Of a stretch of DNA of 64,000 nt, positions 1-64,000 are shown in pieces. This stretch comes from Allomyces arbusculus (lineage: Eukaryota; Blastocladiomycota; Blastocladiomycetes; Blastocladiales; Blastocladiaceae): the NCBI GenBank assembly GCA_027604705.1, contig JADHYV010000023.1:248001-312000 (forward strand), given 5' to 3'. The translations under genes and the position numbers were made by a program. The number at the start of each line of letters is the position of its first letter. The first letter of the stretch is position 1. The notes under the pieces are model-generated. The model did no database searches. It had not been told where the DNA came from and was given only the letters and a program-made list of their open reading frames with translations.

Positions 1-1013
1 GGTGCCGCTGGGCACGATGAGCTCGATCCGGGCACCACGCCGCCGACCAAGATCGTTGTGACCGAGGCCATGCTGGTACGGTTCCGCTGCCAGAGTGAAC
101 TGACGACGATGTGATACGGTGAGACTGACCGCGACCATTCCAGGCGCTCGTCCGCGACATACAGGCGCGCATCGACCCGAACGCCGCGTCTGCCCAAGCC
201 GGCGAGGCGCCCATGTCTGCAACACCCACCCCCGCGACCCCCGCGCGCGTCTCGGCGACACCGACCCCGTCGGCCTACACGACAGCGTTTACGCTCTCGA
301 CGCCCACGCCAGCGCTGCCGCCACCACCACTGGCCATGAACCCCGCCGCGAGCTTCGTCTCTGCACCACCGGTCTCAGCGGCCGTCTCCGAGGCCGCAAT
401 CGCCGCCGCCGACTCGTTTATCGCGGGCGTCGCAGAAGACCTCACCGTGGCACATTTTCTCCCACCCGACGCGGCCGCAGCCGCAACAGCAGCGACCACG
501 CCCGCGGCGTTGACCGTGACCCCAGCTGTCGGGGACATCCGCGTCGACCCGCCGCCCGTCCCACCACGCGCCCCCACGCTAGCGATCACGGCCGATCCGG
601 TGTCCATCTCCTCAATCCCGCGCTCACACGCGGCCACGATCACCGCGTCACCCGCGACCAAGCGGCGACGAGTCGACGGCGGCGATCCGGGCACTGCAGC
701 CGTCGCTGTCGCGACTGCAGCCGCCATCGCCGCAGCGGCCGAGCACGACACGCCCGACTTGGCGATGCTCCTCGGGGACGGCGGCAGTGGTGGTGGGGAG
801 GAGCCCGTGCCGCCAAGTATGGTGCGGCACCTGATCATCGAGGCGCAGCAGTACATGCGCGCGTCGGCGCAGATGCAGCGCGAAGCGCTCGATTTGAAAC
901 GGCACGAGCTGCAGCTGCAGCAGATGCAGTTGGAGCGGATTCGGCAGGTGGAGATTGAGTGTGCGCGCGTGCGGACCGAGTTGGAGCTCGTGCGTCGTGG
1001 GGTCCCACTGTGA
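1..1013 (+). CDS. 3' part of an unknown protein with a C-terminal coiled coil (5' truncated by the window edge)
   Basis: Frame 1 is open from base 1 to a GTACGG donor at 76. The intron is 76-143, with a CTGAC branch and CAG acceptor, and the frame continues from 144 to the stop at 1011-1013. Removing the 68-nt intron joins the two open frames in phase, which is the evidence for a gene starting left of the window. The visible product of about 315 residues has a long Ala/Pro/Thr-rich low-complexity middle. It ends in about 60 residues rich in Gln, Leu, Glu and Arg with a heptad look (MQREALDLKRHELQLQQMQ), probably a coiled coil. I do not recognise a family. The coiled coil suggests dimerisation, but that is inference. 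The start codon and N-terminal domains lie outside the window. Confidence 0.6.
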
Positions 1014-1382
1014 AGGGCGCGTGGATGGAAGCTTTGGGCGCGCGCGTCGTCCTTTTCTTGATTGTCATATGTTGTCGCAGCCTGGACGCGATGACTGGCC
1101 GCTGCTGCCGTCTATTTATCGTCGAATTATCTCCCTTTTGTTCACTTTGATTTACTGGCCTTGAATCCTTGCTGCTTTGATGATGCAAGCTGTCGAGTTC
1201 CTCTGGAACGGCTCAAGCTTGGCAACGGACCATGTGCCCGCACATGACGTTTGTCGACCTGACCCGCGAGACACTGTCCCGCACCTTCTCCTCCGTTCAT
1301 CGCAAATCGGCACCGACCGCGTCGCCAGCACCACACACCACCCTCGCCCACGATTGGACCGCCCGTTCAACGCACCGCAACC
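1014..1382. other. Intergenic spacer
   Basis: This is the gap between the unknown gene and the AK6 gene on the same strand. It should hold the terminator of the first and the promoter of the second. No gene or repeat was recognised. Confidence 0.5.
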
Positions 1383-2019
1383 ATGTCCTCGCCGCCTCCG
1401 CCTGCCCCCGCCGCGCCGACGCGCCGCCTTCCCAACATCCTGATCACGGGCACGCCCGGCACGGGCAAGACGACGCTCTCTGAGCTGTTGGCGCTGGCCA
1501 CGTCGATGACGCACATCAATGTGGGCGATCTCGTCAAGGCCAAGTCGTTGCACGAAGGCTGGGACGACGAGTTCCAGTGCTACATTGTCGACGAGGACAA
1601 GGTGTGCGACGAGCTCGAGGACGTCATGACCGAGGGCGGCAACATTGTGGATTTCCACACGGTCGACTTCTTTCCGGAACGGTGGTTTGATTTGGTCGTC
1701 GTGCTGCGCACGGATAATGGCGTGCTGTACCCGCGACTGACGGCACGGTACGTTGCGTTTGAGAGCGCAAGCGACCGTGGTGGACAAGGAGACTGACGCG
1801 CAGGTGTGGAACAATAGGAACTACTCGGACAAGAAGATCAACGAGAACATCACGGCCGAGATCATGCAGGTGATCCTCGAGGACGCGCACGCGAGCTACC
1901 GCGACGAAATCGTCGTGGAGCTGTCGTCCAACTCGATCGAGGACATGGAGTCGAACGTGGAGCGCATCAAGGAGTGGGCCGAGGAGTGGGTCGAAGCACG
2001 TAAGAAGATGTTTGCGTGA
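1383..2019 (+). CDS. FAP7: Adenylate kinase isoenzyme 6 (Fap7/AK6/hCINAP family)
   Basis: Two exons, 1383-1747 and 1818-2019, give a 188-residue protein (yeast Fap7 is 197, human AK6 172). The P-loop GTPGTGKTT lies at about residues 23-31, followed by the family signatures [22 protein letters not shown] and [20 protein letters not shown]. The 70-nt intron (GTACGT donor, CTGAC branch, TAG acceptor) interrupts the [15 protein letters not shown] motif that forms the lid, and splicing restores it exactly. The family is a small P-loop ATPase/NMP kinase that acts in the nucleus and late cytoplasmic pre-40S maturation with Rps14, where its ATPase activity promotes 18S rRNA 3'-end cleavage. The protein looks complete, and the C-terminal acidic helix ends in MFA. 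Confidence 0.93.
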
Positions 2020-2263
2020 AGTGCGATTCTGCGCCACGCCGCGCCGTTTGTGCTGTTGTCTGTATATAGAACCCCCACGATTGCACAACTACGACTGATT
2101 TGAAATTGATAATTATTCTGGACGGGTCACAAAGATGGGCCAGAACAGCAGCGACAAACACGGCCCAAACCCAATTTCTGCCAGCTCGAGCTCGCCAAAA
2201 ACGACATGAGCAACACCACGAGTCCCTTTCTCTTCTCCACCCTGGCGCGCAGCAAAGCGGCGC

Positions 2264-5183
2264 CTACTGGTAGACCTTCTCAATCTCGGCGTGGTACCGA
2301 TTCACAATCTCGCGGCGCATGAGTTTCATGGCTGCTGTCAACAAACCCGACTCGGGCGTCCACTCCACGTCTGAGAGAACGACGGCCTGCAGCACTTCGG
2401 AGTGCGCGAGCTTGTTGGCCTTGGCCACGACCTTGAGCTCAGCCAAAATTGAATCGCGAATTTCCTCGTTGTGGCACAGCTGCTCCCATGAGTCAAACTT
2501 GATCCCGCGCTTATTCGCCTCGGTCTCGATGGCCGCGGGCAGGGGCTGGACGATGGCGATCGGGTAGGGGCGGAGCGAGTCAGCGCTGCGGGTGGGGTGG
2601 AGAAGCAAGAGCGAGGAGAGGTCTGTTTAGTGCGATTCGGTCCAGGCAGTGAGGTTCGGCGCAGAGCTTGGGGAGCATTGAGCATCGATGGAGGCAAGCG
2701 AGAGTAACGCACAAGACGCAGATCTTGCCGACAAACTTACACCCAGCATAAATCGACTCGAGTTTTTCGAGGGCAATGTACTCGCCGTTGGAGAGCTTGA
2801 CGAGGTTCTTGCGGCGATCCACAATGGACACGGTGCTGTAGGCAAGAGTGTTCAGTGTAGATGGATCAGTGTTGATGGATCTGGCCCCCGCATTCCCTCT
2901 CACAGCCGCGACAAAAAAACCATGTGGGCGTACCCGTCCTTGTTGAGCTGGCCGATATCGCCAGTCTTGAGCCACCCGTCCTCGGTGAACGTGTCGCGCG
3001 TCTCCTCGATACGCTTGAAGTAGCCGGCCTTGCTCACGGACGGTCCTCGCACCCAGATTCTAGAGCAACGACACCGGAAAAGTATCAGCGCCGGTTGGGC
3101 AGAACCAACAAAACCGGAAAAGCAACGCACTCGCCCTGCGGCAGCTTGCCATACACGCGCGCCTTGTAATTCATTTCGGGAACGTCAATGAACTTGATCT
3201 CGACGCAGCCGACGGGCGCGCCGACGTTCTTGGTCGGAAAACCTTTGCTGTACGTCGTGTACATGCACGCCATGGCCGTACCCTCGGTCCTAGGCGCGAC
3301 CACTCCACTGTCAGTTGCCCGCACAAACTGCATGCGCACATGAAGAACTGAAGCATAACGTACATGCCATAGCCCTGCACGACCGGGCAGAGAATTGTTG
3401 ACAAGAAATGCTGCGTGTCCTCAGACAGCGGCGCCCCACCCGACAGCGCAATCTTCAGGCACCCGCCCGTCTGCTCTTTGATTTTGTTGAACACGATCGT
3501 GTCGGCAAGTTTTCCCAGCCCAAACGAGACGCGCGACTTGTTCGCAAATGCCTTGAGTTTGAACATGGTCCAAAACACTTTTTTCGGGACCGGTTTCAGC
3601 GCCGCGACCTTCGCAATAATTCCCTTCTTGATCGTGTCCCAGACGGCGGGCACGCCCGTCATGATCGTCGGCTTGAGCTCGCGAATGTCACCGAAACAAT
3701 TGCGCACCATCGCGTCGGAAAGCGTGCGCGGCGACCCGTACCCGAGAATCACGCCCTTGAGGAGACAATAGGTTTCGACGGCGAATTCAAGCACGTGGGA
3801 GAGCGGGAGCATGGCGAGGTACCGATCCTAGAGAAAATGGGAACAACGGTCGGTCGATAAGCATTCGCGCAAAAGTCGAACGGTGGACGCACTCACGTAC
3901 ACCAAGGCCGAGCAATCCGGGCAAGACCGAGTCGGAACCCGCGGCAGCAGCAACAATGTTGGCGTGTGTCAGGACGACGCCCTTGGGCTTGCCCGTCGAC
4001 CCGGACGTGTACCTACACGCACTCTCAGCATGAGCGAAATTTGCATCATTTTCGAGGCAACAGCGCGAACGAACATGATGCAGCACAAATCGTCCGGGCT
4101 TGGCGGACGCATCTCGCACGGACGCTGCACGCCACGCGCTTTGAGGTCGTCAAATGAGAGAATCGTCAAACGACCGTCGCCCGCCGCCGCGGCCAGGTCA
4201 GCGAGCGCCTGCGGTGTCACATTGCCCTTGTAGACGACGTGCCGCACAGTCGAGTTTTCGCCGATAATCTTGGTCAAGGTCGGGAACAGGTCGACGTGCG
4301 TAAAGACGAGCGGGATTTCGGGCTCGTTGAGCGCCCAGAGCAGACCCTCGGGTCCCAGCGTCTACAGGTGGAGGGCTTCGGGAATGAAACTCTGGGCAGA
4401 TAATGGCGAGGGGGAGGAACGGACGCACGTCGTAGGCGGTTGTGATGGCCATAGATTGGGCAAAGCAGCCATGCGCAAACATTTGCCATTCCGGACTATC
4501 CATCACAGACCGTCAGTTTGCGCTTCGTCTCAGCAGTTGCGAAACGCGGCAGTGGGAACTCCTCGACGTACCTCGTCGGCAAATAAATGCACGCCTTGTC
4601 GCCCGCCACGTACCCCAAGTTGGCGAGCCCGCTGGCAACGCACTTGATGTCGGCGAGCAGCTCCTTGTACGAAATCCACTGGTAGGGCCCGAGCTCAAAG
4701 TACTTCCACAGCTTGGTCTCCTTAGTTTCGTGCCCGTTCACAATCCTGGTGATCTCCTTGGATTCTTCAATGACGCGAATCACTCTGCGATGGCCCATAG
4801 CATGCGCATCGCCAAAGACGCGCGCGGCCCGCATCGCGACATCGTGAACAGTCTAGGATACGTCGTGGAGTAGTGAATCAGCCGAGCATCAGTGGTCAGT
4901 CGCGTGAGATCAGCCTTGGTTTGCAAAAGTAACGCACCTTGATATCGGCCTCGGGCGCAGTCACGAGAGAGTGCTCAGCGACCTTGTGGCGGTACCGGTT
5001 CGATTGCTCAACGCCGTCAAACAGGACGCGAGGTTCGGGCAGCTCAACAGTGCATTTCGATGCGCCGGGTTTCTACAATTGTCGTAATGAACGGCTTAGT
5101 CGTTTGGTTCCCTCCCGAACGCGGACGTTGAATGCAGCGATGCGAGGACTGACCAGAAAACGATCGGTTTTCATCTTGACCAT
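2264..5183 (-). CDS. Long-chain acyl-CoA synthetase, tandem copy 1
   Basis: Eleven exons (minus): 5154-5183, 4938-5072, 4572-4852, 4429-4495, 4075-4361, 3901-4012, 3364-3827, 3131-3289, 2934-3059, 2713-2835, 2264-2585. Every junction keeps phase and the product is 701 residues, the usual fungal Faa/ACSL length. Landmarks in order are the N-terminal [14 protein letters not shown] segment, [19 protein letters not shown], the AMP/ATP-binding loop YTSGSTGKPKG near residue 268, [31 protein letters not shown] and the linker [21 protein letters not shown]. These are the hallmarks of class I adenylate-forming acyl-CoA ligases, which activate C12-C20 fatty acids with ATP and CoA for lipid synthesis or beta-oxidation. 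No signal peptide or peroxisomal SKL tail is seen; the protein ends EKVYQ. The start ATG at 5183 is followed nine bases later by a second in-frame ATG at 5174; either could be used. It is a tandem paralogue of the gene at 7392-10280. Confidence 0.93.
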
Positions 5184-6400
5184 TCAATGAGAATGAACGC
5201 TGGACGAGGTGCTGCAGTGCTGTAGCGTGTCGACTGCAAGTCGATTTGTGCACAGTTGCGTGGTGCTTTCGGGGGTCCGTAAAAACGTCGGTTGCTGGTG
5301 TTGGAGCGGACGGGTGCGGAGGGCTAATGAGAGAGAAGCAGCCCGCTGTTGTCCTCAAAGCGGTCGTGGAGGTGGTCATTCGGTTCTTACGGGGTTGCAA
5401 GTTGCAAGGATGAGGGGCACTTGGTTGGCGGGCTGGTGGGCGTTTTGAACGCATCGTACGCTTGATTGTTCGCCACCTCAGCCCCGCCAGCCCTCACAGG
5501 CCTCCAGATGCACCGCCTTCCGCGTCATCACACACGCATGCAGCGTTGACAATCGTCGCTCTTGCCCGCTTTAATTGCGCACAAATTATCCCAATTCGTC
5601 AGCCCACCTAAGGGCACAAAGACGCAAAGTTGTCGATCTGTGGGCTCCGAACGAGGACCTTGACTTGGCAGCACGCGCATCAACCTTGATGTCGATGATA
5701 ACCGTCATTTTCGCCGTCCCAGCCGCCCAAACGGCTCTCAGCCTGCAGGCGTGCTCGATTTGGCTGCATGAAAAAACGCGATAGGCCAAGCTGGAGCAGA
5801 CGTTGCATGGCGGGCCGTGTCGTCACACATGAATGAGTATGCTTATTCCATTTTGCTCCGTGAGCTTTTCAAGACGCTGAGATAAAGACTGTTGGTCACG
5901 GCAATGGTTGAGAACATTACGCAAAAATGTGGCGACACCTGGCCCATCGTATATTCTTTGCAATAATCAAGAACAATGTCCTCATTCTGACCATGTAAAT
6001 CTGTGGCCCCAAACTTTAAGGGCCTCCAAGGAGCTGACATTTCCGATCTTTGCGCCCTTGCAAGAAAATTCGAGGAAATGAATTGAAAACCCGTAAAACA
6101 CCCTGTATTCAACACGTGAAGCTTTGACACCAACCACTGCGCGGTCTGAGCCATCTTAGGCTGACCAGGATGCAGACTGCCTTGTATGTTTGCAATTTTT
6201 GCCAGACAACAGCAGATGCCCTCCAGCCTCCTGCACCAGCTCCACCACCAAATTGACAACGCAAAACACCTCGGCTGCAGGCGTAGCGGGGCATTTGACG
6301 GTAATGACGAACGGCTCGCCCACGGATGCGGAGGCCTTGTTGAGCGTGAAAAGTGTGGTGGCAGCATATCATGTGCAATGGGAGCACGCACATGGCCAAA
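5184..6400. other. Spacer between the two acyl-CoA synthetase genes, with possible gene debris
   Basis: This stretch is visibly less GC-rich than its surroundings around 5800-6100. Minus-strand frames at 5843-6391 contain short protein-like segments in different frames, for example VGEPFVITVKC and IGNVSSLEALKVWG, the latter faintly like ankyrin-type repeats. I could not join them into one spliced frame with good signals. It may be decayed coding sequence or chance. The promoter of the downstream synthetase gene is expected just left of 5400. Confidence 0.3.
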
Positions 6401-6938
6401 TCATAAACTTGGCAAGAGCACAGCAGGCATCACGACCAGGGCCACACAGCTGATCCTCGCCAATCCCGAGTAGATGTGCCATTCATGTCGGTCCTAAAAA
6501 CGAAGTCGAGGTCGGTCAGCTTAGCATGGGCATGAGAGAAGGTTTTTGCAAGACAACGCGCAAGTGGGCCGGAATACGCTGCAGGTCAATGAGTTGACGA
6601 CTGCACAACTATGAAGCGAAAGATGGTCAGTTTAGATTCGACAAAGCAGCTTCAGTGCGAGACACGGGACTATAGAGCCATGACAGAGCCATGAAGTATA
6701 GCCGTTCAGGAGAGCATGCCGCCCAGTGCTGCGTCAAGCGCTCTTGCTTGTCAACAATGGCCTGAGCCAGGGGCCAGTCAGCCAGCTTGATAGCATGTTG
6801 GAACCGGTCCTTTTCTTGAGCAGGAGCCGGAAACGTTGCGAACCTTTGGCTTGAATGCTGGAGTCGTGCAGCCAAGCGTACGCCCAGGAAGGGCAGTAAC
6901 GTTGTCAAAACAACCTCGGGCAAGTTTGAAATGTCCAT
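6401..6938 (-). CDS. Possible small gene with an F-box-like N-terminus and a C-terminal hydrophobic segment
   Basis: Tentative three-exon model (minus): 6666-6938, 6558-6608, 6401-6493, giving 138 residues in phase throughout. The N-terminus MDISNLPEVVLTTLLPFLG resembles the first helices of an F-box (LPxEVLxxILxxL). The C-terminus carries a hydrophobic stretch ISCVALVVMPAVLLPSL that could be a membrane segment. Both putative introns have CTGAC-like branch sites and TAG acceptors, but their donors (GTGTCT, GTTGTC) are poorer than the GTACG/GTGCG donors used nearby. That and the odd composition make this uncertain. It could equally be the surviving 5' half of a decayed gene whose debris continues to about 5843. 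No function is assigned. Confidence 0.3.
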
Positions 6939-7391
6939 GATCGTGAGAAATGGAAGAGGGGCTGAGAGGGGACGCGCGTGCTTGAGCTGCCTGCTGACAT
7001 TCAGTGCAGTCCCATTCAGTTTGCTGCAGTACAAGGGGCAGATACATGATCGCTAATGCCAAAGCGATTGTTGACGTTGCGGGTAATTTTCTCTGGGCAT
7101 GCCAGTCGTGCTCTCCCAGTGCGGTAAGTCTGCCATTGCCTCTCAAGTTGAAGCAAGGATCTGGGACCAACGTCAGCTGGGAGCCAGTAAGAACGTTCTG
7201 TCAGGATTGGCACTCAATGTTTTGTTACACAGCTTCGACAGACGCGAACAAACCCACCGAACAAATATGGAACGAGCCGGCCAATCACGAGCTGCCAGCG
7301 ACTCGAAAAAGACGGACTAAAGTTGAACGAAAATGAATCACGTGGAGCTCCACGAACACTGCTCCAGTAAAGCCCACTGAAGCCCACTGCG
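6939..7391. other. Intergenic spacer
   Basis: No gene is recognised here. The stretch lies between the doubtful small gene and the stop codon of acyl-CoA synthetase copy 2, and probably contains 3' UTR of the latter. Confidence 0.4.
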
Positions 7392-10280
7392 CTACTGGTA
7401 AACCTTCTCAATCTCGGCCTTGAAGTGGGCCAGAATGTCGCGCCGCTTCAGCTTCATGGCCGCCGTGAGCATACCCGACTCGGGCGTCCACTCCTCGTCA
7501 GCAAGCACGACGGCCTGCACGACCTCGGCATGTGCGAGCTTGTTGGCCTTGGCCACGTTCTTGAGCTCGGCCAAGATCGCATCGCGGATCTCTTCATTGT
7601 GGCACAACTGCTCCCACGAGTCAAACTGGATGCCGCGCTTGCGCGCCTCCGCCTCGATGGCCGCCGGCAACGGCTGAACAATGGCGACCGGGTAGTAACG
7701 GTACGAGTCGGCGCTGGAAGTGAGGAAGGAGATAATGTCAGTTTGCGCGCGTTCTGATCAACGGCATGCGGTTCAGAGGAGCGAGCAGCACGTACAACAA
7801 GCAAATCTTGCCGACAAACTTGCACCCGGCGTAGATCGACTCGAGCTTCTCGAGAGCAACGTACTCGCCGTTGGCGAGCTTGACGAGATTCTTGCGGCGA
7901 TCCACAATCGACACGGTACTATTCGGTTCGGGTTCATGCATGAGTCGACGCCAGCGCAGCCCTGCTTTGACCCGTGCCCGTTTGAAAAATCGTCGTACCC
8001 GTCCGCGTTGAGCCGGCCAACGTCGCCCGTCTTGAGCCACCCGTCGTCAGTGAACGCATCACGCGTTTCCTCGACGCGCTTGAAGTAGCCCTTGGTCACG
8101 GACGGACCGCGCACCCAGATCCTGGATACGAAAAAAAGGGGGAGGAGGGGGGGGGGGGGGGGTGAGCGACGGCCAAACGAGTCTGCGACTGACAAATGTG
8201 GAGACACACGTACTCGCCGAGCGGCGGCTGGCCGGGAACGCGCGATTTGTAATCCATTTCGGGTACGTCGACAAACTTGAGTTCCAGGCACCCAACAGGC
8301 GCACCGACCTGCTTAGTCGCAAAACCCCTGTTGTAGGTGGTGTAGAGGCACGCCATGGCCGAGCCCTCGGTCCTAGATGGGTCAAAAATCATGGTCAGCA
8401 AACGAATCCACAGTGTTTGCGTCCACGAATCGCGCCCCACGTACATGCCGTAGCCCTGCACAATCGGGCACAGGATCGTCGACAAAAACTGCTGCGTGTC
8501 CTCAGAGATCGGTGCGCCGCCCGAGAGCGCAATCTTCAAGCACCCACCCGTCTGGTCCTTGATCTTGTTGAAGACGACCGTGTCGGCGAGCCACGCGAGA
8601 CCCAGCGGCAAGCTCGTCGAGTTGGCAAACGCCTTGACCTTGTACATGGCCCAAAACAGGTTTTGCACAAACGGGCTCATGGTCGCGACTTTGGCGAGAA
8701 TGCCCTTCTTGATCGTGTCCCAAACGGCCGGCACGCCCGCCATGATCGTGGGCTTGAGCTCGCGGATATCGCCGAGGCAGTTGCGCACCGACGCGTCCGT
8801 GAGCGTGCGCGGCGACCCGTACCCGAGAATGATGCCCTTGAGCAAGCAGTAACTTTCGACGACGAATTCGAGCACATGCGACAACGGGAGCATGGCAAGG
8901 TACCGGTCCTAGAAGGTATGGAGCCAGAAAGCGTGAATGGACGTTTGCGAATGGGCGCGCTGCAATAGCGAACACGCACCCCAAAGTTGAGGAGCCCGGG
9001 AATGACCCCATCCACACCAGCCATCGCCGCGATAATGTTAGCGTGCGTCAGGACGACACCCTTGGGGTTCCCCGTCGACCCGGACGTGTACCTACGTGTC
9101 GCAACACCGCGTGAGTCCACGCTGCGCAAATCCCGTCTCGAATAGCGCGAACGTACATGATGCAGCAGAGATCATCCTTGCTCGGCGGGTGCATTTCGCA
9201 CGGGTGCAGCTTACCGCGTGCCTTGAGATCGTCGTACGAGAGAATCGTCAGCCGGCCCTCGCCCGCCGCCGCGGCCAAGTCGGCGAGCGCCTTCGGCTTC
9301 GCCTCGCCCTTGTAGACGACATGGCGCACGGTCGAATTTTGGCCAATGACCTTGGTCAAGGTCGGGAAGAGATCGACGTGCGTGAAAACGAGCGGGATTT
9401 CGGGTTCGTTGAGCGCCCAGAGCAGACCCTCGGGGCCAAGTGTCTATAATAGCAACATATCAGGTTAAGACTTGTTGCAACGGCGATCCGGAGCGGAGAA
9501 ATAGGCAAGTCGACGTACGTCGTAGGCGGTGGTAATGGCCATCGATTGGGCAAAACAACCGTGCGCGAACATTTGCCACTCGGGACTGCAAGCGACCCCA
9601 AACGGTTAGTTCGCGCGTCCCACACGTCAACGCTTCGAATATTTCAGCGAGACGGGCGCACGCACCTCGTCGGCAAGTAAAGGCACGCCTTGTCGCCGGC
9701 CGTGTACCCCAAGTTGGCGAGCCCGCCGGCGACGAGCTTGATGTCGGCGAGCAGCTCCTTGTACGAAATCCACTGGTAGGGCCCGAGCTCAAAGTACTTC
9801 CACAGCTTGGTCTCCTTTGTTTCGTGCCCGTTCACAATCCTGGTAATCTCTTTGGATTCCTCGATGACGCGAATCACTTTGCGGTGGCCCATGGCGGGTG
9901 CATCGCCAAAGACGCGCGCAGATCGCATCACGACGTCGTGCACCGTCTGTGTGCACGTGAATCAGAAAGGTTGAGCTTACGACCACCCTCAAACGCGTGT
10001 GATCGGACAAAACCAGGGTACGGGACACGCACCAGGACATCGGGCTCGGGCGTGTGCAGCAGCGCGTGCTCGGCGACCTTGTGCCGGAACCGGTTCGACT
10101 GCTCGACGCCATCAGCGAGCTCGCGGGGCTCGGGCAGCTCGACGGTGCACGTAGATGCGCCAGGTTTCTAAGACACAGCAGAAATGCGCAGGCGATCTGC
10201 CCATTCAGTCGTGCGGTTCTCAGTTCCGGCCAGGTGCCGAGGTACGTGCGTGAACAGACCAGGTAGAAATCGGTGCTCAT
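7392..10280 (-). CDS. Long-chain acyl-CoA synthetase, tandem copy 2
   Basis: Eleven exons (minus): 10260-10280, 10033-10167, 9666-9946, 9519-9585, 9157-9443, 8980-9091, 8445-8908, 8214-8372, 7999-8121, 7796-7918, 7392-7713. Together they encode 697 residues. The AMP-binding motif [46 protein letters not shown] and the terminal EKVYQ match copy 1. All ten introns sit at the same codon and phase as in copy 1, and nine of the eleven exons are identical in length; only the first exon and the ninth differ. The duplication is therefore DNA-based and predates intron change. Intron 8 (8122-8213) carries a long G homopolymer. Biochemical role as for copy 1: ATP-dependent activation of long-chain fatty acids to acyl-CoA. 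Division of labour between the copies cannot be read from the sequence. Confidence 0.93.
8137..8162. repeat. G-rich homopolymer tract in an intron
   Basis: An A-run is followed by a broken and then continuous run of G ending at the GGTGAGC near 8162. It lies entirely within intron 8 of acyl-CoA synthetase copy 2. On the transcribed strand it is a C tract, close to the CAG acceptor side. Homopolymers this long are prone to length error in sequencing. Confidence 0.85.
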
Positions 10281-11138
10281 GATGTTGACTGGTTGGTTGG
10301 CGCGGTGCTGGCTTGAGAGTGCGGCGCGTCCAATGCAGGCAGATGGCAAGCCAGGTAGCGCGTGTGGGTCTTCGTTTGCCGGGCGAATGTCAACGTCGGC
10401 GACGGGGGAGGGGAGAAGGAAGCGTTGGAGGGACGGAAGGTCAAGCAACAACAAACGTCGTTCACGTCGAGCTCGTCGACGTGGGAGTTGATTGGGGCCT
10501 GCCATTTCAGAGCTCGGACGCCTCGTGGCTCGCCACATCAGCCTGCCGAACGCACATCACCAGCATCACCATGAAATCAACTCGTCGTCCGCTCGTCCAA
10601 TCTCGACGTCCGCTCTGACATCCGCTGCGCGCCGTGCAGCGTAAACGCAACACAGCGGACTTCAGTGGACCGTTCTTGGCACACATCACGGATCATCACG
10701 GATGGAAATTTGCTGAGTCTTCCAGGGCGCAACGGCTGTCTGTTTTCGCGCCATCGTGAGCTCCCGAGCACGACGGACCAAGCACTTCCGCAACCAATAC
10801 CAGGATCACATCAAGACGTGGCTATTGTTATTTATTTACACAGAAAGCGCAAAACGAGGAAGCAAATCCAACCAAGGAGGACGATAGGAGGATGGGGTAG
10901 TGCCATGACCACAAGGACGGCAGAGCCAGACAAAAAAGCACAAGAGGAAAACGCGATGGCCATTTCAAAAATCTACTAGCGGTAGCCAACCGAAACCGAA
11001 CACCCGCTGCATGCCGGCCCACAGCGAGACCCGACCGACCAAACAGCCAGCCGACTCCGCATTACAGGCCCGGCATCGACACGACGACACATTGGCCCAT
11101 CGGGCCACGAGCAGCGACACCTTGCAGCACGACCCGAC
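10281..11138. other. Spacer between two minus-strand genes
   Basis: It lies upstream of acyl-CoA synthetase copy 2 and downstream of PEP carboxykinase. It should contain the promoter of the former, just right of 10280, and the 3' UTR of the latter. No coding sequence was recognised. Confidence 0.5.
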
Positions 11139-13017
11139 TTAGATCTTGGGGCCGGCGTTGATGACCGCGGCCGAAGCCTGGTCCTGGTAGAGCTTGAAGT
11201 TGTCGACAAAGAGCTTGGCGAGCTTCTGCACCATCGAGTCGAACTCGGCGGCCGAGCCGGTCCAGGCCTTCTTGGGGTGCAGGACATTGTCGGGCACGTT
11301 CGGGCACTTCTTGGGGATCTGCAGACCGAACACCGGGTACTCCTCGTACTCCTGCTTGGCAAGCTCGCCCGAGTGGATCGCGTCGATGATGGCGCGCGAG
11401 TACTTGAGCGCAATACGCTTGCCGACGCCGTACTTGCCGCCGTTCCAACCCGTGTTGATCAACCACGCGTCGGCCTTGTGCTCCGACATCTTCTCAGCGA
11501 GCATGTTCGCGTACTTGGTCGGGTGCCACACCAGGAAGGGCTGGCCAAAGCACGCCGAGAAGGTGGCCTCGGGCTCCGTCACGCCCTCTTCGGTACCGGC
11601 GATCTTGGCCGTGTAGCCCGAGATAAAATGATACATAGCTTGATTTTGGTCCAATTTCGCGACCGGAGGAAGCACGCCAAAGGCATCGCAGGTGAGCAGG
11701 ATGATGTTCTTGGGGTGGCCACCGACGCACGGCAGCTTGGCGTTCGGGATGTACTCGATCGGGTAGGCGCAGCGCGTGTTCTCGGTGATCGACTTGTCGG
11801 TGTAGTCGACGAGACGCGACTCCGGGTTGAAGACAACGTTCTCGAGGACCGAGCCGAAGCGGATCGCGTTGAAGATTTCGGGCTCCTTCTCGGCAGAGAG
11901 GTCAATGCACTTGGCGTAGCAGCCGCCCTCGATGTTGAAGATACCGTCGTCCGACCAGCAGTGCTCGTCGTCGCCGATCAGGTAGCGGTGCGGGTCAGCC
12001 GAGAGCGTCGTCTTGCCCGTGCCCGAGAGACCGAAGAACAGCGAGACGTCACCGTCGGGGCCCTCGTTGGCCGACGAGTGCAGCGAGAGCACGCCAGCCT
12101 TGGGCATGAGGTAGTGCATGATCGTGAAGACACCCTTCTTCATCTCGCCGGCGTACTGCGTGCCGAGAATAACCATTTCGCGGCGCTTGAAGTTGATCGA
12201 GACCGAGGTCGTCGACGTCATGCCCGTCGTGTAGCGGTTGGCCGGGAACTGGCCAGCGTTGAAGATGGTGAAGTCGGGCGAGCCAAAGTTGGCGAGCTCC
12301 TCCTCGGTCGGACGGATCAGCATATTGCGCATGAACAGGGCTACATAGTTGAGGTTGGGTTCGAGAACACGCATCAGTTTAGCCTCTTCCGAGCACTCGA
12401 TCCGTGGCAAAAATGAAAATCGGCGCGTTGCATGAACAAATGCACGACATGAGGCGAAGGAAGCGATGCGCCGGACCCGTCTGGGCCGCGAAACGGCACG
12501 TCCAAGCGCGTCGCGTCGCGTCGCGTCGCGTCGCGTCACGTTGCCTCTCGTCGCACTGCTCACGCAAACCAAAAAGAATCAAGGGCGGGCAATACGAACC
12601 GTGGTAAGCACGCGCGCACACGACGCGGACCTTGATGCGGTTCTTGGTGTCCCAGCCGGCGAAAGCGTCGAGCACGTACAAACGCTCGCGGGTGTTCAGG
12701 TAGTCAACAGCGCGCTCGCGGTTGACCATGAAGACCGACTCCGACATCTTGGTGTTGACGGGGCCCCACCAGACGTTGCGGGCCGACGTCTCCTCCTCGA
12801 CGATACGCTTGTCGCGCGGCGAGCGGCCCTTCTTGGCGCCCGACGACGTGATCAGCGCGCCGGCCGACGACAGGTAGGTGCCGGGCTCGTTCTTGAGCGC
12901 ATCCTCGTAAAGCTGCGCGACGGACAGGTTGTGCTTGATCTCCTTGCTGAAGTCGATGCCAGCCTCCTGATGGAGCTGCTCCTGCACGGTCTGAACCGTC
13001 TCGGCAATCGAGGTCAT
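11139..13017 (-). CDS. PCK1: Phosphoenolpyruvate carboxykinase (ATP-type)
   Basis: Two exons (minus), 12600-13017 and 11139-12340, encode 539 residues, close to yeast Pck1 (549). The 259-nt intron (GTTCGT donor, TAG acceptor) splits the codon between [11 protein letters not shown] and [11 protein letters not shown], a junction that matches the yeast protein with no gain or loss. The kinase-1a P-loop [11 protein letters not shown] lies at about residues 243-253, preceded by the PEPCK motif and followed by [21 protein letters not shown] and ENTRCAYP. The length and P-loop place it in the ATP-dependent class found in fungi, plants and bacteria, not the GTP class. It catalyses oxaloacetate plus ATP to PEP, CO2 and ADP, the first committed step of gluconeogenesis, in the cytosol. 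The start MTSIAETVQ is the first in-frame ATG. The long upstream gap is where carbon-source control would act. Confidence 0.97.
12505..12539. repeat. (GCGTC)n pentanucleotide repeat in the PEPCK intron
   Basis: About six tandem copies of a GCGTC unit lie inside the single intron of the PEP carboxykinase gene. This is a simple-sequence tract that makes the intron longer than the local norm. Confidence 0.85.
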
Positions 13018-14385
13018 GGTGGCGGGGCGAAAGCGGCGGGGGTGCTGTTGGAAGAAGGGAACGGCACGTCCTGAAGAGCGCGAACGGGATGCGCGGGGGT
13101 CGAGCGCCTTTATACGGTCGCACACGAGCGGTGGTTTGAGAGGTTTGAGACGGTGGTGAGCGGCTCGACGCGCGAGCGGCCACGGCCGGCCCGTCGTGGC
13201 CAGCTTTGGCCAGTTTGACCAGGTTCGCGACGTGTCGGACGGCCGCGCGCGACCGTGGGGGACACTGTGGGCGACAGGTTTGGCGCGCTCAGGGCCCGAA
13301 ACTGCCCGGCCGTGCCCCCCGTTTCGGAAGGAACCGGGCCTTGGCTGACGTCCAAGTCACGACGCGCAAGTGGCGTCCTCTCCCGGGGCCAAACCTGCAG
13401 GGAGATGCAGGCATCCCACGTGCGCTTTCCTGTTCTTCTCCTGGGCTGCAGGCCGCAGCTTGCCTTCACAGCGTGCAAAGGTTGAGCTTTTTTTGGCCTT
13501 GCAGCTTTCATTTCATCTTGCGCTGCGAAAGGGTCAGGAAAGGTCATCGTCGGAGCATGGATGATGCAAGGCGTGGCCGTTGACGCGCCGCCTTTTGACC
13601 TTGGTCGGCGCGCGCGCCTCCCCGGTCGCCCGCTGCTCGACACGTCGACAGAGACGCGCCGGCGGCCAGAGCCGCAACGAAGCGCTCCGTTGTTTCGTTT
13701 CTTCGGGCCGGACCTCCCCATGACCTCGCCGCCGCACCGGCACGCGCCGGCAGGAGCGGACGAGCGGACCCGACCCCCAGCGGCGCACCGCGACCTGATC
13801 TCTCGCTGGTTGGTGCAGTGGTTGATGCAGTGGTCGGTGCAGTGGTCAGTGGTGGTCGGTGGTGGCGAGCAAGGGATCAGAGTTGTCTCTGCTGTCTCCG
13901 CTCGCTGACGGATGTGAGGAAGAATGCGAGGAGCGGTTTTGGCACCGCGATCGCGACCTGATCCTCCCTGACTGAGTTGGAGGTTGCTTGGGATGCGAGA
14001 GCGCGCACAATGCGGCTCCGGCTAGGAGATACGAACGCGGAGCATGATGGTTGAAGGGACACGGACGCGAGGCGACGAAGGCGAGTCGCGCGCCGCGCGC
14101 GCCGATAGACGAACTGATCCGCCATGTCATGGTCACGCCAGGTTCGCCATTGTTGACCGACCTCTTTACCTGACTGCGATGGGCTCGGCTCGCGGTGAAA
14201 TCGCTCCCCATTCTCGCACCGCGGTTCGCATAAAAGCCGACAGGGAGGGACTGCGGCGCGGCCAGCGACCTGAGGGTGTTGGCCATCGTCCGAAACGCAT
14301 TCAACGCAGGCGAAACTGTGCCTAAACATGTCAATATACTTGCCGCAAAGAAAAACATCAAAAAGCACGCCATGATCACTGCTGC
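13018..14385. promoter_or_regulatory. Long 5' region of the PEP carboxykinase gene
   Basis: This 1.37 kb gap lies between the PEPCK start and the stop codon of the mS41 gene, both on the minus strand, and no convincing gene is inside it. A GT-rich imperfect repeat built on GCAGTGGT and related units occupies about 13813-13865. A gap this long is unusual in this compact window, and PEPCK genes are typically strongly controlled by carbon source, so regulatory content is likely; no specific binding site was recognised. Confidence 0.35.
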
Positions 14386-14998
14386 TCACTTGCGCTTGCC
14401 GCTGTTCTTGATCACGCTCAGCTCGCGGCCCTGCCGGTACCGCTCCGCCCACAATAGCAGGTACTTGCGCTGGCGCGGGTTGAGGCCGAGCGACTTGAGC
14501 GCGTGCGTGTCCATGGTGAACATCGCGTCCCAGCTCTACGTTCGCTCGCATGGGCGTCAATCGAACTGGAACCGGTGGTCATTCGTGCATGACGACGAAT
14601 CGCGAGGCATACCGGAATCTTGCTCGCGAGAGGCTCCATGTTGCGGCCAATGTAGTACAGGAACGACTTGACGTCCTTGACATCGCCTAATCATCCGGTA
14701 CGGTGTGCAACGACCCTTGTCAATTGTCGGATCAATCGCATCTCCAGGTCCAGCACACCGCTGTGACCCAAGCTTCTTGGCCCCGCTCCACAATTAACGT
14801 CGTTCCGAAAAAATGGTTGGGATAGCGGGGACCAGGACGAGTCGACAGGGCTGGGTGTTGATGAGCGAGCAGATGGCCAGGATATTGGTGAATGGTTGCT
14901 GACCGACCTTTCGGTGGCGGAACCGGGCGGGCGACCTGCACGGCCTTGACAACTGACGTCGAGAATTGCCGTGCGCCAAGTCGGAGTGCTGGGATCAT
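14386..14998 (-). CDS. FYV4: Mitochondrial small ribosomal subunit protein mS41 (Fyv4, IGR motif)
   Basis: Three exons (minus): 14908-14998, 14613-14686 and 14386-14535, encoding 104 residues. The first exon gives an Arg/Ser/Ala-rich leader, MIPALRLGARQFSTSVVKAV, typical of a mitochondrial targeting sequence. Exons 2 and 3 join to KGDVKDVKSFLYYIGRNMEPLASKIP followed by SWDAMFTMDTHALKSLGL and RQRKYLLLWAERYRQG, which is the IGR domain (named for its Ile-Gly-Arg) of fungal Fyv4/mS41, a component of the mitochondrial ribosomal small subunit. All junctions keep phase; the donors are GTCGGT and GTATGC. The gene is short and easily missed because no exon exceeds 150 nt. Confidence 0.85.
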
Positions 14999-15383
14999 GT
15001 TGGTGCGTGGTCTGTGTGGTTGACGGGCTGAAAGGTCAGCGAGATTCAATTTTGATCAACCCAGTTGACAGCTGGTGGACGGTGTGGAAGTCACGCTATG
15101 TCCCGCGCCGATCACTTGGCGACCGCTTCCTGACTTGGCGCACATCCTTTCTCGGCGCGCACCTCGCCAATGCCGCTGTCGATTGTGAACGAAAAGAGAA
15201 AATGCGCACAATACAAGTGTATTATCGAAAATATGTCAAGAAATACCCGCTCGCAACAGCGGCCGGCCACATCGCGCGTGCCAGTCCCGCGATGCTTTGC
15301 CTGCCGTCAACGAGGTAAAACGCAAATGATATCATGAGTCGAATTTGCCGCCGTTCCTGACGAGGCCCTCCAAAGAGAGCCGT
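14999..15383. other. Intergenic spacer
   Basis: It lies between the mS41 start and the stop of SET-domain gene A, both on the minus strand. No gene or repeat was recognised; it should hold the mS41 promoter and the SET-A 3' UTR. Confidence 0.45.
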
Positions 15384-16219
15384 CTACTTGCGTGCCGCCT
15401 GCTCGGCCTTGACCTGCTCGTCCTTGAGCGCCTTGATGTGCGACGCGACCCAGTACCGGCTCAGCACGTCGGCGGGAATGTGCTTGGCACCCTGCACGCG
15501 CTTGATGCACAGCGGCGCGCCGCACCAGCAGTCAAAGGGCTGGTCCATGTCCCACTCGGACGACGGGTAGAAGAAGGTGAGCTCATCGCCCACGGCGAGA
15601 TCTACACGTCGGGTCAAAACAAAAAACGTCAGGTTCTTGGAGGATGGCAACGATCAACCCGCGCGGCAGACGATGCGCAACGTACCGCGCGTCGCGACAA
15701 CGGCCATCTGGTCCGTGTCCATGCTTGCTGACGGGTTGCACGAGTGGTTCATGTAAACCTGGATCAAACGAACAACGGATCAGCCCATGCTCGCCCAGTT
15801 GCACTCGGCGCAACTTGGGGAAAAATGCGCACCAAGTCCGAGTTGAGCTCAATGTGCGAATCCTTGCCGACCTGCACCGTCGTGTACCGCTTCTTGGCAA
15901 ACGTCGTGCCCTCAATCTTGGCCACGACCTCGCCCTTGGCAAACGCGCGCGTCGTAACGAGCTTTGAGCTATCGAACCGTGCACCAAAAACCCCCCGCGC
16001 AGTGTCAGCATCGCCTCGTCACGTCCAGTCCTCAAAATCCGCCTGTGCGGACGCGTGCGCGAGAGCGCCGCCGATCAGTCGCACGCACCTGAAGTCCTGC
16101 TTGCCAAACACGACCTTGAACAACGCCGGGTGCGTGGGCTTGTACGCGGCGGCATTGCGCGCCGCGGCCACAGTCGGCGCGAGCTCAGCGGTAGCGGCAG
16201 CGGTCGTGGTCGTCGACAT
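15384..16219 (-). CDS. Small SET-domain protein, copy A
   Basis: Four exons (minus): 16089-16219, 15833-15968, 15686-15758, 15384-15601, encoding 185 residues with phase kept at every junction. After an Ala/Thr-rich N-terminus come SKLVTTRAFAKGEVVAKIEG, the substrate-side strand, then VYMNHSCNPSA, the NHSCxP signature that binds S-adenosylmethionine and forms the pseudoknot. This is followed by ATRDLAVGDELTFFYPSSEWD and a post-SET-like FDCWCGAPLCIKRVQG. The whole protein is essentially a stand-alone SET domain with a Cys-rich tail, so it is probably a lysine methyltransferase, histone or non-histone. Similar short fungal SET proteins are known, but substrates are not assigned here. It has a diverged tandem partner at 17657-18421 with the same intron positions. 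Confidence 0.82.
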
Positions 16220-17656
16220 GGTTGCAAACAAGACTGGATATGGCGAGCTGGATAGGAAGTGCGCAATCCGGGGAGGAGTACGGGTCAGAATGGCGCTCGG
16301 TGCGAGTGGTTCATCCGCTTTGTCAGGCCCGCACGCAACCGACTTGCTTCTCGGCCAAGAGGGCTGGTGAGGAGGCGCACAAACGATCCAAGCCCGGCCT
16401 GGGCACGTCATGACGCGTGAGCGCGACTCGGACGCGGACTGGGACAGAACCGACGGATCGAATGGGTGCGATGCATCCTCCCTCTCCCACTCCAACAGGG
16501 TCGAAGCGTGCCAGGTCGCATCTTCCTGCGCGAACGAGTCTCGTGCGATGAAAGCGTGTCGGGGACGCCACCTCGCGACCGTCGCGTGCGTGCGTCCTGT
16601 TCACCCCAGCGGGCGTGGAGCATACGGCGGTGGTGGTGCTGGGGAAACATCATCCAAGCTTGCAGTACCTGATGCACGGGGTGGGTTGGCAAGGGGAGAG
16701 AAGGCGCGACCGAGCACGGGCAGCAACCGAAATACAATTTTTATCGTGCCGGCGGGCAGCTCACCCAACAGCCAGCGCCCACCGAACCATGGCGTGCATC
16801 CTCCGCGGTTTCCGGGGCGCAGCGGCGCCGGTGTCGGGATGCTCCGTCAAAAACGTTCTCGGCGGACGCCTCGCCGTGCAGAGCTCGGGCGACTGGCACC
16901 GAGTGATTGAGATTGATGGATGAAGTTTGCGGGAAGTGGCAGCGCGCGCATCGTGATCCATGGCGCGCGGCCTTTTGATGTCTTTGGGAGACAAGGCGAG
17001 ACAAGGCGCAAGACAGGTTTTGGTTGGCTGCCACGCCTTGCGGCGTGCTTGGTGTGGCAACAAGCGCTACCTAACACGAACCACAGGAAGCCCGCGCGTT
17101 CGAGAGGGCTCTCGATCAAAAACACACACACGCGTACGGGCAAACCCGGTCGAACGTTGGAACCCGTGTCGAGCATAGACTGCGCAAGTAATAATGATTG
17201 CCATTTGATCCCGCATTCAGTCCTTTTGCTCGTGCTCAGTGTGCCCCTCACTGCGTCTCTCTCTCTCGCTCGAAGCGAAATTCGAAGGAGAGGGTTGGTC
17301 ATTGTGCGAGTTGCGGGAACAAATGCGATTTTGCGCGTTTTGGCCAACGCGTCGATCGGTAACCATGTTCACGTGTGATACAGGCAAAAGCAGCGTGCGC
17401 AGACAGTTTCGACGCGCTTGCCCATGCGTGACCTCGTCAAGGCAGCAACGATTGAGGGCAGTCAGGCGAAAATGACCCGAAGCTCCCGAGTGGAGAAGCA
17501 AAGAGAATTCGTGCCTCCATTCTCTCCACAAGAACCGAGCCGACAGGAGCAGGAGAACATCAAAACAACTGTCCCTGGTTGTATTGGAGAAACGACAGCT
17601 GATCATTTGGCCATGGCAGCGCTTTCAAGACCGACCATGCCTGCGCGGCATCGCTT
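16220..17656. other. Spacer between the two SET-domain genes
   Basis: This 1.44 kb spacer shows no convincing gene. A 44-codon frame starting ACCATGG at 16789 with a basic, mitochondrial-leader-like start (MACILRGFRGAAA) was seen but nothing supports it. The promoter of SET-A is expected just right of 16219. Confidence 0.35.
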
Positions 17657-18421
17657 CTACTTGCGATGCTCTGCTTCCTGCTCAGCCTTGAGCTCTTGAA
17701 TGTGCCGCGTGAGTGAGTACCGATTCAGCACGTTGGCAGGGACGTGCTTGGCGCCCTCCACACGCTTGATGCACTGCGACGCACCACACCAGCAATCAAA
17801 CGGCTGGTCCTTATCCCACTCGGACGACGGGTAAAAAAAAGTTAGATCGTCTCCCTCAGCGATTTTTACGGACCAGGGAATGCATAGGAGAAATGCGCTT
17901 GCTCAATAACTGACTGCCCGCCGCCCCAGCCCAAGACGAGACGACCATGAATGGCATGTGCTCAAGGATATAAACCGTACCCCGTGTGGCAATCATGGCC
18001 ATGTTCGGCGCGTCAAAGTCGGCCGATGGGCTGCACGAATGGTTCATGTACACCTACAAGAAGCGAAGATCTGATCAGGGCCATGATTGCGATCAACAAT
18101 ATCAGCTCGGGGAAACACTACCGTACCAGGTCGGACGCGACCTGGGCGTGCTTGTCCTTGCCAATTTGAATCGTCGAGTACCGCTTTTCCGACTCCGCCA
18201 TGCCTCCAGCTACGTCAACCTTGGCAATCACCTCGCCCTTGGCAAAGGCGCGCGTCGCGATGAGCCTTGAGCTGCAGGTCCGTGGTCCTCTGCAGTCAGC
18301 TTCGTTGATTTTCTGAGAGCGTTTCCATGCCACGCACGCACCTGAAATTTTCTTTGCCAAACACGACCGTGAAGCGGTCCGGGTGCGACGGCTGGTACGA
18401 ATTGGCGGCAGGCATCGACAT
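17657..18421 (-). CDS. Small SET-domain protein, copy B, with altered last 3' splice site
   Basis: Exons (minus): 18342-18421, 18127-18271, 17981-18053, then a last exon ending at 17657. Exons 1-3 encode NSYQPSHPDRFTVVFGKENF, SSRLIATRAFAKGEVIAKVD and VYMNHSCSPSADFD, parallel to copy A with the same intron positions and phases. The final exon encodes KIAEGDDLTFFYPSSEWDKDQPF and DCWCGASQCIKRVEG. Where copy A has a TAG acceptor, copy B reads TAA (complement of 17866-17868), which no longer ends in AG. The nearest upstream AG in the right phase is a GAG that would insert about a dozen residues (ASAFLLCIPWSV) before KIAEG. So B may use a cryptic site, be misspliced, or contain a sequence error. 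The catalytic core residues are otherwise kept. Start 18421 (MSMPAANS) or 18415. Confidence 0.68.
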
Positions 18422-18894
18422 TCTGATTTACGGTCCGAGAAAACTGGCGGGCTGGCAAGATGGAGAGAGGGAAAAAAAACTTTCAATCCTTGTCGACCCG
18501 TTCAGGTATTGCCGCCATGTTGCTGGGCGAACAGGCTGGACTGGTGAAACAAACCCACCAAATGGTGGGCGAAGCCCATGGCGGTGAAAAACAGTGACTT
18601 GGAAGAACCAACCCTCGCTCGCCAGGTCTCCAGGCTCCTGTCTTCCTGCGCTCACCAGTTTCGACAACGCAAATGATTCCAATTTCCACTGTTTTCAATC
18701 TACAAAACCCATCACCGCGGCGATCAGGTCCCATCGTTCTCTTTTCTCTTGCCCTGTCAGGAACAGGGGCAGGCTCGCACGAACTGCGCACGCAGAAATA
18801 TTTGTTTGGCTCAGCGCCGCGACCCTGGTCGTCGCGACGCATAAAAAAAGTATGAACTAAAAACTCGTCACTCCCCTTCTCTCCCATGGCCCGC
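18422..18894. other. Intergenic spacer
   Basis: It lies between the SET-B start and the stop codon of the Rcf2-like gene (both minus). No gene or repeat was recognised. Confidence 0.45.
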
Positions 18895-19768
18895 TTACGC
18901 CGACTTGGGCGCGTTGCCCGGCGCGGCTGCGGCCGCGACCTTGAGCTTCTCCTGCTCCTCGACCTCCCACGGGTAGAGGTAGGCCTGCGGCGCGTGGTGC
19001 ACGCGCGGCTTCTTGCTGCCGAGCGCCTGCAGGCCGGCCGTGGCCATGAGCGCAGCGAGCACGGCACCCTGCGCGTAAACACGCGCCTGCACAATTTTCT
19101 GGCCCATGCCGAGGTTCTTGTTACGGTAGAGCGAGAAGAAGGAGCCACTAGAGTCGTGGAGGAGTCGCAGTGAGACACTGCCATCCGGTGGAGATCGGTG
19201 CAGAGACGTACCCCATCGCGGCGACCCAAATACCGAGCGTCAGCTGGTACCGGTGGTCGAGCGCCCAGTCGCGCGCCTGGTCGAGCGCCGACTCCTGCAC
19301 CTGCTCCTGGTGCTCGGCAGCGTGCACTTGCTCCTGCAGCACCTGGTGGTAGTGGTACCGCGACGCCGGCGAGTGGAACGTGGCGCGCTCGCCCTCAATG
19401 ACGAGACCGGCCGTGGCCGTCGACGAGATCAGGAACACTTTGAACGGCGTCGTGAGCGCGTTGAAGTTTGTCGAGATGCGCGAGCCGATCATAACGCCCG
19501 CCTACATTATCATGGTCGTCGTGTGTTGGTCGGCGTCAGAGTACTCCGTGGGCGTACGGTTGTTGCGTTGCGTGGTTAAACGTACCACACCGACGGCAAG
19601 CCCAATAACACCGCCGCGGAACGCGTACTCGCGAATCAGCGCGTCAAACTCCTCTTGGCGCTTCTTCTCCTCGATGGCCGAGTGCACGCCCTTGACGTAG
19701 GGGATCTCGTTGAGCACGGCGGGCGCGGCCGCAGCGTTCGAGTCCGACGGGCTGCTGGGCGACGACAT
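18895..19768 (-). CDS. RCF2: Respiratory supercomplex factor 2-like protein (HIG1 domain)
   Basis: Three exons (minus): 19586-19768, 19212-19501, 18895-19147, encoding 241 residues (yeast Rcf2 is 224). The C-terminal part reads YQLTLGIWVAAMGGSFF, then SLYRNKNLGMGQKIVQARVYAQGAVLA. The QKIVQARVYAQG motif and flanking hydrophobic helices are the HIG1 domain of Rcf2, an inner-membrane protein that associates with complexes III and IV and modulates cytochrome c oxidase. Further hydrophobic segments (FRGGVIGLAVGV, FKVFLISSTATAGLVI) precede it, as in Rcf2, with an intervening Gln/Glu/His-rich helix (VLQEQVHAAEHQEQVQESAL). The donors are GTACGT and acceptors TAG. It is transcribed divergently from kynureninase. 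Confidence 0.8.
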
Positions 19769-20306
19769 GGTTGCTGCTGGATGGTTACAGGGGTTGATCA
19801 AAGTTGTGGTGCTGATCAGATCAATGTTCTGGTCCGGCTCAAAGTCGAGGAGCGCGCGAGGGGTGCTGCAGCGAGAGAACGAGAGAGGTCGGTGCGCACG
19901 GTCTTGTCTTGGGCAGCGGGGGTGGGTCCAAGGCAGGGAGGAAGATGAAAATGGTCGCGCGTTGTTGTTTGCCGCTGCCGACTCGACGGTGGCAACGCTT
20001 TGGTGGTCGTCTTGTCGGTTGTTGTGTGCGGTTGCTGAGCGGCTCGGTCACGAGAAGCGTGCAGCTGCGGCCAGCCAAACGGCCCACCGCAAAGTGTGGA
20101 TTTGATCAGCTTTCGCACAGTTTGCGAAACCCAGGCTGCTTCCACTCTACCGACAGGTGTGGCAGGGCAATGACCTGTTCCGGTTGGGGTCGTGCTGCGC
20201 CACGCCGAGCGCCCTTCCACGGCCAAAGATTGGATCCATTGCCAGCACGCGTCGCCAACGTCGCGAGCGTCTTCTCTCCCTCATCACCACCACGACCCCG
20301 CCCACC
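19769..20306. promoter_or_regulatory. Divergent promoter region of RCF2-like and kynureninase genes
   Basis: This 538-nt gap lies between two start codons pointing apart, so both promoters must lie here or overlap it. No specific sites were recognised. Confidence 0.5.
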
Positions 20307-21725
20307 ATGGCCACGACCAACACGACCGCCGCGCATCCGCTCGAACAACTGCGCGCCGACGCGACCGCCGCGCGCCTCGACCTCGCGTCGCCGCAGTTTG
20401 CCGCGCACCTCGACGCAGCCGACCCGCTGCGCGCCCTGCGCAACGACTTCCTGCTCCCCGCCTACCCGGCGCCCGCGGCGGGCTCTGCCGCGGCCAGCAC
20501 GCATGCCGATAAGGTCGTCTACCTGTGCGGCAACAGTCTGGGCCTGCAGCCGCGTGGCACGCGCGACCTGCTCATGCAAGAGCTCGACGTCTGGGCCAAC
20601 CGTGGGGTCATGGGCCATTTCGACCACCCGTACGGCCGCCCCTGGGCCGAGATTGACGAGACGGTCACGGGCGAGGTGGCCAAGATTGTGGGCGCGAGCG
20701 TGAACGAAGTCGCGGTCATGGGCACGCTCACCAACAACTTGCACCTGCTCATGGTCGCGTTCTATCGCCCGACTCAGCAGCGGTACAAGATCTTGATCGA
20801 GAGCAAGGCGTTCCCGTCGGACCAGTACGCGGTCGCGTCGCAGGTGCAAGTGCACGGGTTCGATCCAATGGACGCGGTGATTGCCCTGACGCCGCGCGAG
20901 GGCGAGGCCACGCTGCGCACCGAAGACATTTTAGCGACGATCAAGCAGCACGGTAATGAGATTGCTGTCGTTCTCTTCTCCGGCGTCCAGTACTACACGG
21001 GCCAGCTGTTTGACATGCCGACCATCACGCGCGCCGCGCGTGAGGCCGGGTGTGTGGTGGGGTGGGACCTGGCGCACGCCGTCGGTAACGTCCCGCTGCA
21101 CCTGCACGACTGGGACGTTGACTTTGCTGCTTGGTGCACCTACAAGTACCTGAACTCCGGGCCCGGGTGCATTGCTGGCGCGTTTGTGCACGCCAAGCAC
21201 GCCGACAAGAAAATGGCCGACTTGCCGCGGTTCGCTGGGTGGTGGGGCCACGACAAGCAGTCGCGGTTCAAGATGCCCGACCAGTTTGCGCCGATGCCCG
21301 GTGCGGCTGGGTTCCAGCTGTCGAACCCATCGGTCGTGGCCACCGTCTCGCTGCTCGGGTCGATGCAAGTCTTCCAAAAGACGTCGATCGCGCAACTGCG
21401 CGCCAAGTCGCTCCGGCTCACGGCCTACCTCGAGCATCTGATCGTCTCGGAGATCGCGCCGCTGCCGTCGGCGCTGGGGCTGCGCATCTTGACCCCGTCG
21501 GACCCAAACCAGCGTGGTGCCCAGCTGTCGCTGCTGTTTGCTAAGATGAATGGCGTTGGGCCGCTCATGAAGGAGCTCGAGCACCGCGGTGTCGTTGTTG
21601 ACGAGCGCGAGCCGAACGTGATTCGTGTCGCGCCGGCGCCGATTTACAACAACTTCACGGACGTGCGCCGGTTCGTGACGGCGCTTAAGGAGTCGCTCGA
21701 GGCGGTCGCCGCCAAGAAGAACTAG
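20307..21725 (+). CDS. BNA5: Kynureninase
   Basis: Single-exon gene of 472 residues, the usual length. The start MATTNTTAAHPLEQL at 20307 has the context CCCACCATGG; the frame is open further left, but that part has no family similarity. Diagnostic segments are VVYLCGNSLGLQPRGTRDL, WANRGVMGHFDHPYGRPW, VMGTLTNNLHLLMVAFYRPT, the WDLAHAVGNVPL pocket and the PLP-lysine motif TYKYLNSGPG with Lys at about residue 280. The enzyme is a fold-type I PLP hydrolase that cleaves kynurenine and 3-hydroxykynurenine to anthranilate or 3-hydroxyanthranilate plus alanine, in de novo NAD synthesis from tryptophan. It is one of the few intronless genes in the window. No neighbouring pathway gene is present. Confidence 0.97.
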   Translation: MATTNTTAAHPLEQLRADATAARLDLASPQFAAHLDAADPLRALRNDFLLPAYPAPAAGSAAASTHADKVVYLCGNSLGLQPRGTRDLLMQELDVWANRGVMGHFDHPYGRPWAEIDETVTGEVAKIVGASVNEVAVMGTLTNNLHLLMVAFYRPTQQRYKILIESKAFPSDQYAVASQVQVHGFDPMDAVIALTPREGEATLRTEDILATIKQHGNEIAVVLFSGVQYYTGQLFDMPTITRAAREAGCVVGWDLAHAVGNVPLHLHDWDVDFAAWCTYKYLNSGPGCIAGAFVHAKHADKKMADLPRFAGWWGHDKQSRFKMPDQFAPMPGAAGFQLSNPSVVATVSLLGSMQVFQKTSIAQLRAKSLRLTAYLEHLIVSEIAPLPSALGLRILTPSDPNQRGAQLSLLFAKMNGVGPLMKELEHRGVVVDEREPNVIRVAPAPIYNNFTDVRRFVTALKESLEAVAAKKN

Positions 21726-22203
21726 ATTGCAGTGGGGCCGGGCCGCACCGCGCGCTGAGAAGACATGTCGTGTCTTATCATTGACCTTTTATTGAATCAA
21801 ATGCTCGTTTGCTTTTTGGCCTTCTTTTGCTCCGCGGCTCTGCTCCTGCAAACAAATCGCTCGGGGGGTAGCAACTCGAATCTCTGAGTCGAATGCACAT
21901 GTCTCCTTTGGCTTGGCCACAGATTCGACCAGGCCGCGTTGTGGCCGCTGGCTGGGCTCGAATCCGCATCCCGTCCTTTCATAACGTCGAGCAGACGTAC
22001 CAACCGACACAACACCAACATCAGCACTCGACGCAAGCGATATGGCGCCACACCACCAGGACCACGACAATAACCGGCCCAGCAAACGTGCGGCCCTGTC
22101 ATTGAATCCATAGGCTTGCCCTGCGACGGCAAGTCACTGAACGACACTTGATCCGGACCCTGATCCACTTGCCATCGGTTCCCATCAACCAGGCGCGAGG
22201 GTC
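21726..22203. other. Intergenic spacer
   Basis: It lies between kynureninase and the TRAX gene, both on the plus strand. No gene or repeat was recognised. Confidence 0.45.
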
Positions 22204-23386
22204 ATGGACACCACGGACTCTGCCGAGACCACGCCGGCCGCGACCACCATGTCGTCGACGGCCGCACTGTTCCAGCTTGCCCGCGGGCACCTCGACGCAC
22301 AGGTCCGCGTCCTGGCCTCTTGACGTGGGTGAAGCGCATCGATGATCCCAAGCTGATCTTTTGGTCATTTGACAGTGGAACCAACGCGAGGCCGTCATCA
22401 AGCAATCGCGCGAGATCACGCGCGAGAGCAAGAAGCTGATTGTCATGCTGCATCGGTACCGTGGCTCTTGACTGCGCTTTGCCTCTGGAACGTGGCTCTC
22501 CGCCGAGACCTGACAATTATGCGCCGCTCTCCTGCAGCCATGACCCGAAAGTCGCGTTTGTCGAGTCGGAAATGGCCGCGTTCCCGGCGGCCAAGGCCAA
22601 GGTCCTGCAGATGCTGAGCAAGCTTGCCTCGCAGTTCAAGAGCCGGCAAGAGTTCCATCGGTACGTTGTTGGTCGGCGCTGCTCACGGCCAGCTTCTCCT
22701 CGCGGCGCGCCGGGCACTGATGCTCTCGCGCGCACCTGCAGGTATTCGAGCAACGTCAAGCACTGTATCCAAGAGTTTCTCGAGGCCGTTGCGTTCCACT
22801 ACTTCATGGAGTTCCGCCGCATGATCCCGTTCGACGACGCGCGGCTGTTGCTCGAGAGCTTGGTGCGTTGGATCCTGACAGGAGCCCGACTTGAAAGGGA
22901 CGCATCACTGACTGACCCTTGCCATACTGAACCCAGGGGCTGCAACTAATGCCGCAAGACTATATCATGGGCATTTCGGACGTGTCGGGCGAGGTGATGC
23001 GGTTTGCGACCAATGCTGCGACCAAGGGCAACACGGAGTGGGTCGAGGCGAGCCGCGCGTACCTGCAGGACTTTTACCACGGTGCGTGCGAGCCGGTTGA
23101 ATTGCAGAGTGGGTGGAGAAGGCTGATATCAGTGTCCCACTTAGCGTGCCTGTCTCTTGACGCGTCATTCAACGAAAACGACATGAACCGCAAGATCGAC
23201 ACGACGCGCGAGAGCGTGCTCAAGGTGGAGCGCTGTACGCCTGTCTCATCGTTGTGTTGTGCTCCTTCAATCGAGCTCACTTGACCGCAACATGTAGTGG
23301 CGTACGATTTGGCGATCCGCCAGAGCGAGCAAAAGCTGTTCCGCAAGGACCAGGACGTGGTCATGCAAGAGTCGACCACCCAATAA
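22204..23386 (+). CDS. TSNAX: Translin-associated factor X (TRAX)
   Basis: Seven exons: 22204-22302, 22376-22455, 22538-22660, 22742-22862, 22937-23081, about 23145-23234, 23298-23386, giving about 248 residues. The acceptor of exon 6 could also be 12 nt earlier. QREAVIKQSREITRESKKLI and VMLHR match the translin/TRAX N-terminal helix, and PQDYIMGISDVSGEVMRFA matches the TRAX-type YLLGVADLTGELMR. The acidic residues known to form the C3PO endonuclease site in human TRAX are present as QEFLEAV (Glu at about 112 and 115) and ISDVSGE (Asp at about 156), so catalysis is probably retained. With translin, TRAX forms the C3PO RNase that trims passenger strands and tRNA precursors. No translin gene is in this window. 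The stop lies 40 nt from the stop of the convergent TSR4 gene. Confidence 0.85.
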
Positions 23387-23426
23387 AGCCCACAGCTATC
23401 AACTATCATATTGCGTTCCCTCCTTC

Positions 23427-25001
23427 CTACTCGCTCTCCAACTGCACAACACACACCTCCTGCGCATACTCGACCACCGGCCCACCGACCGCGTTCGGCT
23501 CCGACGCCGCGCAATTCTTGCCGCACGTATACACGAGCACGGTCCCAAACTCCATGCCCGAGTACCACGTCGACGGATGCGCCTTCTCATCCACCGGCCC
23601 GGAACCCGCGGCCTTGGCCGCATATTGCTCCACGGGCAGCACCGACAACAGTGTCGACATGAGCTGGCACTCAAACACGCGCGCGGCACCGCATCGGTCA
23701 CACTTGGGCACTGCGCCCGGCTTTCCGCCCTTGGTCGGTGGTCCACTGATCACGGCAAAGTCGGAATAGTGCAGCGCGCGCCCGCCGTGCCGGTACCGCA
23801 CGACCTGGCCAGGATTGTCCTCGATACGCTCGACAAATTTCTCGAGCGTGCGCGTGAACCCCTTGATCGTCGTGCTCTCGTACGACTCGGAGGTGGGTTT
23901 CGCGCTGGAGCTGGAGTCGGCGCCGTCGACGAGGTCGCCATCGCCGAGCGTGCCGTCACCCAGCTGGTAGTGCGCATACGCGGCGGCCTTGGCGAGTTTC
24001 GATTGAATGTATTCCTCCTCGATGAGCAGGTAGTACGCGGGGAACACGGTCGGGTCGGCGCGGCCGAGCGAGAGCGACGCGAGTTGCGTGTCGAGAAGGG
24101 AGACGGCGTCGCTAGTGGTGGTTGTGGTTGTCGTGGCGAGGTCTGGCGGGGTAGAAGCGGCAGCAGCAGGAGCGGCGACCGCGACGGGTGCCGGGTCGAG
24201 GACAGGGACAGCCTTCTTGGCCGGTTTCGGCGGCGCCGCGACCTCCTTGGGCGTCAGCGAGAACTTGAGGTCGGAAATGGGTGCGGCAAACGCCGCAGTT
24301 GGGGTCGTCACGTCGAACCCGGCAAACGGATCGGACGCGGGTTTACTGAGCGCGTCGCCGAATCCGCCAAAAGGGTCGCTGCCCTTCGGTGCGTCGGGTG
24401 CACTAACCGGATCAGCGGATGCAGCTAGGGTATCGAATCCACCAAACGGGTCGGCGGTAGCATCCGGCTTCTCGGCCGCACTTCCCCACACATCATCCGC
24501 GACATGGAACAGATCCTTGTCGACCGATGCGATCCCCTGCGGCTCCTCCACCTTCTTCTCCACCACCACCACGTCCTCCACGTGCTCGAGGTCCACCTCG
24601 TCGTCCTTTCTCGGAGCCACCGGCGCTGAGTGCGCCACCCGCCGCCGTGCATTTCCGCGCGCCACAAACCATGCGCCCGGTCGCGGCATGCACGCGCGGC
24701 GATTACATCCCCACACGTAGAGTACGCGCACTTCGTCGTCGTCAAGCGGTGCGTAGAGTTGAGCGACCAGGAGGAGCGGGCGCGCGCATGCTGCACAGGC
24801 TGGGGTCGGGATGGGTGGGTTGGGTGCGAGCGGGGCTGCGGGGCCGCCGAGGCGAGAGACGGTGTGGTCGATCAAGTCCTTGGCAGCGCGCGACCGAGAG
24901 ACTTTGCCGTCTGGGAAGGCCAGGTAATCGCCGGTCGGCGTCCACCCTTCGGCAGCAGAGGTGAAGTCGGAGGCCGCGTCCGAGTCGGAGTCGGAGTACA
25001 T
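23427..25001 (-). CDS. TSR4: PDCD2/Tsr4-family ribosomal protein chaperone with DPF repeats
   Basis: Intronless gene of 524 residues; the start MYSDSDSDAASDFTSAAEG is chosen because conservation begins there, although the frame is open further upstream. The N-terminal half has PTPACAACARPLLLVAQLYAPL and a second Cys region VWGCNRRACM, a zinc-ribbon-like module. The C-terminal PDCD2_C domain reads GQVVRYRHGGRALHYSDFAV, KCDRCGAARVFECQLMSTLL, WYSGMEFGTVLVYTCGKNC. Family members (yeast Tsr4, human PDCD2/PDCD2L) bind nascent uS5/Rps2 and deliver it to pre-40S particles. The linker, about residues 210-300, has three copies of a DPFGGF/DPFAGF motif (ADPFGGFD, SDPFGGFG, SDPFAGFD), unusual in this family, followed by an Ala/Pro-rich stretch. 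Yeast Tsr4 is shorter (408), mainly because of this linker. Confidence 0.88.
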   Translation of the reverse strand: MYSDSDSDAASDFTSAAEGWTPTGDYLAFPDGKVSRSRAAKDLIDHTVSRLGGPAAPLAPNPPIPTPACAACARPLLLVAQLYAPLDDDEVRVLYVWGCNRRACMPRPGAWFVARGNARRRVAHSAPVAPRKDDEVDLEHVEDVVVVEKKVEEPQGIASVDKDLFHVADDVWGSAAEKPDATADPFGGFDTLAASADPVSAPDAPKGSDPFGGFGDALSKPASDPFAGFDVTTPTAAFAAPISDLKFSLTPKEVAAPPKPAKKAVPVLDPAPVAVAAPAAAASTPPDLATTTTTTTSDAVSLLDTQLASLSLGRADPTVFPAYYLLIEEEYIQSKLAKAAAYAHYQLGDGTLGDGDLVDGADSSSSAKPTSESYESTTIKGFTRTLEKFVERIEDNPGQVVRYRHGGRALHYSDFAVISGPPTKGGKPGAVPKCDRCGAARVFECQLMSTLLSVLPVEQYAAKAAGSGPVDEKAHPSTWYSGMEFGTVLVYTCGKNCAASEPNAVGGPVVEYAQEVCVVQLESE

Positions 25002-25304
25002 GGTGGAGGATCGGATGGGTCGACGAGCGGATGGGTGGAGGAGGTGCTCGGTAATGATGCGCGGGCGCTCGAGCGGCGCGTTGGACTCGAGTTGACAATA
25101 GTTGACGAAGGCTAAATGATTCCGCAAGCAGAGAGGAAGCTGGCGGCCAGCCAGCCAGAGTTGCGCTATGGCCACGTGCCACGTTGCTCACAACGACGCG
25201 TCTCGCACTCTGCCTCGCACTGCCAAGTTCGCTTCTCACCGTCGCGATCGTGGACCGACGTCGGCCTGCTGCAGCAGTGCCTGCTGCAACACGCACGTAC
25301 CGCC
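25002..25304. promoter_or_regulatory. Divergent promoter region of TSR4 and NOXRED1-like genes
   Basis: About 300 nt separate the two start codons that point apart. The NOXRED1-like frame is open back to 25116, so the true gap could be shorter. No specific sites were recognised. Confidence 0.4.
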
Positions 25305-26526
25305 ATGCCCACCCAGTTGCCACCGCCCTCACTTGCTGCATGCGCCTCGAATGGCTCTTCGGGCGCTCTCGCCGCCAAGATGGACCCGTCGAGCGAGCTG
25401 CGCCGCATGCTCATGCCAACCACCCGGCCCACCAAGTCGCCACCACCAACAACTGGTCGTAGTTCTGTCCAAGCGCCATCAAGGCCGGCGCCAAGCACCT
25501 CCACCGCTTCATCCCGCTCCCTGGTCGACCGCGCACTCACCCCGGCCGCCGCCGCGCCCGATCCCAAGCCCTTATCCGCGACGACCCTCCTCGCGCAGCT
25601 GCCCACCATCACCTCGCCCACCTTCGGCCTCGCTCCGTCCCTCGCGAACCACGTTCTCGCCACCGCGCACCACTACACGTCCACCACCACCCACCTCGCC
25701 ATGCGCGTCGCCGCCATGGTCCGTCTCCTCGCTGCCGGCCGCGCCGCCCTCGCGCCCCCCGGCGTCCCCTCTGTCCCTGGCGGCCCGACCGAATCCGTGA
25801 CCCTTGTCGGGTCCGGTCCCGTCGCGCTCGCAATCGCCAAATCCCTCGCGACCAACCCGCCCACGGGCGCCAAGGCGGTCGCGCTCACGTCGCGGCTCCC
25901 GCTCACGCAACCGCCTGCGCAGTCCCTCCCACCCTCGCCAAGACTTGCTGTCACGCACACGTGCGACGTGGCGGCCGCCGTCCAGCGCGCGGGGACCGTC
26001 GTCGTGTGCGTGCCGCCCGCACACACGCGGCACGTCGCGCAGGTGCATGTGCACCCGCACGATCCGGGGAGCGTGGTGCTCGTGGTCGCGGCGGGACTCG
26101 CGTCGTTGGTGGTGCGGAGGTGGTTTGTCGCGGGGAGTGATGCAGCCCCGGTCGCGTCGCGCGTCGTGCATGTTGCGCTTGACCCAAAGGAGGTGGAGGG
26201 TGGGGAGGTACTCACGGCGCGCGTCGTGCGGGAGTGCTTTGATGCCTTGTTTTCTGCGGTATTGGGGCCGTGCGATGAAGAGCGGCCGTGGAATGCGGCG
26301 CAGGTCGTGCCGCTGATTCGGTGCGTTTATGTCGTTTTTAGTTTGAGGAGGAACGTTGGCTAATGCTCGGGTTGGGTGGAAACGTAGCAAGACTATGGCG
26401 CATTTCGGAATTCAAGTCTTAACGTCGACTCCAGTCAACGACTACCCGTCGTGGGTCGCGTTCATCGGCACTATTGACTTTCTGGCGCAACTGACGAGGT
26501 GCGTATCCTCGACCAACCACGAATAA
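25305..26526 (+). CDS. NOXRED1-like NADP-binding oxidoreductase (P5C-reductase superfamily)
   Basis: Exon 1 is 25305-26320 and exon 2 starts at 26388 after an intron with a GTGCGT donor, CTAAT branch and TAG acceptor. Read to the first stop (26524-26526) the product is about 384 residues; human NOXRED1 has 359. After a Pro/Ser/Thr-rich N-terminus comes the dinucleotide-binding loop VTLVGSGPVALAIAKSLA, then a Rossmann strand pattern with VVVCVPPAHTRHVAQVHVHP, SVVLVVAAGLASLVV and SRVVHVALDPKEV. Exon 2 adds RKTMAHFGIQVLTSTPVNDY and PSWVAFIGTIDFLAQLT. The order fits the NADP-binding half of the pyrroline-5-carboxylate reductase superfamily, and the NOXRED1 branch is favoured over a true P5C reductase because the catalytic C-terminal dimer domain is not evident. 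The substrate is unknown. A GTGCGT at 26499 could be another donor, so the C-terminus is uncertain. Confidence 0.6.
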
Positions 26527-26780
26527 AACGAAGGGTATATCTTGAACAATCGAGACACTCAGCACCCGGACGCGGGGTCCACGTCGACCGCGGCCAATAT
26601 ACTGTCGCTGATCTGGAACACGCTCACCTCGCTTGGTCGCTCGGGGCTCGCATGCGACACGGCCGCGAGCGTATGGTCGGTCTCGCCGTGCACGTGCGAT
26701 GTGGACGCCACGGCAAAGTCGGCGAGGTGGCCGTCAATGTGGCGCAGAATGCAGCCGTGTTTCTATGCGTGCCGCAACGG

Positions 26781-29063
26781 TCAGTCGTCGCGCGACCGCA
26801 AGGTGAAGGAAACGGCGGGACGTACATCGCGCGGATCCCACACGGTCAGTTCGCCGTTCATGCTGAGGTGGAAGATACGCGACGACGTGGGCCCGATGAC
26901 GACCTTGGCCGTGCCGCCACCCGTGTCGCGCAACGGCCACCGGACTTGCTGCGAGACGCGGCCGTTTTCCACTTCGAACGCGACGAGCGTCGCGCCATTC
27001 GCGAGCACGGCCCAGGTCCCGCTGCGGTTCACGCTGGCGGCCGTGTACCTTTGGTTAGGGTCGTGGAACTGATGTGTTCAAGGCAGTTTCTGGTGAGCAA
27101 GCGCGCAGGCGCAAGCATGGGTGGGTGGGGAATGCGCACCAAGAGCTTTGGGTCGCCGCCAGGGCGCCACAGAAACAAGTCGGGTCCCGACGCAAACCAC
27201 ACCACGATCCGGCCCTGGTCCGTCCGGCACAGTCCGGCCGAGTGAATCGCGTGCGCGTGGCCGTGGAATCCTCGCATACGAAGCAGAACTACTATTGACT
27301 AATCGTCAGTTCCCGCCTCTCACCTCTGATGCCACCCCAGCCTACGCACCTTGCTCCATCCCATCGCGCGGCTCATACACGCTCACCTCCCCGTCCTCGA
27401 ACCCAACCACCACATGCGCAAACGCCGCGTCCATGATCCTCATCGCCGACTCGTTCTCCGGGTCCGCAACGTCCCCGACCACAACAAAATTTCGCGAGTA
27501 CCCACGAACGACGGTCCCGCCATGCTCCACGGCGACCAGCGGCGCACTCGCTACGCCCGTTGCGGCCGCGTGCGCCGGCACTCCTCGCAATTTGGCCAAC
27601 TCGTGCACGAGCGCGACCTTTGGTCCTTTTGGCGCCAATAGCCCACCAGCATCGACGGGTTCACGGACAACGTATCGCGCCACGTGCCCCTCCCGGCCAA
27701 ACACGACCAGCGACCCGTCGGCGTCGACGACGATCTTGGCGAGCGGCCACGGGACCAGAGTGCGCGCGAACCAGTCGTATAGCAGCGGGGACGCCTGGGA
27801 GCGTGTGGAGAGTTGGCCGCCAGCGGCAAACACGTCGAGCACGGTCGCGAGCGAGGTGGTCCTGATGGATTTGAAAATGTCGTCGATGCACCCGGCAGGT
27901 TCGGGCGGGACCAGCGCGAGGGACCGCGGGTGGTCGGTGGCGGCGAATTCGGGTGGCGGAGGGGGCGCGGAGACGGGCGGGCCGATCAAGGTCGGCTGAA
28001 TCCGGCGCTTCTTGCGCTGCGTGGGCGCCGGTGGAGCAGCCGGTTGGGCGCGTTGCGACGGCGGCCTAGCGGGTGCAGTGGGTGGTGGCCTTGTGGAGGA
28101 CGGCAGCGACACAGAGGAGGAAGTGGCTGGTGTCGGTGGGGCAGAGGAAGGAGCAGACGGCGCTGGAGATGGGCGCACAGAAGGACGCGAAGGGACGCGC
28201 GGCCGCGGGCGCGCAGGGGGAGCCGTCAACTCCATTTGCGCGAATAAGGAGGGTATGGTGGGCGCGCGTGTGGGACCTGCGGTCGAAGCACTCGGAGCTG
28301 CCGCGTGTGAGCTGAAACTCGCCACAGTAGTGCTACTCGGCCGCGACACCTGCCGCGCCGCTGTATTCTTGCTGTTCGACGCTGGCGTAGGTGGCACCGG
28401 AGCGTTCACTAGCGTGACCTTGGGCAGGTATGGATTGCTCTTCAAGTCGCGAAACAGGCGTGTGGCCACGTTCTTGTCAGACACAATGAGCCGCACAGCC
28501 GTGACCGTGTTTCTGGCCCCACGGAGCCGATAAACTGCGAGCAAGCTGCTGCTCGTCGCAGCACGGCCCGTGGCGAGACGGTAAAGCTCGAGACTCGAGT
28601 GCGGCGTGGTATTCGTGTCGCCGTACTCCACTTGCACGGCGGGCAGATTGGCGACCGTGGCGGGATCCACGTGCACTTCCGGGTAGACGAGGTCCAAATC
28701 AGCTTCTTCTGGCCCGCGGAACGGCGCGAAGTGGATGGATTGCAGCGCGCGGAGAAGGGACGCGCCGGACGAGAGGTGCAGGCGCAAGCAAGTCGAGTCG
28801 GGCGCGCAGATTTCCACGTTGCCCGAGACGACGGCGCCCGGGTCGGCGCTGATCTCGCTAAAAGCGTCGGCGCCGAGGTGCTTGCGCAGGTGCGCGCGTA
28901 AATCGTCGAGGTCGACGGTGTTGGGGACGACAATGAAGACGGGGCGCTTCGCGAGAGTGTCGTAGAGCGCTGCTGGCGGCGGTGCGCTGGCACGGCTGGG
29001 TCCTGCACTGGTGCGTGCAGCAGCAGCAGCACCGCCCTTGGTCGGCGACGACGGCGAGGCCAT
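26781..29063 (-). CDS. Unknown protein with a C-terminal beta-propeller-like (WD40/PQQ-like) region
   Basis: Three exons (minus): 27350-29063, 27140-27291, 26781-27068, encoding 717 residues in phase. The first 200 residues form a well-ordered, non-repetitive domain (RPVFIVVPNTVDLDDLRAHL, GNVEICAPDSTCLRLHLSSG) that I do not recognise. A Pro/Ser/Ala-rich linker follows, about residues 235-360. The C-terminal part has repeated strand-turn-strand units ending in acidic or WD-like turns: DADGSLVVFGREGHVARYVV, VVVGFEDGEVSVYEPRDGM, GRIVVWFASGPDLFLWRPGG, ANGATLVAFEVENG and MNGELTVWDPRD. This is propeller-like, and a scaffold role is the usual inference. The start at 29063 is the first ATG beside a divergent promoter. 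Exon 2 ends at a GTGCGC donor and exon 3 starts after ATCAG, which restores QRYTAASVNRSGTWAV. Confidence 0.7.
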
Positions 29064-29412
29064 GCCGTTGCGGGCAGCGGAGAGTGCGTCGTGCTGGCGG
29101 ATGTGTTGCCCGTCCTGATTTCGTCGTGATGTGTGCAAAAGTCGGTCCGGCAAGAACGCGCCTTGCCCAAGCGAGCATCGAGTCACTCACGCATGGGTTC
29201 ACGACAACATAAGGCGAAAGAGGGCGAAAAATGGCGGAAGACCGATGCAAACTCGCGCTCCACGTGAACCCACGCCTCTCTCACCAACTCGCGCTGCCCA
29301 CTTTTTGGCAAATCAAACTCGACTGACACTGCCATCGTCGTCGTTGACACCGTCGTTGCCGCCGTCCACCTCCCCACCCGAACCCTCCGCCACCCACCGC
29401 GTTCAATTCACC
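29064..29412. promoter_or_regulatory. Divergent promoter region of the propeller-like gene and QCR9
   Basis: This 349-nt gap lies between start codons pointing apart. No specific sites were recognised. Confidence 0.45.
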
Positions 29413-29684
29413 ATGGCCGCCGAGACTGGTCTGACCCGCCGTGTGTACAACGGCCTCTTCCGCCGCAACTCGGTGTTTGTCGGCGCCATCTTCGCGACCG
29501 CCTTCACGTTCGAGATCTTCTTCGACAAGTTCACCGACAACATCTGGGACTCGCGTAACAAGGGCGTATGTACCATCAAGCAAAATTAGCCGCTGGACAT
29601 CGGCTCTGAACCGGCAACTGAACGATGACATACATTGCTGGTCAATAGAAGCAATGGAAGGACATCAAGCACAACTACGCGTAA
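29413..29684 (+). CDS. QCR9: Cytochrome b-c1 complex subunit 9 (Qcr9)
   Basis: Two exons, 29413-29565 and 29649-29684, encode 62 residues (yeast Qcr9 is 66). TRRVYNGLFRRNSVFVGAIF is followed by the single membrane helix and FDKFTDNIWDSRNKG. The 36-nt terminal exon supplies KQWKDIKHNYA, matching the family C-terminus. The intron has a GTATGT donor and a TAG acceptor. The subunit is a one-helix component of respiratory complex III in the mitochondrial inner membrane, needed for stable incorporation of the Rieske protein. The context CACCATGG supports the start. The last exon is too short to appear as an open frame on its own. Confidence 0.93.
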
Positions 29685-29972
29685 ACCCGCCGTCCGCCGA
29701 TTTGTCTTCCTCTCGTCGTTGCGGCTGCGCTCTGTCCGCTCGTTGCAGTGCCATGCCGCTGCCTCGCTCATCGTCGTGAACCGTCGTGCGCCTCGTTCGG
29801 GTTCCCCGCCTGCTTACGCGCGCGCGTGCTCGCGGTGGTGGTTATTTGTCGTCCCAGAATCTTAGCATAAACCCCAAATTGTAAATGGGCTCGTTTCTTT
29901 CGCATCAACACCTCCTGAGCGAGAACTCAGTCGAGCATGCTCTCTTCTGACAGACGCGGCCCAGTCCGAGCC

Positions 29973-31262
29973 TCACTTCACTTTCGATTCCAGCACGCAC
30001 AAGGCATCTCCACCTTCTCCACCCTGCTCGGTTCGACTCGCGCGCTCCATTTCGGCCCACCGCACAATCTCGCGCCATGCCGCGGTCCATCTGGGCCGTT
30101 CAAACGCGGCATTATGCGACCCGCCCTCCACGGCAAACCATCGCACGCGGTCGTTGCCCCACGCGGCGACCATGGTCTCATACAGCGCCTTCATCATGCG
30201 CGGCGGCACAATCTCGTCGTTGGTTGAGGCAACAAGTGCGATTGGCGGTGGACAGCCTTGGTGTGCGCGAACCGCGGCCAAACTGTCCCACTTGCTGCGC
30301 AAAAACACGCCGAGGTAGTGGAACGGCGACTGAGAGGGGTAGAGCACCTTGACCATATCCCGCGCCGACGTGAACGTGTTTTCCACCACGACCATGTCAG
30401 CCGCACAACGCGAATGCTCGGGACGGCGCGTGGCCAGAGCCACTGCGACGGCGCCGCCGAGCGAGTGGCCGTACGCGATGACCGTGCGCATTGTCTCCTG
30501 CATCATCGCCTGCGGCGGCGCACACGCGTCGCTCCCCTCTTCATAATCCGCACCGCGCTCTGTCGCCCGCGACCATCGGACTGGAGCTGCTTCCCCCTGC
30601 GGTCGCTTCGCCAATGCCAAAAACCGGGCCGCGTCGTCCACGATCCCTTGTTCCCCGGGCCGGCCGCGTGACAGACCGTACCCGCGGTACCCGACGGCCA
30701 GCACGGCCGTCTCGTCACGCCCCGCCGCAGTCAACAGCCGATCAAACTTGTCGAACCGATGCGCGATGTTCCCGCCGTTACCCTGCAAGTACACGACGAC
30801 GCGCTTCGGCGACGTCGCCGTTCTTGATTGGATCCACAGACCGTGCAGAGCCGGTAGTTTTTGCGAACGCAGGCGCGGCAGGTGCACGTCCCAGACGGCC
30901 AGCGATTTCGGTGGAATGGGGAGCGGCCGCGACCGCGCGCCGGGCGGCCACCGGCGCATGTAGAGGATCTCGTGTTGGAAGAGAACGAGCATCGTGCACT
31001 TGTACAGGTAGACGAGCGCGGGGAGGCCCACGGCGACGGCGCCGACTTGCACTGGCGCGGGCCATATGCGGAAGGGCGGGAGGGACCATTTCGAGCTGGC
31101 GATGGGCGCGGGAAGTGGTGGAGAGTGTTGCAAATCTGCTGGTACTGGTTCAAGATCGGGTTCTCGGTGCATGGGGTCCGCGTTGTGGTGGTGATCGTCG
31201 TGGATGGTGGACGGTGGTTGCTCGAAGAGTTGTGGTCGCTCGTGGTTTGCATCTCTGGTCAA
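29973..31262 (-). CDS. Membrane-anchored alpha/beta hydrolase (Bem46/ABHD12-13-like)
   Basis: Single exon, 429 residues. A His/Pro-rich N-terminus is followed by one hydrophobic segment (VGAVAVGLPALVYLYKCTMLV, about residues 72-92). The hydrolase core then has VVVYLQGNGGNIAHRFDK (oxyanion loop), AVGYRGYGLSRGRPGEQGI, the nucleophile elbow AYGHSLGGAVAV, IALVASTNDEIVPPRMM (acid) and EGGSHNAAF (His). The triad is complete. This order and the single N-terminal anchor match the fungal Bem46 and animal ABHD12/ABHD13 group, ER or plasma-membrane serine hydrolases whose substrates are lipids in the animal members. Between strands there is an insertion of about 40 residues (RPQGEAAPVRWSRATERGAD and on) not typical of the family. 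Start 31262; an in-frame ATG at 31172 is an alternative. Confidence 0.82.
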   Translation of the reverse strand: MTRDANHERPQLFEQPPSTIHDDHHHNADPMHREPDLEPVPADLQHSPPLPAPIASSKWSLPPFRIWPAPVQVGAVAVGLPALVYLYKCTMLVLFQHEILYMRRWPPGARSRPLPIPPKSLAVWDVHLPRLRSQKLPALHGLWIQSRTATSPKRVVVYLQGNGGNIAHRFDKFDRLLTAAGRDETAVLAVGYRGYGLSRGRPGEQGIVDDAARFLALAKRPQGEAAPVRWSRATERGADYEEGSDACAPPQAMMQETMRTVIAYGHSLGGAVAVALATRRPEHSRCAADMVVVENTFTSARDMVKVLYPSQSPFHYLGVFLRSKWDSLAAVRAHQGCPPPIALVASTNDEIVPPRMMKALYETMVAAWGNDRVRWFAVEGGSHNAAFERPRWTAAWREIVRWAEMERASRTEQGGEGGDALCVLESKVK

Positions 31263-31367
31263 GCTGCAGCACCAACGCCACGGACAGGCGGCGACTTTGC
31301 ACCAAGCAGCAGGAGCGACAACTTACTGCATTCGCTCCCAATTTAAGCATCACGACCATTATCGACG
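31263..31367. promoter_or_regulatory. Very short divergent promoter, hydrolase/STIL
   Basis: Only about 105 nt separate the start codons of the alpha/beta hydrolase (minus) and STIL homologue (plus), so the two promoters and 5' UTRs must overlap, unless the hydrolase starts at 31172 or STIL at a later ATG. Confidence 0.5.
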
Positions 31368-34225
31368 ATGCGCTCCAGCTTGGCCGCACCACGAGCCGCA
31401 GGACGACCACAAAGGACCAGCAGCGCCGCGGCCCAACAGGCAGCAGCACCGGCGACGCGAACTAGGACCACTTCATCTCCAAGCACCCACCATGACCCGA
31501 CTTCCACTTCAGCAGCAACACCGACCAGGCCAACGTCCATGCATCCGCCGGTCACGTCGGCAGCGACTGCCCCCGCGCCTGTGTTTGCACGGCTCCCAAT
31601 CAACGCCGATCACAGCGTCGTCTTCGAAGAACCTGCTGCGGGTCATGTCATGCTGTGGTACGCCGCGCATGCGGTGGACAATGTTCGTTGTAGAGAACTA
31701 CGCTCATTGAAGTGTTCATGCTGCGCAGGGATGCGACGCCCATTGGTGACGCCGTGACTATCGACTCCATCACGTTTACCAAGGACGTGTCGGTGCGCAT
31801 GGCCGTCTCGGCGCTCGAATCGCTCCAGGCCCACGTGCGACGCGAAACATCAACCAAGAACCACGAGATTGTCGGGTTCATGATCTCGCCGCAGCAGGCA
31901 GTCACAGCCACGTCGGCGGCCCGATTAATCGAGTTTGATTGCTTTGACAAGGGTGTGCGCGTTGGTTCAGGGCTCGAGCCGACGACGGGCCGCGGGACAC
32001 CGGTGCCGGTTTGGATTTGTATTTTGGCGACGTAGTGGGCAGGCTGTTGGCGGTGGTGCTTACAATGCGTGTCGTGGTAGGTGTACTTAGTCCAAGACTC
32101 GGAGTCGAGGCTATTGCACCAGCTCAAGGTCCGTTTCCGCATTTCTCGACTCGCGGTATCTTGGCCGACGGAACTTAACGCGGGGTCTCGTGCAGTCGGA
32201 CCGCTCGCTCCATCTCTTTGCCTACAACGCCAATCTGCACAAGATTTCATGTTCGTGTCGTTGACCCTTCCCCGCCGGCTTTCTCCGTTAATCCTGACTG
32301 TTTCTTTATCCAATAGTTCTCCAGCTGTCCCCGCGCTACAAACTGCACTTCACTCCGATCATTCCACTGGGCCTTGTCAACAATAGCGTCGCCGCGAAAC
32401 TGCAATCCTCGGCCGTCCCGCGCACGCCCGCTTCGGGTTACCTCGCCATTAACCGCGCGCGACGCGCTTACCTCCTGCGGCGCGAAGAGACCAACCTCCG
32501 CCTCGCTGGCTTGTACGCCCCCTCCCTTCCATCCTCCTTCCCTCCCATTCATCCACTTACCCCACTCTCCACCCCAGGTGGATCGCTGGCACCAAAGACA
32601 CCTCGCCGACCCGCGCCGTCTTCGACGAGTGCGTCGCATTCACGCTCAACGGCATCCCAAAAGCCACCGAGTCGCGGTTCCTGCTCGCGCTGTTCCCGGC
32701 CGATTCCTCGACCGATTACTCGTTCTTTCAGTGGCACCTAGGCCGCGACGCGTTCTTGTGCCACGCGGCCGAGTTCCGGCCCGCGACGGGCAGGTACATC
32801 ACGAGCGCGTTGCGCGCGCTCGACGTGCTGGGACTCACACGGCCGTACGCCCCGCCCCCGCCCGTCGCCGTGCCCGCGCCCGAGGATGACGGAGAGGATC
32901 TTGAAGTTACGCGCGAACCGTCGAGCGTTGCATCGGCGAGCGTTCTCGTGCACGCGCCGGGATCGTCACCGCAACCTGGTGCCGCGACCACGGCGACCGC
33001 ATCGAGCCCGCACATTGCCAGACCAGCGCCCACGTCAACCGCGTTGAGCCCGCACGTCACGCCACCGCATGCGCGTACCGTTTCCGGCATAACGGCAACG
33101 ACCACTGCGGCAGACCCGCCGGCCACGACCTCAACCCGCGCCGCGACCCCAACCGCCCCCGCGACCGATTCGGTCGCGAGCCTACACCAAATGGTCTGGC
33201 TGCTCATGCAGCAGGTGCAGCACTTGCAGGAACACCAAATGCGTGCCGGGTTCCACGCGCCGCAGCCATCGCCACCACCGCCCCCAAGGGTCGCGACGAC
33301 GCAGTCGGTTGGCGTGAACACGTCGTTTTGCTCGACGCGGTCGGTCGCGATCAACACGTCGTTTGACGGCATTGCACCGAGCGCTGCCGCCGCTGCACCT
33401 GCGGTGCCTATCCCCGTCCATGTTACGGTGCACAGCGACGCACCGCTGTCCGCGGCCGACCTCCTGCCCGACCCGCCCCGTGCGCGCGCGCCGTCCCCCG
33501 CACGCCGGTCCCACAGGCCGCGGTCCTACTCGCCGTCTCTGTCCATGACCTCGTTTTCGTCCGAGTCCATCAGCCAGTTACTTGAGAGCGTCACGCACCT
33601 CGGTGACGAGAGCTTATCGCTTGCCGCTGGCTCGGACGACGGTGTCGGTGCACCCAGGTCCGACGATGATGACGATGAGGACGCCACGGCCGAACGCACG
33701 TGCCAGGCAATCGCGTCGCGCGTCGTCTCGGCCGACGACCGTTTCATATTGACGGCCGACGATTTGGCCGCGCTTGACGCGTCGTCGCCGCGGCGGAGCG
33801 GGTCATCAAGGAGACGGCCGCGGTCAAGCGTCTCTTCCCGGTCCAGTTCCGGATCGTTGGCTTCGTCCATGTCGCCGCTCTCGGTACGGTCGGCCGGGTC
33901 GCCGCCACCACCGCCACGGCCGCCGTCGATGAGGTCGGTCCACCACGATCACGACCGGGCGCCGCACGCGGCGGCAGCGGCGGTGCATGGGCACTTGCAC
34001 CGGCGGCATCGGCACCACCACCACCACCACCATGCGCCGCGCGCGCAGTCTCCGCCATCGCAGCCGCTGAGTTACCCCGTGACGCCGCCGCGGGTCGCAG
34101 CCCTGGTCGCGTCGGCCATAACGACGTCGTCGCCATCGAGCACAGCATCGCTTGATGCGACCGTGGCCGATCTCGATATGAGCATGGCCACGGTGGAGTA
34201 CTTGAAAAAGTACGGCTTGTTGTAA
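31368..34225 (+). CDS. STIL: STIL homologue (centriole assembly; Ana2/SAS-5/STIL family)
   Basis: Six exons: 31368-31657, 31729-about 32008, 32081-32128, 32196-32250, 32317-32512, 32578-34225, encoding about 838 residues in phase; the exon 2 donor is the least certain. The N-terminal half follows the STIL_N order: GHVMLWDATPIGDAVTI, the helix ALESLQAHVRR, IVGFMISPQQ, FTPIIPLGLVNNSVAAKLQ, SGYLAINRARRAYLL and LRLAGLWIAGT. The last two parallel human STIL GYLTMDQTRKLLLVL and LPLVGIWLSG. A second diagnostic is the extreme C-terminus MATVEYLKKYGLL, which fits the conserved motif near the end of STIL proteins. The middle is a Pro/Ala/Ser-rich disordered region with a His-rich patch (about 34000-34035). 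STIL proteins recruit SAS-6 under Plk4 control to start a new centriole, so a fungus carrying it should build centrioles and a flagellum. Confidence 0.78.
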
Positions 34226-35256
34226 AAAAAGGCGGTGGCCGTATTGTTGGGTGTTAGTGGGTGTGGTTTGGATTCTGGGGCTGCTGGAAATGAAATGAAC
34301 AGACATGTGGATCCTGCGCCTTGACCTCCAGACAGAGGGACCAGATTAATCTGGTATGATTGGGATCGCGACACAACGACGCGGATGAACACGGGCGACA
34401 ACGACAGCAGAGATGAAGAGAGCCAGACCAGATGCATTGACACGCCGAGTAACAGGGCACGTTGCGCGCCCTGCACTCATGTATATCGCGCCAACCAAAC
34501 CACCAGGAACGACAGGGAGAGACGAGGGGAGAGACGACCGCCGAGCATACCAGATGATAATGAGGATGAAATGGAGAGGAAGAGGAAAGGAAGAGGGAGA
34601 GGGAGGAGGGAGGGGGGGGAGGGGAAGAGGTCAAGGGAGGAGCAAGGGGAAGTGGGGCAATACCAGTCCCAATCAGGCGCGGCATCACGGCACCCGCCTA
34701 CCGCCCACTCCCTTGGCCAGCTACGAATACGAACCGGAAACACGAACGAAACGACAAACGACCACGAGAGCGAAAGCGAGCACGAGCACGGGAAGGAGAA
34801 ACGCGAGGAAGAAGAGCAGCACGGACGACAGCAGCAACAAGACGGGGTCGCGAGCCGCGAGGGACCGCCATACAAAGAGCCCCTCAACTGCGCGGTCCAC
34901 GCCCAAACACGAAAGAAACATGCCAAAAAGAAAACAACACCGAGCCACAGTGAGAGAAAAGGGAAGGAACAACAAAACACACGAGGAGGGGACGACCAAA
35001 AGGACAGATGATGATGAGCGGTCCGCATGCCACCAAACACAAAAGACACCGCGCATGATCGCTGCCGTTCGCACGGCCGCCCACTCTCGGCTTCACGCTC
35101 ACGCTTCACTTGAAATACTCTTGGTGTGCTGCTGCTCCGTGGCCGAGACCGCCGTCACGCCCGTGCCCGGACCCGCGGCCGCAGTGGCCGTTGGTTGGGG
35201 GACAAGGGCAGAAACGAGCGCCGCGACACACTTGCAAATGATGTCGACGGGACCAC
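34226..35256. other. Convergent 3' spacer between STIL and PABP
   Basis: This 1.03 kb region lies between two stop codons facing each other. It contains a strongly purine-biased stretch (GA-rich, about 34555-34640). Open frames across it on the plus strand are low-complexity Arg/Lys/Glu and look like composition, not genes. Both 3' UTRs are expected here. Confidence 0.45.
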
Positions 35257-38225
<2,969 letters not shown>

Positions 38226-40271
38226 ATGCTGGCACAGACCACCGCCAAGAAGCCCAAGTCGCCGGCCAAGGCATTGACGACGACCGCCGCGACGACCGCT
38301 GGGAGCGCGGCCATCACTTCTCTGAACGGAAAGAAGACGCCGACCAAATCTGCACCCGCATTAGCAACGACGCGTAGCCCGGCATCAACGTCCAAGGCGA
38401 CAAGCTTACGCTCTCCGATGCCGGCGGGATCGGCGGCAAGGCCTAAGTCGCCCGCTGCGCCTGCGCGAGAGGCCGCAAAGTCGGCGTATACAGCGCGAGC
38501 GGCTCGCAGCTCGTCTCCCTCGACCACGGCCGCACCCTCAGCGTCTCCCAAATTGACGACACGCTCGCCCGCTGCAGCCTCGAAACTGTCCACCCAGTCG
38601 AAACCGGCAACGCCCGCTCCGGCTCGTTCCACGAGCACCTCGGCAAGTTCGGCGTCACCAGTCCGTGCGCTCGCCAAGCTGGCCCCGTCGAGCTCAGCAA
38701 CCACCAAGCGCGAGGCCAGCACTGAGTCTCGTTCCACTGGTGCACCAGCACGTCCGTCCCGGGCCACCGTGACTCATGCCGGCACCGGCAGGCCGACCTC
38801 GCCCGCGGTTCGGGCCAGTTCGGGGAGCCAACCACTCCGCACTCCCCCGCGCAAACCCGCAGCAAGCCCCGTGCTCGACGGCACGACCCGTCCTGTGAAG
38901 TCGAGAGCGTCGGCTCGTACACCGGTCAAGTCGAGCTCGGCAACCACCAAGCGCGATGCCAATACTGAGACTCGCACTGCTGCCCTCGCGACAGTACGAC
39001 CGCCGCGAACCAGTGCAGGTCCTGCCGGTAGTCGGTTGACCTTGCCCGTGGTTCGCGCCGGCGCCGGGAGCGAGCCACCGCAGCAGGTGGTACCACGTCC
39101 TCCCGTACGCAAGCCCATCGACAGCCCCACGGCCCAGCCAGCCAAGTCAAGTGCGTTGGTCCGCATGCCCGCCAAGCCGACCCTGTCGGGATCGGCCACC
39201 GCCACTAAACGCGACCCCAGCACTGAATCTCGTGCCCCCGCTCCAACTGTGCGTCCGTCGCAGAGTAGTGCAACTCGTGCCAGTCGGCCAACCTCGCCCG
39301 CAGCTCGCACCAGAACTGCAGGCGACCTGCCACGGGCGCCGACGCGCAAGTCTGCGACCGGCCCCGTGCACGATGGAGCGAGTCGGCCAGCTCCCACGAC
39401 ACCTGCGGCATCGAGCGTGTCGCGCTCACCGAAATCTTCGGCGGCACCGAAACCAACCTCGATGCCAATGACGCCGAATCGCATTGCGCGACCCACCCAA
39501 TCACCGAGCCGCAGCTCGACCACCGACGTGCGCGGATCTCGCACTTCGGTCGTGTCGCCCTCGCCTGCACGCTCGCCACCAGCATCCTCTCCGCGCCGCA
39601 CCTCAGTCGTGGCCTCTAGTGCCACACCAACCTCGCGAAAAGCAGCGACGAGCACGTGTTCGGGACCAGCACGCGCTCGTGGTCCAGCTGATGCACCTAC
39701 CCGTTCTACCACGGCACCCGGTTCGAGCAGCACGACCCCGAATGGTGCCAGCCCGCGGCGTCGCACTCCGTCAGGATCACAGTCTCCACGCCACGATCCA
39801 CCGCGTCGGGACTCTCCCGTGACGGCCGAGACGGCCGACCCGGCCGGCGAAGAGGCGCTGCAGGAGCTCCTGCTGCTCATGCTGCAGCGCAAGTACGACG
39901 AGGCTCTCGTTGCCGTGCGGAAACGTACGTTGTAGTTCACATTTTGGTTCGAAGTTGATGTTGTTTCTCACACTCGCAGCGCAGTGGCCGTCTTGTTCCC
40001 GGACCACCCGACGATCCGCGACTACGCCGCGACGCTGCCCAAGTACATTGCGCACAAAGCCGAGGAAGCTGCCAAAGCAGAGCTCGAGGTGAGTTCCGAC
40101 CACGGCGGCGAGGAAGAAGGGGATTCGGAGGACGAGGATTCGGGTGAGGATCATTCTGCGTTGTCCGAGTCGGAGCTGGAGTCAGGAACAGACACAGAGG
40201 AGGACCAAGTGGATGGTCACGATGCGGCGGATACAACACGGGCGCGTGTGGGGGCTGGCCCAAGTGTCTAA
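38226..40271 (+). CDS. ERICH2-like protein (long disordered region plus C-terminal helical and Glu-rich domain)
   Basis: Two exons, 38226-39924 and 39985-40271, encode 661 residues. About 540 residues are Ser/Pro/Thr/Ala/Arg-rich and contain at least three degenerate repeats of the form SATTKREASTESR, SATTKRDANTETR, ATATKRDPSTESR. The conserved part is the end: EEALQELLLLMLQRKYDEAL, VAVRK joined by splicing to LAVLFPDHPTIRDYAATLPK, then a long Glu/Asp/Ser tail. This order, a TPR-like helical pair followed by an acidic tail, resembles animal glutamate-rich protein 2 (ERICH2), whose relatives occur mainly in flagellated organisms; the identification rests on pattern memory, not a search. The basic, Ser/Pro-rich body could bind microtubules or be phosphorylated, but that is speculation. 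The start MLAQTTAKKPKSPAK is preferred over an upstream in-frame ATG at 37959. Confidence 0.55.
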
Positions 40272-40477
40272 GTAACACTGACGGTGAGGTGAGGACTGAA
40301 CGAGGTGTGACTCGGGATGAACCAGATTGGGACGCCTTTGCTTTCCTCGAAGGGTGAAGAGGCCGGCCGCACCCTTAACTCATTGAATTTAACAAACGGA
40401 CTCGGCCAATCACAAAAAAGAGCATTCCTAGTCTCAGAGCGTACTCATCCAGCGCACCCACCCTGCGCAACCCCCGA

Positions 40478-42191
40478 TCATGAATACTGCCGATTCACAT
40501 TCACCAAAATCTCCTGCACATGCCCATGCATCTGCTCGAGCGATACCGCATCGGCCGCAAACAACACGTGCAACTCCTGATCCGGGTCCGCGCGCGCATA
40601 GTACCAGTAATACTCGCGCAGGTACGTGACCTCCCTGGTGCCAGCCACCGCAAGCGCCGACTTGGCCTCCCCAAACAGCGCCCAAAACGTCGCATACAGC
40701 TCGCGCGTCTGAATTTCCGGCAAGGGCCGCGGCCGCGGGAACGTGACTGTCCCCGACTTGGTATGTGCGTGCAGGAACAGCAGCGTCTCGCGCTTGGCGA
40801 ATTGCCGCAAGAGGGCCGGTTTCTCCTCACTCGGTAATTCGAGCCGCGCGTACAGGAAGACCGATTGGAATTCGGTCAGCTTGTGCAGGAGCGTTGCGAG
40901 TGGGGTTGAGCATGCGCCCGCGGTCGTGACGGCCGGCGCGTGCGTCGTCATGCCACCGGACACGTCGCCGAGGAGCAGGTCCGTTGGAGCCGTTGTGGTT
41001 GTGTTGGTGATGTCGTTGTGGAGACCGGTGGGGGACGGGTCAACGCTGTCGAGATGACACAGGAGCGCGAGCGTGTAGGAGGCGAGCCGCATTCGGATCA
41101 GGCCGAACCAGCTGGCCGTCATGAAGACGGGTGTGTAGCTGAGCGCCTGGTGCCGGAGCGGGCGCGCGCGATGTAGGTACAGGATCTGGAGGAAGGAGCG
41201 CGGTCAATCGACGGTAGCGATGATCGGCGCGACGGAGAGCGAGATCAGACGAACCTGCCGCGACTGGTCCAGCTCGAACCGGGAAAAGATGACCGAGTCT
41301 TCAATTAACAGCATCGACCCGTTGTTGCAAATACCCTGGATCGACTCGAGGTAGACGAGCAGCTTGTCGAGCCGCAACCGCGTCTCGGCCTTGATTGGGG
41401 CCTGGACAGGTGAAGAAGGCTCGTCAGCTCTGGCGGTGGCGGAAACAAGCCGTCACAAATCGCGGCACGGACCTTGAGCAGTCCGCCGACGGCAACGCAC
41501 GGGTCCTGCATCCCGGCGGTGCAGAGCATCTCAATAATGTCCTGGCACCCGTCAAAGTCGACGCTGTCGCTGGACCACGTGTCGGGATGGCCAAAAAGCA
41601 TCTGGTTTGAATCGGCCGGCGCGTCAGTTGGTGAACCAAGCAAGTCCAGTGGCGCCCACAGTGGACCAGACGGACCTGAGAGCATCTGATCAGCTCGACC
41701 AGGATATTAGAAGCGACTGTGAACGGGACGGCATTGTTGACGTGCGCGAGGAAGATGTACTATGGCCGGTCGTCGATTCGCGTCAGCGCGACGGTGGCGA
41801 CGCGGCGGGTTAGAATCAAGATCATTCGTACGTCGCCGGCCAGACGTAGAACAATCCGTGATCGTTGGCAGACGACTTGCTGGATTTCTTCGCGCAGGAG
41901 CGCGCGACAGAGGTTGGGGAGCGACGACGCAAATCCCGTGACAATGCTGTTGGGGAAGCACGAAACAATAAGGCGACGAGGCCATGACGACAGGAACGTG
42001 GTTGTGTTCTTTGCGCGAAAACGTACTTGCGCTCAAGCGGATCGCCTTGGACTGGATCGCGGCGTGTCCGAGTCAGTGCTCGGTGTCTGTGTGGTGCTGT
42101 TCGGGCCGGGCACTGTGGCGCACGGTAATGTCGTACAGTTGCGAGAAAAGAGGATGCGCCCGGTTTTGTGCAGAATGTAAAAGTTGCGCAT
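40478..42191 (-). CDS. Trilongin protein, Fuzzy-like (CPLANE / Mon1-Ccz1 superfamily)
   Basis: Seven exons (minus): 42137-42191, 42027-42051, 41832-41946, 41676-41759, 41473-41601, 41255-41401, 40478-41185, all in phase, giving 420 residues; human FUZ has 418. The first longin starts MRNFYILHKTGRILFSRN and continues RNIVTGFASSLPNLCRALL, SRIVLRLAGDYIFLAHV. A second follows with NNGSMLLIEDSVIFSRFELDQ. The third ends REYYWYYARADPDQELHVLF, the usual closing strand-helix of this superfamily. Length, three longin-like units and the segment ALLRQFAKRETLLF fit Fuzzy best; Mon1 or Ccz1 are alternatives. Fuzzy acts with Inturned as a GEF-like complex for ciliary Rab23/Rsg1 and basal-body docking in animals. 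In a zoosporic fungus that would fit flagellum assembly. Exon 2 is only 25 nt. Confidence 0.6.
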
Positions 42192-43409
42192 GATGTTGCC
42201 GGTCTGGTGGTGATTGTTGTTGCCGTCGCGTCGCGCAGCTCCTGGCGCGCCGATTCAGCGACCGGTCCAAACGGGTTCAGGTGCTGCCGAGGGTGTGCGC
42301 TTGCTTAGCGTCAAAATTCGGCGTTGATTACAGGCGTTCGCTGATGGGGCTCTTCAGAAGAGGCCGCGGTCGTTGACAAGCATTTCCAGCCATCGTTCAC
42401 GTCGTACAACCCGCGACGAGCAGGCGCCGAGGATGGTTCGGCAACGATAACACGTCCATGATCGGAGCATGCGGTCCTGACGGCCTTGGCGCAGGTCCTC
42501 ATGTGGTCGACCCAAGGAACGCACCAGCCGGCGTGAAGAACAGCGCTGCAACAAGGCGAAAAGGCGGGGCATGCGGGAAACGCGGTCACGTTTCCAATGT
42601 CATGGACGCCAGTTACTCGATCTGGGCTTTGCCCTAACCCTTTTCGCCTCTTGTTGCTGAGGCTTTCGCAGGCTTTCGCACGGCTTTCGCACGGCTTTCG
42701 CAGGCTTTCGCACGGCTTTCGCACGGCTTTCGCTGCTTTTCGCTGTCATGTGCACATTCTCTTCATTGTCGTCGCTTCTTTGATCACCTCCACCTCACGC
42801 TTCGCCTCGTCTCTCGCTCGCGCGCGCAACGCCTAGCATGCACCAAATGACCCGCGCACAAACGAGCGCAAGGGAACCCATGGTCGCCGTCGCCACCCAC
42901 GCATGCGGCGACAAGCAATAATCGTATCATGCGCACGGATAATTATTTCGACGTTTGACGACGTTGACGTTGACCGGGTCCACAGAGGTTCATTTTGCCT
43001 CTGATCGTATCCTCGCCGTCCCCGCGCGTATAAAGACCGACAACAACCCCCAACTCCGCTCTTGCCTTCTTAAGTGCAAATCTGAAGCCCGTTGTGGTCA
43101 TTCTGTCCTCCTTTACCCCCGCTCGATTCCTCCTTGTATGTGTGACTGCCGCCTTCCCTGTTCGGTTCCCCGACCCTCGACGACGCACCTGTCCGCCACG
43201 TCCGTAAGGTCCTTCGTTCGACAAACGCTTGACCTCGGATTGGCTCGTAATGACCAAGGACGAAGCCGTTGCTCTGCGGCCCAATGTGCTCTGCGACCGG
43301 CACGCGACATCACACGAACCAGTATGGATGAGCAGTCGATATTGACGCGCTGGTTTGTTCGTTTCCCGACTTGTCACCAGTACTATCGAATCAATCAACC
43401 GCGAGCACC
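42192..43409. promoter_or_regulatory. Divergent region between the Fuzzy-like and transporter genes
   Basis: This 1.2 kb region lies between start codons pointing apart. It contains the minisatellite at 42661-42733. No gene was found: frames with repeated KPCES-type peptides come from the minisatellite. Both promoters should lie at its ends. Confidence 0.45.
42661..42733. repeat. Minisatellite, 10-11 bp unit GGCTTTCGCA(C), about 7 copies
   Basis: Seven near-perfect tandem copies of GGCTTTCGCAC, or the 10-bp form lacking the last C, lie in a row. The two lengths alternate in the order 10,11,11,10,11,11,10, which itself suggests a higher-order 32-bp unit. Confidence 0.9.
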
Positions 43410-45424
43410 ATGTCATCCTTCGTCAAGGATTTGTTCCTGACGAAGTCATTTGCCGTCCTGCGGCAAGATGCGAACGTTTCGGCAATGCGCCGCACGCTGA
43501 CAGCCAAGGATGTCATCCTCATCGGCGTCGGCGACATTATTGGCGCCGGTATTTTCGTGATTACGGGCAAGGCGGCCGCTCTGGTACAATTTACTTGCTG
43601 TAGCGACACCGAACCATCGAGAGCCCATCGTGACCCGCCTCCAAACTTGTATTTTCTAGTACGCCGGTCCCGCTATCGTGCTCAGTTTCGTGATCAGCGG
43701 TATTGCCTGTGTTTTCGCGGGTCTGGCTTACAGTGAGATGGCTGCTCTTGGTACGGCTGTTTCTCGCTCGCCGTCTCGACGCGTGAACTCGTGCTCACCG
43801 TTTCTTTCTTGTCTCTTTGTACAGTGGTACGCGCACGGCGATACTGGGGCAAATTTTTGCCCTACATGTTCCAGATTTTGACGCCTGGCGTTTTCGTTTT
43901 CGTAGCCGATTTCGGGTTCGGCCTACACGTACACCTACGCGACTATGGGCGAGGTACTGGCGTTTATCATTGGCTGGGATCTGTGCCTCGAATACCTTGC
44001 TGGTTCGTTTTCAAATTGCCGTTCCTCGCCCGCGTCGTCTCCACCCGCTCACTCTCCGAACTTCTCTTCTGTTCAGGTGCCGCGTCAGTCGCTGTCGGGT
44101 GGAGTGCCTACCTGATCTCGTTTGCCAAGTACCTCGGCGCCCAAATTCCGAACACGCTCGTGAGCGCGCCCGTCGCGTACCATTCCGACAAAGGCTTCTT
44201 TGTCGACGACTCGTGCGGCGTGATCAACCTGCCAGCGTTCCTGATCGTGCTCGCCCTGACCGTGGTCCTTTGCGTTGGCATCAAGCAGTCGGCGTGGGTG
44301 AACCACATGTTTGTCGGCATTAAGCTCGTCGTGATTCTGATGTTCTTGTTCGCCACGTTCGGCTCGATCAACCCGGACAACTGGTCTCCGTTCATCCCCG
44401 AGCCGCACAACGACCACTCGTACGGTTTCTCGGGCGTGCTGCGCGCCTCAACGCTCGTCTTCTTTGCCTACATTGGTTTCGATGCTGTCTCGACGTGCGC
44501 GCAGGAGGTCAAGCGCCCGGCGCGCGACATGCCGATCGGCATCCTCGGGTCGCTCGGCGTCTGCACCGTGCTCTACATTCTTGTGTCGCTCAACCTGACG
44601 GGTATTGCGCACTACGAGACGCTCAACTCGGCTGCTCCGCTCGCTGATGCGGTCAAGAATCTGGGCATGGGGTGGCTGAAGGTACGATTGAGCGCCGATC
44701 GGTCCGGCGGACCCGCCGTCACCCGCCATCACTCACCCCTCACTTCTCATAGATTGCTGTGAGCGTCGGGGGCATAGCTGGCCTTAGTTCCGTGATGTTA
44801 GTGTCCCTGATGGCGCAGGCTCGCGTTTTTTCCGCTATGGCGGCGGACGGGTACGTGTCAAGGACGTTGCTCCACTTTGAGTCGGTCGTTTCCCATCCGG
44901 TTGCTTCCCAGCATTACTCTGACAAATTTCACCCTTCTCCACCGTTGATTAGTCTTCTTCCGGCCTCGCTCGGCAAGATTCATCCGCGTTTTGGCACGCC
45001 GTTCGTTCCGACCATCATTTCGGGAACGACATGCGCGGTTGCCGCTGGTTTCTTGCCGCTCGACGTGCTCGGCGACATGACGAGTGCCGGCACGCTCTTT
45101 GCCTTCACGCTCGTGTCGATTTCCGTCGGCGTTCTGCGGTACACGCAGCCCGAACTCGAGCGTCCGTTCAAGGTGCCCGGCGGCCCAATTCTCGTGCCGT
45201 TCCTGGGCGCGGCGTGCGCGATCACGCTGATTGTCACGACCGGCTGGTCGACGGTCCTGCGTCTTGTGATTTGGATGGCGATTGGCCTGATCGTCTATGC
45301 CGGGTACGGGTATCGCCACTCGCGTCTGCGCAACGGCCACGGCATCCCGCTCGACGATAAGAGCGGCGTCGAGCTGTCGCAGACGGCGCTCATTGAGGAG
45401 AAGGGCCACGAGCACGCGTCGTAA
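43410..45424 (+). CDS. Cationic amino-acid transporter-type permease (APC superfamily) with a 2-nt microexon
   Basis: Seven exons: 43410-43583, 43660-43750, 43825-43826, 43906-44002, 44077-44681, 44753-44850, 44953-45424, encoding 512 residues. The order is that of APC/CAT transporters: [91 protein letters not shown] and [15 protein letters not shown], then [17 protein letters not shown], with about 12-14 hydrophobic helices. It probably imports basic or other amino acids at the plasma or vacuolar membrane. Between exons 2 and 4 the phase only works if TG at 43825-43826 is an exon: it lies between ACAG and GTACGC, and joining gives AALVPISGSAY. The intron 44851-44952 is 102 nt and open in frame, so its retention would only insert 34 residues. 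Confidence 0.88.
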
Positions 45425-46673
45425 ACGCGTTCGTCGCCGCGCTCACGCGTCGGTCGTCTTGTTTCGTTCATTTTTCGTTTGCTTCATCTCTTTTGCGGCC
45501 TGCTGGCCCAAAAGCGCTGGCGTTGTATATATGGCATTGCGGTTGCGTATAGCCCCTTGTGCCCTCCGCGGTTCGACGCGTGCATGGGCCCGATGATGAA
45601 TAAACCCTCGAAATATTCGCAGATCTTGGTTTTTCTAGCTCGGGGACCTCCTTCGGTTGGGGGGGGGACCCTGTCAAGCAGAGCTTGATGTGAGTTTGAA
45701 CGCATCTTGCACCGGATCCCTTGCGACAAATAAAAGCCATGGCAGCTGAGGGATACAAACGTTGGTCGACATGCAAACCCACGGTTCCGCGGCGGTTGCC
45801 GCACAAATCTGACACGTTTGTTTGCTCTTTGGGTAAGCTGATTGGCAGGCAAAGGAACTGGAGGAGAGCATTTCGCGGCGAGATCGCGAGACCACGATAA
45901 ACTATGAGCAGAAATATGATTTTGGCGTGAAAGCATTTCGACTTGGGCGTTTTGCTTTGCTGGTTCTTGCTTGCTGGTGCACGCTGGTGCTCGCCGCGAC
46001 ACGGCTCACCCATTGCTCACCAGCAGCTTTGCTCTCATTTCCCTCTCTGCCTGCGATCGCACGCACGCGCGCCCCGTCCTGGACAAGCGCACAACGACGC
46101 CACCACCGCCGCCGCCCTTCCCGTCCACTTGCAACCTTCTCTCTCCCTGCATTCGGATCGCAACGACGTGCGGCGCGTGCGCAACCTGTGTGTCGGCGCT
46201 GGACCCGCCGCTGCCAGCCCTCGACCGACCAACCGACCGTGCTCCGACTGGCCCCCCACCTGGTCTCGTTTGCCCCGACCCGTGCCCAGCCCATTGTTTG
46301 CACTCGCGACGCCTGTCACGCTCCTTCGTCCGCGCCTGTCGCCTTGCTCCCGCCGTCGTCGTCGCACTCATCGCCAGCACGCTCGACGCACCGCACCGCA
46401 CCCAGTGGGCCAGACCTACTGCGACTCGTCGACGACTGTCGCCTCCGCCGAGGTCCTCCATTCTGTGCGCCCCTCGGCAACTTAATCCGTGCGCACGCTT
46501 GTGCCGACTTTCTCCCGGACCGAGTCGAGACGGCAAGCGCGCCCGCCGCTCGCTCGCGCGCGTGCTGGACTGCCGCGCGTACTGGCCTCATCACTGACCG
46601 ACGTCGGCCGTCTCCTGACGTGCACCCGAGCGCACGCCACTCCTACCTCGTTTGACGGATCACGGACGATATC
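45425..46673. other. Intergenic spacer
   Basis: This 1.25 kb spacer lies between the transporter and DMA1-like genes, both plus strand. It ends in a pyrimidine-rich run-up to the DMA1 start, consistent with a long 5' UTR or promoter. Frames here are compositional and no gene was recognised. Confidence 0.4.
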
Positions 46674-48193
46674 ATGGCCGACCACGCAGGTGCAGGCTCG
46701 CATGCTGTGCAGGGCAACGGGGCGCCCGCGGCGGAACCGGCGCCGACGATTCGATTCATCCCGTACATCACGGACCTGCACCGGGGGCTTAACTTCCCAA
46801 TCGTCGAGCGCAAAGTGCCCAACGGCAAGGTGCTCAAGGTGAAGCGGTTTGTGGAAAAGGGCAACGTCGACTTTAGCGACTCGATTGCGTTCAAGAGCAA
46901 AGTCGTGAGCCGCCAGCACGGCGAGATATGGACGCAGGGCCGTAAAGTACGTTTTACTTGTCGGGCGTGTTCTCGGCTGGCGTGAGATGACGTGCATGCG
47001 GGTCCTGACCTGTCTTTCGGTCGCTCTCTCATCCCTTTTGTTTCGTGTTTACGTACGTGCGTCCTCGGTTCGTCATTGTGCCAGTTTTACTTTCGCGACA
47101 CCAAGTCGTCATCGGGCACGTTCATCAACAATGTGCGCATTGCGCCAGCCAACTCGGAGAGTCCGCCGATTGAGCTGCACGACGGCGACATTATTCAGCT
47201 CGGCGTCGACTACCAAGGGCGCACCGAGGACATTTTCCGGTGTGTTCGCATCCGCATCGAGGTGAACCGCGAACCCTACCGCAACACGGCGTTCCGGTCC
47301 GTGTCACGCTTCCTTTGATCCTCCACCTCGCCATCTATCGCCATGCTAACACTTGCCTTGGCGCGTAATACAGAGGTCAAGTCGTCAAGGCGCTGCGCGC
47401 CTTCGCGGCCGCGACCGACACGGGCGACTGCTGCATCTGCCTGGGCCCAATAGCGCCGTTCCAGGCCCTCTTTATCGCGCCGTGCTGCCATACGTTCCAC
47501 TATAAGTGCTCGCGCCCGCTGCTCAACGCGTGGCCCACCTTCTCGTGCCCGCTGTGCCGGCACTACGCCGACCTGAACGCGAGTGTCTCAGTCGAGAACC
47601 TGTCCGAGTTCAACGACCTCGACGCCGAAGTCCCCGCATCGCCAACGGGGCCAGGCGCGGCCTCGCCGCCACCAGAGCCGTCGGCACAGGGATCCAACGA
47701 GCACATCGCGTCGCCGCTACCGAATGCTGCCACGGCTAACCCGCCTGACGAGCAGCACCTTGGCACTGGGCACGCGACGGCGGGGCCGGCGAACCATTTG
47801 CTCGCGCCGCTGCAGGCGCAGTTGCGCGCCACGTCGCAACAGTCGGTCACGACGTCGCACGGCCAGTCCGAGTCGAGCGGCGCGAGTCTTGGCGACGTTG
47901 CGGGGGACGTGACGGGCACTGCTGCTGCCACAGACGCCGTGCGGCCCGGATCGGCATCGAACGCTGCGCTCGCGCCGGGTGGTGCGGCAGGGCACTTGAC
48001 GCCGCGGTCGCTCGGGGCGCACTCGCCAACGGCGTCGCACGAAGATTGCGGCACGCCCACGTCTGACAAGGAGCGCGGCAACGTGACGGCCGTCGACGGC
48101 GCGGGGAGCGCCAGCGCTGCTGCCGCCGTGGCAGTGCCGGTCGCCGAGGGCAGTGCAGCGCGACACGACCAGGTGGGCGCACGTGACGAATAG
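46674..48193 (+). CDS. DMA1: FHA-RING E3 ubiquitin ligase, Dma1/Dma2 (CHFR/RNF8-like)
   Basis: Three exons, 46674-46946, 47085-47296 and 47374-48193, encode 434 residues. The FHA domain (about 30-150) has FPIVERKVPNGKVLKVKRF, SKVVSRQHGEIW (phosphothreonine-binding Ser-Arg-x-His), FYFRDTKSSSGTFINNVRI and DGDIIQLGVDYQGR, which follow the Dma FHA very closely. The RING, about residues 178-222, reads CCICLGPI, CCHTFHYKC and CPLC, a C3H-type zinc pattern with all ligands. The last 190 residues are Ala/Ser/Gly/Pro-rich and probably disordered. Dma proteins ubiquitylate septin regulators and SIN/MEN components and hold mitotic exit and septation when the spindle is disturbed. The start ATATCATGG is the only candidate before the conserved IRFIPYITDLHRG. 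Confidence 0.95.
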
Positions 48194-48380
48194 CGGCGCG
48201 CAAATGTCTCCCACGCACACGCGTTCATCAACCTCCCCAGCCGTGCGCACGAAGCGCTTATGGCCAACCTAATGCGCGCCCGAACCACGCCGGCCCCACT
48301 CTTCTTGCATTCGCCCGTTCGCTGCCCGTTCTCGACCGCCGCCGACACCACCTGAGTGATTGCCGTCACGGCCGATCGAT

Positions 48381-48397
48381 CCCCCCCCCCCCCCCCC
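48381..48397. repeat. Poly-C tract (17 C)
   Basis: An uninterrupted run of C lies about 40 nt before the start of the next gene. A second run of 14 C follows in its intron at 48555-48568. Confidence 0.9.
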
Positions 48398-48438
48398 AAG
48401 GCACGACTGTTTTCGAACGACGCGCGCACACGACGACC

Positions 48439-49270
48439 ATGGCCTCGATCCACCTGCCCCAACTCTACGATGAGCGCGGCGACAGCGGCGGCGGCGGGAG
48501 CGACGCGAATGGGCAGTTACGGCCAACGGCTGTGATTGTGAGTACTCTCCTCCTCCCCCCCCCCCCCCTTTTCATTTTCCTCGGCGTCGTGGAGACTGGC
48601 GGGCACGTTTGTTCGTTGGCGGTCAATGCAGTCGCGCTTCTGTTCGTTTGGCTTTTTTTTCTGTCGTTTCGTTTAATTCTCCATTCCCCGCCTCCCCTCG
48701 TCGTGATTACCGTGGTGTACCGTGTCCTGTTTATGGGTTGGCTTCTTCGTCGACGAGATAAACGTCATGCCCTTTCTGCCCGATTCAATTTTCTGACCCT
48801 CTTTCCGCGCGGTGGCATGCACGCGGCTACAGGACGCGCTGATTGACCAGGAAGGCTACGCATTTCTTGACCGGTACATGCGCGCGTGCCGACATCCACG
48901 GCTCGCTGCGGTCGCCGACGGCCGTAGTGTCGCGCACAGACCGGCACAACCGGCCCCGCTCGCGGTGCTCGAATCGTATGCGGACTTGTACCAGCAGGCG
49001 TGCGATCACTGGACACACTGGCTGCCTGCTGAGGGCGAGGTCATCAAAGCGTGCATAGAGGTGGTGCGGAAACGGCACGTTGGGCGAACCGACCGAGCGA
49101 TTGCCCGACTGATGCAGGAACGCGTATTGACTGATGCGGTTTTCGGCACTAGTCGAGCAGCGAAACAGCAGACCGGCACGGTCGCAGTACCAAGTTCGCA
49201 CGCGGCAAGCGCGGCCATGGTTGCTCCCGGCATTCATCGCGTGGGACCGCCCGGAGGATCGGTTGCGTGA
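48439..49270 (+). CDS. Unknown small helical protein
   Basis: Two exons, 48439-48537 and 48833-49270, encode 178 residues. The 295-nt intron has a GTGAGT donor, closer to the general eukaryotic consensus than its neighbours, a poly-C tract, and an ACAG acceptor. Exon 1 gives MASIHLPQLYDERGDSGGGG. Exon 2 is predominantly helical: DALIDQEGYAFLDRYMRACR, LESYADLYQQACDHWTHWLP, GEVIKACIEVVRKRH and AIARLMQERVL. I do not recognise the family. The soluble, helical, charged character and conserved-looking aromatic residues argue for a real protein, and the ATG context GACCATGG is good. Confidence 0.55.
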
Positions 49271-49692
49271 AAGGAACAAATTTGTCCTTCATTTCTGTCG
49301 TCGCGGGCGATTCGGCGTGGGTCGCGTCTTTGTACTGGAACGAGTCGTGAAAGAGTCAATGATGCGCATCGCGCATTACCTCCAAATTGCAACACGGTCA
49401 GTCGACGACCGCCGACGACCCTCGACGTGCAACACGACGGCAACTCGTTGCAACCGCAAAGCGCCATCAAGTCCAGTCAGAAAACGCTGCTGCGGGCAAG
49501 CCGAGGATCGCCAACCTTCATCGACCGTCGCGTGCAAGCGTTTCGACAGCGGAGGATTACGACTGCGACTGCGCGTGCACGAACCACGAGTTGGCGCGCG
49601 CTGTCGTCAACCTTCTCCCCCCCTACCAGCAAGCCGTACTTGAGCCCGCTCGCCATAAATCCCATCGTCGTACCGTGGCACCATCTGCGACC
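49271..49692. other. Intergenic spacer
   Basis: It lies between the unknown small gene and the HIT-family gene. No gene or repeat was recognised. Confidence 0.4.
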
Positions 49693-50425
49693 ATGTGGTG
49701 GAGTCGGAAACCGCGGCCGTGTGTGTTTTGCCACCTCAACCACGACGACTTTCGGATTGAGTACCAGGTGCTGGCGTGCCGGATCCTGGCCGCGATCCCA
49801 AATGGAAGAAGCTCACCCGATCCGTGGTCTCGTTCAGGACGACGAGCTCGCAATTTTCCACGATATCCGGCCCGCTGCACAGTTGCACCTGCTCGTCGTG
49901 CCTATCGCACACATCAAGAATATCAACCATCTCGATGCGACGCATGTCCCGATGCGTGCGTGTTTCCGTTCCGTTTTCCGCGCTGCGACATTCGACATGG
50001 TTCCGTTGAGGCTTACGTCGCTGCTCTTGTTCAGTCCAGCGCTTCGAGGAGCGCGCACGCGACGTGCTCGCCCAGGACAAGTTCAAGGACATTGTCGGCG
50101 CGTCGCCTGAGATTCGGTGCGTCTTCTCCACCCATTTGGTTTTGCTCTATGACGTCGCACCACTCAAGACGCCATGCTCGTCGGTTATAGCTTCGGCTTC
50201 CACGTCCCACCCTACAACACGGTGCACCACCTGCACCTGCACGTCCTGGTCCTGCCGTTCCGCTCCATGTTAGGCTGGAAATACAGCCGCAAGTGCGCGT
50301 GGTTCGCCCGGCTCGAAGATTTCTTGCCCACGCTCTCGACGCAGACCAGGCCCGTGAGCCCAACCGCCGTCTCCGGTGGTAGGTTGCCGAACAGCGCAAC
50401 GCCAGCGACAGAACCAGCACCATAG
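49693..50425 (+). CDS. HIT-family nucleotide hydrolase, HINT3-like
   Basis: Four exons: 49693-49767, 49838-49955, 50035-50116, 50191-50425, encoding 169 residues. The order is that of the HINT3/aprataxin-like branch: CVFCHLNHDDFRIEYQ, DDELAIFHDIRPAAQLHLLV, VPIAHIKNINHLDATHV, EERARDVLAQDKFKDIVGA and FGFHVPPYNTVHHLHLHVLV. The last segment carries the histidine triad HLHLHVL with its catalytic middle His. The final LGWKYSRKCAWFARLEDFL matches HINT3 proteins and not HINT1. Known members hydrolyse acyl-adenylates and adenosine phosphoramidates. Exon 2 ends at GTGCGTG after ATGC; other nearby GT sites break the frame. Confidence 0.88.
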
Positions 50426-50835
50426 TTCGAGACGGGGGCCGCGTTTGGTCCTGCGGCCTGAATGTCGTCGGCGCGTCGTCAAGATGAGTTGCAAAGACAC
50501 CATGGAGCGTGAAGTGCGAGCAGCGTGTAGATTATTTGATATTGCCGGGGCTATTTGTGCCGTTTGTTGCTTCCAATTCCATATTCGCGTGTTTATTTCT
50601 GGTCATCTGCTGGCGTGATCACTGCCGATCCGGCTTTGGTGCAAACTCCAGCCGGGACTGATCCGCTTCGTTCTCTCTCTCAATCAATCATTCGAGTACC
50701 CACGAGTGCCCGCAACAAGTGCCCGACAACCGTTGCACCGACTTGCTGCAACCCGCGCCCCCAAGCCGTGCTCGATCTGGCCCAATTCCTGCGTGGCAAC
50801 CCAACGTACTCGAAGCACAGCCTTCGCACCCAACC
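50426..50835. other. Intergenic spacer
   Basis: It lies between the HIT and cardiolipin synthase genes. The frame of the latter is open from 50719, but conservation begins later. No separate gene was recognised. Confidence 0.4.
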
Positions 50836-52049
50836 ATGATCGCGCACCGCAAATCGTTGACGCGGTTGCTGGGCACGTGTTCCCCACCCTTGGCGACACG
50901 CCTGGCCTTTGGTCTCAGCCCCGCCGCTACTGCCCCACGGATTTCGCGACCACTGCTCGTGCGCGGGTGCTGCCGCCCGTACTTGTCGGCCCCACCGTCG
51001 CAACCGGCCGTGCGCGATGTCATTCCCGACCCGGCACCCGGCACGTCCTCGGCCACGCCACCCTCAATCCCGGCGTCGGCAGCGCCCGCAGCAGCAGCAT
51101 CTCGCGACCGGTCGCCTGCACCGATTTACGGCGCATTCCGACTTGGCAGCGGTGCTGCGGGTGCTGGTGAAGTGCACGAGAACATTTACACGATTCCGAA
51201 CGCCATGTCGCTGGCGCGTCTCGTGAGCACGCCGTTTGTCGGATACTTTATCGTGACAGAGCAGTTTACACCAGCATTGGCGCTGTTTGCGGTATCGGCC
51301 GTAACGGATGCGGTACGCGGTTCTATTTTGGATGCGGCAGAAAGGGAGAAGCTAGTGTCGCTGACAGGTGGTTGGGATAGCTCGACGGATACATTGCGCG
51401 CAACTTCAACATGCGGTCGGTGCTCGGCACGATCTTGGACCCAATGGCCGACAAGGCGCTCATGACGACATTGACTATGTCGTTGGGCTATGTCGGGTTG
51501 ATCCCACGTTCGTGTTATCTGGTCTAGTGCTCGCGGATTCCTCAATTTGGACTCATATTTGATCCATAATATCCTCAGTCCCGCTCGCCGTCCTGATCAT
51601 CGGCCGCGACGCTGGCCTCGTCATCTCGTCCTTTGTCGTCCGGTACAAGTCGTTGCCGCCACCAGTACGTTCTTGCCTCCCCCATCGTTCTCCACCCGCA
51701 CCTGTTGGGCTGACCGTTACGCATCCACTTCCAGAAAACGTTCGCCCGATTCTGGGACTTTTCCCTCCCCTCGGCCGAAGTACGGCCCACGCTCATTTCC
51801 AAGGCCAACACGGTCCTGCAACTCGGACTTGTGGGCGGGGCGCTGGCCGCGCCCGTGGCCGCGGGTACCGCGCTTGCGACCGTGTGGGCCGCGTGGGCGC
51901 CGGCACTGCACTGGACGGTTGCGGCGACCACGCTCTGGTCGGGGCTCAGTTATGTCTTTTCGCGCGACGCAGTGCGTTACTTGCACCCGCCGCCAAAGGA
52001 CGCGGAGCCGGGCGCGGGCACAGTGGACAAGGCGGGGAAGAGCGCGTAG
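50836..52049 (+). CDS. CRD1: Cardiolipin synthase (CDP-alcohol phosphatidyltransferase type)
   Basis: Four exons: 50836-51312, 51381-51507, 51579-51664, 51735-52049, encoding 334 residues. A basic, Ser/Arg/Leu-rich N-terminus (MIAHRKSLTRLLGTC) is a probable mitochondrial targeting sequence. ENIYTIPNAMSLARLVSTPF begins the conserved domain. The CDP-alcohol phosphatidyltransferase motif is built across the first intron: SAVTDA then LDGYIARNFNMRSVLGTI and LDPMADK, giving D158, D161, G162, R166, D179 and D183 of the metal-binding pattern. PLAVLIIGRDAGLVISSF follows, then KTFARFWDF and membrane helices. The enzyme condenses CDP-diacylglycerol with phosphatidylglycerol on the matrix side of the inner mitochondrial membrane. 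This is the eukaryotic class, not the phospholipase-D-like bacterial class. Confidence 0.93.
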
Positions 52050-52413
52050 GGGTTGTCGGGGCGCATCGTGGAGTGACGTAGCGAATTGTAGGAAATGATT
52101 TTAGGAATTGTTTATAGCATCGGATTGCCGACGAGAACTCGCCACTAGTGGGCAGTTACTTGTGCCGAAAGCACACGTGAACGCGATCCGCCCAGTCGCT
52201 CTTCGCCGTTGACACCCCGGTCCACCTCTCTCCTCTTCAACGGCCAACTGCTGGCCCATGAACAGCAGCAGCAACTTGCAGCGTGCAACCGACTAGCATC
52301 AGCGACCAAAAAGGAGCGCCCTGGAGCGCCTTGGAGCGCCCTTGATCAACCGCGACCATAACCAAGCAAATTTCCAGCCCCCGTCCACGGGCCATGAGCA
52401 CGACCTCGCCGTC
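52050..52413. other. Intergenic spacer
   Basis: It lies between the cardiolipin synthase and UBP8-like genes. It contains a short triple repeat of TGGAGCGCC-type units near 52321-52341. No gene was recognised. Confidence 0.4.
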
Positions 52414-54630
52414 ATGACCGCACACCTTGCCAGCATGCCGCCCTACGCATCGACCACGCCCGCGATGATGAACGGTCACCACGACCACGCATCCGCTGCT
52501 GTTCCGGACCCAAGTGACTGCCCGCACCTCGGCCCGGCGCTGGCATCGTCACCCGCACTCGCGGCCAACATCCAGTTGCTGCGGCGGTACTCGACGGCCG
52601 TGGCCAAGGGCGTGCCGTGGCATAACACTCCGACGGTGGGGTACCAGAATGGCCATTTCAATGGGATGCGGGTGCCGCTGGTACGTGCGTGGTGGTCGGT
52701 TCGGAGCTTGTATCGGCAGTTGACGATTGGTCGGTGATATACGTAGCCCGAACAGCCCATCTGCGCTGCGTGCGGGTACTGGCGCCGCATTCTTGTCTGT
52801 TTGCAGTGCCGCACGTCGTGCTGTGCCAAGGAAGCGCACATGCAGGGTCACTTGGCCGCGACGGGGCATCCGTTTGGTACGTTTGATTTACGTTGGCGCA
52901 AAGCTCAGTTCAAGAAAATTGTACTTCTGACGACGCAGAGTGTGGTGCAAGTAGCATGGGATGTCACGCAGGGCGCCGTCTACTGCGTCCAGTGCGCCGA
53001 TTTTGTGTACCATGAAGATTTCGGTACCCTCCACCCTCCTCGTCTCGAACCGCTCACCCTGTCCGCGGTCCCTGACCGGTGGAGACGATGCCACTCCAGA
53101 TAGCGACGACGACGTACCCATGTTCGATGCCGAGACGCAGCTGCTTGTGGACCTGTTCTCCGAGCGGCCGCAGAAATGCGCGAGTGCGTTGCCTTCCTCA
53201 CCCGCGCAATCTCCACACCGACAACAATACCCGACCACTTTTCGTGCTCGCTTTAGGCCTGCGCGGGCTGAAAAACCTCGGCGCAACGTGCTACCTAAAC
53301 GTAATCCTGCAATCGCTCTGCCACAACCCGACGCTGCGTAACTTTTTCCTCAGCGACGGCCATCCGCCGCTGACCTGCACGCAGCGGCCGTGTATTGCGT
53401 GCGCGTTCGACTCGATTTGCTCGCAAGTCCGTCGCCCACCTACCAAGACTCGTGTGGGTCTTCCGCTCCGAATTGACCACAGCCCCTCCCCCCAATGTAG
53501 CTACACTCGGGCCACACGCACCCGCTCGCACCGACCGCCTTCCTTGCGACCCTGTGGTCGGCGCGCAAGGACGTGGCCAGTTCCGGGCAACACGACGCGC
53601 ACGAGTGTTTTATGTCCGTCATGAACGCACTGCACGCGGCGCTCGCGCCCGGGGCGCCAGACCCGCCAGCGCCGGAACCGCCCGTCGAGTGCGGCTGTGT
53701 GGTACACGCCGCGTTTGGCGGGACGTTGCGGTCGGCCGTGCGGTGCGGCGCGTGCGACCGGTCGGCGGTCGCGCTTGACCCATTTCTCGATATTTCGCTG
53801 GACGTGCGGGGCGAGTCGCTATTGCAGTGTTTGGCGCGGTTCACGGCGATCGAGGCGGTCCCGGGGTATTCGTGTGACGGGTGTCAAGGGCCGACGGTAC
53901 GTGCGATCGTGGCGGGGCCGTTGGGACGGGGAGGGTGGAGAAGAAGGGACAATGTGCTGACGCGACGCGGTGGAGAGCATGTAGATGGCGACCAAGGAAC
54001 TGTCGATTGCCAAGTTACCGCCGTCGCTGTGTTTCCAGCTCAAGGTCCGTCTCAAATTCGCGTCTCGCACGCGGTCCGCATCTCCCTCTGTCTTCCGAAC
54101 TCATTCCAACGAGTTCCACTAGCGGTTCGAAGCGTCGGGCACGACCAGTACCAAGATCGAGACGCCCGTGGCGGTCCCGACAACGCTCAACATGGCGCCG
54201 TTTGCTGCGCGCGACGTGATGCACGACCGCACGCTCTATGGGCTCTACGCGGTCGTGCATCACCGTGGGCAGCTGCATACAGGGCACTACACGGTGTACG
54301 TTCGGCAGAGCGATCACGTACGTCTTGTCTCGCGGCGATGGTGGATGGCATGAAACTGACGCGCATGCTGGTCGGTCATGATAGTGGTTCCGCGTCGACG
54401 ACGACAAGGTGATGCAGGTGCACGACAGCGAGGCAACGGGCGCCAACACGTACGTTACCGTCTCTTTTTACTCAGGAATGCGCGCTGGGACGGCGACAAC
54501 GTCGAGCGCGACACGCTTTGGACTTGAACTGACCGACTCGACACGACGCTCCGCTCTTCTCGCCTCGCGCATGCTCACAATGTTGCTTTGTTGTGCCAGT
54601 TACATGTGCTTTTATTCGCAAATCGAATGA
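52414..54630 (+). CDS. UBP8: Ubiquitin-specific protease of the SAGA DUB module (Ubp8/USP22)
   Basis: Ten exons: 52414-52680, 52747-52876, 52952-53023, 53100-53183, 53257-53426, 53501-53896, 53985-54044, 54123-54317, 54385-54449, 54600-54630, encoding 489 residues (human USP22 has 525). The UBP zinc finger has CPH, then CAACGYWRRILVCLQCRTSC, HMQGHLAATGHPF and YCVQC, so its Cys/His ligands are all present. The protease domain has LKNLGATCYLNVILQSL with catalytic Cys at about 196, LHSGHTHPLAPTAFL, SSGQHDAHECFMSVMNALH, the structural zinc pair CGAC and CDGC, HTGHYTVYVRQSD with His at about 448, and WFRVDDDKV. The family removes ubiquitin from histone H2B within SAGA. The last exon is 31 nt and supplies TYMCFYSQIE, matching the family NAYLLFY ending. 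Confidence 0.92.
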
Positions 54631-54966
54631 GATTCGACGCGAGGGATGAGCCGCTTCACAAGCAAGAGACGAAGGGCGTGGATTCAGGATAACGTTGTAT
54701 TTTACAGGACGCAGCTTCACACGCCAACTGCCACCACCAACTACGTCGCGACGCGCGCTGTACGCGCACGAACGGCTGACCGCCCAATCAGGAGGGAAGA
54801 GGAGAAGCAGGCCACCACCGGGTCATTTGGACGAACGCGCTCCATCCATCTTGCCCCCAGCGAGCACCATTACCACCAAAAGCAAAATGAAATCCAAATC
54901 CTAAGCCCGCAACAAAAAAAAAACGAGACGAATCGACGCTCAACACGGAACGCGCAGCACGTTCGT
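54631..54966. other. Convergent 3' spacer
   Basis: It lies between the stop codons of the UBP8-like (plus) and BET (minus) genes. It holds the 3' UTRs of both; no gene was recognised. Confidence 0.45.
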
Positions 54967-57900
54967 TTAGTCCGAGTCGGACCCCGATGATTCGTCGTCC
55001 GACCCATCGTCGTCCGACGAGTTCGTCCCGAGCATACTCGACAGTGCCGTGGGCCCGGACGCCTTGTGCAGCGGCGGGAGCGGCGCGGACGCGGCGCTCG
55101 TGACCGACGGCAACGAGTGCGTCGACGAATTCGCCGACGACGAGGTCGCCGACGACAGCGACCCGCCCTGCGCAGCGAGATGGTGCAGCGGCGGGAGCGG
55201 CGGGTCCTGCTGCTGCGCGGCCGCGGCAGCGGCGGGTGATGCCGACTGAGCGTCCTCGGTGACGAGCTGCCAGAGCCGGTAGAGCGTGCGGTGGTCGAGC
55301 GACGAGATGTCGAGCTCAATCTCCTCCTGCCCGTCGGACAGCGACGGCATCGACTCCTGAATAATCGTCAGCACCTGTTGCAGCTTCTCGGCACTCAGGT
55401 CGTTGATGCGCTCCGACAACTCGCGCTTCATCTCGTAGGTAATCTCGACCACGGGCTCGACGGGTGCCGCCGGGGCCGCGGCCGCAGCGGCCGACGACGA
55501 CGAAGCCGCGTAACCGCTACGAGCAGCACCCGCGCCATGACGACCGGCCGCCGACTTCTTGGCCGCGGCCAACGCGGCACCACCGCGCGCACCGGCGGAC
55601 CGACGTGCAGCCGCCGTGGGCGCCACTGATGGCGCGTCCGGGCCGGCGCCGCTGCCGCCCTTGTACCCCGGATGCTGGTAACTGGTCGGCGCCGTGCGCG
55701 CATACGCCTGCTCCTTCTGCATCTGCGCGCGTTGCAACTGCTCGAGCTGCTGCTGTTCGCGCGCGCGCGCTTCGCGGCGCCGCCGCTTCTTCTCGAGCCG
55801 GCGCGCGCGCATCTGCTCAATCTGCTGCTGCATGCGCTTGACCGACTCTTCGAGCTGCGCAATCGCCAACTTGTCATCGTCGTCGTCCGACGATTCTGAG
55901 TCGAGTGCGGCGGCCGCGGCCGCAGCCGCGGCAGCTTTGCTCGCCGCAGGCTTGGTCCGGGATCGCGCGCTCTGCTTGGCACGCGACGCCGACGCGGCGG
56001 GGGCCGCAGCGGGCGACGAAGCCGCACGAACCGACGAGCTCGGCGCCGCTGGCAAGGGAAGCGCGGAAGACGACGACGCGGCCGACGAGTTGGAGGACTG
56101 CGCGAGGGGCTGCGCCTGCGGCCGCTCGCTCCACTTTTGCTTGAAGAGCGCCTCGAGTTTCTGGCCCATGATGCGCACGGGCGTGCCAATCGGGTTGAAC
56201 TGGTAGCAGTTGCGGAACATGAGCTGCATGTCAGCCTCGAACCCGGCCGCGTTCGCGTAGTACCCGTCGTCGAGACGCTTGCGAATCGTCGACAAGTCAA
56301 TCGGGTGCTTAACGACCTCAAAGTAGCTTGGGTACATTTTGCGGTCAACCGGCTGCAAGAACGGGTTGGTGAAGTCGTTATAGTGCTTGCGGAACAGTTC
56401 GCGGATCAGCGACTGGCAAAACTTGAGCTCCTCGGCCGCGCGGCGAACCGACGCGGCCGACGCGGCTTTGCTCGCGCGCGAGCCCGATGCCGACGTCGAC
56501 GACTCGCCCTTGGCGGAGGCCGCCGTCATGGACGGCCGCCGCGCCCCACCGCTCCCGCCAGCACCCGACGACGACGCCTTGCTCGACCGAGGCGTCTTGT
56601 TGGCGAGCGCCGACGACGACTTGGACGCGGTTGCGCCAGCGGCAGCCGTAGCAGCCAGGCGTGCAGGCACAGGCGATGGCACGTGCGGCGGCGGCCGCGT
56701 GGCTGACGGCATCTTCTCAAAATGCCGCTCAAATGACCGGCGCACGTTGTTGGCCATGGTCGCAAAGACTGACTGCGGGCCATTGTACTTGATGCAATTG
56801 TCAAGCATCAAGTTGAAGTCGGCCACGAGCTGGTCAATCGTCGCGTAGGCGCGCGTTGTGAGCTTCCTCTCCATGGTCGACAAGTCCATGGGGTGCGTAA
56901 TAATCAGCGGGTAGTCCGGGATATTGAGCTTGACCGGGTCGACTGGGTCGAGAAAGATGTGCGCGTCCTTGAGCCGCTTGATGGCGCGCAGCATCGATAA
57001 GGCGTGCTTGAACTGCGCCATCGACATGGGCTTGTCGGTATCGCGCGGCACCGACGCGACGCCCGCCGCTGCGGCCGCCGAGGGGACTGCTGCGACGGGC
57101 GGAGGGGCGGTGAGCGCCGCGGGCACGGCCGGAGTCGGCGCAACGGGCACGCCGGGCTCCGACTTGATCGAGACGGCGGCTGATACGTCGGGCGACGACC
57201 CGCGCGACGAGAGCGCCGTGAACGGCGAGTAGATGCCGACCGGGATCGCGTGCGGCGAGTCGTACCCGGTGCCGTTCGGATCGTGGCCTGTATACGGCGG
57301 AACTGCTGCCGGTGGTGGGCGTGCCGACGAATCCGACGCATTCGACCCGCGCCGGTGGCCGTTGGGCACGCGGCCCGCGTCGTCCTCGTCCACGTCCATG
57401 TCCATGTCGGCCGCTGCAGCGCCGTTGGCGCCGTGACGAGTCGACGACGGCGAGAGCGTGGGCAAAACGGGCGTCTCAGCGAGCGACGCCGACGGCGGTG
57501 GTGACGGCGCTGCGGCAGCGGGCAGGTGGTGCGATGGCGAGACGGGCAGAGACGGTGCAGGCGGAAGCGACGGAGAACGTCGTGGTGCACTGGTGACACC
57601 ACCGTGCACAGAGCTAGTCGTGGATCGCGGCGAGGCCGGGGCAACGACGGTATCGGAAGCAGGCGCACCGAGACTGGCTGGTGGTGGGGCAAGCGGAAGG
57701 GGGCCGAGGGTCGGCGGTGGGGTCAGCGTGCCGGCGGCCGTGTCGTAGGCGGGCCAGTCGGACGTGCCATTGCCGTTGCTGGTGCCGTTCGGGTAGGAGT
57801 GGTGGTGGTGCTCCGTCTTGAGCTTCTTAAGCGGGTGCGCGACGCCGTCGAGCGCCGGGTCAGGCCTCTCGGGCTCGTGGTGCAGGCCGACATGGTCCGA

Positions 57901-58662
57901 CACGAAGGTCGTAGCACTGTCAAAACGACAACAACAGAAAGCAAAACACCGCACAGTAAGTTCATTGGTCACATATTAACAAGGTCGAAAGTCGATCCAG
58001 CGGCCGGTCGATCGGTCGGGCCGGGAGGGGAGGGTGGGAGAGAGCGCAACCAGCAGCGGCGGCGACGGGTGGACGAAGAAGCGAGGGCAGAGGGGAAGGA
58101 GGAACAGCGGCGGCATCGGGCGCGGCCGAGCCGGTAGCCAAGCGTAAAGTAGCAATGGGAGAGGGACGCCCCGGCTGGCCTCGCTCGCATGCGCGCCCCG
58201 CCCGCTTGCCGACCCTGTGCGGCGCGGCTCCCTCCCCTCCTCCTCGGTTCCCGCCGACGCGACGCAGCGCCGTGGGCCCTCGTCTCCCCCGTCCCCGTCC
58301 CGTCCCGCGCTCCCCGAGACCCCCGCATCGTCGTCTGGTGGACCCACGCGGGCATGTCCACATGCAGAGCAGCGCGAGCAAGTCCATGATCGCTACGAGC
58401 GAGGCCGTGCGCAGTGGCATATGGTGGCTCAAGCGGTGCGGTGCGGTGCGGTGCGGTGCGGGGGGCAGGTCGAGGAGGAAGGAGGAGAGAGAGGGACCCG
58501 ACGACCGGCCGGGTAGCAGCAGCGGCGGCAAGGCAGCCGCAATTGAGGGAGGTGGCAGGCCGAGGCGTACCCGTTGGAGTCTTGCCACGACTCTTCGGCC
58601 GGGCGCTTGCGGTAATCGGGCATGGGGTTCGCGGTTGTCGCAGTGCCGTGGTGCATGATCAT
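54967..58662 (-). CDS. BDF1: BET-family double bromodomain protein (Bdf1-like)
   Basis: Two exons (minus), 58571-58662 and 54967-57916, encode 1013 residues. The 5' exon (MIMHHGTATTANPMPDYRKR and on) joins in phase across a 654-nt intron to ATTFVSDHVGLHHEPERPD. Bromodomain 1 (about 326-432) has LDPVDPVKLNIPDYPLIITH, PMDLSTMERKL and the acetyl-lysine Asn in NCIKYNGPQSVF. Bromodomain 2 (about 521-625) has FLQPVDRKMYPSYFEVVKHP, IDLSTIRKRLDD and NCYQFNPIGTPV. The ET domain (about 854-918) reads YEMKRELSERINDLSAEKL and LDISSLDHRTLYRLWQL, with an acidic Ser/Asp tail. Long Ala/Ser/Pro-rich spacers and a basic coiled coil (RRLEKKRRRREARAREQQQ) lie between. BET proteins read acetylated histone H4 and recruit transcription machinery. 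The intron is the longest in the window and holds a (GTGCG)n tract. Confidence 0.96.
58434..58462. repeat. (GTGCG)n pentanucleotide repeat in the BET-gene intron
   Basis: About five to six tandem copies of GTGCG lie inside the first intron of the BET gene. Confidence 0.85.
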
Positions 58663-61032
58663 GGCCGCGGCGCGGGTAGAGAAGAACAGAGGTGTGGAGA
58701 GGGTAGTGTTTGACAGGGTCGGTTGGGTGCAACGACGACGACAACGACAACGACGTGGTCGCGGTGGCGACGAATTGTTTGGTGGCGGTGGGCCGGTGTG
58801 CGCGACCGCGTCGGTGCGGTGAGAGCTCGGAAGTGGAGCCAAGCAGACGCAGGGCGAGGTCGGGCCAGGGTCTTGGGCGAGATCGAGAGAGCGGCGCGCG
58901 TGGTGCGCGTGGTCAGACAGGTGTGAAGGGGCGGGAGCGTGGCCCGCCGTGGGGGCCGCGCGCTATTTGTAGTGCCGCTGTCTCTGCTGGGCGCGCGCGC
59001 CGCCGCCCGGGTTGGCCCGTTCCTCGACGACACGGCGCAGGCAAGTCGCACCGCTCGCCACCGTCTCCCACGACACGCGTGCGATGGATCTGACAGGTGA
59101 GCGCGGCGCGCGCCCCGTGCGCCTCCCCTGATTTTGGCCGCGCGCGCCAAGCCACAAAAAGGCCTACCTGGGCGGACCATCCGCCACGTCATCACCCGCA
59201 CACCCGTGTGACCGACTCACACGTGCGCGTGCGGACACAGGAATACACAGATCACCGCACACAGAAAACGCACACACAAACCAACCAACCAACCACACAA
59301 AACCAAGAGAAGAGAAAAAAAGGGGGACATTCACACCGCACACACATCGGAGCCATCGAGTCGTCGGGTCAAGTCGAGGTCGTCTGGTCGAGCCAAAAGT
59401 CGAGGAGTCTGATGCCGACGCGAGCAAGCGTACGCCGGCGGTGACCGCGACGCGACGGGCCACGACGACGGGGAACCGAGCCGAAACGCACAACGCACGC
59501 GGTGAGGGTGAGTGAGACGCAGGACTCGAGAACGTGCGCACACTCTCGCGCCCCCACCGTCGCACGAGCAGCACCCGAATGCGAGAGGGGCGTGCAGAGC
59601 TCTACTCACGGGCCGGTAACGATGAAGTGAGTCGGCAGAGCGAAATGAAACCACAAGAGGCGAGGGGCATGCCAGCAAGAAGCACGGCCCAAGTGAGACA
59701 GCTCGGCGCGTCCCGGCCGCAGCGCGCGAGAGTCGCAAATGACCAAACGCACCAGTCGATGCCAGAGAGCATCCATTGCGGGCGCTCGACCGCGATCCCT
59801 GCTTGCATCTTCGGCCCGTCGGTGGCGGTCGAGGGACAGGTGGAGGTCTCCCGCAAAAGTTGCAGCCGAGAGCGAGAGCAGAGCGAGAGCAGCCGGAGCG
59901 CGGGTGCGCGCAGTCTGTTTCGATTCCATTGCCGTTCATACTCCATACCTTGACGTCGAAGGGCGAGCGAAACGGGGCCAGGCGGTCGAGGTGTGGGGAG
60001 TGGGGGGGGGGGGGGGAGGAGCAGAGCGGCGGCACGTTAGTGAGCGCAGGAGAGAGAGGGGACCAAGCCGCCCAGGGCGGCCGCGGGCAGCCATCTCAGA
60101 GCATCCCTGCCCAAGTGAGCCAAGCGTACGAGTTCTAAATCTCTCTGCCTGTGGCCGCACATTCACCACGGGCTTCTCGTCAGCGAATTAGGAACCTTGC
60201 GCGATACAACAGCGCGACGGGCGCGGCTGCCTGCATCCTGGTGGAGGCGAGCGGGAACCACCCTCACGCGCAGCAAGGTGAGGTGAGGGGTGTGGAGCAC
60301 ACTGGACGGTTGGAACTTGCTGCAGCGGATTCGCCTGACGCTGCAGCTCGTGCTGGAACGCCTCGCGGGCTCGCTCGGCTGAATGGGTGCTACTGCAGCT
60401 GTTTGGCCACGGCGAGGGCCGTGGCGTAGACGTGGCGGATGGATCGCCGTGGGGCCGTTGTAGTTGAGCGCTGTTGACCAACACGACGTGGTTGGTGGTG
60501 TTTGTTGGCCGGCATGGAGCAAACGCGACACAAGGCGGAGCCCTACCAGATTGATGGTTCTGACGTGGCTCTGACGCGGATCCCTGCAAATCCCATGACA
60601 GGACGGTTCTGGCTGTGCCAGTGACCAAATTGCAAAACCTAGCAGGGAAAGTGACCTCACCTTTGAGAAAGAACACAGGTCGATTGGCAAATTCCGGAAA
60701 ACCACTGTCGGGCGCGGGCCAGCAGAGAAGAGCGAAGAGCGGCAAACGGCTTCAAGTTTTGTGTGGAAAAAGTCGTTGTCACGTGAGTGTAAAAGCTTGG
60801 AAAGCTGCCATAACAGCAGTGATCAAAGCGTCCTAAAACCTGCCCAGCATCCATGGTCGGAATCACGTGCATGGCGCTGTTTCGCGTGTCAAGTCATGTC
60901 AGGTCGCCGTCGTCTTCGTCGGGCTCGTCGAGGTCGCCCATCCTGCTCTCTCCAACATCCACGGCACCAGCACCCAACTGTCGCCACGCACTCTTGGACC
61001 AGTAAACTGCTGCAAGCGCTGCAACCAAGACA
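58663..61032. promoter_or_regulatory. Longest gene-free stretch: divergent region between BET and cyclophilin genes
   Basis: This 2.37 kb region lies between start codons pointing apart. It contains a CA/CCAA-rich stretch (about 59235-59320), a 15-G run at 60002-60016 and scattered compositional frames. I saw no gene supported by splice-consistent conserved sequence. Long 5' UTRs, a short ORF or a non-coding RNA gene cannot be excluded. Confidence 0.4.
60002..60016. repeat. Poly-G tract (15 G)
   Basis: Uninterrupted run of G in the BET-cyclophilin spacer. Confidence 0.85.
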
Positions 61033-62370
61033 ATGAACCTCGCCAACCTCCTTGTGCTCGCGCTCGCCCTGCTGCTCGGCCTCTTTGCCGTCAAGGCCCA
61101 GGCTGCTGACACCAACAAGGCCGGTCCGTGGCAACTTGCGCGTTTGACTAGGACCCAAGACGCGATACGCGCGCATGCTCGCTACACTGTCGTGCTGAGC
61201 AGAGCTGCGGCCCGGTCGCGTCTTGTCCAATTGCGAGACTGACCCGACCGGTCTCCGCGCAATTTGCTGCTAGCGCCCGAAATTACGCACCGCGTTTTCT
61301 TCGACATTGAGCAGGGCAACAAGAAGCTCGGCCGTATCGTCATTGGCCTGTTTGGCAAAGTCACGCCTAAGACCGGTGCGTTGGCGATCGTGTTCTCGGC
61401 AAGACGCGAGCATGTTGAGCAAACTTCGACTAAATCGCGCGCTGGACTTCTTCTCGACTAGCCGAAAACTTCCGCGCTCTCGCGACGGGCGAGAAGGGCT
61501 TTGGGTGCGTTCTGCGTCTTCTTCACGTGTCAAGGCAACTTTGGTTGGACTCAACGCTGATCATGGTTCTCTTTCGTGTCGACAGCTACAAGGGCTCCGT
61601 TTTCCACCGTGTGATCAAGCGTACGCGTTGATCGCATTTTTCCGTACCTGCGGGGTCGCCATGAACCAGTCAAGCTCACGCCGATCGACCCCAGAGTTTA
61701 TGATCCAGGGTGGCGACTTTGAGCGCGGCGACGGTCGCGGCGGCAAGAGCATCTACGGCGCCAAGTTTGAGGACGAGAACTTTGAGCTGACGCACACGGG
61801 TCCGGGTGTCCTCTCGATGGCTAATGCGGGGCCCGACACGAACGGTATGTGCGCGCTATCTTCCTGATGAAATTCGGGTGGACAGTATCGTTGACGACCT
61901 GGGAATGTGTAGGCTCACAGTTCTTCATCACGACGGTACGCACGTCGTGGCTCGACGGCCGCCACGTCGTCTTTGGCAAGGTCATTGAGGGTACGCGTTT
62001 TGTTCGCCGAATCGACCAATTTTGAGCTGCCGGAACCAACCCGAGCGATCCTTGTCCCAGGCATGAAGGTCGTTCGCGCGATTGAGAACACGCGCACGTC
62101 GTACGGTAAGATCCCTATCATCCCTCCTCTCGCACCCACTCCCCATTCATCCCACTCATGACGCTCTCCGCTCGCACCATAGGCGACCGTCCCGTGACCC
62201 CCGTCAAGATTGCCGACTCGGGTGAGCTGCCCATCGAGGCGCCCAAGGAGGAGGTGCCCGCGGCGGCCAAGGATGCCAAGGACACGACCGAAGAGACGAA
62301 GCCGATCGTCGAGGAGACCAAGGAGGAGGAGGAGTCGGCCAAGGCCGACGCTGGTCGCGCTGACTTGTGA
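61033..62370 (+). CDS. CPR5: Cyclophilin B-type peptidyl-prolyl isomerase of the secretory pathway
   Basis: Eight exons: 61033-61123, 61274-61375, 61462-61504, 61586-61620, 61695-61844, 61913-61990, 62061-62105, 62183-62370, encoding 243 residues. The N-terminus [20 protein letters not shown] ending AQA is a clear signal peptide. The isomerase domain has [59 protein letters not shown] (with catalytic Arg and the FMIQGG pocket), [20 protein letters not shown] and [14 protein letters not shown], so the active-site Arg, Phe, Gln and Trp are present. It acts on proline bonds of proteins folding in the ER. A Lys/Glu-rich tail of about 50 residues follows and ends GRADL, not a standard HDEL/KDEL signal. 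Exons 3 and 4 are only 43 and 35 nt. Confidence 0.94.
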
Positions 62371-62978
62371 CTATCTCCGACCCAATTTTACGTGGGGCTC
62401 TGGGCCATGTTTGCCGCGCTTGCGGCGCTGACGGTGCGCCGGTGGTAGAGCGCGTGCCACGCTTGCCGCGCGTGCGGGGAGCGGGTGGAGAAGGCTGAAC
62501 GGTGTCCAGAGGAGGAATAGCGTGGCGGGGACGAGGTTCCATTAAATGTTTTTTTTGCTCATTGAGGGAAGTTCTGCAGGCCGTGGGCAAGGCTCTCTGT
62601 TCGTCGTTTCAAGCTTGAGATTTGGATTTTTTTGTTGGCCGCACCGCAATGGCCTGAGGATGGCTCTACTTCGCACTCTCTCCACTCCAAAAAGCGAACG
62701 ACGCTTTTCTCCTCCACCAGCGGCCCTGGCCAAGGACACCAATACCGGCTTTTGCTGATCGTCCGAGGCAGCGCGCGTGCAACCCGTCGCAGCGCCCTTT
62801 GCCCGACCTACTGCCACGACCCGACGGGCGAGCAGCACACCCGGGCCTGTCCCGCCAGCACACCGTCGACCTGCCGCACCAACAGCGCTCCCGCTCCGCT
62901 GATCGCCCAACGGCACTGTCTCAGGCTCCATTCCACTCCACCATCTGGCCGTATTCGCCCCCCACGCAATTCGCCACG
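62371..62978. other. Intergenic spacer
   Basis: It lies between the cyclophilin gene and the open frame at the right edge. The 3' UTR of the former and the promoter of the latter should lie here; no gene was recognised. Confidence 0.45.
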
Positions 62979-64000
62979 ATGATGTCCATGGACGTCGAGG
63001 TCGAGGATCCGCCGCCCGTGCCTGTGCCGGCGGCACCCAGCTCGCCGTCTTTCTCTTCGACCCCGGCCCTCACGCCGTGCCTTTCATCGTTTCCCGGCGC
63101 TCCCATTGGGTGGGCGACGCCCATGCCGCCCCCTTTGCAAGCGCTCGTCACGAGTTCCCGGGGGCCGTGGCGGATCCATTCGCGCGCGCACGTCCACGAC
63201 CATGTTGACGATGACAACGACAATGATCTCCATGACGGCGACGACGGCGACGACGACGACGACATGGACGACGACATGGACGACGATCTGGCCAGCCATT
63301 CCGGCAACAGCACACACCACCACCATTGGACCCGACGACGACTACTGTTCCCAGGCACGCCGACCCCGCCGGCTACTCGCTCAACCGGCTCGGCTCCACT
63401 GCCGCAGACCCCGACCTCGTCGCGCCGCGTCCAATTCGCGCCGACAGTGCGCATCCTCGCCTTTCCACCACCTTACGCCCCCGCTGTGGGGCTTGACGAC
63501 GAGATGCTTGCGTACGGCGGCGACATTGACGAGCCGCTCGACTGGCGCTCGACAACGCCACCGCTCCCACCCTCGACCTCGCCACTACGCACGACGCCGT
63601 TACTGTCGCTCGAAGCGTGCTTTTCCATGTCGCCACCACGCGCGACCGGCGCACCGCGGCGTTCGTCCGTCGACACGCCCTCACCGACACCGTGGCCGTG
63701 GTCGCACGCGACCCCGCCGCCACCACCGACGGGCTTACCGCCACCGCGCGCGAGGGTGCCGCTCGTGCGCACGTCCCCCGGCGGTGGCGGGAATGCGCTG
63801 CGACAGAGTAAATTGACGACGTATTTGGCCACGGTCAAGGATCGGCGCACGCCGCCGGTACCAGGTGGGGTGGTCGCGCCGCGACGGATTAATTCGAGCC
63901 CGCCGGTCCTGGGGCTCGGAATCGCAAAACGCGCGCTGAAACGGTCGCCCGCAGCGAGCAGGGTGACGGCGGGTGCGAGTAGCAGTCGCGGGTCACCATC
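62979..64000 (+). CDS. N-terminal part of an unknown protein with an RVxF motif (3' truncated by the window edge)
   Basis: From ATGATGTCCATGG at 62979 the frame stays open without a stop to the end of the window, 340 codons, far longer than expected by chance. The product is Pro/Ser/Thr-rich with an Asp/His-rich acidic tract at about residues 70-105 encoded by GAC repeats. It contains TSSRRVQFAPTVRILAFPPP, in which RRVQF fits the [RK]xVxF docking motif of protein phosphatase 1 partners. A basic Ser/Pro segment (RQSKLTTYLATVKDRRTPP) follows near residue 290. Disorder is likely throughout. No family was recognised; a PP1-regulatory or phosphoregulated protein is a guess from the motif alone. 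An intron within this part is possible but not required. Confidence 0.6.
   Translation, partial: MMSMDVEVEDPPPVPVPAAPSSPSFSSTPALTPCLSSFPGAPIGWATPMPPPLQALVTSSRGPWRIHSRAHVHDHVDDDNDNDLHDGDDGDDDDDMDDDMDDDLASHSGNSTHHHHWTRRRLLFPGTPTPPATRSTGSAPLPQTPTSSRRVQFAPTVRILAFPPPYAPAVGLDDEMLAYGGDIDEPLDWRSTTPPLPPSTSPLRTTPLLSLEACFSMSPPRATGAPRRSSVDTPSPTPWPWSHATPPPPPTGLPPPRARVPLVRTSPGGGGNALRQSKLTTYLATVKDRRTPPVPGGVVAPRRINSSPPVLGLGIAKRALKRSPAASRVTAGASSSRGSP

Follow-up and report, generated by a model that had tools for sequence, protein, structure and literature searches.

The gene studied here lies on the forward strand of the window, the 64,000-nucleotide stretch of DNA that was analysed (C23:248001-312000), and the genome that we examined comprises 25.9 Mb in 197 contigs. 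The closest match of its 512-residue product is AMAG_10313 (P0001) of Allomyces macrogynus, with 96% identity over the full length. The product scored 176 bits against the Pfam model AA_permease_2, 130.3 against AA_permease and 40.5 against AA_permease_C (cut-offs 27, 24.6 and 27, respectively), and it is a predicted amino-acid transporter of the APC superfamily, cationic (CAT) type. The exons and introns are given in Table 1. About 700 bases upstream of the start codon, tandem-like GGCTTTCGCA / CGGCTTTCGCA units occupy positions 42661-42735 of the window.

Table 1. Layout of the transporter gene (positions in the window)
Feature	Position	Strand	Basis or detail
Transporter gene (whole)	43410-45424	+	512-residue product
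Coding exon 1, start codon to GKAAAL	43410-43583	+	Spliced alignment to A. macrogynus AMAG_10313 protein (P0001)
Intron 1, 76 nt, phase 0	43584-43659	+	Spliced alignment
Coding exon 2, closing in phase 1 on the first base (G) of the valine codon	43660-43750	+	Spliced alignment
Intron 5' of the putative microexon, 74 nt, GTACGG...GTACAG, donor 9.5 bits, acceptor 11.5 bits	43751-43824	+	
Branch-point-like CTCAC in the upstream intron, its A 27 nt from the 3'-terminal base	43794-43798	+	Motif only
Putative 2-nt microexon TG, supplying the second and third bases of the GTG codon for Val89	43825-43826	+	Spliced alignment
Intron 3' of the putative microexon, 79 nt, GTACGC...TCGTAG, donor 11.0 bits, acceptor 5.7 bits	43827-43905	+	
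Branch-point-like TTGAC in the downstream intron, its A 24 nt from the 3'-terminal base	43878-43882	+	Motif only
Coding exon following the microexon, opens with PISGSAY, phase 0	43906-44002	+	Spliced alignment
Intron, 74 nt	44003-44076	+	Spliced alignment
Coding exon	44077-44681	+	Spliced alignment
Intron, 71 nt	44682-44752	+	Spliced alignment
Coding exon	44753-44850	+	Spliced alignment
Intron, 102 nt	44851-44952	+	Spliced alignment
Final coding exon, including the stop codon	44953-45424	+	Spliced alignment

The ORFs of exon 2 (from 43660) and of the exon that opens at 43906 lie in one frame of the genome, so removal of the 155 nt between the two exons shifts the frame. Exon 2 closes with CTTG (43750) ahead of a consensus donor and has one codon base left over, and when 43750 was joined straight to 43906, the first stop appeared at codon 203. 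Within this spacer, TG at 43825-43826 sits between TTTCTTTCTTGTCTCTTTGTACAG and GTACGC. Adding these two bases between 43750 and 43906 gives GTG (valine) from G and TG and restores AALVPISGSAY, which is also how the A. macrogynus orthologue protein reads. We found that spliced alignment chose the TG exon using GT/AG rules alone, with all sites weighted equally, and that no other AG...GT exon in the spacer restores the frame while leaving at least 40 nt on each side. The alignment result depends on P0001, because this predicted protein, which served as the template, already has the valine; the paralogues and the wider family described below do not depend on P0001.

Next to the frame, we considered the strength of the splice sites. 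The scoring matrices were derived from 20 reference introns, few in number and drawn from six related genes (four of the six introns of the transporter gene and 16 introns of five paralogues), and the intron pair at the microexon was left out of them. The reference introns are 64-102 nt long (median 79.5), and in leave-one-out scoring their acceptors ranged from 1.9 to 13.4 bits and their donors from 4.2 to 14.1 bits. At 11.5 bits for the acceptor and 11.0 bits for the donor, the sites that flank TG fall in the upper part of this range, and the acceptor of the downstream intron is merely middling (5.7 bits). Both introns next to TG carry a YTNAC motif near their 3' ends, so that their candidate branch points are recognised from the motif alone; other introns can be without it, as intron 1 of the gene lacks one in the corresponding region. 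These results bear out the initial annotation, which had described the exon ending at 43750 as out of phase with the next conserved exon (phase 1 against phase 0 at 43906), had placed a TG exon with a good acceptor and donor at exactly 43825-43826 as restoring AALVPISGSAY, and had called introns of 74 and 79 nt normal here.

We then compared the region with its relatives. The close paralogues are two genes in L024, two in L025 and one in L026; C17, C6, C49 and C12:435879 were left out of the comparison as too distant or partial. In four of the five, identity to Allomyces proteins is 95-97%, and in the fifth 55%, so the DNA comes from an Allomyces or a near relative. In all five, the codon before the conserved proline is uninterrupted and encodes valine (four genes) or isoleucine (one gene). 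In an alignment of the 120 homologues listed (of 8,000 that were scored), the 14-residue segment that begins at Glu84 and ends at residue 97 contains no indel in any of the 120, and residue 89 is isoleucine in 102 of them, valine in 15, leucine in two and alanine in one. This constancy of length counts against models that drop or add residues in the segment. The reading frame, the splice signals, the paralogue sequences and the conservation of the family, along with the spliced alignment, all support a 2-nt exon as the best model of the gene, as the initial annotation had put forward. Judged from genomic sequence, Val89 is very probably split, with G ending exon 2, TG forming an exon of its own and Pro90 following, between two ordinary short introns, and the RNA would be spliced through the 2-nt exon.

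If the exon is real, its inclusion is expected to be constitutive, because an early stop arises in all four mis-spliced forms that we tested: at codon 203 when the exon is skipped, 159 when the first intron is retained, 230 when the second is retained and 132 when both are. The same early stops would also suit a variant of this model in which the exon is real and alternatively used, so that skipping (stop at codon 203) yields a degraded message and acts as a switch of transporter level. Three of the four splice sites are strong, which suggests constitutive use, and we regard this variant as unlikely; regulated skipping is possible but unsupported.

A reading that we consider still less likely, indeed improbable, is an error of assembly or sequencing. 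A single intron of about 155 nt would then separate the exons, two bases would be missing from an adjoining exon, and the inner AG-TG-GT would be coincidental. Two missing bases would indeed repair the phase, and the bare pattern also arises by chance. Among 20,000 dinucleotide shuffles of the 155-nt spacer, a frame-restoring AG-NN-GT was present in 2,386, the valine-giving AG-T-N-GT in 829, and any frame-restoring AG...GT exon of up to 30 nt in 11,084. Requiring at least 4 bits of both sites reduced the counts to 109 for 2-nt exons and 787 for exons of up to 30 nt; when each site had to come within about 3 bits of its observed score, 3 and 44 were left, respectively. The bare AG-NN-GT pattern is unremarkable, and it is the strength of its splice sites that distinguishes the microexon. 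An error would also leave an intron longer than every one of the 20 reference introns (maximum 102 nt).

The genome gave a similar picture. In 264 kb searched on both strands, the microexon is the only acceptor-donor pair of such strength at any spacing from 0 to 30, which again argues against coincidence. When no more than the lax level of 4 bits was asked of each site, 10 pairs, including the target, had spacing 2, the most among the 31 spacings (0-8 pairs at every other), so weaker AG-NN-GT look-alikes exist. The string TTTGTACAG-NN-GTACG, allowing at most one mismatch, occurs three times in the whole genome, and without mismatch only at the microexon; it is not enriched as such, because its reversed control occurs 10 times.

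Two other readings place the splice junction elsewhere, and both appear very remote. In the first, a donor-split, stwintron-like nesting, removal of the first intron would leave CTT|GTGGTACGC... to serve as the external donor, giving AALPISGS without the valine. This would keep the frame, and donor-split twin introns are known in fungi (accessible parts of PMC12403724 and PMC5639578). We rejected it, as no consensus external donor exists once the internal intron is gone: GTGGTA scores -3.8 bits, against 11.0 bits for the microexon donor. In addition, the product would lose a residue position present in all 120 aligned homologues listed, and of its three Pfam scores two are lower, by 0.4 and 7.7 bits, and one is unchanged. 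In the second reading, one intron would use another in-frame donor, at 43759 or a GC donor at 43756, and insert residues before PISGS. These donors gave the best alternatives to the microexon in spliced alignment. When the microexon sites were forbidden, the best alignment scored 2522.8, against 2565.8 with them, and added two residues through a -2.8-bit donor (43759); when GC donors were also permitted, it scored 2528.7 and added one residue, the GC donor having -5.9 bits. Both insertions fall in the segment whose length is invariant in the 120 listed homologues. Like other candidate microexons within the spacer, these donors were scored and discarded.

Returning to the 2-nt exon, a mechanism can be proposed that needs only ordinary introns. 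Two complete spliceosomal introns, of 74 and 79 nt, would lie 2 nt apart, and each has a full set of signals of its own (donor, branch-point-like motif and acceptor). In fungi, short introns are generally believed to be recognised as units, their splice sites being paired across the intron, and lengths of 64-102 nt fall in the range to which this applies. Each of the two would be recognised across itself, and they would most likely be removed one after the other, because the factors at the acceptor and at a donor 2 nt downstream could hardly fit together. Either order of removal would be feasible on paper, since GTG precedes the second donor whether the first intron is present or gone. With recognition across the intron, the size of the exon should matter little. 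The earlier suggestion that an exon this small challenges exon-definition models was therefore overstated, as reference introns here are 64-102 nt long and exon definition is not required for a pair of neighbouring short introns.

We also considered how the intron pair arose. None of the six introns of the transporter gene matches any intron of the five paralogues in position and phase, indicating that intron turnover in the family is high and that the pair at Val89 is particular to this copy. Contig C12 carries five paralogous transporter genes, two neighbouring pairs and a single one; the four paired genes have introns in common, and the fifth shares none with them. On this comparison, the pair around Val89 would have been either gained in this copy or lost elsewhere, and an origin within the lineage of this gene seems to fit. 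It is probable, in our judgement, that the structure is a natural constitutive 2-nt exon of a blastocladialean fungus, produced by two unrelated introns that landed 2 nt apart at one codon. If so, intron turnover itself builds near-minimal exons.

Other sources of the pair were tried and rejected. Tandem duplication of one intron was not borne out, the similarity of the two introns (-2.0) being close to the shuffle mean (-1.3, s.d. 3.8). For repeat-borne (introner-like) introns, a genome search with positions 43600-44100 gave no match beyond the locus other than a coding stretch, which occurred at two places. Orthologous DNA was also sought in viral contigs, where one scan gave none.

Exons smaller than a codon have been described before. 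According to the accessible parts of PMC12940212, CYP621A of Fusarium has a 1-nt exon, present in 20 Fusarium orthologues and covered by RNA reads in two species, and its authors describe no earlier fungal gene as having one, terming theirs the first; they also cite exons measuring 2-5 bp from Arabidopsis, Drosophila and humans. As far as that account goes, CYP621A resembles the transporter in being a fungal nuclear gene with a sub-codon exon in a conserved motif and neighbours that clash in phase, and the argument likewise takes an intronless family member as its yardstick (PMC12940212). They differ in that the Fusarium exon is 1 nt long and backed by RNA, whereas the putative transporter exon is 2 nt long and predicted from genomic sequence. 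The exons of 2-5 bp belong to the same size class as that of the transporter but to other kingdoms.

In plants, the portions available of PMC4674806 describe a 1-nt exon in Arabidopsis APC11, within a 422-nt spacer, proven by cDNA and a reporter. When the single base was made two, both were found in the cDNA, which shows that Arabidopsis can splice a 2-nt exon; rice mis-spliced that version (PMC4674806). Another 1-nt exon is that of plant VPS55 (PMC8831610, as far as seen). The APC11 and VPS55 exons, like that of the transporter, are sub-codon exons between GT-AG introns, and some relatives are without these introns; unlike the fungal transporter, they belong to plants. A Trichoderma microexon is described in the accessible text of PMC11121469. 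The donor-split stwintrons of Ascomycota, from the parts of those reports at hand, resemble the transporter pair as two fungal introns removed in succession; in a stwintron, however, a splice signal of the outer intron is interrupted by the internal one, whereas in the transporter two coding bases part two complete introns.

The literature searched, with most subscription journals beyond reach, contained no natural 2-nt fungal exon, and the accessible portions of PMC13149111 and PMC8042270 contain nothing on 2-nt exons. As natural 1-nt exons have been published, one of them fungal, a 2-nt exon in the transporter would be a rare but not unprecedented gene structure. Should RNA confirm it, sub-codon exons would extend to an early-diverging fungal lineage, and the case would suggest that an exon of 2 nt can result when introns are gained next to each other. 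The transporter also offers a clean test of short-intron splicing with an acceptor and a donor 2 nt apart. Gene callers may overlook such exons and report frameshifts instead, and RNA-seq aligners also tend to pass over them.

A search for further microexons in the 264-kb sample, using AG-N(1,2,4,5)-GT with both scores at least 4 bits, gave 18 sites including the target, which alone also has an upstream donor and a downstream acceptor of at least 5 bits each. In two others, the upstream donor is good and the downstream acceptor weaker but still inside the reference range. One, AG-AATGC-GT near L042 5746 on the reverse strand, was rejected as a 5-nt exon, because one ordinary intron joins the flanking reading frames, which we take to be cyclin-like, in phase. 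The other, AG-GACCG-GT at window position 8908 on the reverse strand, has an acceptor of 8.2 bits, a donor of 5.3 bits and an upstream donor of 9.4 bits, and could be a 5-nt exon or merely coding sequence.

A predicted protein of Catenaria anguillulae (P0011) has IFRFDGRVPRWCRNC where its relatives read IIGWDLMLEYLVGAAT, as if out of frame, which may reflect another mis-modelled small exon or a sequence error. The published A. macrogynus protein P0008 is without eight residues in the FIPEPHNG region, and the second L024 paralogue encodes these residues uninterrupted.
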